Source: Chrysoporthe austroafricana
Lineage: Eukaryota; Ascomycota; Sordariomycetes; Diaporthales; Cryphonectriaceae
Assembly (NCBI GenBank): GCA_001051155.2
Contig: JYIP02000003.1
Coordinates: 1,488,001-1,552,000, forward strand
Direction of reading: 5' to 3'
Length of the DNA stretch: 64,000 nt
Shown: one piece after another, positions 1 to 64,000 of the stretch
How the letters are laid out: every line of letters begins with the position of its first letter
How positions within the stretch are numbered: position 1 is the first letter of the stretch
Notes under the pieces: generated by a model
Database searches by the model: none
Told to the model about the DNA's origin: nothing
The model's input: the letters and a program-made list of their open reading frames with translations, nothing else
Program-made: the position numbers and the translations under genes

Positions 1-83
1 GCGGCATTTACCGTTCACTCTCGTGGCATCAACCTCAGATATCTCGTGCCCTTGGGCGAGGTTCGAAGAAGTTCCCAAGCCTT

Positions 84-1901
84 TCAGATATGGAAAGCCT
101 CAACATTAGCAAAGAGGTACGTGTAACTGTCATTCCTGAAATCATCCGTCAAATAGGTCGAGGAATCTGCTGAGAACCACGCTAACTGGTTACCACTCCC
201 CGTGTCCACCCATTGCGGCCAGTCGGGGTAGTCGCCGTAGCCTTCGTTAGGATCTAGGTTGTAAAGAAAGTTATAGTAATACGTGCGGATTTCATTTGCA
301 GCGTAATTGTCGTATATGCCAAAGAAAACCTGTATCAAGTCACTGCCATGGAAGGTTCCCAGATAAGGGGTGCCGTAGTCGTAAGAAGCCAGATAACTCC
401 AGGATGGCACGTTAGGGTTCACGGCACTTGTAGAAGCGAGAAAACCCCGACGCGTGAGGGTGAATACTAGATCGCCGAGAACAGCAGCAATTCGTTTGTA
501 TTGAGGGTACAGCTCATTAAACAACCCGGTTCTGAAGGGCGAGCCGGAAACGATATCGTCTGGATAAGTAGCGAGAAGATCTTCGATCTGAGTCGTTGTT
601 GCATCATGGAAGTAGATGGTGGAGAAGTAGGTTACCAGATCCTCGGTCGTTGTCACGTTCTCTGTGAAGAGCGAGAAGATTGTTCCTTCATCCTCTTGGT
701 CACCAATGATCATGGGCACAGCCGCGTATTGTCCATTCTCAGCCAGAATCTCCGGACTGTCTGGGAGGGCGGTCCCATCAGGTCTCGGCAGGTAGGATAA
801 GGCGACTGAGTCGTACCCGATGAAACCGGGAACGGAGTTTGCTGCGTTGAGAAAGTCTTCATACGCCAGTCCGCGAAGGCAGTCCAAGGTGTCATTCGCC
901 GAGGAGCATCCGGCAGTCTCAACAACAGTGTCATACACGACCTGGCCCTTAGGGCAGTCGACGGGGTCCGCAGGAACGATACTTCCGCTGTCCATAATCG
1001 CTGCTCGGAACAAAGGCTGGCCATTGTAAGTAATGTTGCCTCCATACAGGGCCATTTGGTCGAAAACGCTGATGGCACCGGCAGACTCTCCCCACAGAGT
1101 CACTTTGGTCGGGTCACCGCCGAATGCCTCTATGTTGTCCGCGACCCATTCTAAGCCCATCCTCTGGTCGAGAAGACCGAGGTTTGCCGAGCCGTCAGCG
1201 AGGATTTCAGCCCCTGGCATGAAGCCAAATCCGCCTACTCTGTAATTGACTGCGACGAAGACGAAAGGCTGATCCTGGTCTATAGCCTGGCTTAGAATGC
1301 TGGAAGGGTCATAGAGAGACGACCATCCGAGCTGTCTTTACTCAGCATTTCGTTCCGAAGTAACGAGGGAACAAGACAGCCTCACCTCGAAGGCACCACC
1401 AAAGATCCAGAAGAGCACCGGCAGACCTGCACCAGCCTCTGTTCCAGCTGGTCGGGCGACGCTGACGGTTAAGCAATTCTCCGTCTGTCCAGTAGCAGTT
1501 TGGAACGGCGGCGAGTCAAGCAGGTATCCTGCAATTTCCAAGAAGAGGCTTTCATCACTGTCGGTTGCTACTAACATCTGAGGGCAAGCCGCCGCGGCTC
1601 CTGAGGCATCGAACGCGTCGCCGAGGTTTGTAGAAAGCTTCTGTGGAGGCTTGAGGCGTAGTGAGCCTGTTGGGTCGTCGGCAAAGTAGATACCGCCGTA
1701 GCTCTCGACACTGCCAGAAACTGAGCCAACAACCGTATTCGAAGGCGAAATAACAACAGTCGGCGACGTTGCTCGGTCCTCAATTACCGGAGACGGGCCC
1801 AGAGCTGGCCCAGAGCTGGCAGGCAGAACCAGAGCCTGGACACTGAGGGCAGCAACCGCCGCGATCAGCAGCGACCACCTCATCTTGCTTGACTGACTCA
1901 T
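84..1901 (-). CDS. Secreted type-B carboxylesterase/lipase
   Basis: Two exons, 1386-1901 and 84-1331, are joined across a 54-nt GT-AG intron (1332-1385) to give about 587 residues, a normal length for the alpha/beta-hydrolase carboxylesterase family. The start at 1901 is followed by a hydrophobic N-terminus (about residues 9-24), read as a signal peptide, so the enzyme is probably secreted. The nucleophile motif GESAGA places the catalytic Ser near residue 255, preceded by the family's [12 protein letters not shown] stretch. The charge-relay partners are probably Glu near 387 (in GDQEDEGT) and His near 500 (in TFHGSD). The oxyanion-hole segment GGAFE lies right at the splice junction. The family hydrolyses ester bonds in lipids, cutin-like or xenobiotic esters; the substrate cannot be told from sequence. 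A TATA-like box lies about 120 nt upstream. Confidence 0.93.
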
Positions 1902-2022
1902 GAGCTGGTCGGTCTTTGAGATGCACCTGAAACACAGCAGTTTAGACTAAGTGGCACGAGGGAGAGGCGTCTACCGGAGCATCTCGTCTCATCCGTCCTT
2001 CATCCTCTCGACCTCGCTCTAC

Positions 2023-2029
2023 TTTTATA
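2023..2029 (-). promoter_or_regulatory. TATA-like box of the carboxylesterase gene
   Basis: On the minus strand the sequence reads TATAAAA, about 122 nt upstream of the carboxylesterase ATG. Position and sequence fit a core promoter; no transcript evidence is available. Confidence 0.4.
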
Positions 2030-4891
2030 GTCTAAATTTTGCCGACCGTCTGTCACGACCTTGACCGACACAAGCGCACAATGATCTGGTACATGGATCC
2101 GCTTGGAACACATGCTTGACGAAGAGCCAAGTTTCATGCTAGCAGTGCTACTCGGCGCGGGAGTCGTCGAATAGTTCTAATGGGCCGCCCAATGCGTGGC
2201 CAGGTGACCGCAACATGCGAGGAGATGGGATCGAAATAGGACTAGTGAGGAGGCTTCTGGGCATACGGCCGGTTGGGTGTCCTTAATAGAGATCTTATTT
2301 GCAGTAAAATAATATCCACCGGAGCACTTGGGGTATGTGGAGTACACGATCGCCCGGAGACGATTACGAAACACAGGGATTCACTCCTGTTGTCTTCAGT
2401 GTTCAGTTTTCAGTGCCCCAATCGTGAGAGGACATCTGCGTGACACGAACAATGTGAGAGGTAGCACGGTCGATAGGCGCGTACGATCCGTATGTCGTGT
2501 TACAGGTGTATGTGGAGCACAACAACTTCGAGCGTGATCCATTAAAAACCAGACTCCAAGCCACGAGGTAAACACCAATTCCCATGAACAGTAAAAGACG
2601 TCATGCGTCTGTCGAGATGCGTCCGCATGGTGATGCAGACGCCCAGGAAGCGCATCAGCACATGCTCGAAAAAGCTGTGCCGGTACCTGAACACCTTCTG
2701 AACAGAGCCTCGGTAATGGAACGTTTGGTTGCTCTCTGACACCCTCAAATCCGTAGTCCACAGAAGATCGACGAGTAGCTGCATTTCGCCATACGCTGAA
2801 AGTTGGGGCTCAACGGTAAGATGAGGCGCAGCAAGCGCCTTTCCGGAACGTCAACCAATGACTCGGTGCCCCGTTGCGACGATCCTGCTGTCAGGCACAA
2901 CCATCGGGCTACCAGGGTCCGAGACTAAGAAACACCCACGCTCACGGAGGTTGTTGTATTGCAATATTTATCAAGAGCATGACCTTTTGTCGAAACAGCA
3001 GGGAGTGACTGAAGCGCTGGCAGCTCCCCAGTCTTGATTTAGCGACTACGAAGACAACAGAGAGGAGGCCAAGAGAGAATAAACAAAATGAACTGCACAC
3101 GATCTTCATGGAATGAAGTGCCTCTCAGCAATACAGCCGATGTCGGGAGTCGGAGACGTACAGTAACCCGCGTTCGCGTACTTGGAGGGTTCACGATCGA
3201 GATTTACCCCACGGGGCCCCAATTTCCCCGGAATATAACACATTAATGCATCTCTGACTTCTTGGCAGGCTTGGATACACAGCATGGGCTGCACGCGGCA
3301 CATGGAAGCGAGCAAAGTGCGGGGAGAAGTGATGGCGGATGGCTACTAAACCGATTCCAGTAGCAAAGCCGTGGCCGCTTAGCTACACCACAGGTCACGT
3401 TGCTGGTCCAAGTCGACGGCAATTGGGTGGACTTTGTCTATTTGCTGATAACAAGTTTTCACCTTGTCTTATGAATGACAGGAGTCCTGGTAGAACTACG
3501 AGACAGGAGACATCTACGAGCATCCAATACCTCGGTCAAAGTTGAGGGGTGGTTATGCATGTGAAGATACAAGAATTTCCAAGTGATTCGCTTATTTCTG
3601 GGCCCCGTGAGGGAATTTCCTGCTATGGACAGAGGTCGACCTAGGAAGCAGCAGCCAGATATGTCTTTGAAATTCTCTTGCAAGCACGAAATGGACCTTT
3701 CAAGGTAGGAACACATGTTGAGAGGCCAACTGACACGCAGAACGATTTCCCCAGTCCTTAGTATGGAACGTCTCGAATGTATACTGTTACGATGAGTGTG
3801 AGGCTGTTGAGTTAAATTTTAGTGCATCATGGGCAGAAATGAAAATTCTGAAGAATGGAGACTGGCCCTAAAAGCAAATATGGGGAGAGAGATAGATCGT
3901 TTGATGGCGTCGAGTCTCTGGCTGCCGAAGGATTTATCTTCAGTTTTCTAGGGAAGAACGAAAGCTCAATAGTGTTTCCGTCATTCTTTCGTTTCCTGTA
4001 TATAGAGTGCCTGATTTGCTTGAAGCTGCGTCTAGTACTTCTCGTGTATATGTCCAGATTGAAGGAATCTACAGTGAGTTCTCTGCCGACCGAGGGAACG
4101 TGACAATTTCACGGTATTGAGACTTGATAGGAGGATGTTGCTGGCTCCCGCATGGTATTTCCCCATATCAAGATAGGGTCATGTTCAAATGGCTTGGAAG
4201 CCCTTGTCCTCGGGTTGGCGAGATCAGTGAGCAGAATGACCGATCGAGCCGGATATATAGGGAGTTCCAGAAACACAAGCAACACGCCGCGTTGTGACCA
4301 GTATCCCTAAAGTGTGGCCACTTCCAATAGCTTATTCAGTATACAGTAGCGTGAAGCTGAAGTGTCATGCTGAAGCCTGCGTAGAACAAAGACGCTGCCT
4401 TCCTCGATCCTTGCGCTATTTTGACTTATTTGATGTGCTTGAGAATAAGTGTAAAGGTTTCGGACGTCTTGCTCGTAATATATTCGCAGTGCCTGTACAA
4501 CTTGGTTCTCTACCTCATTAATGTAATATAATTATTGATTCAGACAAATTTCCACGATGTGAATGGAAAACTCCACATAGACTTGAACTATCAATTTGTC
4601 CCGATGGAACAGTGCACCATCAGGAAAAAATGCTTAGGCCGTACCTCGTACATCTTGACCAGCAGAGCCCGAGCGTAAAGATAAGATGCGACCCGAAGGC
4701 ATTCTCAAATAATTGGCTCATGATGTCAAAATGTCCACGAAGGAAGTATGCCCAAAAGAGAAGATGAGAAGGAATGGTGTGCCGCACTCAACGATGACTG
4801 CATGCTTTGGGCGTTCAATCACTGAAGACATAAATATTTTTGTAATCTCAGAAAGTCCTTCTGTGTCTTTGTAAATACATTTTAGAGGCTG
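2030..4891. other. Intergenic region without a recognisable gene
   Basis: This 2.9-kb stretch holds only short, uncorroborated open frames on both strands, none with a family motif I recognise. The part from about 3.5 to 4.9 kb is visibly more AT-rich than the neighbouring coding DNA. It could contain degraded repeats, but no terminal repeats or transposase motifs were seen. Confidence 0.5.
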
Positions 4892-5552
4892 TTAATTCAC
4901 GATAGCCCATACCTCACACTCGCAGAGTATGTCACTCTTGGCTAGGCTGGCGACGCCAATGACTGTATCAGGAGGCCGGTGCCCGCCTGCGGTCCTATCC
5001 ACTTCAGAAGTGTCATTATTGTGTCCAGTTCTCGTACGAGATGAAAGGAGGCTGAAGCACATGAAAATCAGAACACGGCAGTGGGGGACGAACATATCAC
5101 GCGTTGAAGGCGTTGTGAGTATGGCATTCAAAGGTTGACTTACTGAATTCTATCCAAAGCTCACCCCAACCGCGGTCAACCACATCCATCTGATCGATTT
5201 TCGGATGGCCCATCTCTTTGACAATATAGTGCTTGACCTTGCATCCCCTCATAGTTCAGAACTTTGCTATTTCAAGCTATGTGACTATGCGACTGACCTG
5301 AACAATGTCTCGAGGTGTAGCGCCAGCAGCAGCCAGACAGGTCTGGATCTTTGTGTAGGCAATAGACACCTGTTCTTGTAGTGTCTTCGGATTGTTCGAA
5401 GATGCCGGGTCACAACCGGTAAGGCCAGCAAGAGTGATCAGACGCGACGATGGAAGGAGAGGAGTAACGGCTACGTGATTGTAGGTGGCTGGCGGCGCTG
5501 GTACACCTTCTGGATTGAATGTACGGGGCTGGAGCCCAGCTTGCCTTTCCAT
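4892..5552 (-). CDS. RidA/YjgF/YER057c/UK114 family protein
   Basis: Three exons (5298-5552, 5144-5237, 4892-5001) give 152 residues. Introns are 5238-5297 (donor GTCAGT) and 5002-5143 (donor GTAAGT); phases agree throughout. The N-terminal half contains RTFNPEGVPAPPATYNHVA and TLAGLTG, the middle LAAAGATPRDIVQ, and the last exon GGHRPPDTVIGVASLA, which together are characteristic of fungal RidA-like proteins. Founding members deaminate reactive enamine/imine intermediates from PLP enzymes; members with divergent active sites may act otherwise. The usual arginine-containing C-terminal segment is partly conserved (HRPPDTV), so a deaminase role is plausible but unproven. Internal frames and exon-intron structure look intact. 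Confidence 0.88.
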
Positions 5553-6757
5553 TATTTTCGATTGCTTGAGCCACTCGCAAGTTTAAATGAGATAGTGTGC
5601 TTTCGATAATGATCTTATGCTTTACAATGGTCGTTGTAGAGTCGTAATCTCCACGCGAAGGGTACCAAAGAAGCCTGGGCGAAATATTAGCGTCATTGCC
5701 ACCCTACAAAATTGCCATCACGTCATCCAGCCATTCGTATCAAGGTTCCTCATTTCTACGGCTACGGAATCGATCCAGCGCAAGCATGACTTTGCTTTTG
5801 TCTATAACCTTCCGGAATGCTAGTCGGTTTCCGCGTGATATTTGTAACAACGATGAGACTTTCCAGCCAACAATTTGTCCTAGCGCCGGCGGCGAGTGAG
5901 GTTCGGCAGCTTTCTAGGAGACCATTTGGAAGTGGGAGAAGGGAATGCGAAGCATACCATGCATGCATCCCCTATCAAAATAGCGTTTCCAGTTTCGCGC
6001 CCTATTTCTACAGTACGTCCCAATATCCTCCTCCCCACCTTATCAAAGCTTGTAAGAGGAATGAAGAAGTCACGGAAGGGGAGAGAGGAGGAGATCAATT
6101 AGAAGACGATCGTCAAGCAACATCGTCGGGGTTGATTTGGACCATTTTGCTGTGTCACTGACGTTGCTTCTGATCACTACCTTCCACATAATTTAGATAT
6201 TAATATGACTAGGCAATGCTCTCCTGCATATAGACCTGTCCGCTAGCCTCTCACTTTTCCAAGTCTCAAGTTGAGGACTCTAGACTGCACGGTGGAAACG
6301 GCAGTCGAGCAGCATATAATCTAAGTCTAACTTCGGAAATCATTGCTAGATGATGGGGGCTCAATGCACCAGGCGACAGAGTGGCGTACCATCGTCTATC
6401 GACATCATCCATTAGATTTGAGGTGCTCACGGATCATCCCAGTCTAAAAGAGTCAGGGTCTTTTTGCAATGTTTCAATAAGCATCGATCCACCATTTCTG
6501 ATCATAGTATCCAGAAGTACTGTGGACCATCTATGAAACCACGAAATAGTGGGTACCTACATAGTAGTTCTCTAAAACCGAGCGCCGAAAGAGCGAGTAC
6601 GACAAATTTTGTCATGGATAGGCGTTCGGATCGGATCTTCAAGCACGCCCGACGCGACAATTTAAGACTACAATCTCTTTCTCATCCCCTCCTCACCAAT
6701 ATGTTCTGTTCTTTTCATAGATCTCCTATCACCGACCCACGCTTTCTTGGCTTCATC
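5553..6757. other. Intergenic region between divergent genes
   Basis: This 1.2-kb stretch separates the RidA-like gene (minus) from the CoA-transferase gene (plus), so it should carry both promoters. Open frames here are short and overlap on both strands. An open frame runs upstream of the chosen CoA-transferase start, but homology only supports the protein from about 6758. No clear regulatory motif was identified. Confidence 0.5.
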
Positions 6758-8893
6758 ATGACTGAAGACAACGGCGAGATCCTCGTCCCTAAGGGGCTGA
6801 GCGATTATTCGGTCCCGGCGGAGGCGCAGAAGGTATTTGTCGCGAGCATCCTGCAAAATCCCCTAGTGCAACGATATCTTCCCCCAGAAACCCTTGACCT
6901 TTCGAACCGCATAAGTTTCGAGGGGAATGATAAACCAAGCCTCCCAATCAATTGGAGGTTTGCAGAAAGTATCTCCGCTTTGAAGGCTTATGAGGCCACG
7001 ATACTCAACGTATTGTTGCGAAGGAAGTATGGCGCACAGCCGGTGCAGCTCAATATCAATACGTGAGTGTCAGCAGAACTTGCCAGGCCTCTTCTCGAGA
7101 CTCTTACAGACCTGGTCACGCAGAGATCATGCCCAACTCTTCATCATGTCCGCATTGATTTGGCAACTGAACCCGGACGGAGAATGCCTGTCCCTTTCGT
7201 CTTCCACGGATCCGAAGACGAAGGGCGACATCGCAAAGTACTTTCCGAATTGCGATAAACATGATAAAATCAACCAATTCTACCGAGACTCAGCTACAAA
7301 CATATACCAAACAAAAGACAAACGGTTCTTTCACCTCCACGGCAAGCCCTGCTCCCATCTGGCAGTTTGATTCTTGGTCAGCCTCTGACGAGAGACAGGT
7401 TCGATGGATCCCGGCCCGACAATCAAGAGTGTTGGGCTTCCCCCAGACATGGAGCTCACAGCCACGGAATACTCAGTGATTCCATTCGTGAAGGCGGTAT
7501 CCAAGCTCACTGCAGACGAGCTTCAACATCTCGCTACAGATGTCTATCAGCAAGCCGGCACCATCTGCAACACGGTCGACGAGTACCGCAACAGCGAGCA
7601 CGGGAAAGCCAACGCGCACGTTGGGCTGTTTGAGATCCACGCTCACGAGAATCCGAACCAGAAACCGTGCTGGTGGCCGGACTCCATCTCGACCGGCACC
7701 TCGGTGTCACGTCCTCTCGCGGGGCTCAAGGTTGTCGACCTGACGCGAATCATCGCTGCCCCAGCCATTGCTCGCGGCCTGGCGGAGCTGGGTGCCAGTG
7801 TCATGCGTATCACCGCACCGCACATCACCGATATGTCCATTCTACACCCCGATTTGAACCATGGGAAGTGGAATGCGTCTTTGGATTTGAGGAAGGAGGC
7901 TGACCGAGAGATGCTGCGCGAGCTGATCTACGATGCTGATGTCTTCCTTCAGGGCTACCGGCCGGGGATTCTTGATAAGTACGGATTTGGACAACAGGAT
8001 ATCATTGACATATGCAGAGACCGGGAAAGGGGCATTATCTCCGCCAGGGAGAATTGCTATGGTTGGCAGGGGCCGTGGATGCATCGAAGTGGCTGGCAGC
8101 AGATTAGTGACGCGGCATGTTGCATCTATCCCGCCTGCTATGATCATGTCAGCTTGAATTGGACTGACTGTGTGGGCAGAACTGCGGCGTCTCCTACGAA
8201 TTTGGTCGAGCAATGGGAAACGACGAGCCAGTCACCCCCGTCTTTCCCAACTCTGACTACTGGTAAGCGCTATATCCTATCTCAAGGAATAGAATCTAAA
8301 ACAAAATGTTCAGTACCGGAGTCTCCGGCCTAATCGGTATTCTCACTGCGCTGATCCAACGAGCTGAGAAGGGAGGCTCATACACCGTCGACGTAAGTTG
8401 GTCCGTTGCAAATTTCCATTACAGCAGTTTGACATTACTGGAACTAGGCCGCTCTGAATTACTACTCTCGCTGGTTGGTTGATCATGTCGGGGTGTACAA
8501 CAACGACGTATGGCAAGATGTATGGAGGCGGAACGGCTCGCCAGTCTTTCGGCACTTCGACAATAGTAAGCACCTCGATCCCGAGCACAAATATTTCACG
8601 GCAAACGTATATTTGAATTATTTGGACTTGAGTTGACTATTACCTTCTAAGTGTCGTACACCATTCCACGCACACTGCAAGCTGTGAAGCAGAGCAGCGG
8701 TGCAACTCTCTTCAACCCGGCATTCTTCACCACGTACCATTCCAAATGTATCAATGCAGATATGAAGATAGTCGCTCCAGTATTGAGGTTTCCTGGGGGA
8801 GAAGTCAAGCCTGGCTTCCACATTGGCACACGAGGGAACGGGGTGGACCAACCTCGATGGCCGGACGACTTGAGTGTTGAAGTTGTGCAGTAG
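6758..8893 (+). CDS. CoA-transferase family III (CaiB/BaiF) enzyme
   Basis: Seven exons (6758-7062, 7124-7341, 7399-8114, 8180-8262, 8314-8392, 8448-8565, 8652-8893) keep one frame and give 586 residues. The core RPLAGLKVVDLTRIIAAP, with GLAELGASVMRITAP and GYRPGILDKYGFG, is typical of family III CoA-transferases and 2-methylacyl-CoA racemases. Asp near residue 439, in NSDYCTGVSG, sits where the catalytic Asp that forms the acyl-aspartyl anhydride is expected. The roughly 210-residue N-terminal extension (PINWRFAESISALKA, FFHLHG) is shared with fungal paralogues I remember. The family moves CoA between carboxylic acids or epimerises acyl-CoAs; the substrate is unknown. Introns 2 and 3 need GC donors (see separate entries). 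The start is the first ATG that gives the family-like N-terminus; an in-frame upstream extension is possible. Confidence 0.9.
7342..7398 (+). other. GC-AG intron in the CoA-transferase gene
   Basis: The 57-nt intron starts GCAAGC after the first base of the Gly codon in HLHG and ends GACAG, with a CTGAC-like branch site just upstream. Joining here restores HLHGSMDPGPT, a conserved stretch. No in-frame GT donor gives that product; reading through meets a stop shortly after. Confidence 0.75.
8115..8179 (+). other. Second GC-AG intron in the CoA-transferase gene
   Basis: The 65-nt intron begins GCATGT after ISDA and ends GGGCAG, with an ACTGACTG branch-like motif. It restores ISDANCGVSYEFGRAMG, a conserved region. 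The nearby GT donor (GTTGCA) would create a stop codon at the junction. Confidence 0.7.
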
Positions 8894-10440
8894 AACTAGA
8901 AGCCCTAGTAAGAAGAGCCTCGAGTTATCGATTTATGCTAGAAAATCTCACCCTCTATTCATGCCTGTAGGTACCTAGATAGTGAAATTGAATCCGTGAA
9001 CTTCTGTTATGCCTCATTCTGCTATAGTGATAAAAGCAAACTGCCTCAGATTGTACCTACCTCTTTGTGCTCGTAGAACCAACTTTATACATGATGCGCC
9101 ACCTGTTGACAAATGCAACCAGGCTAAATTTTGAGAATAGTACCAGACGTCTAAGGGTATTCTCCGCGGGAGGGTGAGTGGGTCCATGGCTTCCGCCTTT
9201 CCATCTCCCGGGGCACACGGATCGAGGATCGCGATTCTAGCTCCAATTAAGATTATTTATACATTTCTGTACAAGCTGAAGCCTTCCGGGCTTCATAATC
9301 TTCCAGCTATACGGACCTAGTCGTGAATTTCATATGTATTTGCGACCCTAGCCCCCTCAACGTGACGCACAATTGCGGCCCAGGCAGCAGTGAGCAAGAG
9401 GAGTGGGTTTAAACAACCTATTATTACAGATTAAGTAGAGAAGTCGCTGTTATGGCTGCCGTAATTAGCTGGCGCGTGTTGAGATTTTCGGGTCTCTTAA
9501 CAGCGAGGGCGATATCACTGCTAGGTATGTCTCACTGCCTAAGCCCCTCCAATCAATCCAGAACTGCCGCCCTCACTATGCTCTAGGCTCTAACAGCATT
9601 ATTTTCCAGAGATATCCAAATTTAGACTCCCTTCTAACCTGGCGTTAGAGGGTCTTCACAGTAAGCTATCTCGACGGCTGGCAGGTTTATTATCGGAAGA
9701 TCATCCTCGAACCTCGCCCCGCGCGAACACGTGGGGTGAGGCCACGCTGCGCAGCTATACTCTTGCAATACAACATTCGCACGGTATTTTCTTGTGTCTG
9801 TGAGGTATCTACTAGAATTTTTTGGCCGACCATAGGACTCTGGAACGAGCCCACGCGTGTGCGTATTGAACAGCAGACTGTATCGCAATTCTTGATCTTT
9901 GATACACAGCAATTCAAAATGAAATGCATGCTTGGTTTGTGGGAAGTGCCTAAAATTGTGCGAAGGCGTTTGCAATACGTATATGGACTGCTGGAGTCAT
10001 TTTCTTTACTTGTACAAGACGACTACCTTGGTGTAATGAGGCTGCGCTGAACTGGAAACCAAGTAGATCCAGCGATATCAACTCGGCGGTCAGTTTGGGT
10101 TCATTAGAAGGTGTAGAGGAACGGGATACAGACAATATCAAGCCCGTACAGAGGTGAGGTGTGTCGTCGTCGCACTTTGCCTGCTCAATACTCTATGAGC
10201 CGAACCGGGTTTATATATTAGCGACAGTCGGCTATCGTCTAGGATAAAGATAATTCCCGATTTCTGTCCAGTAGCAGTGAAGAGCACGGCCGCAGCCTAA
10301 CTCGAAACTTTTAGATATTGGTTAAAGCCGTTTATCCGGGAGAAAGACGAAGGGGAAGAAAAAGAAAAAGAAAGATGTTGTTACATAAGATGGTTCCTTG
10401 CTACGGATGTTGGATCCGGGTAGTTCATAACAGCTAGAGT

Positions 10441-10466
10441 GGCCGGAAGTAGGGGGTGGCCGGAAG
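10441..10466. repeat. Direct repeat GGCCGGAAGT x2 in a promoter
   Basis: Two perfect 10-bp copies begin 16 bp apart, about 180-200 bp upstream of the short-chain dehydrogenase start. Spacing and location could suit a dimeric regulator site, but no known factor is assigned. Confidence 0.35.
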
Positions 10467-10572
10467 TTATCCCCTCCAACTGATTGCATACAGTTTAATC
10501 GCTTCACCCGAAGTCCCCCACCCGCGCCACCCCCACATCGGAACGGACTGCAACATTACGATATCTGCTACA

Positions 10573-10579
10573 TATATAA
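10573..10579 (+). promoter_or_regulatory. TATA-like box of the short-chain dehydrogenase gene
   Basis: TATATAA lies 62 nt upstream of the ATG at 10641, a plausible core promoter position for a fungal gene with a short leader. Confidence 0.4.
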
Positions 10580-10640
10580 CTATCCTACTTCCGTAAACCT
10601 TCTCCTTGATAAATGAGTAATAGAGTGCAATATTTCAAAG

Positions 10641-11444
10641 ATGCCTGACCAAACGCTTGCGGGCAAGGTTGCTATTGTGACGGGCTCCGAAACGGGGATT
10701 GGGGCTGCTATTGCCCAAGAACTTGCATCCCGAGGCGCCAGCATCATAATCCATTATCCTTTTAGCAACTTGGCCGACAAGGCTCATAATATCGTCTCAT
10801 CCCTCCCCACCGCCTCAACCTCGATCGCCGTAGAGGCGGACCTGAGCACTGAGACCGGCCCGCAAAAGCTCATCGACGCCACTGTAGCCAAGTACACTAC
10901 TATTGACATTCTTGTTAACAATGCTGGCCTCGCCATCAACAAACCGCTGTCGGAACAGACACTCGACGACTGGAACCTGCTAGTGAACATCAACGCGCGG
11001 GCCGTCTTCCTCCTCGTGCAGGCCGCGCTGCCGCATCTGCCCAAGGCCGCGCCGTCGACCCAGGAGAACCCGCAGACCAACGGCGGCCGCATTGTCAACA
11101 TCGTGTCTATCAGCGCGCGCGCCGCGCCGCCCCTCCAGACCATCTACGCGGGCACCAAGGGCATGGTCGACAGCATGACACGCGTGTGGGCTAAAGAGCT
11201 GCCGCCCCGGTACGGCTGCACGGTCAACGCGGTCAGTCCCGGCCCGACTATGACGGCGGGCTTCGCGGCTGCCGGGGAAGAGTTTATGAAGGAGATGGCG
11301 CCCGTGATAGCACAGACGCCTGTTGGCCACCGGTTTGCGAGGTCGGAGGAGATTGCATTTGCCGTGGGGTTCTTATGTGAGCCGAGGGCGAGCTGGGTGA
11401 ATGGGTTACATCTGGTTGCCAGTGGAGGGCTGCACGTTGACTGA
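10641..11444 (+). CDS. Short-chain dehydrogenase/reductase, 3-oxoacyl-ACP reductase-like
   Basis: A single uninterrupted exon encodes 267 residues, the usual size of a classical SDR. The cofactor motif TGSETGIG lies at residues 14-21, NNAG at 93-96, and the catalytic Ser156, Tyr169 and Lys173 fit the S-Y-x3-K pattern. PGP after the active site and a C-terminal substrate loop are present. Closest general resemblance is to NAD(P)H-dependent 3-oxoacyl-ACP reductase-like or glucose-dehydrogenase-like SDRs; the substrate is unknown. The second half of the gene is notably GC-rich compared with its flanks. No partner gene in the vicinity suggests a pathway; the next element downstream is a pseudogene. 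Confidence 0.93.
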   Translation: MPDQTLAGKVAIVTGSETGIGAAIAQELASRGASIIIHYPFSNLADKAHNIVSSLPTASTSIAVEADLSTETGPQKLIDATVAKYTTIDILVNNAGLAINKPLSEQTLDDWNLLVNINARAVFLLVQAALPHLPKAAPSTQENPQTNGGRIVNIVSISARAAPPLQTIYAGTKGMVDSMTRVWAKELPPRYGCTVNAVSPGPTMTAGFAAAGEEFMKEMAPVIAQTPVGHRFARSEEIAFAVGFLCEPRASWVNGLHLVASGGLHVD

Positions 11445-11708
11445 TGAAGGATATGATGATCACGACTTGTCTCAGCTCTCCGTATGCCTATAGTGGCAAT
11501 TATCTCAGCTAGTCAATCTTATCATATCCACGGAGCCTTCCTTCTTATTACATACGTCAAACCGAAGCATCAACTTCGATTCCTCGGGATTAGGCGTAAC
11601 TTTAATGCGAATAGTTCAGCAGAATGTGAAGGCGACTTTATAGCAACGCAATGGAGTGAACCTACACTATCCACATCTTCGTACACACTGCAGATCGACG
11701 GATCTCAC

Positions 11709-12285
11709 ACCGAAGAGGAGGCTATGCACTTCCGCAAAGCCCTGTTTAGCTACCCTGCTCGAAGTCCTCGCTCGCGCTGCCACTATGGACCTCCCTGGCT
11801 GGTATCTCGCTGCCGGCTCTCTCACCTAGACCGTATGAAATATGGTGACCGATAAGCCACCGGTTACAGGCATCGATGACTACGACCTGGTCTACTTTGA
11901 TGACTCGGACACATCAAGGCAGGAAGAAGACCGCATTATCTAAGAAGGGCTAATATCTTCGCGGATCTTCCCACGAGGGCAGAGACTCGCAATCAAGCCA
12001 GGGTACATTTGTGGTACCCGCAGAATTCCATGTCCGCAACATATGCCCATAGAGGGGGCTGTACTCACGTGGATGACTGGCACGGCATTGTTTGGTGTAC
12101 GGCTTCTACCTGATGGAGACTGGAAAGTGTTCGCGCCATGGGGATTTACTGACATCCTGAACCTGATTGTACGGCCAAATCCTGTCAGTGGGAACAAGAT
12201 GCTCTACGAGAAGAAGGTTGGGAGATAGCAGAGCATCTGGCAGCGGCTAACGGTGATACCATGGCTGGAAAGTTCAACAAGGACG
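11709..12285 (+). pseudogene. Decayed nucleotidyltransferase-like (DUF925-type) gene
   Basis: Translated pieces in changing frames match the order of a fungal DUF925/nucleotidyltransferase-like protein as I remember the family: LLEVLARAATMDLPGWYLAAG, GIDDYDLVYFDDSD, IFADLP, RNQARVHLWYP, GVRLLPDGDWKVFAP, DILNLIVRPNP and RLTVIPW. The frame is broken by stops at 11827-11829 (TAG), 11833-11835 (TGA) and 12226-12228 (TAG), and by frame changes near 11750, 11941 and 12025-12045. None of these lies in a plausible intron. The first two stops could be C-to-T or G-to-A changes from Gln and Trp codons, as RIP would give, but the indels point to general decay. It is described as a broken gene; expression is not expected to yield a working protein. 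Confidence 0.8.
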
Positions 12286-12552
12286 AGCGAGGTTAAAACA
12301 GACCCACCAAGTACATGAACAGGAAAATTGACTGTTGTATCAACGATACCAAATTGAGTGTGAATAGTAGATTTCAAGGTGATTTGATAATAGCTACACT
12401 TGCCCTATGACTTGTTTATCAGGCCTCCATCGAGATTAACCAGCACGAGCTCTTAGACCTTGCTGGCACACCCACACTATGTACTCAAAATTACAATTTT
12501 TGTCCAAATTTACAGGGAAGATGAATTCTATCATCTTATAACGAGTTGAACA

Positions 12553-14107
12553 TCACTTCTCGTTCGCATCTTGTGGACTCGTTTTTACTTTCGCTCGGTC
12601 ATCTTGCCTGAACCATAGAGACCAGCCAGATCCTCGTCCACCTAGCGAGGTTCGGATCTCTCGAAACTTGAAAAAGTCCAGCGACGGTTGAAGAAGCAAG
12701 CCAAAAGACAACGTCGAAGATGCACGGGGCGAGCAGGTTGAACAGGAGCTGACACTGCACCGGTCGATTGGTTCTCGCTTCGAAGTTGGTCTCGGGTCAG
12801 TCGAATTGTGCAGTCTGAACTTGTTTTGTAGTTTCTGGACTGGACAGTCAATGGACGCTGCACGTGAGTCTTGCTCTTCAAGATTTCTGTGACCGCACTC
12901 CGAAGTGTGGTGGCCAGAAGACTGCTTTTTGGTCGATGTTGGCGGTCTCTGAGCTTCTGCTTCATCTGCGAGAGAATTTCTCGTCTTTGGTTCGGGTGCA
13001 GGAGAAGCGGCCTTTCTCTTGTCCCCTGCACTCTTATTCTTGGTGTGTGATCGGCCCAAAGACGGAAGATGGCCAGATCTTCTTAGCCTCACCAGAAAGT
13101 AGAAACATAATGCGAATATCGCAACACCCGAGCTGCTGCCGACTGCGAGAAGTCAGTCGCTTATTCTATGAGATCTTCGCCCAGATAGGTGGGAATTTGG
13201 ACTTACCGACAATCCCAGCCATTTTGCCAGAGGACATTCCAGTCCCTGGAGCTGGCGATGAAGAACTAGGGATTGGAGCCGGTAGCGACGTTGATGAGCC
13301 GAGCTGTGCCGCGAGAGTTGCAGTTTGAAATCCCATTGATGGTGTCACCGAGGATGCAATCAGTACTGATGATGTTGGGCCAGCTACTAGAGGCGGCTGC
13401 ACTAGAGATGAAGTCTGAGCAGAGGCCGTGAGGGACGCAATGGAGGTCGATTGCTCAGTGGGTATGGGTGGCGGCGGCGAAACGTCGGTTGGTTGAGGCT
13501 GAGAGTCAGTTGTCGTCTGTGTGAGTGACGAAAATGATATTATCTCCGTAGTCGGCAGTGTCAGGTCCGAACTCGTAGATTTAGTCTCTGGCTGTGGTCG
13601 ACCGTTGTTGTCTTGTGAGCCTGACTTCGAATCTTGATCCGGCTTTTGGTTTTGATGCTGCGCATCATTTTGATTTTGTCCTTGTCCGTTGAACCGAGAT
13701 GGTCCCTGTCCTCGATCGGCGCCATTGAATTGGCCCTGCCCATCATTCTGGTTCTGATCCTGGTTCTGACTGTCTTTGTCCTGGCCCCGAAATTGACTGT
13801 TCCCCTTCTGAGGCGACTGTTGGCTCGAGCCGGAGCTCTGTCCGTGGTTTTGATTCTGACCTTGCTTCGAGCCTTGGCTAAACCATCCATTTTGCCCGTT
13901 GTTCTCGTTGTTCTGATCGTTTCTATCACCTTCTATGATGTTAGGTGAAGGACCTTTCGGTGGGCTTGATCGGGGTGGTCCGCTCTGTACATCGAAGGCC
14001 GCTTCGTCAGGCCTTTCGAAGGGCTGCTCGTTTCGTCGTATTGAAATCGCTGTGGTCTGACCCTTCCACGACTTCTTCACTGTATTCCATCGCAGCACTC
14101 CCATAAC
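12553..14107 (-). CDS. Gln/Asn-rich single-pass membrane protein, unknown function
   Basis: Two exons (13207-14107 and 12553-13142) joined by a 64-nt GT-AG intron (13143-13206) give about 496 residues. The first exon is dominated by a low-complexity tract rich in Gln, Asn and Gly (repeated QNQN and GQ units, about residues 65-175), followed by a Ser/Thr/Pro-rich segment. The intron interrupts the lead-in to a hydrophobic segment (GVAIFALCFYFLV) followed by basic residues, which I read as one transmembrane helix with a cytoplasmic Ser/Arg-rich tail. This layout resembles fungal cell-surface sensors, but no extracellular domain is recognised. The ATG at 14107 is the first in frame; the frame stays open about 95 nt further, so an upstream signal-peptide exon may be missing. 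Confidence 0.65.
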
Positions 14108-17100
14108 TTCTGATGTCGTCCTTGCGGCACTATTCAAAGTCGGGGCGAGAGCCAGTCTGCACAGCACAATGGACTTGAGAGACAAGAGGCGGGCAGGGCT
14201 CTAAACAAAATCGATGATTCATTCCGCGTCTAGAAGAAAACCCATTCGACTGCTGTGTAATGGAAGCCCGTCTCTAAATGCTAGGCGATTAAACGATATT
14301 GTTCAGGCGCACGTCAAAATGAAGAGTGAGAGGCAACACAGAAGGTCCTACGAGCCACTTCGTATTCGTGCCCAGTAGTAATACATCATCCCTGCAGGAA
14401 TCCTCCGCAACTTTCAGATGATGCTGAACATTTCTAGGAGCGCATTCAAGGTATGTCCTGTGGCTCTGCCTGTATGGCCTACACTGGTAACATGCTTCGC
14501 TTAGCCAGCATTGCCCGGTCATTCAGCGTCAAGAACATGGGCTGAAGCCCGAACGCACGTCGATGGATCGCCCTGAAGACGTAGCAAAACCCGTTTTGTG
14601 CGTTGGCAGGCTAGCCATACGCGGACAAAATGAATGTGGCCAGTGGTGGCAGTGGCTTTTGTACGTTTCGTTCGGAGGATCAAACACTAGTACCGGCGAA
14701 TAGCTTGCGATGATAGGCCAGCTTAGCACAGTCGGGGTTTAAGATCAATTAAGCTTCGGCTTGGGGCAAAATCAGGCCAAACGCACGATATCAGTTGAAA
14801 CGAAACCACCTAATGTCCGAGCACGGATGTGCAGCAACTATAGTTCCGAGCGGCGCAATTTTCCATGAATAATCGTGATTATTAAATGTCTCGATTCATG
14901 GAGCGCAAGGGTTGTTAAGCTATGATCTCGTTCCTAATTAATTAATACCGCAAATCCGCAAAGACCACTGACAGTCCACCCCTTTTTCGAAGACCAATAC
15001 GAATAACACTAGAAGTAGAACACCACCTGTACAGAACTACATTGACGATATATATGAGCGCCTATGAGCCTGCCAGGCATATTTCGCATATCGGATGATG
15101 TTAGCCGCCAGTGAGATAACGTTGCGGCTCTTAAGAGTGTGACCGACCCCGGCTGACTGAGAATGAAGTGCGTTTTATATAGTGGTGCTACGGAGGGTAA
15201 GTTCACATGAATGTTCAGCAGAATCAACTTCCAGGATGGCTTGAGCACTTATTTGCTGGTTTATCTGAGATCTTGACATGTTACAGGAGTCGGACTAACA
15301 TGTTGAAAATGTCAGATGAACCAACAATCCAATTTGCCATCTCCTATCCGCTAGATAGAGTCAAACTAGTGAAGCAGTCTAATATCTGCAGCGAGAAGAC
15401 GAGAAACTACTTAGTTATCTATTGTACCAGCCTTGGCAGTGGATCTTACTTTTCATCTCAGCTTCATGACTCCAATCAGATGAATATCCAGGGTTTCAAG
15501 CTTCGGAGTTGTTCGAGCGGGCATAATTGCTCCTCTGATCCGACCTTGAGACATCATAGAACTCAAACCAACATGGAAGTGAGAATAAATATCTTGTATA
15601 TGCTTAGCTCCAAGTAGCATGATGTAAATGGTGAGCATATTTTCCTGAGACTTCACGCATACACAGCCATCCCCAACATGTATCCAAATTGGGCAAGGCA
15701 GACATGGCGAATCCATGGGGCAATATCGTCACAGTTCTTCGACAAATATGGGACACCATGTTTGTGAGTTTTGTATATACTTAAGAATATATAAATATAT
15801 ACACAGGGGCGGAAAATGGACCTAAACAGCACTCAGAACCTCAGAACCCGCGACGTCGGGGCTCAAATGATGTATAAACCCTCAAAGTTTGTAAGCATGT
15901 CTCATTTTACTTAAGCTTGACCTCAAAGTCACATTCCTATTGCTCTGCGGTATTTTTCACCTTGCATAAAAGCCAGGATGTCTGAGACTGGCAAGGCATA
16001 TATTTGAATTCATCCCTTGCTCGCTAGTCGTTGGATACCCTGACACGGGCCTGATAGCTATGAAGCCTCTCACCTTGCCGATTCGATCTAATAGCAAGGA
16101 CCGCGCCACATTGGAATGAGTACGTAGATATTAGTTCTACCTGTAGTTACAGAGCACCGTTCTCGGGAGGCATGGAGTTGCAAGACTGAAGGCACAGACT
16201 CAAAGCTTGCTGGTTTATGTAGTGATAAGATACATCTGCTATCTCGCCGCAATCTTAGCTGAGGAGTAGGATCGCCTGGAAAGAACGCATCTCTTGTGCG
16301 GTCGTCTCATTAGAAAGTCGGTCCATACCGCTGAGATGTTTCCTTCATGACAGTGTGTTCTATACGCCATCGCCTGGTTCATAAACATGGCCTGAGGGAA
16401 AGCTATTTGACATGCACGAGAAGTAATACTTGACAACCCTCTTGGAGCTTAAGAGCGAGTTAAATATCGGTTGGTGGAAGCCCGAGCTCACCCATATGGA
16501 GAGATTTACGTTTTACCGGCAGCTTTATCCCTCCCTGCATGTTCAGTACACCGCTCGCGGCTCTGTATCACGATGTGCGACATCAGTACGGCAGGTCTTC
16601 GGCCTCATAGATCCTTGGGTATGTCACTGTAGTATGATGCTGAACTCACTCCTCATGGTCGTTGCATCATTCTTCTATCCACTGGTTGGCGCCTTAATTC
16701 GTCTAAATGTCATATAGTTTTTCTCCGCGGCGTTGAGTCTAGTCGTGGAGCTATACCTATCAATGCTGAAGTCCGGAAAAGGTTGATAGAAGCAAAATAG
16801 TGCTTGGCGCCATCACCCAGCTGAAAGCTGTCTAACGTCACACGACAAAGATGGAGTTTGCTAACCGTGAATAGAACCAGCAACACTGACAACGAGCGGA
16901 CACCCTTGCTGAAGACTAATGATCGTTACATGCGCCGGTACGACGTTTCCGTCAAGAACCTCATGGTATGAACTGATTTCCCACTCCTGGCTGCCAGAAG
17001 ATAGCCATTTTTGCAACGAGGTCTTGAACCATGATGCTGGAGAGCACCCAGAATGAGCTCAGAAGTCACGAAATACCTTCATCCACCTACCGCTGTGCTT

Positions 17101-17543
17101 TCGTTTCACTACGTCTTCCGTCGTGAGGGCGGTGAGAGGCACCTGGTTAGCTGGTTAGATAGCCGAGGCGGTGGGCAATCCAGCCGCAAGTAACGTTGAT
17201 TGCGTTCCAGAAGGCCAGGGAATACGAGGGCTTGGCAACCCGTATCCCATTCACAGCTGGCCGCCGTCGACGTCACTACTACCGATCCCGACGGGATGTT
17301 TTAGCGGGCCGTTCTTGGCCCATTCTGGTCAGCTCTAAAGGGTGGTATCTGCTGATCCGGACTGCAATGGTAAAGTGTCACTGTGTCTTGCAGCTGCCAT
17401 GTGGCGATCCGCCAGGGCGAGAGGAGAGTACACGTTGAACGATAAAAGTCGTCACGATGCCCCTTCCGTGGACCTTGACACAGCCGGCTCACACCCATCC
17501 ATCCAGCTGAACATCTTCACCGTATCGTTATCTCACTCACAAT
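14108..17543. other. Gene-poor region
   Basis: About 3.4 kb with no gene I can support. Open frames are short, overlap on both strands and lack family motifs. There are AT-rich patches, including one around 15773-15804. No inverted terminal repeats, long direct repeats or transposase/reverse transcriptase fragments were recognised. Confidence 0.5.
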
Positions 17544-18198
17544 ATGCATCCACTCTACGCAACTTTCATGTCGCTCTGCCCATGTTACGTTTTGGGCCGA
17601 TCCATATCAACGCTCTCTGAGCGCGACTCGTCGCCAACCTGCTCAGAGGCCTCCACGCACGAATTTGAGTGGTCGGTCGAGGACTTCGACTTCCACGCCT
17701 CGTACATCTTCAGCACCCCGGCACACCAGAACTCCTGGGGGTACATCAGCTTCAACCTCTCCAACCCTGCCGTGCCGGATACCATCGCATCGTGCAGCGC
17801 GGAAAGTGACCAGCTGGAGGACTTCTTCTACGGGACTGTCTGGTATGACTGCACGACGACAACAGGGGGGTCAAATTACCCGGCACCGGCCACGTTCACG
17901 TTCAACAGACCATCCGGAGAGCTGGACGTCAACCAGACATGGGTCTGCGATGATCAGGACCCAGAGTACCCGTAAGCCTGCCTCCTTCTGATCGCTCTTG
18001 GCTGAGCATGATACTGAATGAAGAGCCCCCAGAACCACATTCTCGGCCTATGGCAGAGTCAATTTGACGCTCGACTGCACCGAAACAACATGGCAGAACG
18101 ACAATTGGACGATCGGCCAGATCTACTCGGACAGGGAAGTCAAGTGCGCACCAGTCACGCTTGACCTGGAACCTTATGAGATGACCGGTGTAGCCTAG
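17544..18198 (+). CDS. Small secreted cysteine-containing protein, effector-like candidate
   Basis: Two exons (17544-17971, 18033-18198) across a 61-nt GT-AG intron give 197 residues. The N-terminus has a short hydrophobic stretch that may be a signal peptide, though it is not a strong one. The mature part contains six cysteines, which could form three disulfides, and a pattern rich in aromatic and Asn/Thr residues (FDFHASYIFSTPAHQNSWGY, SFNLSNPA, DFFYGTVWYDC, TFNRPSG). It resembles a family of small secreted fungal proteins often labelled AA1-like (after Alt a 1); this is from memory and only moderately certain. The function is unknown. The gene sits beside a gene-poor region, a common setting for lineage-specific secreted proteins. 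Confidence 0.78.
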
Positions 18199-18965
18199 AA
18201 GTCATAATTACTTGTATTAGCTGGTAGTGAATCTCAAATCACATTTGAGAAATTTCATGAGACAGGCCATAGAATTACTATGTTCAAAGTCGTATAGACC
18301 TACTTAGAAGTTTTGGCGCACATAGTGAACATTGAAGAGCTTAATAAACAAGTGTGGTAGCTTGTCAGATCATGGACAAGCTGCTGGAGATCCGGTCACC
18401 GCTTCGTCACCTGCAGCATAGCTCATGTGACATGTTGAACTGTGGAGTTCTGGTGTATTACCTCCTGTCTGTCTAGACATGACCAATCAAGTAAGGTCTC
18501 TTGTTCTCAGCCACTGAACCCAGAGCTAAATGCATTGTTGCTTGTGCCAGGATCCCCGAGAATAGAGTTAGAAATGGACCCTGCATTGAAATTGAACGCC
18601 GCGGACACCCTCGACCGAGACCACATCACAATGTCCCTATCAATGACACTAGAGCACTCTGTCCTGGCACTCTGTCCTGGCGAAACCTCATTTTTGCCTC
18701 CTACCACGAACCCACCCAGCCAGTGGATCCCCAAAGCCAGCCATTGATTGAACACCGAATCCCCAAAACGCCGTATTGTGATTGAACGTCCTCGCACCGA
18801 ATCTTTTATGACGCCTCCATTTACACCCAGGGTATGAGCCTTTCCCAGTGACGCTTGTGGATGGGCTTATCCCATCCCTTAGCTATCGTCGCCTTCTAGA
18901 GTATACAAGTCGAATGTTCGAAGAAAAGTCCTTGTGGCAGTCTGGCGGCTAACAGGAGAGCCATC
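18199..18965. other. Intergenic region between convergent genes
   Basis: No supported gene. It holds a 13-bp tandem duplication (18655-18680) and a roughly 94-codon open frame (18501-18785) with no recognised family. Confidence 0.5.
18655..18680. repeat. 13-bp tandem duplication
   Basis: CACTCTGTCCTGG occurs twice head to tail with no mismatch, consistent with a small slippage or repair duplication. Confidence 0.7.
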
Positions 18966-21900
18966 TCATCCATTAACTCCCCCCTCGAAACCCTGACTCT
19001 GCATGCTTGCCCTTCGTAAGTCAAGCATCATCTTTTCAACTAGATCCTCGCTATCCGTTGATCTTTCAGGAAATTCTCTGACAGCCACACGGTTGGCAGC
19101 AAGCTCTGAAGGAGTTGTTGCTTGAGACTCGGATGGCCTCCGCTGCTCTTGTTTGATGCATAGATCTGGCTGTGAGGGAGTACGGAGTCGAGGAATTTGG
19201 CTCAAGCTAGAGCGCGGGGTATGGCTGCGACTACGAGGCACTCGGTATGGTGACTCCTTTGCGTCGGATATCCTGCGCAGCTGCTGTTTCAGTTGCTGAG
19301 CCGGGGATTCATGTGTCTCCGAATCTACGTCCATCGGACCGGACCCGGAAGAGGGCTGTACTGCTTGTTGAAATGCAGTGTTGAGAAATGTAGGTTGTTG
19401 TGACGGAATGCCCGCTGGTGAGATGGGAGGCATGGATGCCATGGACTGACTTCCAGTGAACGGGGAACCTTGCAGAGTTGCTACGCCATTCTGTGCACCG
19501 TTTGGCGAGCCCGATGCGCCTTGTCCAGCTTGGCTCGGATTGTACGTCATCTGTGATGATGAGCCGGCCTGCGTTCTCATTGCAGGGTGAGATGGAGTTG
19601 TAGAGACTGACGATGTGCGCTGATGGCCCGGACCTCGGGCCGGATATGGTGGCGGCGACATAGCCGAAGCATGCGAGGAAGTCGGGGAAACCGCGCCATT
19701 GTGGGGTGACGCATTCGACGAGACAGAGTTTGAATATGGGTGCTGGTGCGGTGGCGGCCTCGTCAAGCCTTGCAGGCCTCCACCCAGGTTGAAACTCAAT
19801 CGCCGGTTGGTGCTAAAAGGGACGGAGTCCGGTTTCTTCATTAAGTGTTTCCGTAGATCGCCTTCGTAGCCATTCGTGAAACCACCCCACAGTGCATATG
19901 GCGTCCTGTATCGCGAAGTGTCCCTGGGCAACATTGCGTTAGAAGTGAAGCTTATGGAAAGATGAGTGGGCCAGACTGCTCACCTATTATGATAAGACTG
20001 GAAAAAACGGAATTTTTGCCAAGCATGCTGGGGAGTAGCTTGCGATGCAGCTTGTGGGGTTGGGCGTGTCGTGTATGACTGTCCTGGCAACGGTTGCTCG
20101 GCAGAGAAAGACTGTTGTTGGGCCGGAACGCTCTGGTAATTCGATGGAGCCTGTGGCCGTGATAGGGGAGTAGTCGATGGGACATAGTGCCGTGGAGACG
20201 CATTCGCCTGAGTTGTGGACAGCCAGGCCGGCTGGGTAGAAGGAGCGCCTGGCGTGAAGTGCGGGTTGGCGAAATATGTAGCCTGCTGGGTCTGCTGCGG
20301 CTGTGGACTGTTCGCCATCGGCATGAATCGATTCGTGGAAAAAACGGCTGGGTCGCTGAACCGAGGGTCGGTTCCAAATGATAATGGTGGGACGCCGCTA
20401 GAGCTGACATTGTTCAGTCCGAATCTTGGAGCACTGAACGGAGTGATGAGCGACATGTCGACGGGCTTCCTTGGCTTGTAGACGTAAGGCTTCTCCGGCT
20501 TTGCGGTGGCCGGGGTTTTCGTCTGCGCTGGATGGGGGGCGCGATGCTGGGGTCGAGGAGGAGGTGGTGGTTTGGGAATGCTGTCCAGGAAGTTACTCTT
20601 CAGGTTGTGTTGTGGCTTGCGCGGATCCTCGGTGTACTGTGCCTTGGCTTCGGTGGAAGTCTTTCCGAGGTAGTGCCAAATCTGATTGTCCTTGGACAAG
20701 TCCAGCTTGGACTGAGCACTGTTCTTGCATTCGGCTGACCCGCATGTGTTGAACTCCGCCCACGAGTAGTCCTTGCCAGGTGCCAGGCCTTCGACGAACA
20801 TATCGCCAGCTCTCGGGGGCTCATCGGTAGACCGCTTAGCGTTGATCTCCTCCTGGGCCTTCCTGGAAGATGGCATTGGCAATGCGTTTGGCGAGGCCTT
20901 GGGCAGATGATAATCAGCAGGATCGGGAAGAAGCAGCCATTTCCACTCCACCTCGATGCGTGAGCTGCGCGTAGTTAGCATAACCCTCTTCTCGTTCCTA
21001 GGGGCGGCATGCAGATCGTACCCATTCGGGATGACATCCAAGAGCACCGTTTGCTCATCGTGGCGATTCTCTACGACGACACCGGCAAATATGTCCTTTC
21101 GAACAAATTGCATCTGGCAAATCTCGCCCGCCTTGAGAGCCGCTGCAGCCTTCTTGATACGTGCATTGTCCTCAAGCGCATCGCCGTCCAAGTGTTTGTC
21201 ACGCTTGATCCGATGGAAGCGACAGCTGAACTCGAAAGCTTGCTCCTTGTACTCAGTCCCATCCTTGTCAAAGACAGGCACATCGCCCTCCTCAACAAAG
21301 ACACCAGCTGCAGCAGCGCATGTGGCATGGTATGAGCGAGGGCACTTCTTCTGCGAGCACTGAAAGCAGGCACCCCGCTTCGACCTGCAGAAGAGACACT
21401 TGAGCTCCAAGCGCGCCTTCTCGATGCTTGACACATTGAAAATAACTTCCTCGCCGTTGACGGCCTCAACGTACGTTTCAGGGAGGTAGAGGGCACAGAG
21501 ACGATGTGCTTTTCGACCATCGTCCGTAGCAAGTATCTCGAACCCAGGTATGTCGTTGGGACATAGACAGCAAGGCGGCTCGACAAAGGCCTTAACCCGC
21601 AGCCGAAGCTTCTTAGTCTTTTCCTTCTTGTCCTTGCTGATCCTCGCACGCTTTCGTTTCTGGACCCCAGCCTTGATGTGAACTGCATGACTCGAAGGAG
21701 GTGATGGCAGACCAGTCTCCTCATCATCATCTTCCTCCTCGTCCTCGTCTTCGTCGTCTTCATCGTCGGAGTCCCAGTACTCCGGTGTTGGCTCACCGCG
21801 CAACTTCCTCTCGATCTCGTAGACATCAACCCAGACGCTGTCCTGAGCCTGTGCGCATTCACACTTCTTCGCAATCTTACCCATGGGCAGCCATGAGTCT

Positions 21901-23760
21901 AGGGCGAAATTGACGGCTTCGGCGCAGTTGTATCCCAGGTTGTAACCAGAGTGATAGCCATACGGATAAGTGACCACGAACTCTCCGGGATACGACAGAC
22001 ACTTGTTCACCTTGATGTTGTAGTGTTGGAGGAGGTGCGAGGGAGAGATGAGGAAAGCCTTGTGGCGTAGAAACTGATCGCAAGCTTTGGCCTCAGTGGG
22101 CCAGATGCTTTTCATGGCAGCCTCGAACCGACGGGCATCGGCTTGCGATATGCTGTACCACTGCTTAGGGGCGCCGAAATGGAGGTAGTTGATACTGTAA
22201 AGATCAACGTCCTCCAAATGCCATGCGAACGTGGCCTTCCACATGCCCAGGTAGAGATAGGCCGTGTTGACGCCAGGAACCTTCGTACCAAGCACATCCA
22301 GAAGGTTGGGTAGCTTGTTCAGATTCCACAACTCGGTGTCTTCATGAAACAGGGTGCCCATGAGGTCGGCACCATAGAGCGGAGTGGCGTAGGTCAGGGT
22401 CTTCCAGTAGGTGCGCTCTAGCTCTTCGCAACGCTCGGGGGTATAGTCGGAGATGTCCATGTTGTAGTCGAAGTTCCTGAAGGCCTCCTCGTCAATCATG
22501 GCTGAGCCCTCGCGCCTGCTGTACTTGCGACGGGCGGATGTAGACTGGACCTTGGGCTTGGCCTGTCTGCTAAATACCATCCGTCTCGGAGCCTCATCCT
22601 CGCAGTCCTCCTCCTCCTTGATACCAGGATCCTGCTCGATGGAGTCAACGACGCCGTCGCCCTTGTCATCCTCGGTAGCGTTGGGGGACTCAGGAGTCAT
22701 GGGTCGGTCTTCGGCATCCGTGTCCTCGTCCTTCGCAGTCTTCTTGGGCTTCCCACGCGCACCGCTTCGACCAGCTCGGCCTCGTCTGGCCCGACTGCTG
22801 CGTCGGGTAGGCGCACCCGCGGCAGAAGGGGTACTAGATTTATTTGCGGGGGGAGCGGCTCGGGTCCGCGTTGCTGGCTTGGGCTTGTCGGCATTGGCGC
22901 GACGCTCACCGCGTCTGGCAGGAGGTTGGTGCTCGCTCTGGTCGCACAACTGTCTCCACTGAGGCACGTTGTATGATCGCTGGTGGAGGATGTTGACCTG
23001 ACGATAGGTTCCGTTGGAGCCCATGATGTCTTGCTTGATGGGCTCACGGACTCGGACTTGTTTGACGAGGTCGTCGAGGGGGGGCAGAGAATCCTTCCAT
23101 TCCTGGGGAGGGATGATCTTGATTATGCCTGACTTCATGCCGTACGAATCAACTGCCGCCATCTGTGAAGACCTAGGTCAGCGTGCGACTTTGATGCACT
23201 ATTGCCTCACCCGCCTGCCTAGAGCAACGTACAAACTTCTTGAAGTCCTTGAACTGGTGCATAGTGGGCCTGAAGACAGGAACGGTGCCTGACCAGTGGT
23301 CTGGGAGGACTTCACCGATATCCTCATCTTGTTCGGGTGTTGGGACCTGCTCCGGCGCAGCCTCATTGCCAGCGGTGACGGCAGCGGCAGCAGGTGCCTG
23401 GGCGGGGTCGGGGTCTGTTGCCGACGCCGTCGGCGCCGAGGGTGAATAGAGCCTGATGTCGTCGGCATTGGCAATCGCCTCATCGAAGTCGCTCAGTTCT
23501 GAATCGGTACAGCCGTCGACGTTGTTGGAATCGGGTGGCGAGTGCAGGCCAGTAGGCTTGGAGAGGGAGGAGGTGGTGGCGGCATTGGGGTCGTGGTCCG
23601 GGTCAGCGCCGGGGCCGGGCGGTGGGGGGTGGGCGACGGCAATTGAAGAGGAGTCGACCAAGTCGTCTTGACTGCGAGGCTGAACATGGTCGTGGTCGTG
23701 GTCGTGGTCGTGGCTGTGACGTTGGCCCGGCGCCGCAGCGCCGGTCGGGTCGGTCGACAT
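18966..23760 (-). CDS. kdmA: KDM4/JMJD2-type histone demethylase (JmjN-JmjC-ePHD)
   Basis: Three exons (23233-23760, 19984-23162, 18966-19923) give about 1554 residues. JmjN (PVFRPTMHQFKDFKKF then GMKSGIIKIIPPQEW) is split by the first intron, at about residues 160-200. The JmjC domain carries the Fe(II) ligands His491 and Glu493 (WHLEDVDLYSINYLHFG) and His580 (HSGYNLGYNCAEAVNFA), followed by a CxC pair (KKCEC) that fits the JMJD2 zinc site. An extended PHD finger spans about 706-830 with many Cys/His. The C-terminal third is Pro/Gln/Ser-rich and probably disordered. The family removes methyl groups from histone H3 Lys9/Lys36 using 2-oxoglutarate and Fe(II) in the nucleus. The symbol is proposed by similarity to the Aspergillus KDM4-type gene and is not proven orthology. 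The N-terminus has a His-Asp repeat. Confidence 0.93.
23688..23713 (-). repeat. Hexanucleotide repeat coding a His-Asp tract
   Basis: A (GTGGTC)n-like array on the plus strand encodes alternating His and Asp near residues 16-26 of the demethylase. It is a simple coding microsatellite that may vary in length. Confidence 0.8.
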
Positions 23761-23811
23761 GTCGGAGGACGGTGGCCTACATGCGAACGGCGCCGTCAAG
23801 GGGCGCAAGTC

Positions 23812-23842
23812 GACCTGACCTGACCTGGCCTGACCTGACCTG
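23812..23842. repeat. CCTGA pentanucleotide microsatellite
   Basis: About six units of CCTGA, one of them interrupted, lie 50-80 nt upstream of the demethylase start, probably in its 5' leader. Confidence 0.8.
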
Positions 23843-25870
23843 TGATCTGCCCTTGTTCTTGCTTTTTTTCTTCTTGCGCCTGTGGGCGTCGTCCGGTCCT
23901 GCGCAGATAGACAGGCCCCGTCTTGAATGTGTGAGTCGTTGATCAATTAACAGAAGCAGTGAGCCGTCAACCTCGTCGAGCTAGAATGGCCAGAGTCGAC
24001 GGGGGGGGGGAGGGGCCAAAAAAGGTCGGGTCGCAACGGCAGGAAGTGTGTGTGGTTTGGCAGACGTGACCTCAAGAGGCTGGCTGGGCTTCGATAGACG
24101 AAAGGTTCACCGGTAAGCCAAGGTCAAGTGCAGGTCAAGTGCCAGTGGCAGACTGCGCGACAGTGCAGAGGTTCGTTTCGATCCCAAGCCCCAGGTGCCA
24201 AGGGCAGGCAGGCGTACATGGGCAGGTGGTGGAGGCGGTACCTGGCACCTGCTCATGCTACAGTGGGCGTGCGCGGTACTGTGAAGTCAGTGGTTCTGGT
24301 TCCAGCTAGCCCAGATTAGATAAGATACCCTGGAAGCTGCAGGTGGGATCCCATCGATGGGTCGATTGCCTGCGGGAGATGGGCTGATGCGTGTCGGCTC
24401 AGCACATTCTTGCTCAGCTGAGTTAACGCGAGCTGGCACGTCCCAACAGGCCCTAGCAGCAGGTACCTCCAGCGCCGCGGCGTGCCACACCGAAAGCGCC
24501 GGTCTACCCTGATCGTTACTGGTGCTGCAATCTCTTCCGCACTAAAACCCTTCCCTTACCTGTCCACGCTACCGTGCCACATGCCTGCTCACGAGGGAGG
24601 GAAAGATGCAAGCACTTAGCCCCCCCGCGGTTCATGCTGCCCGCGCTCCCTGTAACAAACGCATTGTGTGCCTTTCCCTTGCCTCTTCTATTTATCTTCT
24701 ATTTCCCCCCTTTTTCTTTTAAACAAGAATTAAAATAAAATAACAAAAAAAAAATAAAGGTTCCTCCAACCCTTACACGCACGCATCACCATACTACACA
24801 TATGATACGTCATTTCCGCTTGCGTCTTGAGATCTTCAGGGCTCCTGCGCACAGTACCCAGTACGTCCGTACAGCGAAGGCAAACGAGCCGCAAGGGCAG
24901 CAGACGCTGAGAAGCAGGATGAAAGATCTGCCGAAAATGCTCCGATCTGTCTAATCTATATTGGGGAATACGCCTAACTGGATACATACTTGGTCACGTC
25001 ATGGAATTCACCGTCCTCTAACATCCAGCTCATGGACAAGGCTGGCTACCTAAGAATGCCTGGTGCAAGACGGGACCTCTGCAATATCTAGTTGTTGGAT
25101 CCTCCAGATCACATGGGCATATCCTGCACACCAAGCCAGGCACTCCAGGCTTTGCGTGCAATCTCTCGCCAAGCAGGCCCACATACATATCTACTTGTTC
25201 TTCTAAATATTTCAAGGACTCCTCTTCAATCATCATTGTCTCCGCCATCGCTGGACCGTTATCGCAACTAGCTTGTCGCAAGTCTGCTGGGGAGCAGGTG
25301 GGTCCCAAGCCTGCAGCCTTGTCTAGAACGGCTGGGGCTACATGTGATGAGCGCCAGAGCTTCTTGGGAGTGCCAGAGTCCAGGAGCCTGGCCCCGGATC
25401 TCATAATTTGTGATCAAAATGGTATGTTCTCTCTGGACCGAACTTCTGCGATGCCTACAGACCCGGTAAGAAGCCTATTACTTGCCCGGGGAAAGGTGTG
25501 GCTCGGAAGCAATTCAAAGTGCCTTACCATGCCTCGAGTGAACTCTAGCCCCCTACTTGCGAATTGCATTCAATACATAATAGCTACCAGCGTATAAAAA
25601 CGTAATTATCGCGTCATTGAGACTTCAAGGGTTCCCAGTAGCCAGAATGTGTCTTGCGACGGAATCACCACAATCGAAGGATCGGATATAATTGGTGCAG
25701 ACGCTATAAAGTCATCAGATTTGAAATCACCTGCACCTGACTAGACTGCTCCCTAATTCAGTCCCAGACCTATATACCAATCACAGCAGACACACTACAC
25801 TACGCTTTGCATAGACCAGTCCTTGCATATTATACCATTCCAGAGAGTTCATGGGCTCGGATACATTCCC
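23843..25870. other. Long leader/promoter region of the demethylase gene
   Basis: Two kilobases without a supported gene. A G-run lies at about 24001-24009, and pyrimidine- and A-rich tracts lie at 24660-24760. A minus-strand open frame at 25030-25404 has no recognisable family. Regulatory genes often have long 5' regions, so most of this is probably promoter and leader of the gene ending at 23760. Confidence 0.5.
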
Positions 25871-28412
25871 TCAAATTCCAGAGTCGTCCTGATCAACGGG
25901 ATGGAGTCCGTTGTACTGTCTCCAGTTCCGACACACCCGCTTCGTCTCCGCAAGAGCCTCAGGGCCACCGAGGCTCCGGACGATCTCGCCCTGGCGTTCC
26001 AGGATCTGCAGGCCGAGACCTATATCGGGGGCGGGCAAGGAGCTGTCAGCATTCTGTCTCCCTCGCGAACGCTACGAGAACCACCGATGACGAAAACAGG
26101 GGTGGAGACTCACCAGCCGAGGCGTGCCACGCGATGTGACAATGCATCAACCAGGCCCCAGGGTTGTCCGGCTTGAAGGCTATGGCGATGTAGCCACCGG
26201 CGGGCAGCAGGACGACATCCCGCCTCGGGGGGTTCACGAAGTTGAACGTCCCGTAGCTCTTGACGGGGTCGAAGGTGGTGTTGCTCTGGGCGAGCACCAC
26301 GACGTCCATTCCGTGCCAATGCAGGGGGTGGGTGACTTGAGGAGGGAGCGGTCAGCATCGAGGAAGTACTGCAGAAAAGCGAGATGCAGGAATTAGAAAT
26401 CCATGAATGCTTACCCGAGAGAGCTCTGGTACCCTCCGGCAAAGGCAGAGTTGTGTTTGCCGAGGCCTCAATAATCATGAAAACATAGCCAGCGTCGAAG
26501 TTTTCTAAATAGATGCGCAATGTCAGCACCGGAATATCGAAGCAACCGCGTGTGCTTGAAGAATGACCCACCATCAACAATATGGAAGTTCGAGTCCCTA
26601 TCGTAGGTCTTGTTGTCGATATTCAATATCGTCGGGTTCCCAAAATCTAACCACAGGAAGTCCGGGGTCAGCTCCCAGTGGGCGTAGCCTCCCGTCGCCG
26701 CGGAGCTGTTGACCGTCTGGTGGACCGCAGCGAACCTGTTGTCGGTGATCTCGTTGGCGGGGTGGTGGTCGATAACCCAGGGCACCACGGGCTTCAGGCT
26801 GTTGTACGGCTCGTCCGCACAGGTGGTGCTGTAGTTCCACGGCTTGCTGGTGGGCTCGGCCGTGCTCTCCGCATCGTAGCGGATGATGCCTGTCGTCACG
26901 TTGAAGGGCTCGCACGTCGCGCTGAAGGTTCCGTTGCAGGGGAGGGATGGCGTGAAGGCATTGCAGCCTGACGCCGGGTGAGTGCGCATCCAGTAGTCGC
27001 CAGGTTCTTGGTCGGCCTCGACAATGATCATGTAGCGCTGGCCTATGTATTTGACCGTGTCAGCGATCTCACCGCGGAAGATGGCAAGGGCGGTGGTGCC
27101 GTACCGATTCCGATACTCAAGCTCGTTGTAGTATACGGCTCGATCGGGACCAGATCAGATTCTATGACCGTGATTTTGTGACCGTCGATCGAGAAGATAT
27201 AGTGTGTTCCGGCCGATCCGTTAACCAATCGTATGACATGCTTCTTCCCCTTGGTGAATGTGGTGTTGAAGTATGAGCCAGTGCCAGTCGCGGGGTCGTG
27301 GCCCGTACCATTTATCACGATGCTGTCAGCATAGGCAATACTACCAGGCGTGATCTCCGCCTGGTAACGCACAAAAGAAGAGTCATGAACATAGTCCTGG
27401 ATCAGGATGGGGCCCAGATCTATATCCCAGTTACTGCTTGACGGGCCATGAATAACAAGTGGACCAGCCAGACCGTCAGGATACTGTTTGCATGTAAGCA
27501 CACGTATTAATATGTCCCGTGCTGCCGTCCTAGTGATGAAGAAGCATTTACCTGAAGCGAATAGTGTGAGTGATACCACGTGTGGCCGTACTGCAGGGCC
27601 CTGAACTTGTACGTGAAGGAGTCCCCGTCAGCAATAGGGCATTGCGTGACGCCGTTGACACCGTCCATCTGCATAGTGTTTAGCTGGCGGATTCCGTGCC
27701 AGTGTATCGTCGTCCCATTTGCATCGTAATTGTTCTTCACGTGGATCACAAGCTCATCACCCCAACATGCCTCGATAAGCGGTCCGGGGAACTGTTTGTT
27801 GAAGACCTTTCCGCTTGTCTTGCGGAAGCCATCGGCAGTGAGCTGTGGTATAATACGGTTAGATGTCTCGGTCAACATCCAGCAATCATTTATCGGTTAG
27901 TCTCACCAGGAAGTTCCCATCGACCTCAAGCCAGTACTTTCGAGCTGTTAACCAGTCTCCCAATACCCCGTGGACAGAGAAGGTGATGCGGACACATCCT
28001 CACCTCTCGAGTAATACCAGGAGGCGTAGCCTCAACATTTTCATCTATATTACCGGGCATCAGCAACTTCTCGTCAGGCAAGATATCTAAGTTATATGCA
28101 CTAACAATCCGTATGGATATCGATCTGAGAATACGCCCCAAACTCATCCGCAGACTCTGTATCCTGCAGCCAGCAGTCCCTTGATGATGGCGTGTTGCAA
28201 GATTTCCACCTCGCAGGATAAACGCACTGGAATCCCGGCGAGGAATTCTCCGGCTCGAAGGTGATTGGGTCGGCAGACGCTGATACAGGGCTCTGTACGG
28301 CATCACTCGAACTGCTAAAGAGGGGCTTCTGAGTATATTCGTCGTGAGGGTTGAAAGGGTTCAGCGCAGCGAACTGCAAAAGCGTGTCGAGACATGTCTT
28401 GAGAAAGCCCAT
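25871..28412 (-). CDS. Multicopper oxidase (ascomycete laccase-like)
   Basis: Nine exons (28106-28412, 28004-28044, 27907-27936, 27552-27842, 27105-27483, 26572-27042, 26415-26504, 26114-26335, 25871-26019) give about 659 residues with consistent phases. All copper motifs are present: HWHG with the laccase L1 pattern ending [23 protein letters not shown], and HCHIAWH followed by Leu in the axial type-1 position. The three cupredoxin domains are complete. The family oxidises phenols or similar substrates with four-electron reduction of O2 to water, usually secreted or in the cell wall; pigment, detoxification and lignin-related roles are all possible. The N-terminus is only weakly signal-like, so location is uncertain. 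Exons 2 and 3 are very short (41 and 30 nt). Confidence 0.93.
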
Positions 28413-30054
28413 CTTGAAAGCGGTACAAGACAGACTCCACAATGCTTTGGAAATTGTAGCTCGGGATGTTCGGGGGGATGAGAGCAAAGAAGAAAGGAAA
28501 GGGAAGAAGTAGATGGCGGCTTGATCCCGTAATCATCGATCCACCTATAATACCCTTACCCTCTCCATTATCCCTCGATGTCCTCTCAGTGGTTCCCGTC
28601 CGAGGCACTGCGAGCAGACCCCATCTGTGGCTTGGTATCCGCCATCGCCTGTTGTTGGGTGTAAGATTGTCCGATCTCACCTCAGAGCCTATACTCACCT
28701 TAGTTGGCTAGAGTGAGCTAGGACTTCATCTCAAGTGACACATTGGTTAATAGCCTTCTCCCCCGCCCGAAGGATGAAGCTCAGCTGGATAACTCAGCAC
28801 AAGTGCACAAATAAGAGTAGGCACGAATACGGGGGAAATTTGAGTTGATGAAATACTTAGCTTCCACGGAGGCTGAGACTAGTGACGATGTCTCGGATGT
28901 TGAAAACGAGAGTAAGACACTGAAGCCTCAATCCGAGCCCTACCTCATGACCTCGGATGCTACAGGCTACCATAAGATAGTCCGGGATCCTCGGGATGAG
29001 CGGACGTTTGACCGCCACAGATCTGACCAACGAGCCCGCCTTCGTCGAGATATGAGAACAATCCTCTCTCTCATCGAGCGCTAGTATCGCCGCTCCATCG
29101 GTTAGCCACTGCGGCTGAGATCCGACGCCCCGGTGTTTACCTCGATGTGACGCCTACCCTGGGAGGCATGGCCAACTTGTTTGCGTGCCTGGTTCGGTCG
29201 CATGCATGTGTCACATCGTCTTCATCCCTGTATATCAGCCCTAAGGCTGACCAACCACTCAACCACCTCTAATGCACGTGAGGCTAAGACGTGGCTTGCA
29301 TGACACTTGCATAGAGTTCATTGACCCTTGGCGATCAATGGTAGGTTGCCTGGTTGCTTACCAGAGAACTGTAGGTGGATGGATGCGAGGTGCTCAGCCT
29401 GGGTCGACTACAAGTGTGTGAATGGGGTCGCCCGGGCCGAGACCCCAGCCTAATGACACCGGGTGGACAAGAACTTATAGCCATATCTTAGACTTCATTG
29501 TTGATCAGATAGGCCGTAAGATGACGAACAACATCCAATCATATTCGTGATACACGATGATCAGCCCATAATTTGACCGAGAAGGTAGTGCTGACAGACT
29601 CACTCAGTTGTACAGTAAGCATAAGAGCCAAAAATTACTCCAATGGCAAACTAATTACACTAAGATTAAGCTTAATGTACATTCGCTTTTAGATGCGGCA
29701 CAAGGCTAACGGGAAACTAGTAAAAGCTATTCAGGCTCAGTTGGCCAAAAATTCTCAACGAAGCGCTTTTCTATTTATATGGTCGCCAGTGAAAGGCTTT
29801 GTCATTAGTATTATCGTGCCTAATCTTCAACATTCATAGGAGTCGTCAATCTCCTGTGGCGCCAGGTTTAGTATGTCCCCGACGAGTATTAATTGGATAA
29901 CATGTCACACTCATCCAGAACTCCACTGATTACCCCAGCCCTAACAGGTGAACATGATTCTGTGCTGAGTAAAACCTTCATGACAACTTCCGATTTTCCT
30001 ATTAGCGCATGAAATGTCGCATTGGTCCCTTAACTCTGTGTGAGAAGACAAGCT
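28413..30054. other. Intergenic region with one orphan open frame
   Basis: The multicopper oxidase promoter should lie in the first few hundred bases. A 78-codon open frame from an ATG at 28848 to 29084 (plus) is charged and Ser/Thr-rich and is not recognised. The rest shows nothing I can support. Confidence 0.45.
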
Positions 30055-33000
30055 TCATGAGCAGGTTAATGTAGAGACGCCCGGCGTTGAAGCAGGCCGC
30101 GTTCTGGTAATTCCTCGCCCATTCCATGTTCCTGATCGAGCCACAGACGTACCATGGTTGGTTCTCTTAGTGGGGATGCTCAAACTCCTGCACCTGATCA
30201 CAGATGCGCAGCTCCTCACGGAACTTGGTGTAAGCGCTGCAGGCGGCAGATGCAGGGCGCTGTCCGGTGTGATGGCTCGTGATGAGCTATCAGGGCAAGA
30301 AGAGAAATGAGTTAAAGGAGTTGCATATCTCTCTCCAGACGAGCCGCTAGAGTCTTTGGTAAGGATCAGCCGTAGATGATCAATCTGAGCTGCTGGGGTT
30401 CTAGGCGAGTGTTTCATCACACAGCGTGCCTGCCATTCAATGAAGCTAGCCACATCGCTCGCCTTCGTTGTACCAATTTCGGAGCTCCCATCATGTTGAA
30501 AGACGCCAGTCATCTTATTAGCCAGGTTAGACTTGTTGAGAACGTCAGGCTCGGGCGACGCTGACTGCATTGTCGAATCAGCGAGCCCTCTTATCTCGTT
30601 GATCTCTCTCTCAAGAGCGCGGAGCTCTTTGTATCCAGCTGTGGTAGGAAGGAGTTCAAGTTCGGGATATTCCAGGTCACCAGATGTCTGGATGCTGCTC
30701 CGCCTCTCACCTCTCATGGATGTATCTCTAGAAGGGGTGATTGATCGTCCCGGTACAAATCTACCAAGCCGAGATCTGAATGGCTGGGTGAATTTGTCTG
30801 AGAAAGAACGAACAATACTTTTCTGCTTCGGTACGGTGCCCTGTTTGTCCGTGGTCCAAGTGATATGTCCAGAAGCTGATATCTTTGCAATGGCGAAGTC
30901 CTTCGGCCTGACATCATCTGCCTCAGTAGCAATGGCATTACGCTCTTCACGATTGTGAGAGGGATATCTAGCCCAGGAGGCTGGCGGTATCTTTGATGCA
31001 GCAGGCAGAGGACGGCTACTGGTATTGGCTTCTCGCTCCTGCTTTCCAGCCTGCCGAGACCAATTTTTGAGAACCGTGTTTGATTTCACCAGCGACTGCT
31101 GAAATACTTCGCCGTTTTCCTTTATTGGCAGTTCATTGCAGTTTTGAGAATGGACATGCGGGTCAGATCCACTGCACCTCTCTTCAGCCGATGGTCGAGG
31201 ACCGTGTGGTAGCTGACTGAAGTCACCTGGTTGCCGTAGCTCGGTATGATTGACAGCTAAGTGTGATGATGTGCTGCGACTATGGGATCTGGGTACAGAT
31301 TCAGCTCTGAGCGCCCGTTTCCACAGCTCGGCTGTCTCATCGCCGTCTTTGGACGAAGAAAACCCACGAGGTCGAGAAATGCCAGCAGTCTTGGCCAGAA
31401 GCTCTGGGCATAGGCCGCCGGCTCTCGTCTCGAGGCCATAATAATTCGATGGGACCTTCAGATTATTGTTGTGTGAATGATTCGAGCTGTCCTTCTGCTG
31501 GGTGTCAGAGTCACTGGATTTAGCAGGTTGAGAGACGACGCCCTCGGACCTGTTGCCATCAAAGTGGTGGAAGGTCGCTACCCTATCATGAGGCAATGTT
31601 AGGTGGAGCTGTAACAGTAGAGAACTTCGCGCCGCAAGTCGGGTCTCATTAAAATCCTCGCGAAACCGGCTCTCTACAGGAAGCAACGATGCTTTCCGAA
31701 GGTATGAATCGCGGAACCGCTCTTCCACAGTGCGAAGCTCAGCCTCTCGCCGGCAGAAACTGGATGTTTCAGAGCCAGTATCCATCTCCGCTTTTCGAGA
31801 ATTCGAGGTCTCAAGACTTGGAATTAGAGCATGAATGCACGGATCCGGAGACGGACAGGGCTTGACACTATCTTGGTCCTTTTTGGAAGAATACGTCCCT
31901 GGAATATCAGAGGTGCGAATCAGATGCCATCCACCACTAATACCAGACGAGAAGAGCACCTACATCCGAAAGAAGGAAGCCTCAAACCCCCAACCCCTCT
32001 CCTGACGATATTGTGGACGTTAGGGCTAGCATCTAGTCTTGCTGGTTTCGAACTACCACAAGGCTTTGCTGGGTGAGAGCAGGCGATAGGCTGAACCGAG
32101 GTCTTGGCGATACAATCTTGTACAATGTCACATTGCGGCTCAATACCGCCGTGCAGATCTGCCCGTGTGATTTTGACGCCACTGCCAAGGCTGAGCTCTT
32201 GATAGGCGTCTGTTGATGTTGATTTGGCCTGAGTCAAACTACTAGGACAGTGTGCAGACTCCGGCATCTGCGGTTGCTGAATCTCACGGACGCGGTGAAG
32301 ACAGGCTAGGAGATCCCGTACCTCAGGGTCGGGGTGACATGGCTCAGCTAGATCGGCTCGTATCTCATCTGCAAGACCTGCTTCAGATTCATGCTCGCTC
32401 GGCGGTTGTGATACTCCCAGAAAGCGAAATTGTTGGCTCTGAGTACGCAACCATAATCCGACCGGCGACTCGCCCCGGATCAATGACTGAGAGGGTGGAA
32501 TGCGCGCGCTATGACTGGAAGCGAGGGATACTTGGCTCGAATTAAACCCGCTCGTAAGAGTCGGGTCGCGTACGGGGAGAGGCGATGACTTGCTCCTCAG
32601 GCGCCTAATGGACGCATGGTCCTCAGCGTCGGAGATGGAACGACTGTCAGCGGGGCTACTAGCTACTGGCCGGGACAGCGACATGCTCTTTTCTGGCGTG
32701 AGCAAGGCGGCCAACTTGGCTGTGCTGAGGGACAGTCTCCAAGAAGCAAAGGATGAGGTGTCGCGGAAATTGGTGGCTTGAGCCGGGTAAGGCTTTGGGA
32801 AAGCTGGGGTCTCTGGCGAGGAGCAGCGGTGACTGAGGTGCTTGTGGCAGTCGGCCTGTGTCGTTATGGACTCGGTATCGGCCCAGTCTTGCAAGCTGAC
32901 GGAGCGACTGTTTGGACGGCGGTTTTCCTTTTCAGATGACTGGACCGAGGATCGTTTGGACATGATCCTTGGCGAGCGAGGCTCATCGTCTCCCGCAGAC

Positions 33001-33608
33001 CTAGAAGGAAGGCGGGCCGCCCTCGCCCTCACGAGCCCTCTCTCGATGTTCTCTTCCACCATGAACTCGATGGTGTCCCTAGGCCCGTTGCTGCCCAGGC
33101 TCGCAGATATCGGAGCGAGACCTGGAGGCGTAGAGACGCCACTGACAACCTCGTCGGTCTCGCTCTGGAGCTCCTCCTGGATCCTCTTGCGCATGAGCCG
33201 TTTTACCTTGGCGCGGTGTGCAATCTGTTCTTCAGTCTCACCCCGGCGGCACAGTGAGTCCTGGGACAGGTGGCGGCGGATGCGGGCCTTGACCGCCTCA
33301 AGTGTGCTGCTGCTCCTGTTTCTGCTGCTCCGAGCAAGGCCGTCCTCGCCATTGTCGTCTTCCGAGTCCTCGATGACCAGCTCGCCCGGCTGGACTAGGG
33401 CGTCTGCAGCAGCTCCTGGGAGGGGATCCGTCAGGGACGACCGGGCAGCTGTAGACTGGGGGGAGAGAGCCAGGCCATGGGGGCCAGGAGGGGCCAGGCG
33501 GGCTGGAGGAGGAGGAGTGGGTAAGCCGTCTGTGTCTCGGCGAGGTGCCTCCTCGCTGCCGGGTCTCTTCTTTGGACGGGGCTGACTGCAGCAGCACAGG
33601 GCAGCCAT
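30055..33608 (-). CDS. Large conserved fungal hypothetical protein, Ser/Arg-rich
   Basis: Two long exons (about 32007-33608 and 30055-31959) give about 1168 residues. The start MAALCCCSQPRPKK has three adjacent Cys that could be lipidated. An acidic stretch (IEDSEDDNGEDG) precedes a basic helix-like region (VKARIRRHLSQDSL, AKVKRLMRKRIQEEL). The second exon opens with SGGWHLIRTSDIPGTYSS and contains GSETSSFCRREAELRTVEERF. I recall this arrangement in other filamentous ascomycetes as an uncharacterised protein. Most of the chain looks disordered and phosphorylatable. The exon junction is uncertain: a 47-nt intron (31960-32006, donor GTCAGG, end TAG) keeps the frame, but a 59-nt alternative donor also does. 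It is divergent from the Zn2Cys6 gene at 35973. Confidence 0.72.
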
Positions 33609-35972
33609 CGTTAAGAGAAGACGAGGAATCAGCAGAATGGCAAAGGCAGACTAGCTGTAGAAGCGAAAGCGTGGCCCTGTCCTCCCTCGGCCTGATGGGT
33701 TGAAGGCATCAACACAGATGCGACCAAATGGCAATGCTGAAAAGGGGGAGTAGGATGCAAAGTGAACCAGCTCTACCAGCCCAGCCCAGCCCAACCGCGA
33801 TGCGCAGTCTGGTATTGGGATTGTAGTATGAGCTTCTTGAAGGAAGGTGCCGAGTAAACAAACAACCTGCATACTCAAGGCAGGAGCGCCCCCCCCAAAC
33901 ACACGCACAAAAAGAAGAAAAAAAGATTGACTTGCACTGAAGCCATCTCCTCTCACCGTACTAGGAACGACCAAGTCACAAGTAGGCAGAAATACATGCA
34001 TCGTGCCGAAGTTCACCTCGCCACGGCTTCTTTCGAAGTAGAATAGGCCGAGGGAGTTTCGTCCAGCATTGATGTAGCATGCCACACCCACATCTTCGTC
34101 TACACATCGAATAATATCACGCTCGAGTACCTTCTTCCCCAGCAATCTCATCTCGTTCATTTTGCGCAAGAGGCCTTGATGCAGTTTGAGCGGAGGCAGC
34201 TCGGTCCAGATGCTTCCTCACACATGCTGACACCGCAGCGCAACCTCCGCTGAACCACCGAGGTCTGCTAGAGACCCGTGAGCATCTTCTGGGGGCGCAC
34301 CTCAACAACCTCGGGCCCCCATCCGCTCATCAAGCATGTCTGCTTCCTCTTTCCTAGCCTTGCGCATTCGCAGATCCATGTGGCACTGAGCCCTCTCCTA
34401 GGCGACCGCCTAAGCATGAAGTGGTCACGTCGATCCACAGAACCTCCTGATTGGTCTCGCCTCGGCTACCCAGCGACCTCACAAGGAGCCCAGACAAGGC
34501 GGCGTGGGCATGCCTCAGCCATGGAGGGCTCCCACGGCCCTATGATCATTTTGCGCTCCGGTGCTGACGACATATAGGCACCGCCCCCATCATAACGGGG
34601 CACTGCGTATAGCGACCGTGAGCCGTCTCGTCCCGTCTTAGGTCACCTATATCACGAGCTTGCCGTCCCATTCTGGCTCGAGACGACGTGCATCAGATGG
34701 CTCAGGGTGCACAGCCAGCCACTGTCATCCAATCCTGAATAAGAGGCTGACGTCAAATGCGGTGACGCCCTCGCAGGTGCAGCTAACGCTGATAAGAGCG
34801 CCCTTCTCCACTGCCTCAGCTGTGCTGCCGTATTGCCATGCTATCACGAGCTGGGGGCATTCGGCGACAAATGGGTGCTACTATGATACCATAGTAAGTG
34901 TTCCTGTAACGGGTGCAAGGCGCACGCGTCATGCCCATAGCGGCCGATGTCGATTCAGGAATGCAAGGCCGTCTGCCGAGCCCCAAGTTCAGTCCCGGCT
35001 GGGTCTTTTTCAATTTTTGTCGCTGAGAGTGACAGCGCTTGGGGGCGGGCACAACCAATCGGGAGTCAGCGGCCGCATTGACTATGCTCGGCGACCGAGT
35101 AAAGGGCCGAGGCAAATTGCAGGCAAGCAGGAAGGGGAAAATGGCTCAGAGTACGGAGTACCTCTCCCTACCATCGGTGCCATAAAACATCCTGTTCTCG
35201 AGGGCTAAAGGCTATTCTTAGAAAGGGTGAAGCTGGACTGTCGTAATCGTGCTCGTCATGGCAGATGATCTTCGGTCGCAGTCCTAGGGACTTAAAAGTT
35301 CGAGGGGCGATTGGGAAAAAGGCTGGAGAACGTCTCAGCGCCTCTACTGGGTGCGCACGCAGAACTGCGGGCACAGCATCCTCTCGGGTAGGGAGGTACG
35401 TAAGTCGATACAAACAGCATGCAGCTCGCAGGACCGAGTCGCTCCGAGAAGTGCGCATGGGGCCGTTTACTGGCGCTCTCGCTGGTTCTACGACGATTCA
35501 GACAGGGATTGGCGGCACTTGACTGGACAAGGAGGCGAGGACGCCCGCCGTCGATTCGACTCGCCGCTGGCCACCGACACCTCTGCTCAAGCTAATTTCC
35601 TCGATCCCCTCCCTGATTCTTGTGACCACAACTCGACTCGAGTCTGTGTTTGTCGACTAGGGCCAAAAACAGCTGATTATTTTGGTCCCAATCTTATCAG
35701 CCCATCCCGCAGCCATCTGTTCCCTCGAGTGAACCAGGCCTAAGCCAGTGTGGCGGATCCGCATCTGGCCTGACACACTGTTTCGCGCCGGCTTTCCGTG
35801 CGGAGCACCACCGTGCGATTCTCGGCGATTGGAGGCTGGCCTGCTCCTCTACGCCTCCTCGTACTTACGATCTCGGTTCCGGCGTCACGCCCTCTCGGTT
35901 GGCCGACTCGACCGACCATCTCAAGCTTGATACAACCGACCGCCGACCGCATAATACTGACAGACCTCAGCC
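33609..35972. other. Divergent promoter region
   Basis: The 2.4 kb between two divergently transcribed genes should hold both promoters and leaders. Open frames here, such as 33651-34169 (minus) and 34660-35208 (plus), have no recognisable motif and are probably untranslated. No gene is supported. Confidence 0.5.
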
Positions 35973-38616
35973 ATGAGTCCCAGCATCTCGGGATCCATCA
36001 GGACCGTCTCTGAGACCCCTCACGCAGACGAGAACTCCTCACCCACCACCGACCCCCATTCCCTTGGCGGTGACGGGGATGAGGACGACGTCGACGACAA
36101 GAACGCCGAACCTGGCCAGCCGCCCCGGAAGAGGCAGCGGGTGCGCCTGTCCTGTCTTGAGTGCCGGCGGAGGAAGTTGTCGTGCGACCGAGGCTACCCT
36201 TGTGAGAGGTGTCTCAAGTCCGGCACGCCTGACCGCTGTACCTATGAGTCCAGGCCGGGCCTGGCGCCGCCGCCGAAGCCAGCTGGCCTTCCGCTGTCCC
36301 AGTACGATGGCCGCCTCTCGCTGTCGAACGACAGCCTCGTCCGGAAGGACGGCGTCCGGGACTTCGACCGCCTGCGGAGGCTGGAGATGGAGGTGACCCA
36401 ACTCAAGAACCTGCTGGCAAAGTCGGTCGGCAGCGATGGCAGCATCACCCTCCACGACGACTCGCCGGCCGCCGTACAGCGGCCGGATCCAGAGCTGGTC
36501 CCGGAGACCAAGCTTCCCGAGTTCATGCAGTACGGCCATGACGCAGATAACGAGATGCGCTTCTTCCGCGGCAAGGAGTTCCGGACGCGGTATTTCGGAC
36601 CACACAATGCCTCCATGGCGTTCAGCCAGCTGACAGGCTTGTCACCCTTCATGAAGGAGACTGCAGAAGAATGGCTCAAGCCGTTGCATGTCGCCGCGCG
36701 GACCAAGGACAAGTCTGGGAGGAAGGCGGAACTTCAGGCCCAGTACCTGCTAGCCGACCATGAACTAGAGGCCCTCTTACCGTCTAGGATGGAGACGGAC
36801 ATTCTCGTTGCTGTCTACCTAGATCAGTTCGAACAGCTACATCGGATCATTCACATCCCGAGCTTCAAACGCCAGTATGATAAGTTCTGGGTGCCAACCG
36901 AGATCCGACCTGCTGCTATGACTGCCCTGGTACTCTCCATGATGGCCGTGTCCAGCTGCATGCACAGCAACACCTCATCGCCGCCTAAGTTCCATGGGAT
37001 GGTCTCCTCCGCCCATAAAACGGCCGAGAAGTGGATAGCCGCATGTGAGGAGTGGTACCGTAAGCAGAGCCACAAGCACCGTCGCCTCATTCACTACCAA
37101 ATAGCACTCTTGATCTACCTGGCGAAGCGAGTCAATGGGATCAAGAAGAAGCGGTACTGGACCCACTCCGGCCTTCTGACGCGCGAAGGTATTTCCCTCG
37201 GTCTTCATCGCGATCCCGATGTCATGATTGGGGCCAGCCGGAATATTTCCATTTTCAACCAGGAGATGAGGCGGAGGCTGTGGGCCACAATACAAGAGTT
37301 TGACTTCCAAGCCGCCTTCGACAATGGTCTGCCTACCATCATAAGCACACTCCATATGGATGCCAAACCCCCAAGAAACATCAATGATGAAGAATTCGAT
37401 GAGGACTCGACAGAGCTGCCGGACTCGAAACCTATCACGGTATTCACCGCATCCTCGTTTCATCACCTCTGTAGGCAGAGCCTTCCCCTACGCCTGGAGC
37501 TCAGCAGACTTCTCGCCGGCCCTCCAGACAACCTCGACTACGAGCAGGTCATCCGCTACACGAACGAAATTACGCAGGAGATCGACGCCCTCCCTTGCTG
37601 GGACACGTCAGCCAGCATGGAAGAAGACGGCTCGCCGAAGCCACTGCTGGCGTATACTCTCCTCCACGTGCAGCTGCGACAGTACATTATGCCCCTGCAT
37701 CAGCCGTTCCTGCGCATGCGCAAGGTCAACTCCAAGTATCAATTTTCGGAGGTCATGTTTTACAACGCCGCGCGGGACATGGTCTTGCTGCACGACAAGC
37801 TGACCGAATGCGGCGTGCGGACACTCAACTTCCTGCGCGAGGACGCGCTGACCCTCGCGCTCAACCTCACGTCCGTCACGATGCTCCAGCCGCGCGGCTC
37901 GACCAACATGATCATGGTCAACAGCCAGCACACGCTCAAGCTGCTGGACAAGTGCCTGCAGATGAAGGAGGACCGCATCCTGCGGTGTGGGAACAATGAG
38001 CCCTGGGGCTACAGCATCATGTGTGCTGCTTACGGACTGCTGGAGACGCACCTGGGCATCAAGGACTCGCAGGCCGCGAAGAGCTCGAGCGCTGAGAGGT
38101 TCATCAACCTGCACTACCGCCTGCTCGCGGGCCAGGAACCGCCGGTACTGGCGCAGCAACAGCAACAACAACCACAGCACCAGCAGCAACAGCACCGGCA
38201 GATGTCGGTCGCGCAGCAGCATGGCCCGCAGCAGAATGGTGCGGGTGGACTGCAGCTGAGGCCCGAGGGCCCGAGCCTGCTTGACCGGGCGAAGAGCATC
38301 ACGCCGTTCATCCACGGTAACGGTCACGGAGGAGTGCCAGTTGCAGGTTCCGGCGGCGAGGTCAATGGCATGTCGAATACGCCTTGGTGGCTGGCAGCGG
38401 CCGATCCTGCTGTACGTGGTTTTCTCTCGGTGCCCCCCCCCCACATGCGCTCCTCTTCCCTCCGATCTACGCATTACAGCCTTCCTCCAGAGTCGCTAAC
38501 ATCCACGTGAACAGTTGCAAGCAGCCCAGCCCAACCTGAACCCCGAGTTCAACATGGAGGTGCTTGGTATGAATCTGAATGATCTGTGGGCAGTGGACAC
38601 TTGGGAGGCGTACTAG
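35973..38616 (+). CDS. Zn(II)2Cys6 transcription factor with fungal_trans domain
   Basis: Exons 35973-38411 and 38515-38616 are joined by a 103-nt GT-AG intron to give 846 residues. The binuclear zinc cluster spans Cys61 to Cys89 (CLECRRRKLSC, then CERC, then a final Cys), preceded by a basic stretch PRKRQR. A leucine-rich heptad region (about 130-150) may dimerise it. A fungal-specific transcription factor domain begins near residue 275 (ETDILVAVYLDQFEQLHRII) and runs to about 500. A Gln-rich tract lies near 727-745 and the short last exon is acidic/aromatic (MNLNDLWAVDTWEAY), possibly an activation patch. The target genes cannot be inferred. Long leader upstream, divergent from the hypothetical gene at 33608. 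Confidence 0.92.
38153..38198 (+). repeat. CAG/CAA repeat coding polyglutamine
   Basis: A mixed CAG/CAA/CAC tract encodes a Gln/His-rich run in the Zn2Cys6 protein, an imperfect coding microsatellite. Confidence 0.8.
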
Positions 38617-39684
38617 ACAAAATCCTAAAACGACGGGTCGTTTGACCATGAAAAAGCACTCTGCCGCGTTGATACCCTCCTCTTTTTTTGTTGTTTTTGA
38701 TTTTTGGATGATCATTATTCGGGAAGGACTGATGCTATGTTTCTTGATACTATATACCATCCTCATCTCTACGTTTCTGTTTGAGCGAAAATGAAGCTTG
38801 AAGAACACACAAAGAAGCCCGTGCAGAGTATGGATGGGATTCTAATAGTGTTGAACCATACGTGGGCAGTTTCGTGTCATTCCTGAATGAATGTTACGAT
38901 ATGAGTAGGGCAACCGCTGAGAGTGGGGAGAGGGGGTGGGAGAGACTCTTGGTCTGTTGAGGCCATGCGTACATAGCCCAAGCTGAGATAGGAGCTCTTT
39001 GGGCGGGAGAGGTCACAACCCAGTGCAACTGGTGATGCCTCCAACGACGTCCATGCCACCATGAATTCCCTTGGCCCCTGGTGCCAGTGGAAGAACACAG
39101 CCAGCGAGGTTGATGGTCAAATCTAGCGTATATATAACAATGAAGCAAGTGTTGCGCTCGCCTTGATGCTGGCTTATTCCCGAGGACGAGAAAGGGAACC
39201 TTGGAAGTCATGTACTTGCTTGTACATCGGTACCTTGCAACCCACTAAATAAGGGAGGGAGCCGCAGGTGGATTTGCGGGGAGGGGGGGGGTTGAGTGGG
39301 TCGCCGAGGGTAGCTTATTGTAATGTCAGTCACCTTGTTCTGCTGACACGCAGCTCCTGGCCTGAACCAAGAGAAAGCTAAGCCTATCCCCTAAACCGCC
39401 ACGAAGCCAAGATCCTACGCTGCTGACAGCCATTCGAACCTGTCGGCCATGGCCACTCGCACGGGGGCGAATCTGTTAGCACTGTGCGGCGACCGTTGGG
39501 TTGGCACGCTCGGACCCTTGAAGCACCCGCAGGGATGAAACACCACCAGAGCTGTTTCACGAACCACCGCCGCCCACTCTGCACATACGTACAGCATATC
39601 CGCCATCTCGAGGCGCGCAACGCTCCCTCACCACATACACATACACACACACACACACATCAACCATGATATAACGACTGGAAG
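38617..39684. other. Intergenic region and phosphatase promoter
   Basis: No supported gene. It contains the 3' end of the transcription factor gene and the promoter and leader of the phosphatase, including an (AC)n run at 39643-39659. Confidence 0.55.
39643..39659. repeat. (AC)n dinucleotide run
   Basis: A simple AC repeat lies about 26 nt upstream of the phosphatase ATG, in the leader. Confidence 0.8.
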
Positions 39685-41041
39685 ATGAGGTCTCTCTTGT
39701 ATCTGTTACTAGGCGCCGCCGCCCTGTCGCCCGGGCTGGCGCTGGGCACTGGCGAGAAGTTCAAGATCGTCCCAGGCGGGAAGGCCTTCGACAGGTTCAT
39801 CACCATATGGCTAGAGAACCAGGCACGTGTTCCCCTTCCTCTGAAAGGTGCCCTGCTGAGGCCGCAGCCGCTAACCTCTCGGCATGGGACAGGACTTCGC
39901 AAAAGTCATCAAGGACGCCCATTTCGCCGACCTCAAGCGCGAGGGGATCCTCCTGACCAAGTACTACGCGCAGACACACCCCTCACAGCCGAACTACATC
40001 GCCTCCATCAGCGGGGACTACTTCGGTCTCGACCACGACGGGCCCGTCCACATCCCGGCCAACGTATCGACGGTGGTAGACCTGCTCGACACCAAGGGCA
40101 TATCGTTCGGCGGGTACTTCGAAGACCAGCCCGGCCCGGGATACATGGGCATCGCGAGCGAGGGGAGCAGTGGCCCCGGCAGTGGGAAGTGGGACTACGT
40201 GCGGAAACACAAGTGAGGATCTACACAGGACACCAGCCTCGCCCGAGGAATGGCGCGCGGGAGAGGGACGAGCACAGCTGACAGCCACGCCGCGGACAGC
40301 CCCTACGTCTCCTTCGACTCTATCACGCACAACGGGACCCGCCTGTGGTCCCTGGGCTCCTTCGACGACTTCCGCCGCGACTTCGCCGCCTCCGAGGTTC
40401 CGCAGTTCGTCTTCATGTCCCCCAACATGAACAACGACGGCCACAACACGACCCTCGGGTACGCGACCTCCTGGGCGCACACCTTCCTCGAGCCGCTCCT
40501 CGCGGACACAGCCTTCGCCGACGGCAGGACGCTGGTCCTGCTCACGTACGACGAGAGCGAGGACTACGCGCAGCCGAACAAGATCGCGAGCCTGCTCCTG
40601 GGGAACGCCGTGCCCGCGGGCCTCAAGGGCACTGAGGACGACACCTTCTACACGCACTACAGCATCCTAGCCAGCGTGGAGCACAACTGGGGGCTCCCGA
40701 ACCTGGGGCGGTATGACGTCGGCGCGAACGTGTGGAAGTTCCTCGCGGACGCGACTGGGTATCAGAACCCGGGCGACCCGGACACCCTGGCTGGGATCGA
40801 CAGCTCGGTGTCGTATCCCGGGTTCTTGAATAGCAACCCAGCGAAGTGGGTGCCGATCCCCCCGCCGAATCTGAAGCTGGTAGGCGCAGGCGGGAAGGGG
40901 GTGGCGGACCAGGTGAGGTATGCATGGCTCACGGCGGCGGACGAGCTGAGCCCATACGACGGGATCGGTGAGCCCTTCGACGGTGGGAAGTGGCTGCCGG
41001 AATATGTGCCCCAGTCTCCGAATGTGTCGCCAGACACATAG
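39685..41041 (+). CDS. Secreted acid phosphatase-like phosphoesterase (PF04185 type)
   Basis: Three exons (39685-39822, 39893-40212, 40300-41041) give 399 residues, close to fungal phosphate-repressible acid phosphatases of the phosphoesterase/phospholipase C superfamily. A clear signal peptide covers about residues 1-20 (SLLYLLLGAAALSPGLALG). Family motifs are IWLENQDF, THPSQPNYIASISGDYFG, MSPNMNNDGHNT, LLTYDESEDY and the C-terminal HNWGLPNLGRYD. The enzyme would release phosphate from organic esters outside the cell; a phospholipid or phytate substrate is also possible. The first intron needs a GC donor; the second (40213-40299) is GT-AG, with the downstream acceptor chosen because it restores NPYVSFDSI. 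Confidence 0.92.
39823..39892 (+). other. GC-AG intron in the phosphatase gene
   Basis: The 70-nt intron begins GCACGT after CAG and ends GGGACAG, with GCTAAC as branch site. The join gives WLENQDFAKV. The GT one codon later is out of frame with the downstream exon. Confidence 0.75.
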
Positions 41042-41875
41042 GTGAGCTTGGACTTCGAAGATAGATGGATGAATAGCACAATTTGGGCCTCACTATTTGC
41101 GGCAACATCACTTATCGCCTTGTGCCTGGAATTTGGCGGTGCGACAGTCTGAATAGCCCGGCTCAATCCAACCCGGCTCCCCTCCAAGCCCCCTCAAAGA
41201 ACCGAAAGCTTGAGAAAGGTGAGGCGAAAATGGACTGCACCTTCTAAGCAAGAGAGTTTTCAGAGTAGCGAGGGACAAGGTATACTATTTACCCAGTGGG
41301 CAGGAACTATAGGACTCACCCACTGGTTGTTAGAGCAGCTGATGGAGTGTATCAGGTTGGTATCGCAATGTACAAGTGGCGTTTACACTAATTTACGCAG
41401 ATGGCCCTGAGGGAAGGGTTGGAAGACGGACTCAAAGGGTTGCGTACAGAGATTACTCTTGGTCCAAGCGGCTGGGGGGGGGGGGTTTATTTATCTCTGG
41501 CCCAGGTGTTAAACATATTCCTTTGGCCGAAACAAACATACGTACAGCTGTGAGATGGCCCAGGTCTCATGGGATAATTATTAGTTCGGTGACCTTGAGC
41601 TTCTACATATAATGTAGACTTGTGTGTGTACTGGGGATTCATCATATTTCGAATTGTGCTGACCAATGCATTCTCAGACTTGTTTTTGAGGCTATACTAA
41701 CCTGACTACTCACTTACAGGAGTCAAGAAACGCGTCATGGAAATAAAATGATAGCTTCGTGTTCACACATACGATCTTGCTTACGGTATATGACGTGAAC
41801 GCGCCCGTTCCGTTCCCTCGTCATCCTTTTCCATCTTTGCTGGACGTGTATCGGCGATAACCTGCGCGGTAGCAA
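41042..41875. other. Intergenic region between convergent genes
   Basis: No gene seen. A 12-base G homopolymer occurs at 41474-41485. Short open frames have no recognisable motif. Confidence 0.55.
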
Positions 41876-42913
41876 CTATATCATGAGGAAGAAGCCTGAG
41901 GTGAACGCGGTGACCACAGTGAGAAGGGCAACGACACCCGGTAGGCCAACCCTCCCCATAGCTGCCACGCTAGCCTTTGATGCGGACGACGCCGAAGCAG
42001 ACGCGGCGTCGGTGGCTGCATGAACAAGAAACAACACCTGGGCTACTGTCACGGCAACATATTCGCCGGCCGAAGTTGCGGCCGGGAGAGTCTCCGTGAC
42101 GGCGCTGTACCACGAACCCGTGCCCGTGATCGTTTGGGCCTCCCCAGTATAAGTTGTACCAAAGAGTGTGAGGGTTGTGTTGGCCAGAGTCACATCACTC
42201 GAAATCACCCAGTCCTGGCAGATTGTCGATGGGATGGGATAAGCCGACAAAGTCGATGAGCAGTAGCCGTAGAGTGCGTCGTCGCTCACGATGAAACCAC
42301 TGAGAGGCAGGTTGTCGTTAGCTAACGCACACGTTCTTCTTCAAAAGGAACCAAGATTTAGGATTGAGCTAACCTTGGACCGCACAAAATGGCAGTCTCT
42401 CCTCCCCCCATAGCTTCCACAAGCGCGTTCACAGGTGGATTCACAAGAAAGCTGGCGTCGATTGCTGTGCTTGTTAGTACCGAGTTGGCGAACGCGGACC
42501 CCGAGGTGGCCACGGATCCATTGTCGGCCTTGGTGGCCAGACCTATGGTGGACCATCCTGAGAGACAGTTGAGACCGGGGGAGAAGTAGTCAAGCCAGTT
42601 TCCCGTGGGATTGCTTGTGTAGCTTCTCTCTTGATCATCCAACACGCTACCCGAGGGCAAACAGTTGCCGATGGACGAAATCGTCCCGCAAGGCTCGCCA
42701 AGAAACTGGAACGTCGCTTCGCCAGAATATGTTAGGTCTAAGCCGAACCACACATCATCGTACGCGGTTGTACAAGACGGGGCTGGGGTGAAGGTTGTTG
42801 TTAGAGGGCCCTGCGACCTTGTGAGTCCGGTGCGTCCTCAGTGTATGTCTACAGGATCCAAAACTTACCAGGTTATGCAGGGTATAGCTCGCAATTGCAG
42901 TGGTCGTTGGCAT
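41876..42913 (-). CDS. Cell-surface-like protein with C-terminal hydrophobic anchor
   Basis: Three exons (42869-42913, 42374-42810, 41876-42299) give 301 residues; the first holds only 15 codons. The body contains several cysteines and a TTTFTPAPSC start typical of fungal surface proteins. It ends in an Ala/Ser-rich linker and a hydrophobic tail (LPGVVALLTVVTAFTSGF), which fits either a GPI-anchor signal or a single membrane anchor. The predicted N-terminus (MPTTTAIASYTLHNLG) is not a signal peptide, which conflicts with the surface-like layout. Either the true first exon lies upstream or the protein is tail-anchored. No catalytic domain was recognised. Confidence 0.68.
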
Positions 42914-44322
42914 CTTGACTGTCTTTGAGAAAGCGATGTGCGTAATTTGAAGGCGATGTCGATAGTGCCTCTATTTTGGTGTTCAAAATCTCCCCTGGAA
43001 AGAGACAGCGACGGCAAAATGTGTTTTTTATTGGACTACCTAGGTAAAGTATGAAATTTCCATTTCGTCTCACCCCATCCAGTTAATATGCCTCGTTGAA
43101 AAAGCGAATAAGACCGCCAACGTACTAGGTAGTTGCATGCAGCCAGCACACCAGTAATGAATGTGGGAGAGCGTCTGCTTGGCATCTGCCTAAAACTGGG
43201 GTATGAAATGCATTGGTCTTTTTGGCGCGCCACTGGAGGACCTGGCACATCCGTCTAGCCTCGAGGGGGTCTAATTATATATTTGTTTGGTGGACTACCC
43301 GATCAGGTTCCACTGGACACAGCGCAGAAGACAAGGGTCTGTTTACAGGGGCGTTGATCCTTAGATCAGATCCTGCTGGTGACTAGCATCATCATCGAAC
43401 TTTATTTAAGAAGGATATGGTTTCCGGCTAGGATAAGACGCCCCCATCATTAGCAATATTAGGTAACTGCAGAAGAAGGCAACAATCGTTATCAGGATGT
43501 AGGGCTCGAGGGTGGCTAGGTACAGCCAACAGGTCCTATGATCAGCCCAATCTTGATATTGCCCTTTAATAAGTTTTCTTGGGGTTGCGATCAGGCTACG
43601 ATAACTGCTACTTCTTGACCGATCTGTGGGTACCTAGTTATTATAAGAGCATGTACGAGACCGTTCGAACTGAACTGATACGAAGCTAGTTATTTAGAGC
43701 AAAGCAACAACCCTCTCTTCAAAGTTTTCATCATACTCAAGGCTGCGTACAGGTGTGTATCCCGTTTTAGAGCGAACAGTTCGAAGACCGGATAAATGAA
43801 TGGACACAGAAGACGTCTCGTTCAATGTTCTCTGCTGATCAGTGTTTCAAATTGTCCATATTTTGATGCGGGTACGCGGAGGAATTTTACACTGGCGTAG
43901 GAACGAGAAGCGGCGCATTGCGAGGTTACTCCGGCAAATTCGGGTGGGTATACCGTGTACAGAAAGCCACTCCTGTTTGAGTGAAAGCAAAGGCTGAGAT
44001 CGCAGTATAATTCATTGCAAGCAAAAGTATACTGTCTCATAATGACGTGCAGATACTTGTTGATTTTAGATTTGAGTTTGCAAGCTCTTTCTCCTCGCTC
44101 ATGTGTGTAGACTTCGCAGGTGCCGTCATAAGGGATGTGCTAAATGGTCGTGGTCCTCCCTGCTTCCCACTTCATGGTAGCGTTATCGCGGGCCGTGTCT
44201 CATGAATGAAGATGCGAAGCCTCCCTGTTCACATATCTGGCCATAAAAACTACACGCACAGGGCCGTTGTAATCTCGACATCCGTCGTCCGTCAGGTTGT
44301 CCACGAGAACTTGACCAGCAGG
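42914..44322. other. Divergent intergenic region
   Basis: This 1.4-kb region separates the surface-like gene (minus) and the CHIP5-like gene (plus). It is AT-rich in places and holds no supported gene. Confidence 0.5.
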
Positions 44323-45321
44323 ATGGCGACCGCTGCCAGGAAAAATGCTGTGCTCTTCTACGCCGCCATGGTTGTGTTTCTCATATTCGCAATCTTCAAG
44401 ATTCGCCAACATAGAGACTACACACCTCAAGTGGAAGACACTGTGATCGACACGACTGGTAGTTCCTGGTCGTTCAGCGCGGAACAACAACCTGAAGGTT
44501 CTTCGTCTGAGTCCCAGAAATGGATCCCCGAACTTCATGATCAACTTGCCTTCGGCTCAGAATCATCATCAAATGATGCCTTCTATGACGACCCATCGCC
44601 TCGGCGCACTCAGGAAATCATTGAAGAGGAGCAACTGTCCTTCTATGAGATAGCGATCGAGAAGGGCACGGACAAGGTTACACTCCATACATACCACGAC
44701 ATGTATGAGAGATATCTGTCCACCAAGCGCAACCGCAAGGTGAAGCTACTTGAGATCGGCCTCGGTTGCTGGATGGGATACGGAGCCGGGTCATCCTATC
44801 ACACGTGGATGGATTATTTTCCATATCTGGATATCTACTTCATCGAAAATGACGTGGACTGCGCCAACAGATTATCTACTGAACTGAGTGATGCGACCAT
44901 CGTCACAGGCGACCCAGCCAGCAAAGAGTTTCTTGCAGACTTCTTACGAGAGCATGGCGGGAATTTTGATGTCATTATCATTTCTGGCGGCTATACTATG
45001 GTACAACAGATGGTCAGTGTGCAGAGCCTGTGGAAGGCAGTTAGACCAGGTGGCGTGTTCTTTTGCGAATATTTGGAGACGAGTTATCTCGAAAAATACG
45101 GCGGAAAGGGGATGACCAGGTCGACGGAAAAGAATACGATGGTTCACTTTCTGAATGAAATGAGCCAGGACATGATGTATCCTGATCCCAACCTAGAAGC
45201 TTACCAACTCAAGGGAATGGGTCTCTCTTGGGAACGACAAGTTCGATTTGACGAGGTGGAAGGCATTAGCCACATTGACTGCGGAAGGCAGATCTGTGCT
45301 ATATCGAAAAGGGCAGATTAG
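44323..45321 (+). CDS. CHIP5-like membrane-anchored methyltransferase-fold protein
   Basis: A single exon; the preferred start at 44323 gives 332 residues and a type II signal anchor (about residues 9-27, FYAAMVVFLIFAIF). An earlier in-frame ATG at 44206 would add 39 residues before that anchor. The C-terminal domain has the Rossmann pattern of class I SAM methyltransferase-like proteins: GTDKVTLHTYHDMYERYL, KVKLLEIGLGCWMGYG, YFIEND, VRPGGVFFCEYLETSY. It resembles proteins labelled hard-surface induced protein 5 (CHIP5) from Colletotrichum; this is from memory. In relatives the central motif reads DDGGHTM; here it reads ISGGYTM, so the activity may be changed or lost. It would sit in the Golgi or secretory membrane with its domain in the lumen. 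Confidence 0.82.
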   Translation: MATAARKNAVLFYAAMVVFLIFAIFKIRQHRDYTPQVEDTVIDTTGSSWSFSAEQQPEGSSSESQKWIPELHDQLAFGSESSSNDAFYDDPSPRRTQEIIEEEQLSFYEIAIEKGTDKVTLHTYHDMYERYLSTKRNRKVKLLEIGLGCWMGYGAGSSYHTWMDYFPYLDIYFIENDVDCANRLSTELSDATIVTGDPASKEFLADFLREHGGNFDVIIISGGYTMVQQMVSVQSLWKAVRPGGVFFCEYLETSYLEKYGGKGMTRSTEKNTMVHFLNEMSQDMMYPDPNLEAYQLKGMGLSWERQVRFDEVEGISHIDCGRQICAISKRAD

Positions 45322-45587
45322 GTACACTCACAGGGACCATGCATCGTGGAGGTGGTCTCTAAAGGAGGTCGAATCCCTTGGAGCAGTCGTCTCATCCCCT
45401 ATGACGTCAATTGATATTCTAGAGATGGGCAGACAATTCATAATATGTCTATTGTTTAGCGTCTTGCTAATATATCTTTCATCCATATTTCGTTCCCGTC
45501 ATAGATCATACTCTTGCACACGCTCAATAACGTCTAGCTCCAAGACACCAACTTGCCGACTGAACCATCATGGCAATTATACCAGCC

Positions 45588-47793
45588 CTAATGGCGCTTG
45601 TCCATGGTGACCCACTGGACACTTTCATTCACCGCCGGCCGACGCTTCTCAATTGCCAACACCGTATCAATGAAGCTGCGCTTCAGGATACTCTTTTTGC
45701 GCGCGGCTAACAACTGTGCCGTTTTGAGAATGTTCTTAATCTGTCTTCCATTCAGCTTCAGCTGCGCCAGCTCGTTCACGTCCTTGTCCGTGATCTTAGG
45801 CCGCTCCTTGAAGCCGGCGAGGAAGTTCTTCCAGATCTGCACCCTCGATTCCGTGGTCAGGTCCGGGTACTCGAGGGACACATGGATGCGCGACTGGAAG
45901 GCCGCATCGATATTGTCCACGCGGTTCGTAGTCATGAATAAAATGCCCTCGTAGTACTCTAGCGTGCGCAGGAAGATGGAGACGACCTTGTTGCGCTCGA
46001 GGTCGGACGTAGACCTCGCCTCGAGGAAGACGTCGCACTCGTCCAAGAGCAGGATGGCGTTCCACCGGGCAACCAGCTCGAGAATTCGCGAGAGGCCATT
46101 CTCGACCTCCCAGGGCTCCGACCCGAGATCACCAGAGCTTAGTGTGTGCAAGGGCACACGTAGGTTCTCTGCTACAGCCTCTGCGGTGAGTGTTTTACCA
46201 ACACCCGGTGGTCCTGACAGGAGGCAGATCTTCTCAAAGGTCAGTATGTGATCAAACTGGAGATAGGGGGCTTGAACTGACAATTCCTTTACCCTTTCCG
46301 GAGATCACATCGTCGAAAGCAGCGTCCCCTCCGAGCTGCGACTCTGAGAACGCCAGGATGAGCTCCTTCTGGTCCTCATGCAATACGAGCTTGTCGAAGG
46401 CGTTGCTATTCCACTGAATCTCGTCGACCTGCTCGACATAGAACTCAAGCCACTCCTTGCGCTTGAGCGAATATCCGCGGGTGCGAGAGCGCGCTAGCAT
46501 CTGATAGTACGGCGTGAGCTTCAGGTGGCCCTCATCGGTAAGTCCATATGTCTTCTTGTACTCCTGCAGGCGCTCGAGGTCCTTCGCGTTCCAGTCGCTG
46601 AGCCAGCGTTTACGCCACATGTTACTGCGGTTGAAAGACTGGATGTCCACGACGATGCGGCCGGTGATGGGGATGGGCATCTCCTCGCCCTGGCGGTCCC
46701 AGGTGATCGCCGTGCCGTCGTAGGCCTTGTAGTGGTGGCCCGCCAGCTTCTCGAAGATTTGGCCTCTCCGCACAAGCTTGTCCACCACGGCATCCTTCTG
46801 CTCGTGGAATGCCAAGGGGAAGGCGTTCAAGCCAGTGATCTTCTTAGTGCCGATAAATTCAGGGACATTGATTTTCTCTGTGTAACGGCCGAACTCCTTG
46901 CCGCTATAGTCGACGCAGTCTGCGCGGAGCTGCATAAACTGTCCACACTGGTTCTCCATATATTCGGTCTCACCGAGCTCGAAGGCTGATAGTGGACCCT
47001 TGTGGGCTGCGAGAATGACAGAGCCGGGTTGGAAGATCATCCTGAAGAGTGTCTAAGCGGCAACAGAAAGGACGCAGAATCTAGGCAAGGGTTTGTAGAG
47101 TACTTACCAGAGGTGCTGGAACGTGATGACCCCGTTCACGACGTAGTCCTCATATGCCTTGATATTATCCCCAATCTCGTACTTGAGGATATCATGTAGT
47201 ACTACCAGGTGCTCCCTGGTCTTCTCCTCCAGATCTTCGCGCTTCATGTACTCCACTAGATCCGTCCACCGGTGCACGAATGGCTTAAACGGCGCCTCGA
47301 ACGTCAGCCTCTCCAGCTCACATGCCACACCGGGGTAGTCCTTCAGGATGGCCTCGCCTAGGGCTTTCTTCAGCCACGGACTCTGCACCACGATGGAGTG
47401 CGCCTCGAGCTTTTTCCGTCCATCCTGGCTCTTGATGTTGCGCACCAGCACGGCGTATGTGTCCGTCACGGCGTTCTCCGCGGGGTCCTGCGCGTCCTCT
47501 GGATATTTGTTCACCCAGGTCCAGTTGCCGTCGGAGTCCTTTTCGGATCGGTAGATGTTTTTGACTTCTGAGACCGAGCCGACGGGGAGGTCGGACTTCT
47601 CCTCTTCGTCCTCCTCTTCGTCCTCTTCCGGCGTGTCGGGCTCGTCGGGCTCTTCCGTCTTGTTTCCTTCGTCCTTCGGTGTGTCCACCATCTTGAGGAG
47701 CTTGGAGAGCTCCTCGAGACCAACCTTCTTGGTAGGGCCGTTGCCGAAGGTCACGGCGATTGTTGGCTTGGGGCTGGCCTTTGTGAGCGCCAT
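45588..47793 (-). CDS. Fungal AAA+ ATPase with N-terminal DUF7025-type region
   Basis: Three exons (47108-47793, 46282-47041, 45588-46232) give 696 residues. Introns are 47042-47107 (GTAAGT) and 46233-46281 (GTCAGT, 49 nt, ending GAG). The N-terminus has an acidic tract (EEDEEEDEEEKSD). The AAA module shows Walker A GPPGVGKT (residues 489-496), Walker B ILLLDECD (Asp546, Glu547) and a sensor/arginine-finger region TTNRVDNID with Arg597. All catalytic residues appear present, so it should bind and hydrolyse ATP; partner and substrate are unknown. It lies convergent with the CHIP5-like gene, 266 bp away. An upstream in-frame extension is open but starts without an ATG. Confidence 0.9.
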
Positions 47794-48946
47794 TGTGAAT
47801 AGAGAATGCCGTATACCTGGGTTTGAAGAGAAGTCGCTGGAGCGGGCTACGACGTTGGTGTCTGATACGAAGATAATCAAATATCCGCAGCAACGCGCAT
47901 TTCTTTTATATTCGGAGGTCTATGTCTGGTCTCCTACTCGCTCGTCTCGCCAACTAGTCCCCATCTCCCCAGATCTCGGCCTCACGCCGCAGTGAGTCAC
48001 AGCCTGGTGCATACCACTTGTTGCTGCCTCCTTCATCGAGGCAGGCTCTCGCATAGGACCGTTCACCTGGCCGTGCGGATCATTGGAGGTAGCCTATATG
48101 TGGAGCGTGAATGGCATGAGGACATGGGCGGCACCTGACCAGTCAGCACTAAGACTGGCAGGATTGAGGCCAACTAGTTTGCCCCCTGGCAGATCTGCAG
48201 AGGCTGCCTGCTTACACGTAAGGGGGGCTCCACGACCAACGCATCAACCTCTCTTAAACGTCGCACGTATAGAAGAGGTCTCATGCAGTAATTAGCCCGG
48301 ACTAATCTGCCTCGTAGGCCCCAGCAGATGAGCCTACCAAACACGGCCGGGACTAGAGCTAGGCCGTGCGTGAAAGACTCAGCAAGATTTTCTACATTGA
48401 CGCTCGAGGCCTGCGGGTTTATAGCCCAGGTCGAGGATCTGCACCATGCATGCGCGCATGATGTGGCAGACATGATTAAACAGCGTGAGCAGGCAACCAC
48501 CGCACCAGAGCCTCGTCGACTGAAACTGTCGTTCTGCAAGTGAGCCTCAGCTGGTCAAGGTTCACGCCCGCATGCGAGCACCTTGAGGATTCTTCATCTC
48601 TGTTTCTAGGTGACCGCTGTGGACTCTATAGCATTAGCTCTAGAATCCTAATCACGGACTCGGGAAGATGCGCGATTGAGTGGCTCAACGTCCAACTTAC
48701 GGCGGACAAGCCAGGTGGATGTTGTGAAGCTATATTCAGGCGTTCCATATCATGATATATATCAAATGTTCTTCTTCTAGTCATTTCTGTGGTTGTTGGG
48801 CCTTGAAAATCTAATACAGCCCAGCCAGATGTAAAATAGAGATAGGTCTTGCTGGGGTCCTAAAGCAGCTTCCGTCACAGTAGGTTCTCTTCAATCTCAC
48901 AAGGAATTGTTCGATTCACAGATGCCCTCGTTGCGATGATCTGTCA
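47794..48946. other. Intergenic region
   Basis: No supported gene in 1.15 kb. A plus-strand open frame at 48328-48543 is unrecognised. Promoter of the AAA+ gene should be on the left, and the 3' end of the Tle1-like gene on the right. Confidence 0.5.
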
Positions 48947-51027
48947 TCAGACGATCTTTTCCGGGCTCGCCATTTCTGGGATGCCTTCTTCCGCCAATCT
49001 CCACACATCCAACTCGCCCCTCGACAATGCCAACAGGTGGCGTTCCCAGTAGCCTACCATCGGCTCCTCAGGTAGCACGTCAACCGTTGGTCTCACCACC
49101 TTGCCGACGTTATTCTTGACGACAGCTTCCTCATCGAACACCCACTTCCAGTCACCGTCGCCGCTTCGTAAGTTGTATGTCTCACTGAGGTCATAGCCTA
49201 TTCCCTTCCTCTGCAGTTCAGCGTTCCAGAAGACTTCGTCCCTTTCTAGCTCTTCCCGCCCGATGGCGCCGCCGCGTTCCAGCCTCCACACTGGCCTCTC
49301 CTCATCGCTATCGTCCTCTAACAGCGACGGGCACGGCCACGCCCGCCTATCGTCCGTGCCCATGCCCCCCAGCCTGAGCCTCAGCCTTACACAAGAGTGC
49401 ACCCTCTCGTTCGTATTCAGCAGCGGCTCCGTCGTGTCCTCGTTGGTATCCGGATCGACTCTCATGAAGCACCCCGGCCTCCTGACAATCGTACCTGCGG
49501 CGAGCTCGATTGCACTGGTCGGCCAGCGCGTCTGCCCCAGGCCCCAGGGCCTCCCGTTGAACTTCCAGAGGTGTTCCGGTGAGCTGTGCGGGTGATGGTC
49601 CTTGCCGGTGCAGTTGGCCTGGTCGATGCGCTGGGTCGGTTTTGGTGGGGGACACGGCGTAGGTGAGAAGGCCCAGGGGATAGGAACGCGGTTCTGAAGC
49701 ATGATAGACCACATCCAGGAGGGGATGAAGATGGATGGGCTCGGGATGAAGGGGTACGGGTGGGCGGCATTGTAGCGGAGGGCGGAGTAGAAGAGCCTAG
49801 TGAGGCGGCGAGGGGAGAACTCAACGCCCAAAGGGGTGAGCTGGTCGCAGATCCCTGATATGATGATGTTGTCAGCCGGACTTGAGCTCCTGGCTGCCTG
49901 TCAGTGTGTAAGAGCGTTGAGCAAGCACTTACAGGCCAGTGCTATGCATGCGATCTGCTGGTCATACCATCCACCCCCCACGTTGGCGTGAGTCCCCGGA
50001 AACCACACCTGCTTGAGGTATGTCGTCGTGTTTCCTTCGAGGCGTTCCCACAGTGCTGGCTGGAATGAGCTTCTAGGTTCGTCCATGGCCAGTGCCTGGA
50101 AGGCATATTCAACCTTGCTCGAGATATGAGTGTTGGTGAACTTCCACGTGAAGGTGAAGTTAGTATTTCCCCTGGCAGAGACAGGGAAGGGATACTTATT
50201 CAGCTGCCGAGCCGTGGATTCCGATGACCGGTACGGGAGGTATCCCAAGTGACCCGACTGTGTCCCATACGGCGACCGCCTTGACGGTAATCAGTGTGGA
50301 ACCATCCTTGAAGGTGTTTCGAGTCCAGCGCCTCTGTATTCTGGTCAGTATGAGACTCGATAGTCTCTCGAGGGATCAAAGATCTCGTCTTGCCCTTATC
50401 AGCCAATCCCTGTACTCTTCCTTGCGCCTGTTCTCCCAGAGGATCTTGGCCTTGCCCTTCTCTCCATTGTACTTTGTGAGAAATTTAGCCGAGTCATCCA
50501 GAAAGTCCTCGTCGCTGCGGTCCTCGTCTGCCATGTTTTCGTAGTCCTCGAAAATGGAGTAAAAGCACGCCATGCCCTCGGTGTTCAACAGGCCGATTGA
50601 GGCGATGAGGTCTGCTATCGACCTCGCCGTGAACGCCCCCCGGGAGAAGCCGACCAGCACGATGTCATCACCGTCGACGTAGTTGGTGCAGATGTAGCTG
50701 TATGCCTCTCGAATGTCCTTGAGAACCGCGTCAGCCAAGTTCGCCGCGAGATGAGATGAACCCTCCTCGACGCACCGCTCCCAGGCCCATGCCGAAAGCT
50801 CCTCCCGTCAAGCGGTCCAGCCGACCTGCCGTCCCCAGGCCCGGGAGATAGTAGATGATCTGGTGGGCGCCGTCCGCACAGACTGGCTTGAGAGACCGAG
50901 AGAACCTCGTCACGTTGGTCACTGGGTTCACGTCTGGCCCGGTGGAGTTCTCCCACGTCCCGTCACAACATATAATGATCCTTTTCGACCTGGAGCTCGT
51001 GCCCCGGGGGGCTGCTGCTCGATCCAT
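48947..51027 (-). CDS. Tle1-like DUF2235 alpha/beta hydrolase (predicted phospholipase)
   Basis: Five exons (50776-51027, 50394-50717, 50200-50333, 49933-50147, 48947-49854) give a continuous 610-residue protein. The start contains KRIIICCDGTWENS, the family signature. Catalytic Ser109 is in GFSRGAF, Asp216 in VWDTVGS and His290 in FPGTHANVGGG. The same fold is used by bacterial type VI secretion phospholipase effectors (Tle1); fungal members are widespread, intracellular or of unknown location, and uncharacterised. The C-terminal domain (RPWGLGQTRW, RRPGCFMRVDPDTNED) is intact. To keep the frame, intron 2 must be GC-AG and intron 3 is best explained as AT-AC; introns 1 and 4 are GT-AG. All residues expected for hydrolysis are present. 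Confidence 0.87.
50148..50199 (-). other. Probable AT-AC intron in the Tle1-like gene
   Basis: On the minus strand the 52-nt intron starts ATAAGT and ends CTTCAC, with a perfect TACTAAC branch site about 10 nt before the end. Removal joins GGC-TCG-GCA-GCT-GA to G-TGG-AAG and restores one frame (GSAAEWKFTNTH). No GT-AG pair gives an open junction without losing conserved residues. Confidence 0.6.
50334..50393 (-). other. GC-AG intron in the Tle1-like gene
   Basis: The 60-nt intron begins GCAAGA after the codons for RDWLIR and ends AATACAG, with ACTGAC as branch site. It joins in phase to RRWTRNTFKDG. No in-frame GT donor is available near the end of the conserved exon. Confidence 0.7.
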
Positions 51028-52691
51028 TGCGGGTGACCCTTGGACAATATTCTCTGTCGCGCCTCGGGCGAGCTGCTCAGTCTTGCACAAAGGGGAAAAG
51101 CGATCGTGAGTATCGCCTGGTCGCGGCTATATGTGGGGACGACGAGCCCTCTTATCCCCAATGCTGCAAGGGCCTGGCGCGCCCTGGCATGCAGACAAGA
51201 TGCTACTGCAGGTCTAGTGACCTGTGCGCCGGCAGATTCCTCCCACCTGCACCTGTTTAGCCGTGGCTTATAACGGTCGGCTCGCCGAGAAGCACGTAAG
51301 GGTGGATAAGACGCGTCGCCGCACCGGCGCCCGGAACATATAACTCGGACTGTTGGCAGCCATGTGCTAGCATCGCGGAAGCGGACTGGCGACGGAGATG
51401 GCAACTGAAACGCCAGCGTCTTGTTTGCGGTGGTCATGCTCCCGGGTTGGTGGATCCACGCTGCGAGGGGAGTGCACGGTGGGAGGGGCTCAGGACGATC
51501 TGGCGCCGATCCCAAGCCCCACAGAGGGGGCGCCACAGGAGGGAAAGAGGGAGGCACTGGGAGGGTGAATCTGCGAGCGCCAGTTGTGGCGCTGGGTCTG
51601 GTGAGCATGCTCGATGCTGGGCTAGAGACTTCTAAAAAGAGAAGCCCTCCTGTGGACTGTTCACGGTGTGTCGGCCTAGCAAGATGAGATCACGAGTTAC
51701 ACGACACCGAGACCGCCCCCTCGGAAGCCTGAGGTAAGTTTAAGTTTTCTCTGGTCTGAAGGATGATAGCACTGGCAGCAGCATAGTCGTCCAAGGCTAT
51801 TCTGAATGTTCGGTCCGCCACAAGTCCAGTCCCAGGCCAGCGTACACTCATATACTGCGGTCGCGGCGTGTTCATAATTCCTGAAAATCGCGGAGGCTGC
51901 GTGAGGCCAGGGTTCAGGGGTGCACTCAGCAAGTAACTTGATCACCCGCTAAACCCTCGGCTGGGCATTGTCAGTCAGGATAGCGTCAACGTTTCTGGTG
52001 AATCTGCAGGCGCTAGCTGTTCTAAATAAAGGCGAGGCCAGGTGGTGAGCTAGCAAACCGTACCGCGCCGACTCCATGTCGCTGCCATCTCCTCCTCCTC
52101 GTCGCCGTCCATGTCGTCCTCGTCGTCCTCTCCTCGTCGGTGCTGACATACATGCTCGCCTCGAATCGCGAGTCGAGTGATACACGCAGAAAATGGAGGG
52201 TAAAATCAAAGGTGGGTCTGCACGGGAATGACATCACACCCTGCTCGTGTCATGGTAACAGGGATTTGCCGCAGCTGCTGTATGACCTCATCCCTCCCTC
52301 ACTGCCTGCTGGTGCCACTGCCACAGGGAAAAGGCCCATGCGCATCACATCACCCCTTCCATCCTTTTCACTGCTCCGACGAGCGAATCGAGGGACCCGT
52401 TCGATCCCATTCTGGGGGATGGCCTTCAGTGGTCTGCTTGGCTCTTCTTGGCCTGGTCAGAATTCCGTCACTGCGTGCGTCGTCTGATTCTCCCATGTCG
52501 CCTTTCTGATATTATTGTTTGATGCCCTTCCTCCGCCTCTGCTTTCCACATCACAACACAACCCAACCCACATTCTAGCAATTCTAGCACGGACTCGTGT
52601 GGGTCTCCTCCCCCAGCCGTACGGAATACCTTCACTTTTCCCCCACTTCTTCCTGCCCACGTCAACTGGACCCCGATATCTGTGGCCCAGG
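51028..52691. other. Divergent promoter region
   Basis: This 1.7-kb gap should contain the promoters of the Tle1-like gene (minus) and the polytopic membrane protein (plus). Overlapping open frames on both strands have no recognisable motif. No gene is supported. Confidence 0.5.
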
Positions 52692-54127
52692 ATGGCGAGC
52701 CATTCGGGCGACGAGCCAGCCTCGTCCACGACTCCGCCGAAAGCCGCCGGCGGAGCCACAGCAAACGGCGGAGAAGCCGAGACGGAGAAGCCGCCCCGTG
52801 CAAGCCTGCACTCGGACCTGAAGCCTAGCCGACTGGGTCGCCATTCTCTCGATGTCAGGCGTGCGCCTGCTGCTTCTAGCAATCGCAGATGGACCCCATC
52901 CGCCGTCAGCAAGGGGGAGAGATCGCACAGCGTACCGGCACTCGACCAGCATCGCCGCAGCTCCGAGCCGCAGCAGCCACCACCCGTCCATGCCCCGACC
53001 ACGACACGCACCGACAGCCAGAGGGCGGTCCGGTCCAGTACCGAGTTCGACAGGAGGTTCGATGGGCCCTTCGGTCGGCCCAGCTTGGCCATGACCCGTC
53101 GGTTCTCCAGTCACAAGGAGGAAGCCCCGGCCGGACATGGGGTGGAGACCACCGCCGGTGCGCGGAGAGCAGACGTGGGGCTTTCGACGCCAGAACTGCT
53201 CGAGCCAGAACCTCCACCATTAAATTACACCCTGCACACGCGAAAGAGGGCCATCTTCATCTTCTGGTCCTTCATCGTGTTCGACTCTGTCGTCATGCCT
53301 ATCGCCCTATACTTTGGACTCTGGTACGGCGTCGGGCCCGGAGCTAACACCTCGACGCACAAGGGCGAGGTGCTGTCGGCCAATGCTGTGTTCTCCATCG
53401 TCACCGCGGCAATAGGAGGAGCCAGCATCATCGAATACTTCCTCCGTTTCTGGAGGTTGTACAAGAAGGACAGCACCTGCCGCGTCATAGGGGCCAGGAG
53501 GTGGTATCTGGACCTCTTCCACTGGAATTACTCCCTCGCCTGGATTATCATCATGCTCGAGCTGATTGTGTAGGGCCCAGAATGAATCCGCAGCGCAACC
53601 CACAGCCATGCTGACTATGCTATAGGGGTACTTGCCAGTATTGGCCGCCGATCCGGCTCCTCTCGGTACCTCTGACCACGATGCTGTTCACGTTCGGCAC
53701 GGAGCTGCTTCTTGTCGACACTCTGCGCCTCTTCCGTGTTCCCGCACCGATCCGCATGTCCTCGATACCGAAGGGCGCCCAGCTGCGACCATGCATATAT
53801 ACGATCATCGAGGATGTGGTCGCCGTGGACGGTTCTGGTGGCACCGCTTTTCGTGAGGCCCTCAACAGGAGATACGAAGCCAGCCACGTGTTCAGGACCA
53901 TGCTCCGTCAGCTGGGCGTTTTCTGGGCTGTCGGGGCCGAGGGCATGGCAGTTGTGTGCATGATCCTCATCTTCACCGTCAGCGACGACGCTGCCTTCAG
54001 TATCGGCTGGTCGGTGCCGTTTGGATGGGCAGGTGTGTGGTCTTTGTGCACCATCTGGTACGTGAAGAGGGAGTTAAAGAAGGAGAAGGCAGCGTGGGCC
54101 GAACAGGTTGCAAAGTCCGCGGCCTAA
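52692..54127 (+). CDS. Polytopic membrane protein, fungal family of unknown function
   Basis: Two exons (52692-53569, 53626-54127) joined by a 56-nt GT-AG intron give 459 residues. The first 175 or so residues are Ser/Pro/Arg-rich and probably disordered, facing the cytosol. About six membrane segments follow, including IFWSFIVFDSVVMPIALYF, AWIIIMLELIV (just before the intron), PLTTMLFTFGTELLLVD and FWAVGAEGMAVVCMILIF. The loop after the fourth segment carries SIPKGAQLRP and EDVVAVDGSGG. I remember this layout from other ascomycetes, always uncharacterised. The in-frame ATG at 52692 is preferred; the frame is open further upstream but begins without ATG. Confidence 0.8.
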
Positions 54128-56132
54128 GTGGTTTATCTCGTTGCCTTCATGTACAACTCAACAGCAGACTTTGTTCCATGGGACTGGGGCGGCTTCTACT
54201 GTTTGTAAAGTTATGAAATGGATATGTGGTTCGGCTGTCGCTGGACATCTCATAAATGCCCCAGCCGACCGACCTTGCGCAAGGCGTCAGGAACATGCAA
54301 TTGGAGCCACAGGAAAACACATGAGTTCAAGACCCAGATGAACCTACCTATCCTCTACTTTCATTGCCGAAATATGATACCCAGTGTCTTTCCAACCATA
54401 CGGGGATATGACCGTGACACCAAGAAATATCTCCAGCGTATTCTATCGTTGCGTGCAGTTCGGAAGCCAGGTCTTCGTCGTAGTTACTCCATGGTGTGGG
54501 TCTCAGACATCCCATGACTTGAATATATGAGGTTGACGAGTGGTTCTAGCACCGTCTAGAGCTGTGTTCCGCGTAATCTACATGCAAAACCAAATCGCCA
54601 AGATCTCGAAAATTGTGCACATATTATGCGTTTTGCTAGCACTATGGTGCAAGTGCTCGCACGGCACAGGCGATGACCCTAGGAGATGCCATCAGTCTTT
54701 TCGTCTACATCATTCCTACCATCTACCATCAGCGTAATCCATGGCCTGAGCTTGTGCTAAGAAGCCTGGCCCGGTGCATCATCGTTATGCTGTGCGTCTC
54801 CTTCATATATTCCAACAGGATTCTACGTTATGAACTGCTAAAACCACTTTCTCAAACATTTTATGAGAAGCTCGCCTATATAGACCACAGGTATCCCTAG
54901 GATAGCCGGGGATTATACTGTAACCCCCTTTTGAGCGATACGATGCGCGCACCTCAGGGAAGCCTTTCGCAACCTTAGTATGCGTTGCAGCGTGTCAGCT
55001 TTCTTACGCGCTGCAAATTAATCCGAAATTGCTATCCATCTGTAAGGATGTCTACTTTACATGGAGGCTAATGACATTTTCGGCGAGCACCATGAACGTC
55101 ATTCCCAGAGTTCTAGAATATCGCCAAGACGGACATATGTCCCCGGCGTGGAAACAAAACCCATGCGCCGCATAATCATCTCCCCGGGCGGGCGGCTGGC
55201 AAGCTTGGCCATCAAGATCCACGAGGAGAGAAAGTCAATTGAATCGGAGCCGGATGGTCGGGTTGTATCCAAAAAGAGCTGTCTCCCTGCCGCCACAATG
55301 GTACGGAGGATGCGGTTTCTAAAGAGTGTTTCAATGGACTTGGCACCAGGCATCAGGCACCGCCTCCTTTCCGCGACTGTACGCTCTCGTACATAAGCGG
55401 GATATAAAGTGGACTGCCAAGACAGTTTGTTCTAAACATGACGATGCGGGAGCCTCGGTGCTGGCCCCTCTCGAGCCCCATGTTCATTATGCCCTGGCGG
55501 TGGTGGTGGTGGCCGCCCGCCCACGGCCCCCTGGGCGGCAGTCTGTTCTCTGTCGCGCGCAAAGCCACGGCGCGCGCCTTGGGGACACAACGCAGCCGCA
55601 AGGTTGCATTGCCGCCGAAGATTTGTTGAAACTGAAACAGTGGTCCAGTTGGCTGGACCTCGAGGATGGTCCCACCGGGCACAATTCGTCCAGGACGATA
55701 GGTCGGCCAGTCTCGTCAACCTTGTCGCCAAGACTTCAACATGCACCGTTCATTTCCATCATCCCACATCGACTCCTTTCGGGGCCGGCGCCCACGACGA
55801 GGCGCCCCTTGTGCCCCATGGCGAGCGCCGCCGGGAGAACTCGGTGGTAATCATTGGCGTTGGACGGCAGGCTGCAGCTGCATTACGATCTGATATAAGA
55901 ATGGCAGGTCTTCGGCGGGGAGAACCTCGCCTCTCTTCCTCCAGACCAGGTCGACATTTCTCACCACATTCATTCTTTTTTCCGAGGACGTCCCTTGAGC
56001 TCCGTTCTTTTCTCTGACACTCGCTGTATTGACTGCAGTCAGATTTGTTCATTCCGCCAGCCGGGTATCACACATTTCAGTGCTTGAAACTGTTCAGGTC
56101 CAACTCGCCTTTCCGCCACACCATCATCAAAG
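54128..56132. other. Intergenic region upstream of the LPMO gene
   Basis: Two kilobases without a gene I can support. Open frames at 55061-55396 and 55326-56017 lack recognisable motifs and are probably leader or chance frames. The last 100 bases before 56133 are pyrimidine-rich, as in many fungal leaders. Confidence 0.5.
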
Positions 56133-57426
56133 ATGCCTTCTAAAGCCCCCGCTGTTCTGGCTCTGGCCGCCGGTGCGAGCCTCGTCCAGGCTCACGGCTA
56201 CGTATCCAAGTGGACTATTGGCGGCACGGAGTTCGCCGGCTTCGACGAGCAGTGGGCTGTTGCCGCCGGTACGGACACCGGCAACGAGTTCATCGCCTGG
56301 TCCGAGTCCGCCTCTGACAACGGCTATGTCGCCCCCGACGCCTTTGGCACCTCGGACATCATCTGCCACAAGGATGCCACCAACGGACTCCTGAACAACG
56401 CCACCGTGGCTGCTGGTGGTACTGTCACTGCCACCTGGAACACCTGGCCTGACTCTGTACGTACCCCTAGAAGCATCTAATGCTTACACATGATGATGAG
56501 TGCTCTGGGAGATCCCGGCTTGATGGCGGCTCGTCCCAGAGCACCCACGCTCCTTTCGACACCCTTCTACATGTATATTCGATATGTAGTTTCCTCGCCG
56601 ATCAACAACTAACTTCCCATGTAACCAGCACCACGGACCTGTCATCACTTACATCGCTGCCGCGGATGACCCCACCACCGTCGACAAGAGTGAGTAGCTT
56701 CTTGTTCTTTACCTCCTTTCAACACTTGAGTACGTTTCTAACACCAGATAGCCACCCTCGAGTGGATCAAGATCGACGAGGGCGGCCTGGTCAGCGGTTC
56801 CAACCCGGGTACCTGGGCCAGCGACCAGCTGATCTCGAACGCTTACTCGTGGGACATCACCATCCCCTCCACTCTCAAGGCCGGCAACTACGTCCTGCGC
56901 CACGAGATTATCGCCCTCCACAGCGCCGAGAACACGGACGGCGCCCAGAACTACCCCCAGTGCGTGAACCTGGCGGTCACCGGTTCCGGCACCGAGCTGC
57001 CCAGCGGCACCCTCGGCACGTCCCTCTACACGGAGACGGACGCCGGCATTCTGTTCAACCTTGTGAGTTTGATTTCCATAGCAGAGCTCGTAGAAGGTTC
57101 TCTTGAAAAGGCAGTGCCTGGCTAACCTCCTTCTCCAGTACACCTCCTTCAGCACCTACCCTATCCCCGGCCCCACCCTGGCTTTCGCCGCCTCCTCTGC
57201 CGCCGCTTCTTCTTCAGCAGCCGTCTCCTCCTCAGCTCAGACTGTCGCCGCTGCCGCTGCTACCACCACTAGCAGCGCTCTGACCACCAGCAGCCCCCTT
57301 GCTACCAGCAGTGCCGCCGCTACGTCGTCTTCTTCCACCTCTGAAGTGGCTGCCGCGGCTACAAGCACCTCAACCGCCAAGTCCTGCAAGAAACGCCGCC
57401 ACGCTCGTGATGTAACCGTGCAGTAA
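56133..57426 (+). CDS. AA9 lytic polysaccharide monooxygenase
   Basis: Four exons (56133-56456, 56629-56689, 56752-57062, 57139-57426) give 327 residues. A 20-residue signal peptide leaves His21 as the mature N-terminus (HGYVSKW), the first histidine-brace ligand. The second ligand His109 lies in SHHGPV, and the axial Tyr site is in QNYPQC. These are the defining features of AA9 copper enzymes, which cleave cellulose or xyloglucan oxidatively with O2 or H2O2. There is no CBM1 module; instead an Ala/Ser/Thr-rich tail of about 75 residues ends in a basic Cys-containing terminus ([11 protein letters not shown]). The first intron is long (172 nt). Secreted; expression is usually induced on plant biomass. 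Confidence 0.94.
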
Positions 57427-59649
57427 GTAATGAATTGCTGGTGTGTTGAGGGGCACCGGGAGGAGGGTCTCGGTGCCGTGCATCCATCGGGTTGGGATAT
57501 GACCGTGTGATCGATTGGACCTTTTCACTTCTCGTACAATACTTCGGATCGGTACCGCTTTAGCTGTATGGCAAGATCGTTTCTTCGGACTCTTTAGTGA
57601 AATCCGACGAGGGTCTTTCCCGGCCGCACGGTGCTGTGTATCTATAGAGAAGGTGTCAATACAATGTGAAACTACATTAGAAGACCAAATCTGCGGGGTG
57701 AACTTTGATGGTATTGTATGCGCTAATTATATTCGGGGAGTTTTGGTTCAATCGTTGTTGCTTCTCGGAGTGCCTGAAGCAAATACGAATTTCAGGACCA
57801 TAAAAGTACCATACAATAGTTGGAGATCCTTGAGCTATAAGGCTCGAGTTCGGATCTATGGGTTCTGCAGATATGGCGGTCGTTCACGCTTCCCGCCTGA
57901 CAACATCATCTTCCAGCCCAGCAACCATTCCCATCCCGGTCTCGAGAGGATCAGATAATTTCTCATAAAAGGCACTTGATTCATATATCCGAGGCCACAT
58001 TTCGCATCGTCTTGGTGTTTGTCTTCCTCTAGCTAGGCCGCTGACATGGGTATCACTGATCGATCCTTGTCGACGACATTGTCTTGAGCATGAGACTACG
58101 CCTTTGGGGTTTACCTCCTATTCTAATTATTTCCTCTTAAGATTCCACACGCCATAAACTACTACCGTGGCGGTTTTCAGAGGGAAATCATCATGGCATT
58201 TTCGTCAGCTATGGAGTACCGCGAGCGCAGTCTTATCTATCAAGATTTAGGAGGGTTTGGCGTGGCCGAATGAAGGCTTGTTTAAATATAGTGGCACTTT
58301 TCACGTCGGTTGACTTCTCCACATACCATAGTATATACCTATGGTAGGTACAGTAGGTTGCGGCGTCTTGTTGATTGTACAAGACCAACAGTAGTCATTA
58401 TCCTGACACGAAAGATCCACCACGCAGCTTTACCCACTGTGCCATTGGCCTTCAGGGAGAAATATGCTGTTTGTCAGTTGTACATGTTCACAGACACCAT
58501 GTTTCCAATGTCGCCATAAAACTCACCGCTACGGATCTCCTAGAATTTTTGCTGTAGCCTAAAATCTGAGTAAAGGCTTAAGCTTTTGTCGGGTCTCAAA
58601 TGCCATCCGGGTATAGTCCCTGATCCTTCATCCAGGGGCTCCGCACACATGCCTAGTCTATAGATCATTTTCCTGCCCAAACTGATATGATTACGGTATC
58701 AGAACATTCCTGCGTGACAGGGTATTATGCGTGTCGCTTACTACGTCGGGTCCCACATATAGAGAACGGCAGCCAGATTGTGGGGGGGCAGCCGTCGCAG
58801 TGCCCGCACACCAGAGCACCGTCAGGAGAAGTAGCGGTGGGGGCGTGCAACGCCGTGGCCCTTCTGAGTTGAAGCAGACGACAGTGCCCGCCTACCACAG
58901 CTCCATCAGAAGTAGCGGTGGGAGCGAGGCAATTGCCGTCGCTCTTTTAAGCTGGGCTGAAGAAGCCGAACCAAATTGCCTTCTTATCTCAGGTCGAAGG
59001 TGGGGTCGTCATCAACAAGGGGTGTTCGGACTGACGAATGAGTTTAGCTGGTACGAGCCTCAGGATTCGCGAGCATGGATAGGATCCAATCTGAGTGCTT
59101 ACGGCTGCTTATAACGGGAAGAAAACGTGGTAGTTATCTGTTGCAACTACACTAGTTCCCTTGTCAAAATGCAGCTGGTTCCTGATGCATGGTGATCTGC
59201 AGCAGTTCAGCCCTGCTGGATCCGAAGGAGTCGCATTGCAACTACCTCCCCCTGGACCGACACTTGCCAAGGGAAAGCGTAAAGCATTGATGCTTACTGT
59301 ACCTCGGCCGGTCGACACTCGGAGCTGAGCGCTTTTGACTAGCCATCTTGCTATGTGGTTGAGCATCCTAGTACATATGTGCAGCCTTGAAGATTTTGGG
59401 AGAACGAGGGAGGGCTATCTTGACCAATACGACGTGAAGTACGGTCTTTCGATCCCAAGGTGGAGGGTGTTTGCCTGATCCTTAGGATCTGCGACGAGTG
59501 ACTGACGGAGCAGAAGTAATGTATAAGAAGCTTGGGCCTCTCCTTCATCATCCTGATGGTGCTGTTTGAAGTCCGCACAAAGTTGAAGCTCCATCATCCA
59601 TTATCTTTGACAGCAACTATCCTGTCTGTGTCTTCTTAAGGGTTCTACG
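57427..59649. other. Intergenic region with an imperfect direct repeat
   Basis: No supported gene in 2.2 kb. The open frame at 57515-57958 is not recognised. An imperfect direct repeat of about 75 bp (58798-58957) is described separately. The region is AT-richer than the flanking genes. Confidence 0.5.
58798..58957. repeat. Imperfect 75-bp direct repeat, two copies
   Basis: Copies start with CAGTGCCCGC at 58798 and 58882 (offset 84 bp) and share AAGTAGCGGTGGG and similar flanks, with scattered substitutions and a 2-bp gap. It looks like an old local duplication, not a known element. Confidence 0.65.
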
Positions 59650-62246
59650 ATGTCTGTATCGCAGAATTCTTCTGAATCTCATGGTGATCACGACGTCTCA
59701 CCTCGCGAGACTTTAGTACAGACCAGCCCTTTAGCTCCAAGTCGCTCATCGAGCATTGATGAGTCCAACATCTCTGCCCCGTCAACGAACATTCCTGTTC
59801 TTGACCCAGATGCGGACAACATATCAGCCCAGGTCACCAGTTCGGCCACCGAATTGAGAGGCGAGGCAAGTCTTGCGGGTCCAACTATCCCACAGTCTCT
59901 CTTCGCTGCTGCACACGTCGACACCGAAGGCACTTTGCGCAGCCATCTCTCGCACCAACAAACCTTAGGAACACTGAGTCCATCCTCGACTGTCCATCCC
60001 TCCATGACTACGAGCAGAACACTAAAAAAGACCATTACGTCTCAAGTCACCCTTGTTGCCTCGAAGACCCCTGCCCAGCCGCCTGAAGGTTGTTTTCAGA
60101 AGATAAAGGTCACTGCAGAACGGGCATACTATGATTATTGGTTGCAGATATCAATGATCGGCCTTGCAATCCTAGGATTTCTCGCCGCGATTGCACATCA
60201 TTTGTACAATTCGAGTCTTGATGGCCGCGGAGTCAACGGTGATACCCAATGGCCTCCGAGATACGGCAGCGCCCTATCGTTCTTTGTAAAGGCAATGTTG
60301 ATTGCGTCAGTTCAGGTGGCATACAAGCAGCAGGCTTGGGTAAGAATCTTATCCTAGCATCGTGGACCCCGTCAGCTTGTTATACGAAGCTAATACTGAT
60401 TTCACAGCTTGCTGTCAAGAAAAGAGCCTTGAAGGTTTCGACTCTAGACGCAATTTTTTCCGTGAGTACATGTTCAATATTGGAGACGTCAATGCTTTAG
60501 TATAGATTGGTCTTCATTGCTCACTTGTTTCTTTTGTAAAGGTCTATTATGATCCATTTCAATTCGCCGATTTCGAATTTTTGTTCAGAACCTGGTTACC
60601 TGCGCTACTTGCCATCGTGTCATGGTATGAACACACCTTTGCACTGAACTTTTGAAGCAATTACTAAAACAGTTTTACCTTGAACCTTTAAGGGCACTGC
60701 CATTGTGTGCTATTGCATCACCATCCACGCTGACATCCACCGGCGGGTTTGAAACGACTATCACTAGTTGTCCTAATATTCCTGTGATGAATTTCAGCCG
60801 GGAGATTGGATACACCCTTGATGAGGACGAAGACAACCTGTCTGGCCTAGCAAACTGGAACATTAGAGTTGACGGCGAGTATATTTATGACCAGCCGTCG
60901 CCCGAGCTGGAGCGCCTCTTTGAGCTCTCATCACTGTCCACCACAGGGCCAATTGAACCTAGCAATCCCTGCCCTGCTGGCACAAATTGCACCTACACCT
61001 CCTCATTCTTCGCTCCCGCCTACGGGTGTGAAGAAAGAGATGAGTTTGGCGGACCGTATCAACAAGTCAGCAAATCCGACATGGCGCCACTAGGCCCTCT
61101 GCTCTACGCTAGCTATTCTTCTCTCCCTATGGGTCCCGAAGATGACGATGGGGCACCACTCATATGGGCTAACATGAGCGAACTGGATCCAAATGACCCA
61201 GAGATAGGCGTCTTCACGGGGTTGCCCTCTCTGTGGCTGGGTTGGTCAACAGGGACTCCAAACGCCAAGAATCTATGGGGCAACCTGACAACGCATATTA
61301 CGGAGTGTCGTACGTCTTGCCCCGAGACCACCTGACTCGATAAGCCAAAGGCTGACTCGAGAAGCCTATAACACCGATTAAGGAGTCAAAACCAGCTGAC
61401 AAAATTCCACAGGTATGTACAACGCGACTTATACATTCGACATCACCTGGGTCAATGGTCAGATGAGCATTGTCAACAGTGAGACACAGCTTCACAATCT
61501 GCTTCTCCCTGGCGGCAGCACAAAGAGCCCTAATGCTACGGACTACCTGGAGTTTGGGTAAGCTCATAAGATAACAATGACGGTAGTCTTTTGAATCACA
61601 GTACTGACAATTTGTAAGTTCATATCACGCGACAGGCTGGCTGCTTCGGGACCTCCTTAGCGGAAACGTCACCCTGGCCAACGAGAGTGACCCGTCAACA
61701 GAATATGCCATCACCTGGACCAAGACAACCCAGACGACCCTCCTCAACACGTCGACACAGTTGCCAGCTGACGGAGATGACATGGCAGCAGCTGTGGGAG
61801 ATCTGTACCGTGAAGTCTTCTTCTCGATGATGTCCGATACGGACCTGCATGACAGGCAGCTCAGCACCATACAATGTACGGTCACGACGTCCATGCAGGT
61901 GTGGAAATATGAGCCCTTCTGGCTCGTCATGCCATACGCTATCGCCGTCGGCGTGACGTTCCTTACACTGCTCGTCGGGATGCACGGGTTCATCAAGAAC
62001 GGCTATGCCGCCGACGCGAGCTTCAGCACGTTCGTCACGACATCGCGTAGTAGGGATCTGGATGTGCTGTCTAAGGGGTCGTGTCTTGGTCACTGGCCCA
62101 AGGAAAGACAACTAATGGAATCAAGACTGAAGTTTGGCGAGATCGAGACGGACGGCCCGAACCCACATGCTGCGTTTGCATTCCCGGAGAATGTCAAAGG
62201 GTTTGATAAGAGGAAGCAGTACATTCAGAAATCTTTCAGGCAGTAA
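59650..62246 (+). CDS. Large polytopic membrane protein with a glycosylated loop
   Basis: Six exons (59650-60339, 60408-60461, 60542-60624, 60693-61309, 61413-61557, 61619-62246) give 738 residues with agreeing phases. The N-terminal 150 residues are Ser/Thr-rich and disordered. Membrane segments include MIGLAILGFLAAIAHHLY, LSFFVKAMLIASVQVAY, WLPALLAIVSWALPLC and, near the C-terminus, FWLVMPYAIAVGVTFLTLL. Between them is a long loop with many N-glycosylation sequons (NMS, NLT, NAT, NVT, NES) and several Cys (NPCPAGTNC), so that part likely faces the outside or lumen. I recall similar uncharacterised proteins in Pezizomycotina; no catalytic motif is seen. Confidence 0.85.
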
Positions 62247-62468
62247 GGTTATGGCCCAAGGAGGTCCGTGATTTACTCGGAGTTGATGAGTTCCAGAGGG
62301 AGACTTAACGGGTTTGCTACGGGCGGGGGACAGGAGCTAGGACGTTTTGATACAAGCTTTCTAAGGGTTTCGTTACACTGAGATGTCAGCTTTCATCACG
62401 ATCGCTATACGCGCGAGCTATTTCTTTTGACAAGCGCCTATTTCTCACTGCCTCCTCCGTGCCTGAAC

Positions 62469-63411
62469 CTATTTATGAAGCTGGCCACCGTTCTTCTCCT
62501 TCATCAACTTCTCCTGATTCTTCCACATGCGCCGGAATATAATAGCACCCCAAAGCTGCGCCACACTGAACATAACATGCAGGATCGGAGTGACCACCTT
62601 GAATGGCAAAGTCCATCGGTCCCAAAGCCCACCAAAAAGCCACATAACAACGGCTGTCTCCATCGTGGTGCCAGCGATTTCCGTGAAGCATGCGGCGCGA
62701 AAGACTCGAACAAGGAATGCGTGATCTTTAGGATATATACGGTATAGGATGATGGCAAGGTGAGGCCAGAACTCCGCAATGACGTCGAAACCGCCTGTAG
62801 CAGATGTAAGCAATGTTTGCTCTCTGTCAAGATGTCCTGGCAGAATGCTGATGACACTCACCCCATACGAAACACAGGATAAACTCAATTGTCGCGTCCA
62901 CCTCCTGCTCAAAATCCAAACTAATAGCCACGGCCGTCTGTGCAATCACAATTGCCCCGACATGGTGCGCTGAGCTGATGGGCGAGATGCTAGGCCGGTA
63001 AAACAGCTCGAAGACGTACATCGAGATGAACAGCTGCGAACAAACCACCAGCACATCGCCCATTGTAACCTTCCCGCCTTTCCCGTCAAACGACGAGTGC
63101 ATTGTCGCTGAGCCAAAGGCGACCGCGATGAACGGATAGGAGGCGGCGATGAGAAGGACGATCTTGATCAGCCCCGCGACGTGATGGTTCACGAATCCGC
63201 GGCGAACCGCCTCGTTCCTCATGCCGGCGTATCTCTCGCCATAAAGCCGGTTCATCAAGAGGCCTTCGAAGAGGTAGAAACGTACGATAAACACGACGAC
63301 GAGACAGATGGTCAGAATGAGGCCACTATATGGTGCAAGAGATGAGACGGACTCATTGACGATGACATCTACGTGAGGATGGCCTGCGCCAGGCCAGGGG
63401 TGCCCGGCCAT
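62469..63411 (-). CDS. TLC-like multi-pass membrane protein
   Basis: Two exons (62862-63411, 62469-62794) joined by a 67-nt GT-AG intron give 291 residues. It has about seven hydrophobic segments and a conserved SSAHHVGA motif at about residues 146-153, reminiscent of the HH region of TLC (TRAM-LAG1-CLN8) domains. KVTMGDVLVVCSQLFISMY and FWPHLAIILYRIYPKDH are strongly conserved-looking. TLC proteins act in ceramide synthesis, lipid sensing or translocation, but this assignment is by motif only. The gene is convergent with the 738-residue membrane protein, 222 bp away. The chosen ATG at 63411 is the first in frame. Confidence 0.75.
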
Positions 63412-64000
63412 GGTGACAGGTGATTGCGGTGGTGGCTGTTGTTGTTGATGACGAGCGGTGTGAAGGAGATGGTGGCGACCTTGAGGAGAGATCGACTGCA
63501 ACGTCGTTTGCAACTCCGGAAGTGAAACTGTACCACGGCAAACAAATTAAGCAGGGAGCCGGCTCCGCGTCACGGCTGGAGTTGACGTAGCTCGCTTTGA
63601 AGGGAGAGTGTGAGACGGACGCCGGCACATATCTGTGAAAAGATTTAGGCCCGTAGCTTCCCGCGATAGCTACAGAGCAGTATTTAAAGGAAAGCGCAAG
63701 TGATAGGTCATACACGAGGCGCGCACGAGAATACATACTGAGTACCTAGTCGAGGGGTAGTGTCGGGAAAGTCAAGCATAAACGCCAGCGCACCCCCTGA
63801 AATGAAGTGGATTCCAGTTTCTAGATTCAGCTGCCAGATGAGGCGGAAGAGGTCAAGACACCGGATCAGGCGGCATCGCACTCAGTCATGAGTTACGGCT
63901 AACGAGGCCTCAGCGCGCGCCCGTGCCTAGCTAAGTAAGTCAACGGATTTCTATTGTTGTCACACCTTATTGTTCGATAGGGGTCCAGTGCCTGAATTGG
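63412..64000. other. Upstream region of the TLC-like gene
   Basis: Promoter side of the last gene. Open frames here are short and unrecognised; the window ends without another supported gene. Confidence 0.5.

What the first reader, a model, noticed from the sequence alone, without database searches (positions are those of the whole stretch)
50148..50199. Probable AT-AC intron with U2-type signals in a fungal hydrolase gene
The coding frame of the Tle1-like gene can be kept only by removing 52 nt that start ATAAGT and end CTTCAC, with a perfect TACTAAC branch point. Seen directly: the donor matches the usual GTAAGT except for the first base, and the end matches CAG except for the last base. 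Known: paired first/last intron bases can change together (AT-AC) in U2-type introns. Inference: this is a rare AT-AC intron, since most ascomycetes lack the minor spliceosome. A frameshift or a skipped conserved segment are alternatives, but every other exon of the 610-residue protein is intact.
Basis: partly seen in the sequence, partly recalled or inferred. Interest (0 to 1): 0.78.

Follow-up and report, generated by a model that had tools for sequence, protein, structure and literature searches.

The report
Conserved AT-AC intron in fungal gene
A short stretch inside a fungal enzyme gene is very probably a real intron that starts with AT and ends with AC instead of the usual GT and AG; a sister gene and genes of related fungi appear to carry the same odd intron at the same place, although these fungi are not known to have the special splicing machinery that normally handles such introns.

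Summary
On the minus strand, 50199-50148 is 52 nt, ATAAGT...TACTAAC...CTTCAC. Removing it (with three other introns) gives a 610-residue PF09994 protein that matches homologues without a gap at the junction. Of 1903 removals that keep the frame open, it ties for best; 11 are GT/GC-AG and the best of those scores 34 units lower.

It is not isolated. A paralogue in the same genome has a 77-nt ATAAGT...GCTGAC...CAC intron at the same site and phase. Of 78 fetched homologues with the junction Trp, 65 have the contiguous block before it; the other 13 all show Thr (ACN) there, so what they read ends in AC. By name or tree these fall in Diaporthales, Sordariales, Ophiostomatales and Glomerellales. 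Six apparently genomic reading frames lack the intron.

U2 and U6 RNAs are found in the genome; U12 and U6atac are not. Best reading: an old AT-AC intron removed by the major spliceosome. Such introns are a known kind; the apparent age and the broken public gene models are the interest. No RNA evidence was available.

The parts
50776..51027 (-). exon 1 of the PF09994 (Tle1-like hydrolase) gene, start ATG at 51027
   Evidence: start codon chosen by homology
50718..50775 (-). intron 1, 58 nt, GTGCGT..CAAG
50394..50717 (-). exon 2
50334..50393 (-). intron 2, 60 nt, GCAAGA..ACAG (GC-AG)
   Evidence: WLIRRRW aligns gap-free to Coniella WLIKRRW
50200..50333 (-). exon 3, ends ..GGC TCG GCA GCT GA
50148..50199 (-). 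intron 3, 52 nt AT-AC intron (the finding)
50194..50199 (-). 5' splice site ATAAGT (GTAAGT except first base)
50159..50165 (-). branch-point heptamer TACTAAC; branch A at 50160
50148..50150 (-). 3' splice site CAC, ending 12 nt after the branch A
49933..50147 (-). exon 4, begins G TGG AAG TTC
49855..49932 (-). intron 4, 78 nt, GTAAGT..TCAG
48947..49854 (-). exon 5 to stop

Best explanation
Window 50199-50148 (minus strand) is a phase-2 AT-AC intron of a fungal PF09994 hydrolase-like gene, removed by the major (U2) spliceosome. Shown at DNA and protein level: the donor keeps TAAGT at +2 to +6, the branch site is TACTAAC, and joining the exons makes GA|G (Glu) before a conserved Trp. Inferred from established work: U1 and U2 pair with those sites as usual, and A at the first and C at the last intron position replace the usual G and G in their second-step contact, so each end alone would be poor but the pair works. 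Inferred from the tree and the relatives: the intron was present before the two paralogues of this genome separated, persists in at least four orders of Sordariomycetes with its AC end, and has been lost in other lineages. Because neither end can change alone without harm, it would tend to stay AT-AC or be lost rather than turn into GT-AG (inference, untested).
For: Removal test: the 52-nt removal ties for first of 3575 stop-free removals (1903 in frame, 11 of them GT/GC-AG); in the paralogue the 77-nt AT-AC removal ties for first of 906 stop-free removals, of which 404 keep the frame and 0 are GT/GC-AG. Gap-free match to homologues at the junction. Same-site, same-phase AT-AC intron in the C21 paralogue. 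Of 78 homologues with the junction Trp, 65 have the G[ST]xx block and 13 do not; all 13 have Thr (ACN) before Trp. Of these 13, 9 can encode CTRAC with the branch A 10-20 nt before the end, against 0 of 69 exonic controls and 336 of 3000 random 10-mers. P0055 and P0125 also read through the donor: back-translation gives AYAAG and AYAC in register (by hand). U2 (3 copies over cut-off) and U6 (1 over cut-off) found; U12 and U6atac not. Published: AT-AC is the most efficient pair after GT-AG in a yeast intron, and yeast lacks U12 (passage of PMC6726248); no convincing minor introns in Ascomycota (passage of PMC10639083).
Against: No RNA. Donor bases are known from DNA only in this genome (2 of 2 ATAAGT); in relatives they are inferred from protein. 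P0095 (Colletotrichum gloeosporioides) back-translates to a donor with C at position 2 (RCARAT), an exception, and its stretch is in frame. 66 of 150 fetched proteins are contiguous at the site, and for those without DNA I cannot tell spliced from intronless; a correctly modelled GT-AG intron at this site would look the same. 4 of the 13 Thr rows show no CTRAC-compatible stretch (perhaps because their models keep only a few intronic residues). The motif pair is not enriched in 264 kb. The depth of the paralogue split rests on branches of 80-88 support in a quick tree; gene conversion or transfer is not excluded. U11 and U4atac were not searched, and the control genomes rang for none of the four RNA families searched. 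One paper notes that such screens cannot demonstrate absence (passage of PMC7072748).
Confidence: 0.87

Rival explanations
1. The gene uses a GT-AG or GC-AG intron overlapping this region and the AT-AC appearance is accidental.
For: 11 GT/GC-AG removals keep the frame open in the main gene, e.g. GCTGAA..TGGAAG, 64 nt; many public gene models skip the block.
Against: The best of them deletes the conserved A-E-W-K block and scores 34 lower; in the paralogue 0 of 404 frame-keeping removals are GT/GC-AG.
Confidence: 0.04
2. Assembly error, indel or pseudogene: a frameshift plus filler, not an intron.
For: Single assembly; no resequencing available.
Against: Exactly 52 extra nt with splice signals at both ends; a paralogue and other fungi carry extra sequence at the same codon with the same end; otherwise intact 610-aa gene, 75% identical to the partial Cryphonectria model.
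Confidence: 0.03
3. A true U12-type (minor spliceosome) AT-AC intron.
For: AT-AC termini; short branch-to-end distance of 12 nt.
Against: Donor ATAAGT is not ATATCCTT and branch TACTAAC is not TCCTTAAC; U12 and U6atac not found where U2 and U6 are; surveys report minor introns absent from Ascomycota (passages of PMC10639083, PMC2846911).
Confidence: 0.03
4. The AT-AC intron is recent in this lineage; the Thr-before-Trp rows of other fungi reflect independent gains at one favoured site.
For: The intron is apparently absent in several lineages: 6 of the 7 short reading frames are contiguous.
Against: Same codon, same phase and same rare end in two paralogues and, by protein, in four orders.
Confidence: 0.12

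Closest known systems
U2-dependent AT-AC introns, e.g. human SCN4A intron 21 (passage of PMC2831892)
   Same: AT-AC termini, removed by the major spliceosome
   Different: Here in an ascomycete lineage with no known minor spliceosome; very short (52 nt); perfect TACTAAC; shared by two paralogues
Yeast AT-AC splicing: SUT635 protointron, RPL30 alternative junction, Parker and Siliciano mutants (passage of PMC6726248; the last paper not seen)
   Same: Major spliceosome joins AT-AC without a minor spliceosome
   Different: Those are a protointron, an alternative junction or mutants; that paper says no standard yeast intron normally uses AT-AC, whereas this one interrupts conserved coding sequence
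AT-AC junctions in fungi: 69 of 14305 in Trichoderma longibrachiatum (PMC4324775); AT-AC listed among the non-canonical pairs of Fusarium graminearum (PMC3577648); 0.09-5.19% in human fungal pathogens (PMC6176087); passages only
   Same: Rare AT-AC junctions reported from RNA-seq, two of the studies in Sordariomycetes (class recalled)
   Different: The passages seen describe no individual intron conserved across orders or paralogues

Membership tests
U2-type AT-AC intron | AT at the 5' end and AC at the 3' end of the removed stretch | tested here: met
   paralogue (DNA level only)
U2-type AT-AC intron | major-class 5' splice site beyond position 1 (TAAGT) | tested here: met
   2 of 2 genomic copies
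U2-type AT-AC intron | major-class branch point (TACTAAC / CTRAC) | tested here: met
   TACTAAC; GCTGAC
U2-type AT-AC intron | removed without a minor spliceosome | tested here: inconclusive
   U12, U6atac not found, U2 and U6 found; U11, U4atac not searched; no experiment
U2-type AT-AC intron | spliced in RNA at these positions | not testable with these tools
   no transcript data for this genome
U12-type intron | 5' splice site RTATCCTT | tested here: not met
   ATAAGTAT at 50199
U12-type intron | branch site TCCTTAAC-like | tested here: not met
   ATACTAAC at the branch site
U12-type intron | minor snRNAs in the genome | tested here: inconclusive
   no U12 or U6atac match at E<=0.001 in G000, but the control genomes rang for neither and U11, U4atac were not searched
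stwintron (nested twin intron; recalled) | room for two introns, one inside a splice site of the other | tested here: not met
   only 52 nt in all

The most novel reading that the evidence does not exclude
This is one AT-AC intron kept by the major spliceosome since before the split of two Sordariomycete subclasses and of the two paralogues, locked in by the mutual dependence of its first and last base, so that it has been lost repeatedly but hardly ever converted to GT-AG; it would be a natural long-term record of that base-base constraint in a lineage without a minor spliceosome.
Probability: 0.55. Interest if true: 0.72.

Novelty: new member of a known kind. Interest (0 to 1): 0.6.

Why it matters
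If true, it gives a single, comparable intron in many fungi with which to test how the first and last intron bases constrain each other in evolution, and whether AT-AC introns are lost rather than converted. In practice it would explain why public gene models of this family so often fail at this point: of 150 fetched homologues, 13 carry intron-like residues with Thr before the Trp, and in 23 more the block is missing (13 skip it with both flanks present, 10 lack the upstream flank, after setting aside 4 of its 17 'skipped' rows that look like another subfamily). That these failures are all due to the AT-AC intron is inference.

Tried and rejected
Genome-wide count of ATAAGT..TACTAAC..CAC sites: the same pattern search was sent eight times and never answered. 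Instead 20 stretches of 10 kb of C17 were fetched and scanned with the window: after ATAAGT..CTRAC the ends YAG, YAC, YAT, YAA occur 1, 2, 1, 1 times, so I make no claim that AT-AC introns are common in this genome. Fungal DNA of relatives: one query (P0126) each in genome contigs, which is prokaryotic, and viral contigs gave 125 and 13 pattern matches, none a relative. I first misread the P0125 donor as G-first; in the right register it is AY. P0095 was kept as an exception. A stwintron was rejected for size. My first count called the 3575 removals in-frame; they were only stop-free, and one search gives the frame-keeping number. Papers: no report of an AT-AC intron in this family was listed by searches; that covers only the open library. 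I saw 'find' passages of ten papers: PMC10639083, PMC7072748, PMC6176087, PMC3577648, PMC4324775, PMC4084796, PMC3033335, PMC2831892, PMC2846911, PMC6726248, none in full.

Full report
The observation. The gene lies on the minus strand of the window. Reading 50199 down to 50148 gives ATAAGTATCCCTTCCCTGTCTCTGCCAGGGGAAATACTAACTTCACCTTCAC, 52 nt. TACTAAC is at 50165-50159 and 12 nt follow its branch A. With introns at 50775-50718 (GT-AG), 50393-50334 (GC-AG), 50199-50148 (AT-AC) and 49932-49855 (GT-AG) the gene encodes 610 residues, a full-length match to PF09994 (E 3.8e-82, profile 1-287 of 287). The window lies in a 48.15-Mb genome in 22 contigs; the nearest protein relatives are Diaporthales: Cryphonectria 75% over a partial model, Coniella 69% and Discula 70%, so the host is very probably a member of that order (inference).

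Is the junction right? In one search Coniella reads GSSAEWRFTNT, Discula GSAAQWKFTNT, Diaporthe GSAKQWKFTST; the spliced window reads GSAAEWKFTNT with no gap. I scored removals of 30-139 nt around the site against three homologues and recounted them: 6875 tried, 3575 without a stop, 1903 of those keeping the downstream frame, 11 of these GT/GC-AG and 11 AT-AC. The 52-nt removal is best (238.3), tied with two slides of itself whose termini are TA..CG and AA..GT; only the AT-AC version fits splice signals. The best GT/GC-AG rival scores 204.0 and deletes AEWK.

The paralogue. A protein search of the same genome found relatives on C17, C21 and weakly C2. The C21 gene, a 573-residue PF09994 protein, has at the same codon and phase a 77-nt stretch ATAAGT..AAATAGCTGACTTTGCTTGACCAC, between GAACA and ATGGCGGTTC. 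The AT-AC removal ties for best (194.7) of 906 stop-free removals; 404 keep the frame, and none of those is GT/GC-AG. In the tree of 60 proteins the two genes fall in different clades: the main one in a Diaporthales clade (support 100), the paralogue with second copies of Coniella and Cryphonectria (100), inside a larger group of other orders (88). It is a quick tree with 19 of 57 inner branches open, so the depth of the split is likely, not proven. The C17 copy reads through the site without an intron and lacks the Trp motif (by eye).

Relatives. No fungal DNA could be fetched, but a protein that reads into the intron tells its end: the codon before Trp is then the last two intron bases plus one. 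Of 150 fetched homologues, 78 have the Trp motif before a common anchor; 65 of them have the contiguous G[ST]xx block, preceding the Trp with Q (59), E (3), A (2) or S (1), and 13 do not; all 13 have Thr before the Trp. Thr is ACN, so these stretches end in AC. A correctly modelled GT-AG intron would be invisible to this test. One search, with another rule, sorts the 150 as 66 contiguous, 13 Thr, 17 with both flanks but the block skipped (4 of them, P0138, P0139, P0140 and P0148, look like the other subfamily), 10 without the upstream flank, and 44 others. The 13 include Lasiosphaeris, Bombardia, Podospora didyma, Madurella, Chaetomium, Verticillium, Colletotrichum sojae, C. gloeosporioides, Grosmannia and four unnamed contigs, of which P0045, P0047 and P0055 fall in the Diaporthales clade and P0125 is a long branch. 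Taxonomy was looked up for Grosmannia (Ophiostomatales), Bombardia (Sordariales) and Cryphonectria (Diaporthales), all subclass Sordariomycetidae, and for Verticillium (Glomerellales, subclass Hypocreomycetidae); the others are recalled. In 9 of 13 the preceding residues can encode CTRAC with the branch A 10-20 nt before the end (12 nt in five), against 0 of 69 exonic controls and 336 of 3000 random 10-mers. Two proteins read through the donor in another frame: P0055 (..QLNKS..) gives A-Y-A-A-G and P0125 (..QLSNTS..) gives A-Y-A-C in register with a Gln/Glu codon (by hand). P0095 gives R-C-A-R-A-T, an exception.

Absence. Six of the seven short reading frames (P0121-P0124, P0126, P0127) cross the site contiguously and then run into what looks like unspliced intron 4, so they are probably genomic and lack the intron. 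The intron has therefore been lost, or was never present, in several lineages.

Which spliceosome? The donor is not RTATCCTT and the branch is not TCCTTAAC. U2 (119, 115 and 79 bits) and U6 (61 bits) are found in the genome, U12 and U6atac are not; the 14 control genomes rang for none of the four families, so U2 and U6 here are the only positive controls. Published surveys find no convincing minor introns in Ascomycota (passages of PMC10639083; PMC2846911). In yeast, AT-AC is the most efficient pair after GT-AG although yeast lacks a minor spliceosome, and no standard yeast intron normally uses it (passage of PMC6726248, citing Parker and Siliciano, whose paper I did not see).

Chance. A 52-nt stretch with NTAAGT, CTRAC near its end and AT..AC termini has a product rate of 3.6e-8 in this window, assuming independence. 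The motif pair alone is not special: two in 264 kb, with no clear excess of AC over other ends.

What it is. A U2-type AT-AC intron, an established kind. What seems new is that one such intron sits at one codon in two paralogues and, by its AC end, in four orders of two subclasses, and that public gene models often fail there. Not shown: RNA splicing, donors in relatives from DNA, a single origin.

Noticed in passing
window 50393-50334, minus strand: Intron 2 of the same gene is a GC-AG intron (GCAAGA..TACTGAC..ACAG), so this gene carries two non-GT-AG introns.
   Followed up: partly
L018 (G000 C17), minus strand near locus position 1255: The C17 family member appears to have a GCAAGT donor at the place where the others have the GTAAGT of intron 4; seen by eye.
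   Followed up: no
P0095, Colletotrichum gloeosporioides 23: The corresponding stretch is in frame without a stop and back-translates to a donor with C at position 2 (RCARAT) but still an AC end.
   Followed up: partly
P0022 (Cryphonectria), P0062 (Gnomoniopsis): Public models start at MDEPR just downstream of the intron, as expected if the intron could not be modelled.
   Followed up: partly
L005 (G000 C17): The protein match of the C17 copy crosses one TAG; whether this is an intron or a broken gene was not examined.
   Followed up: no
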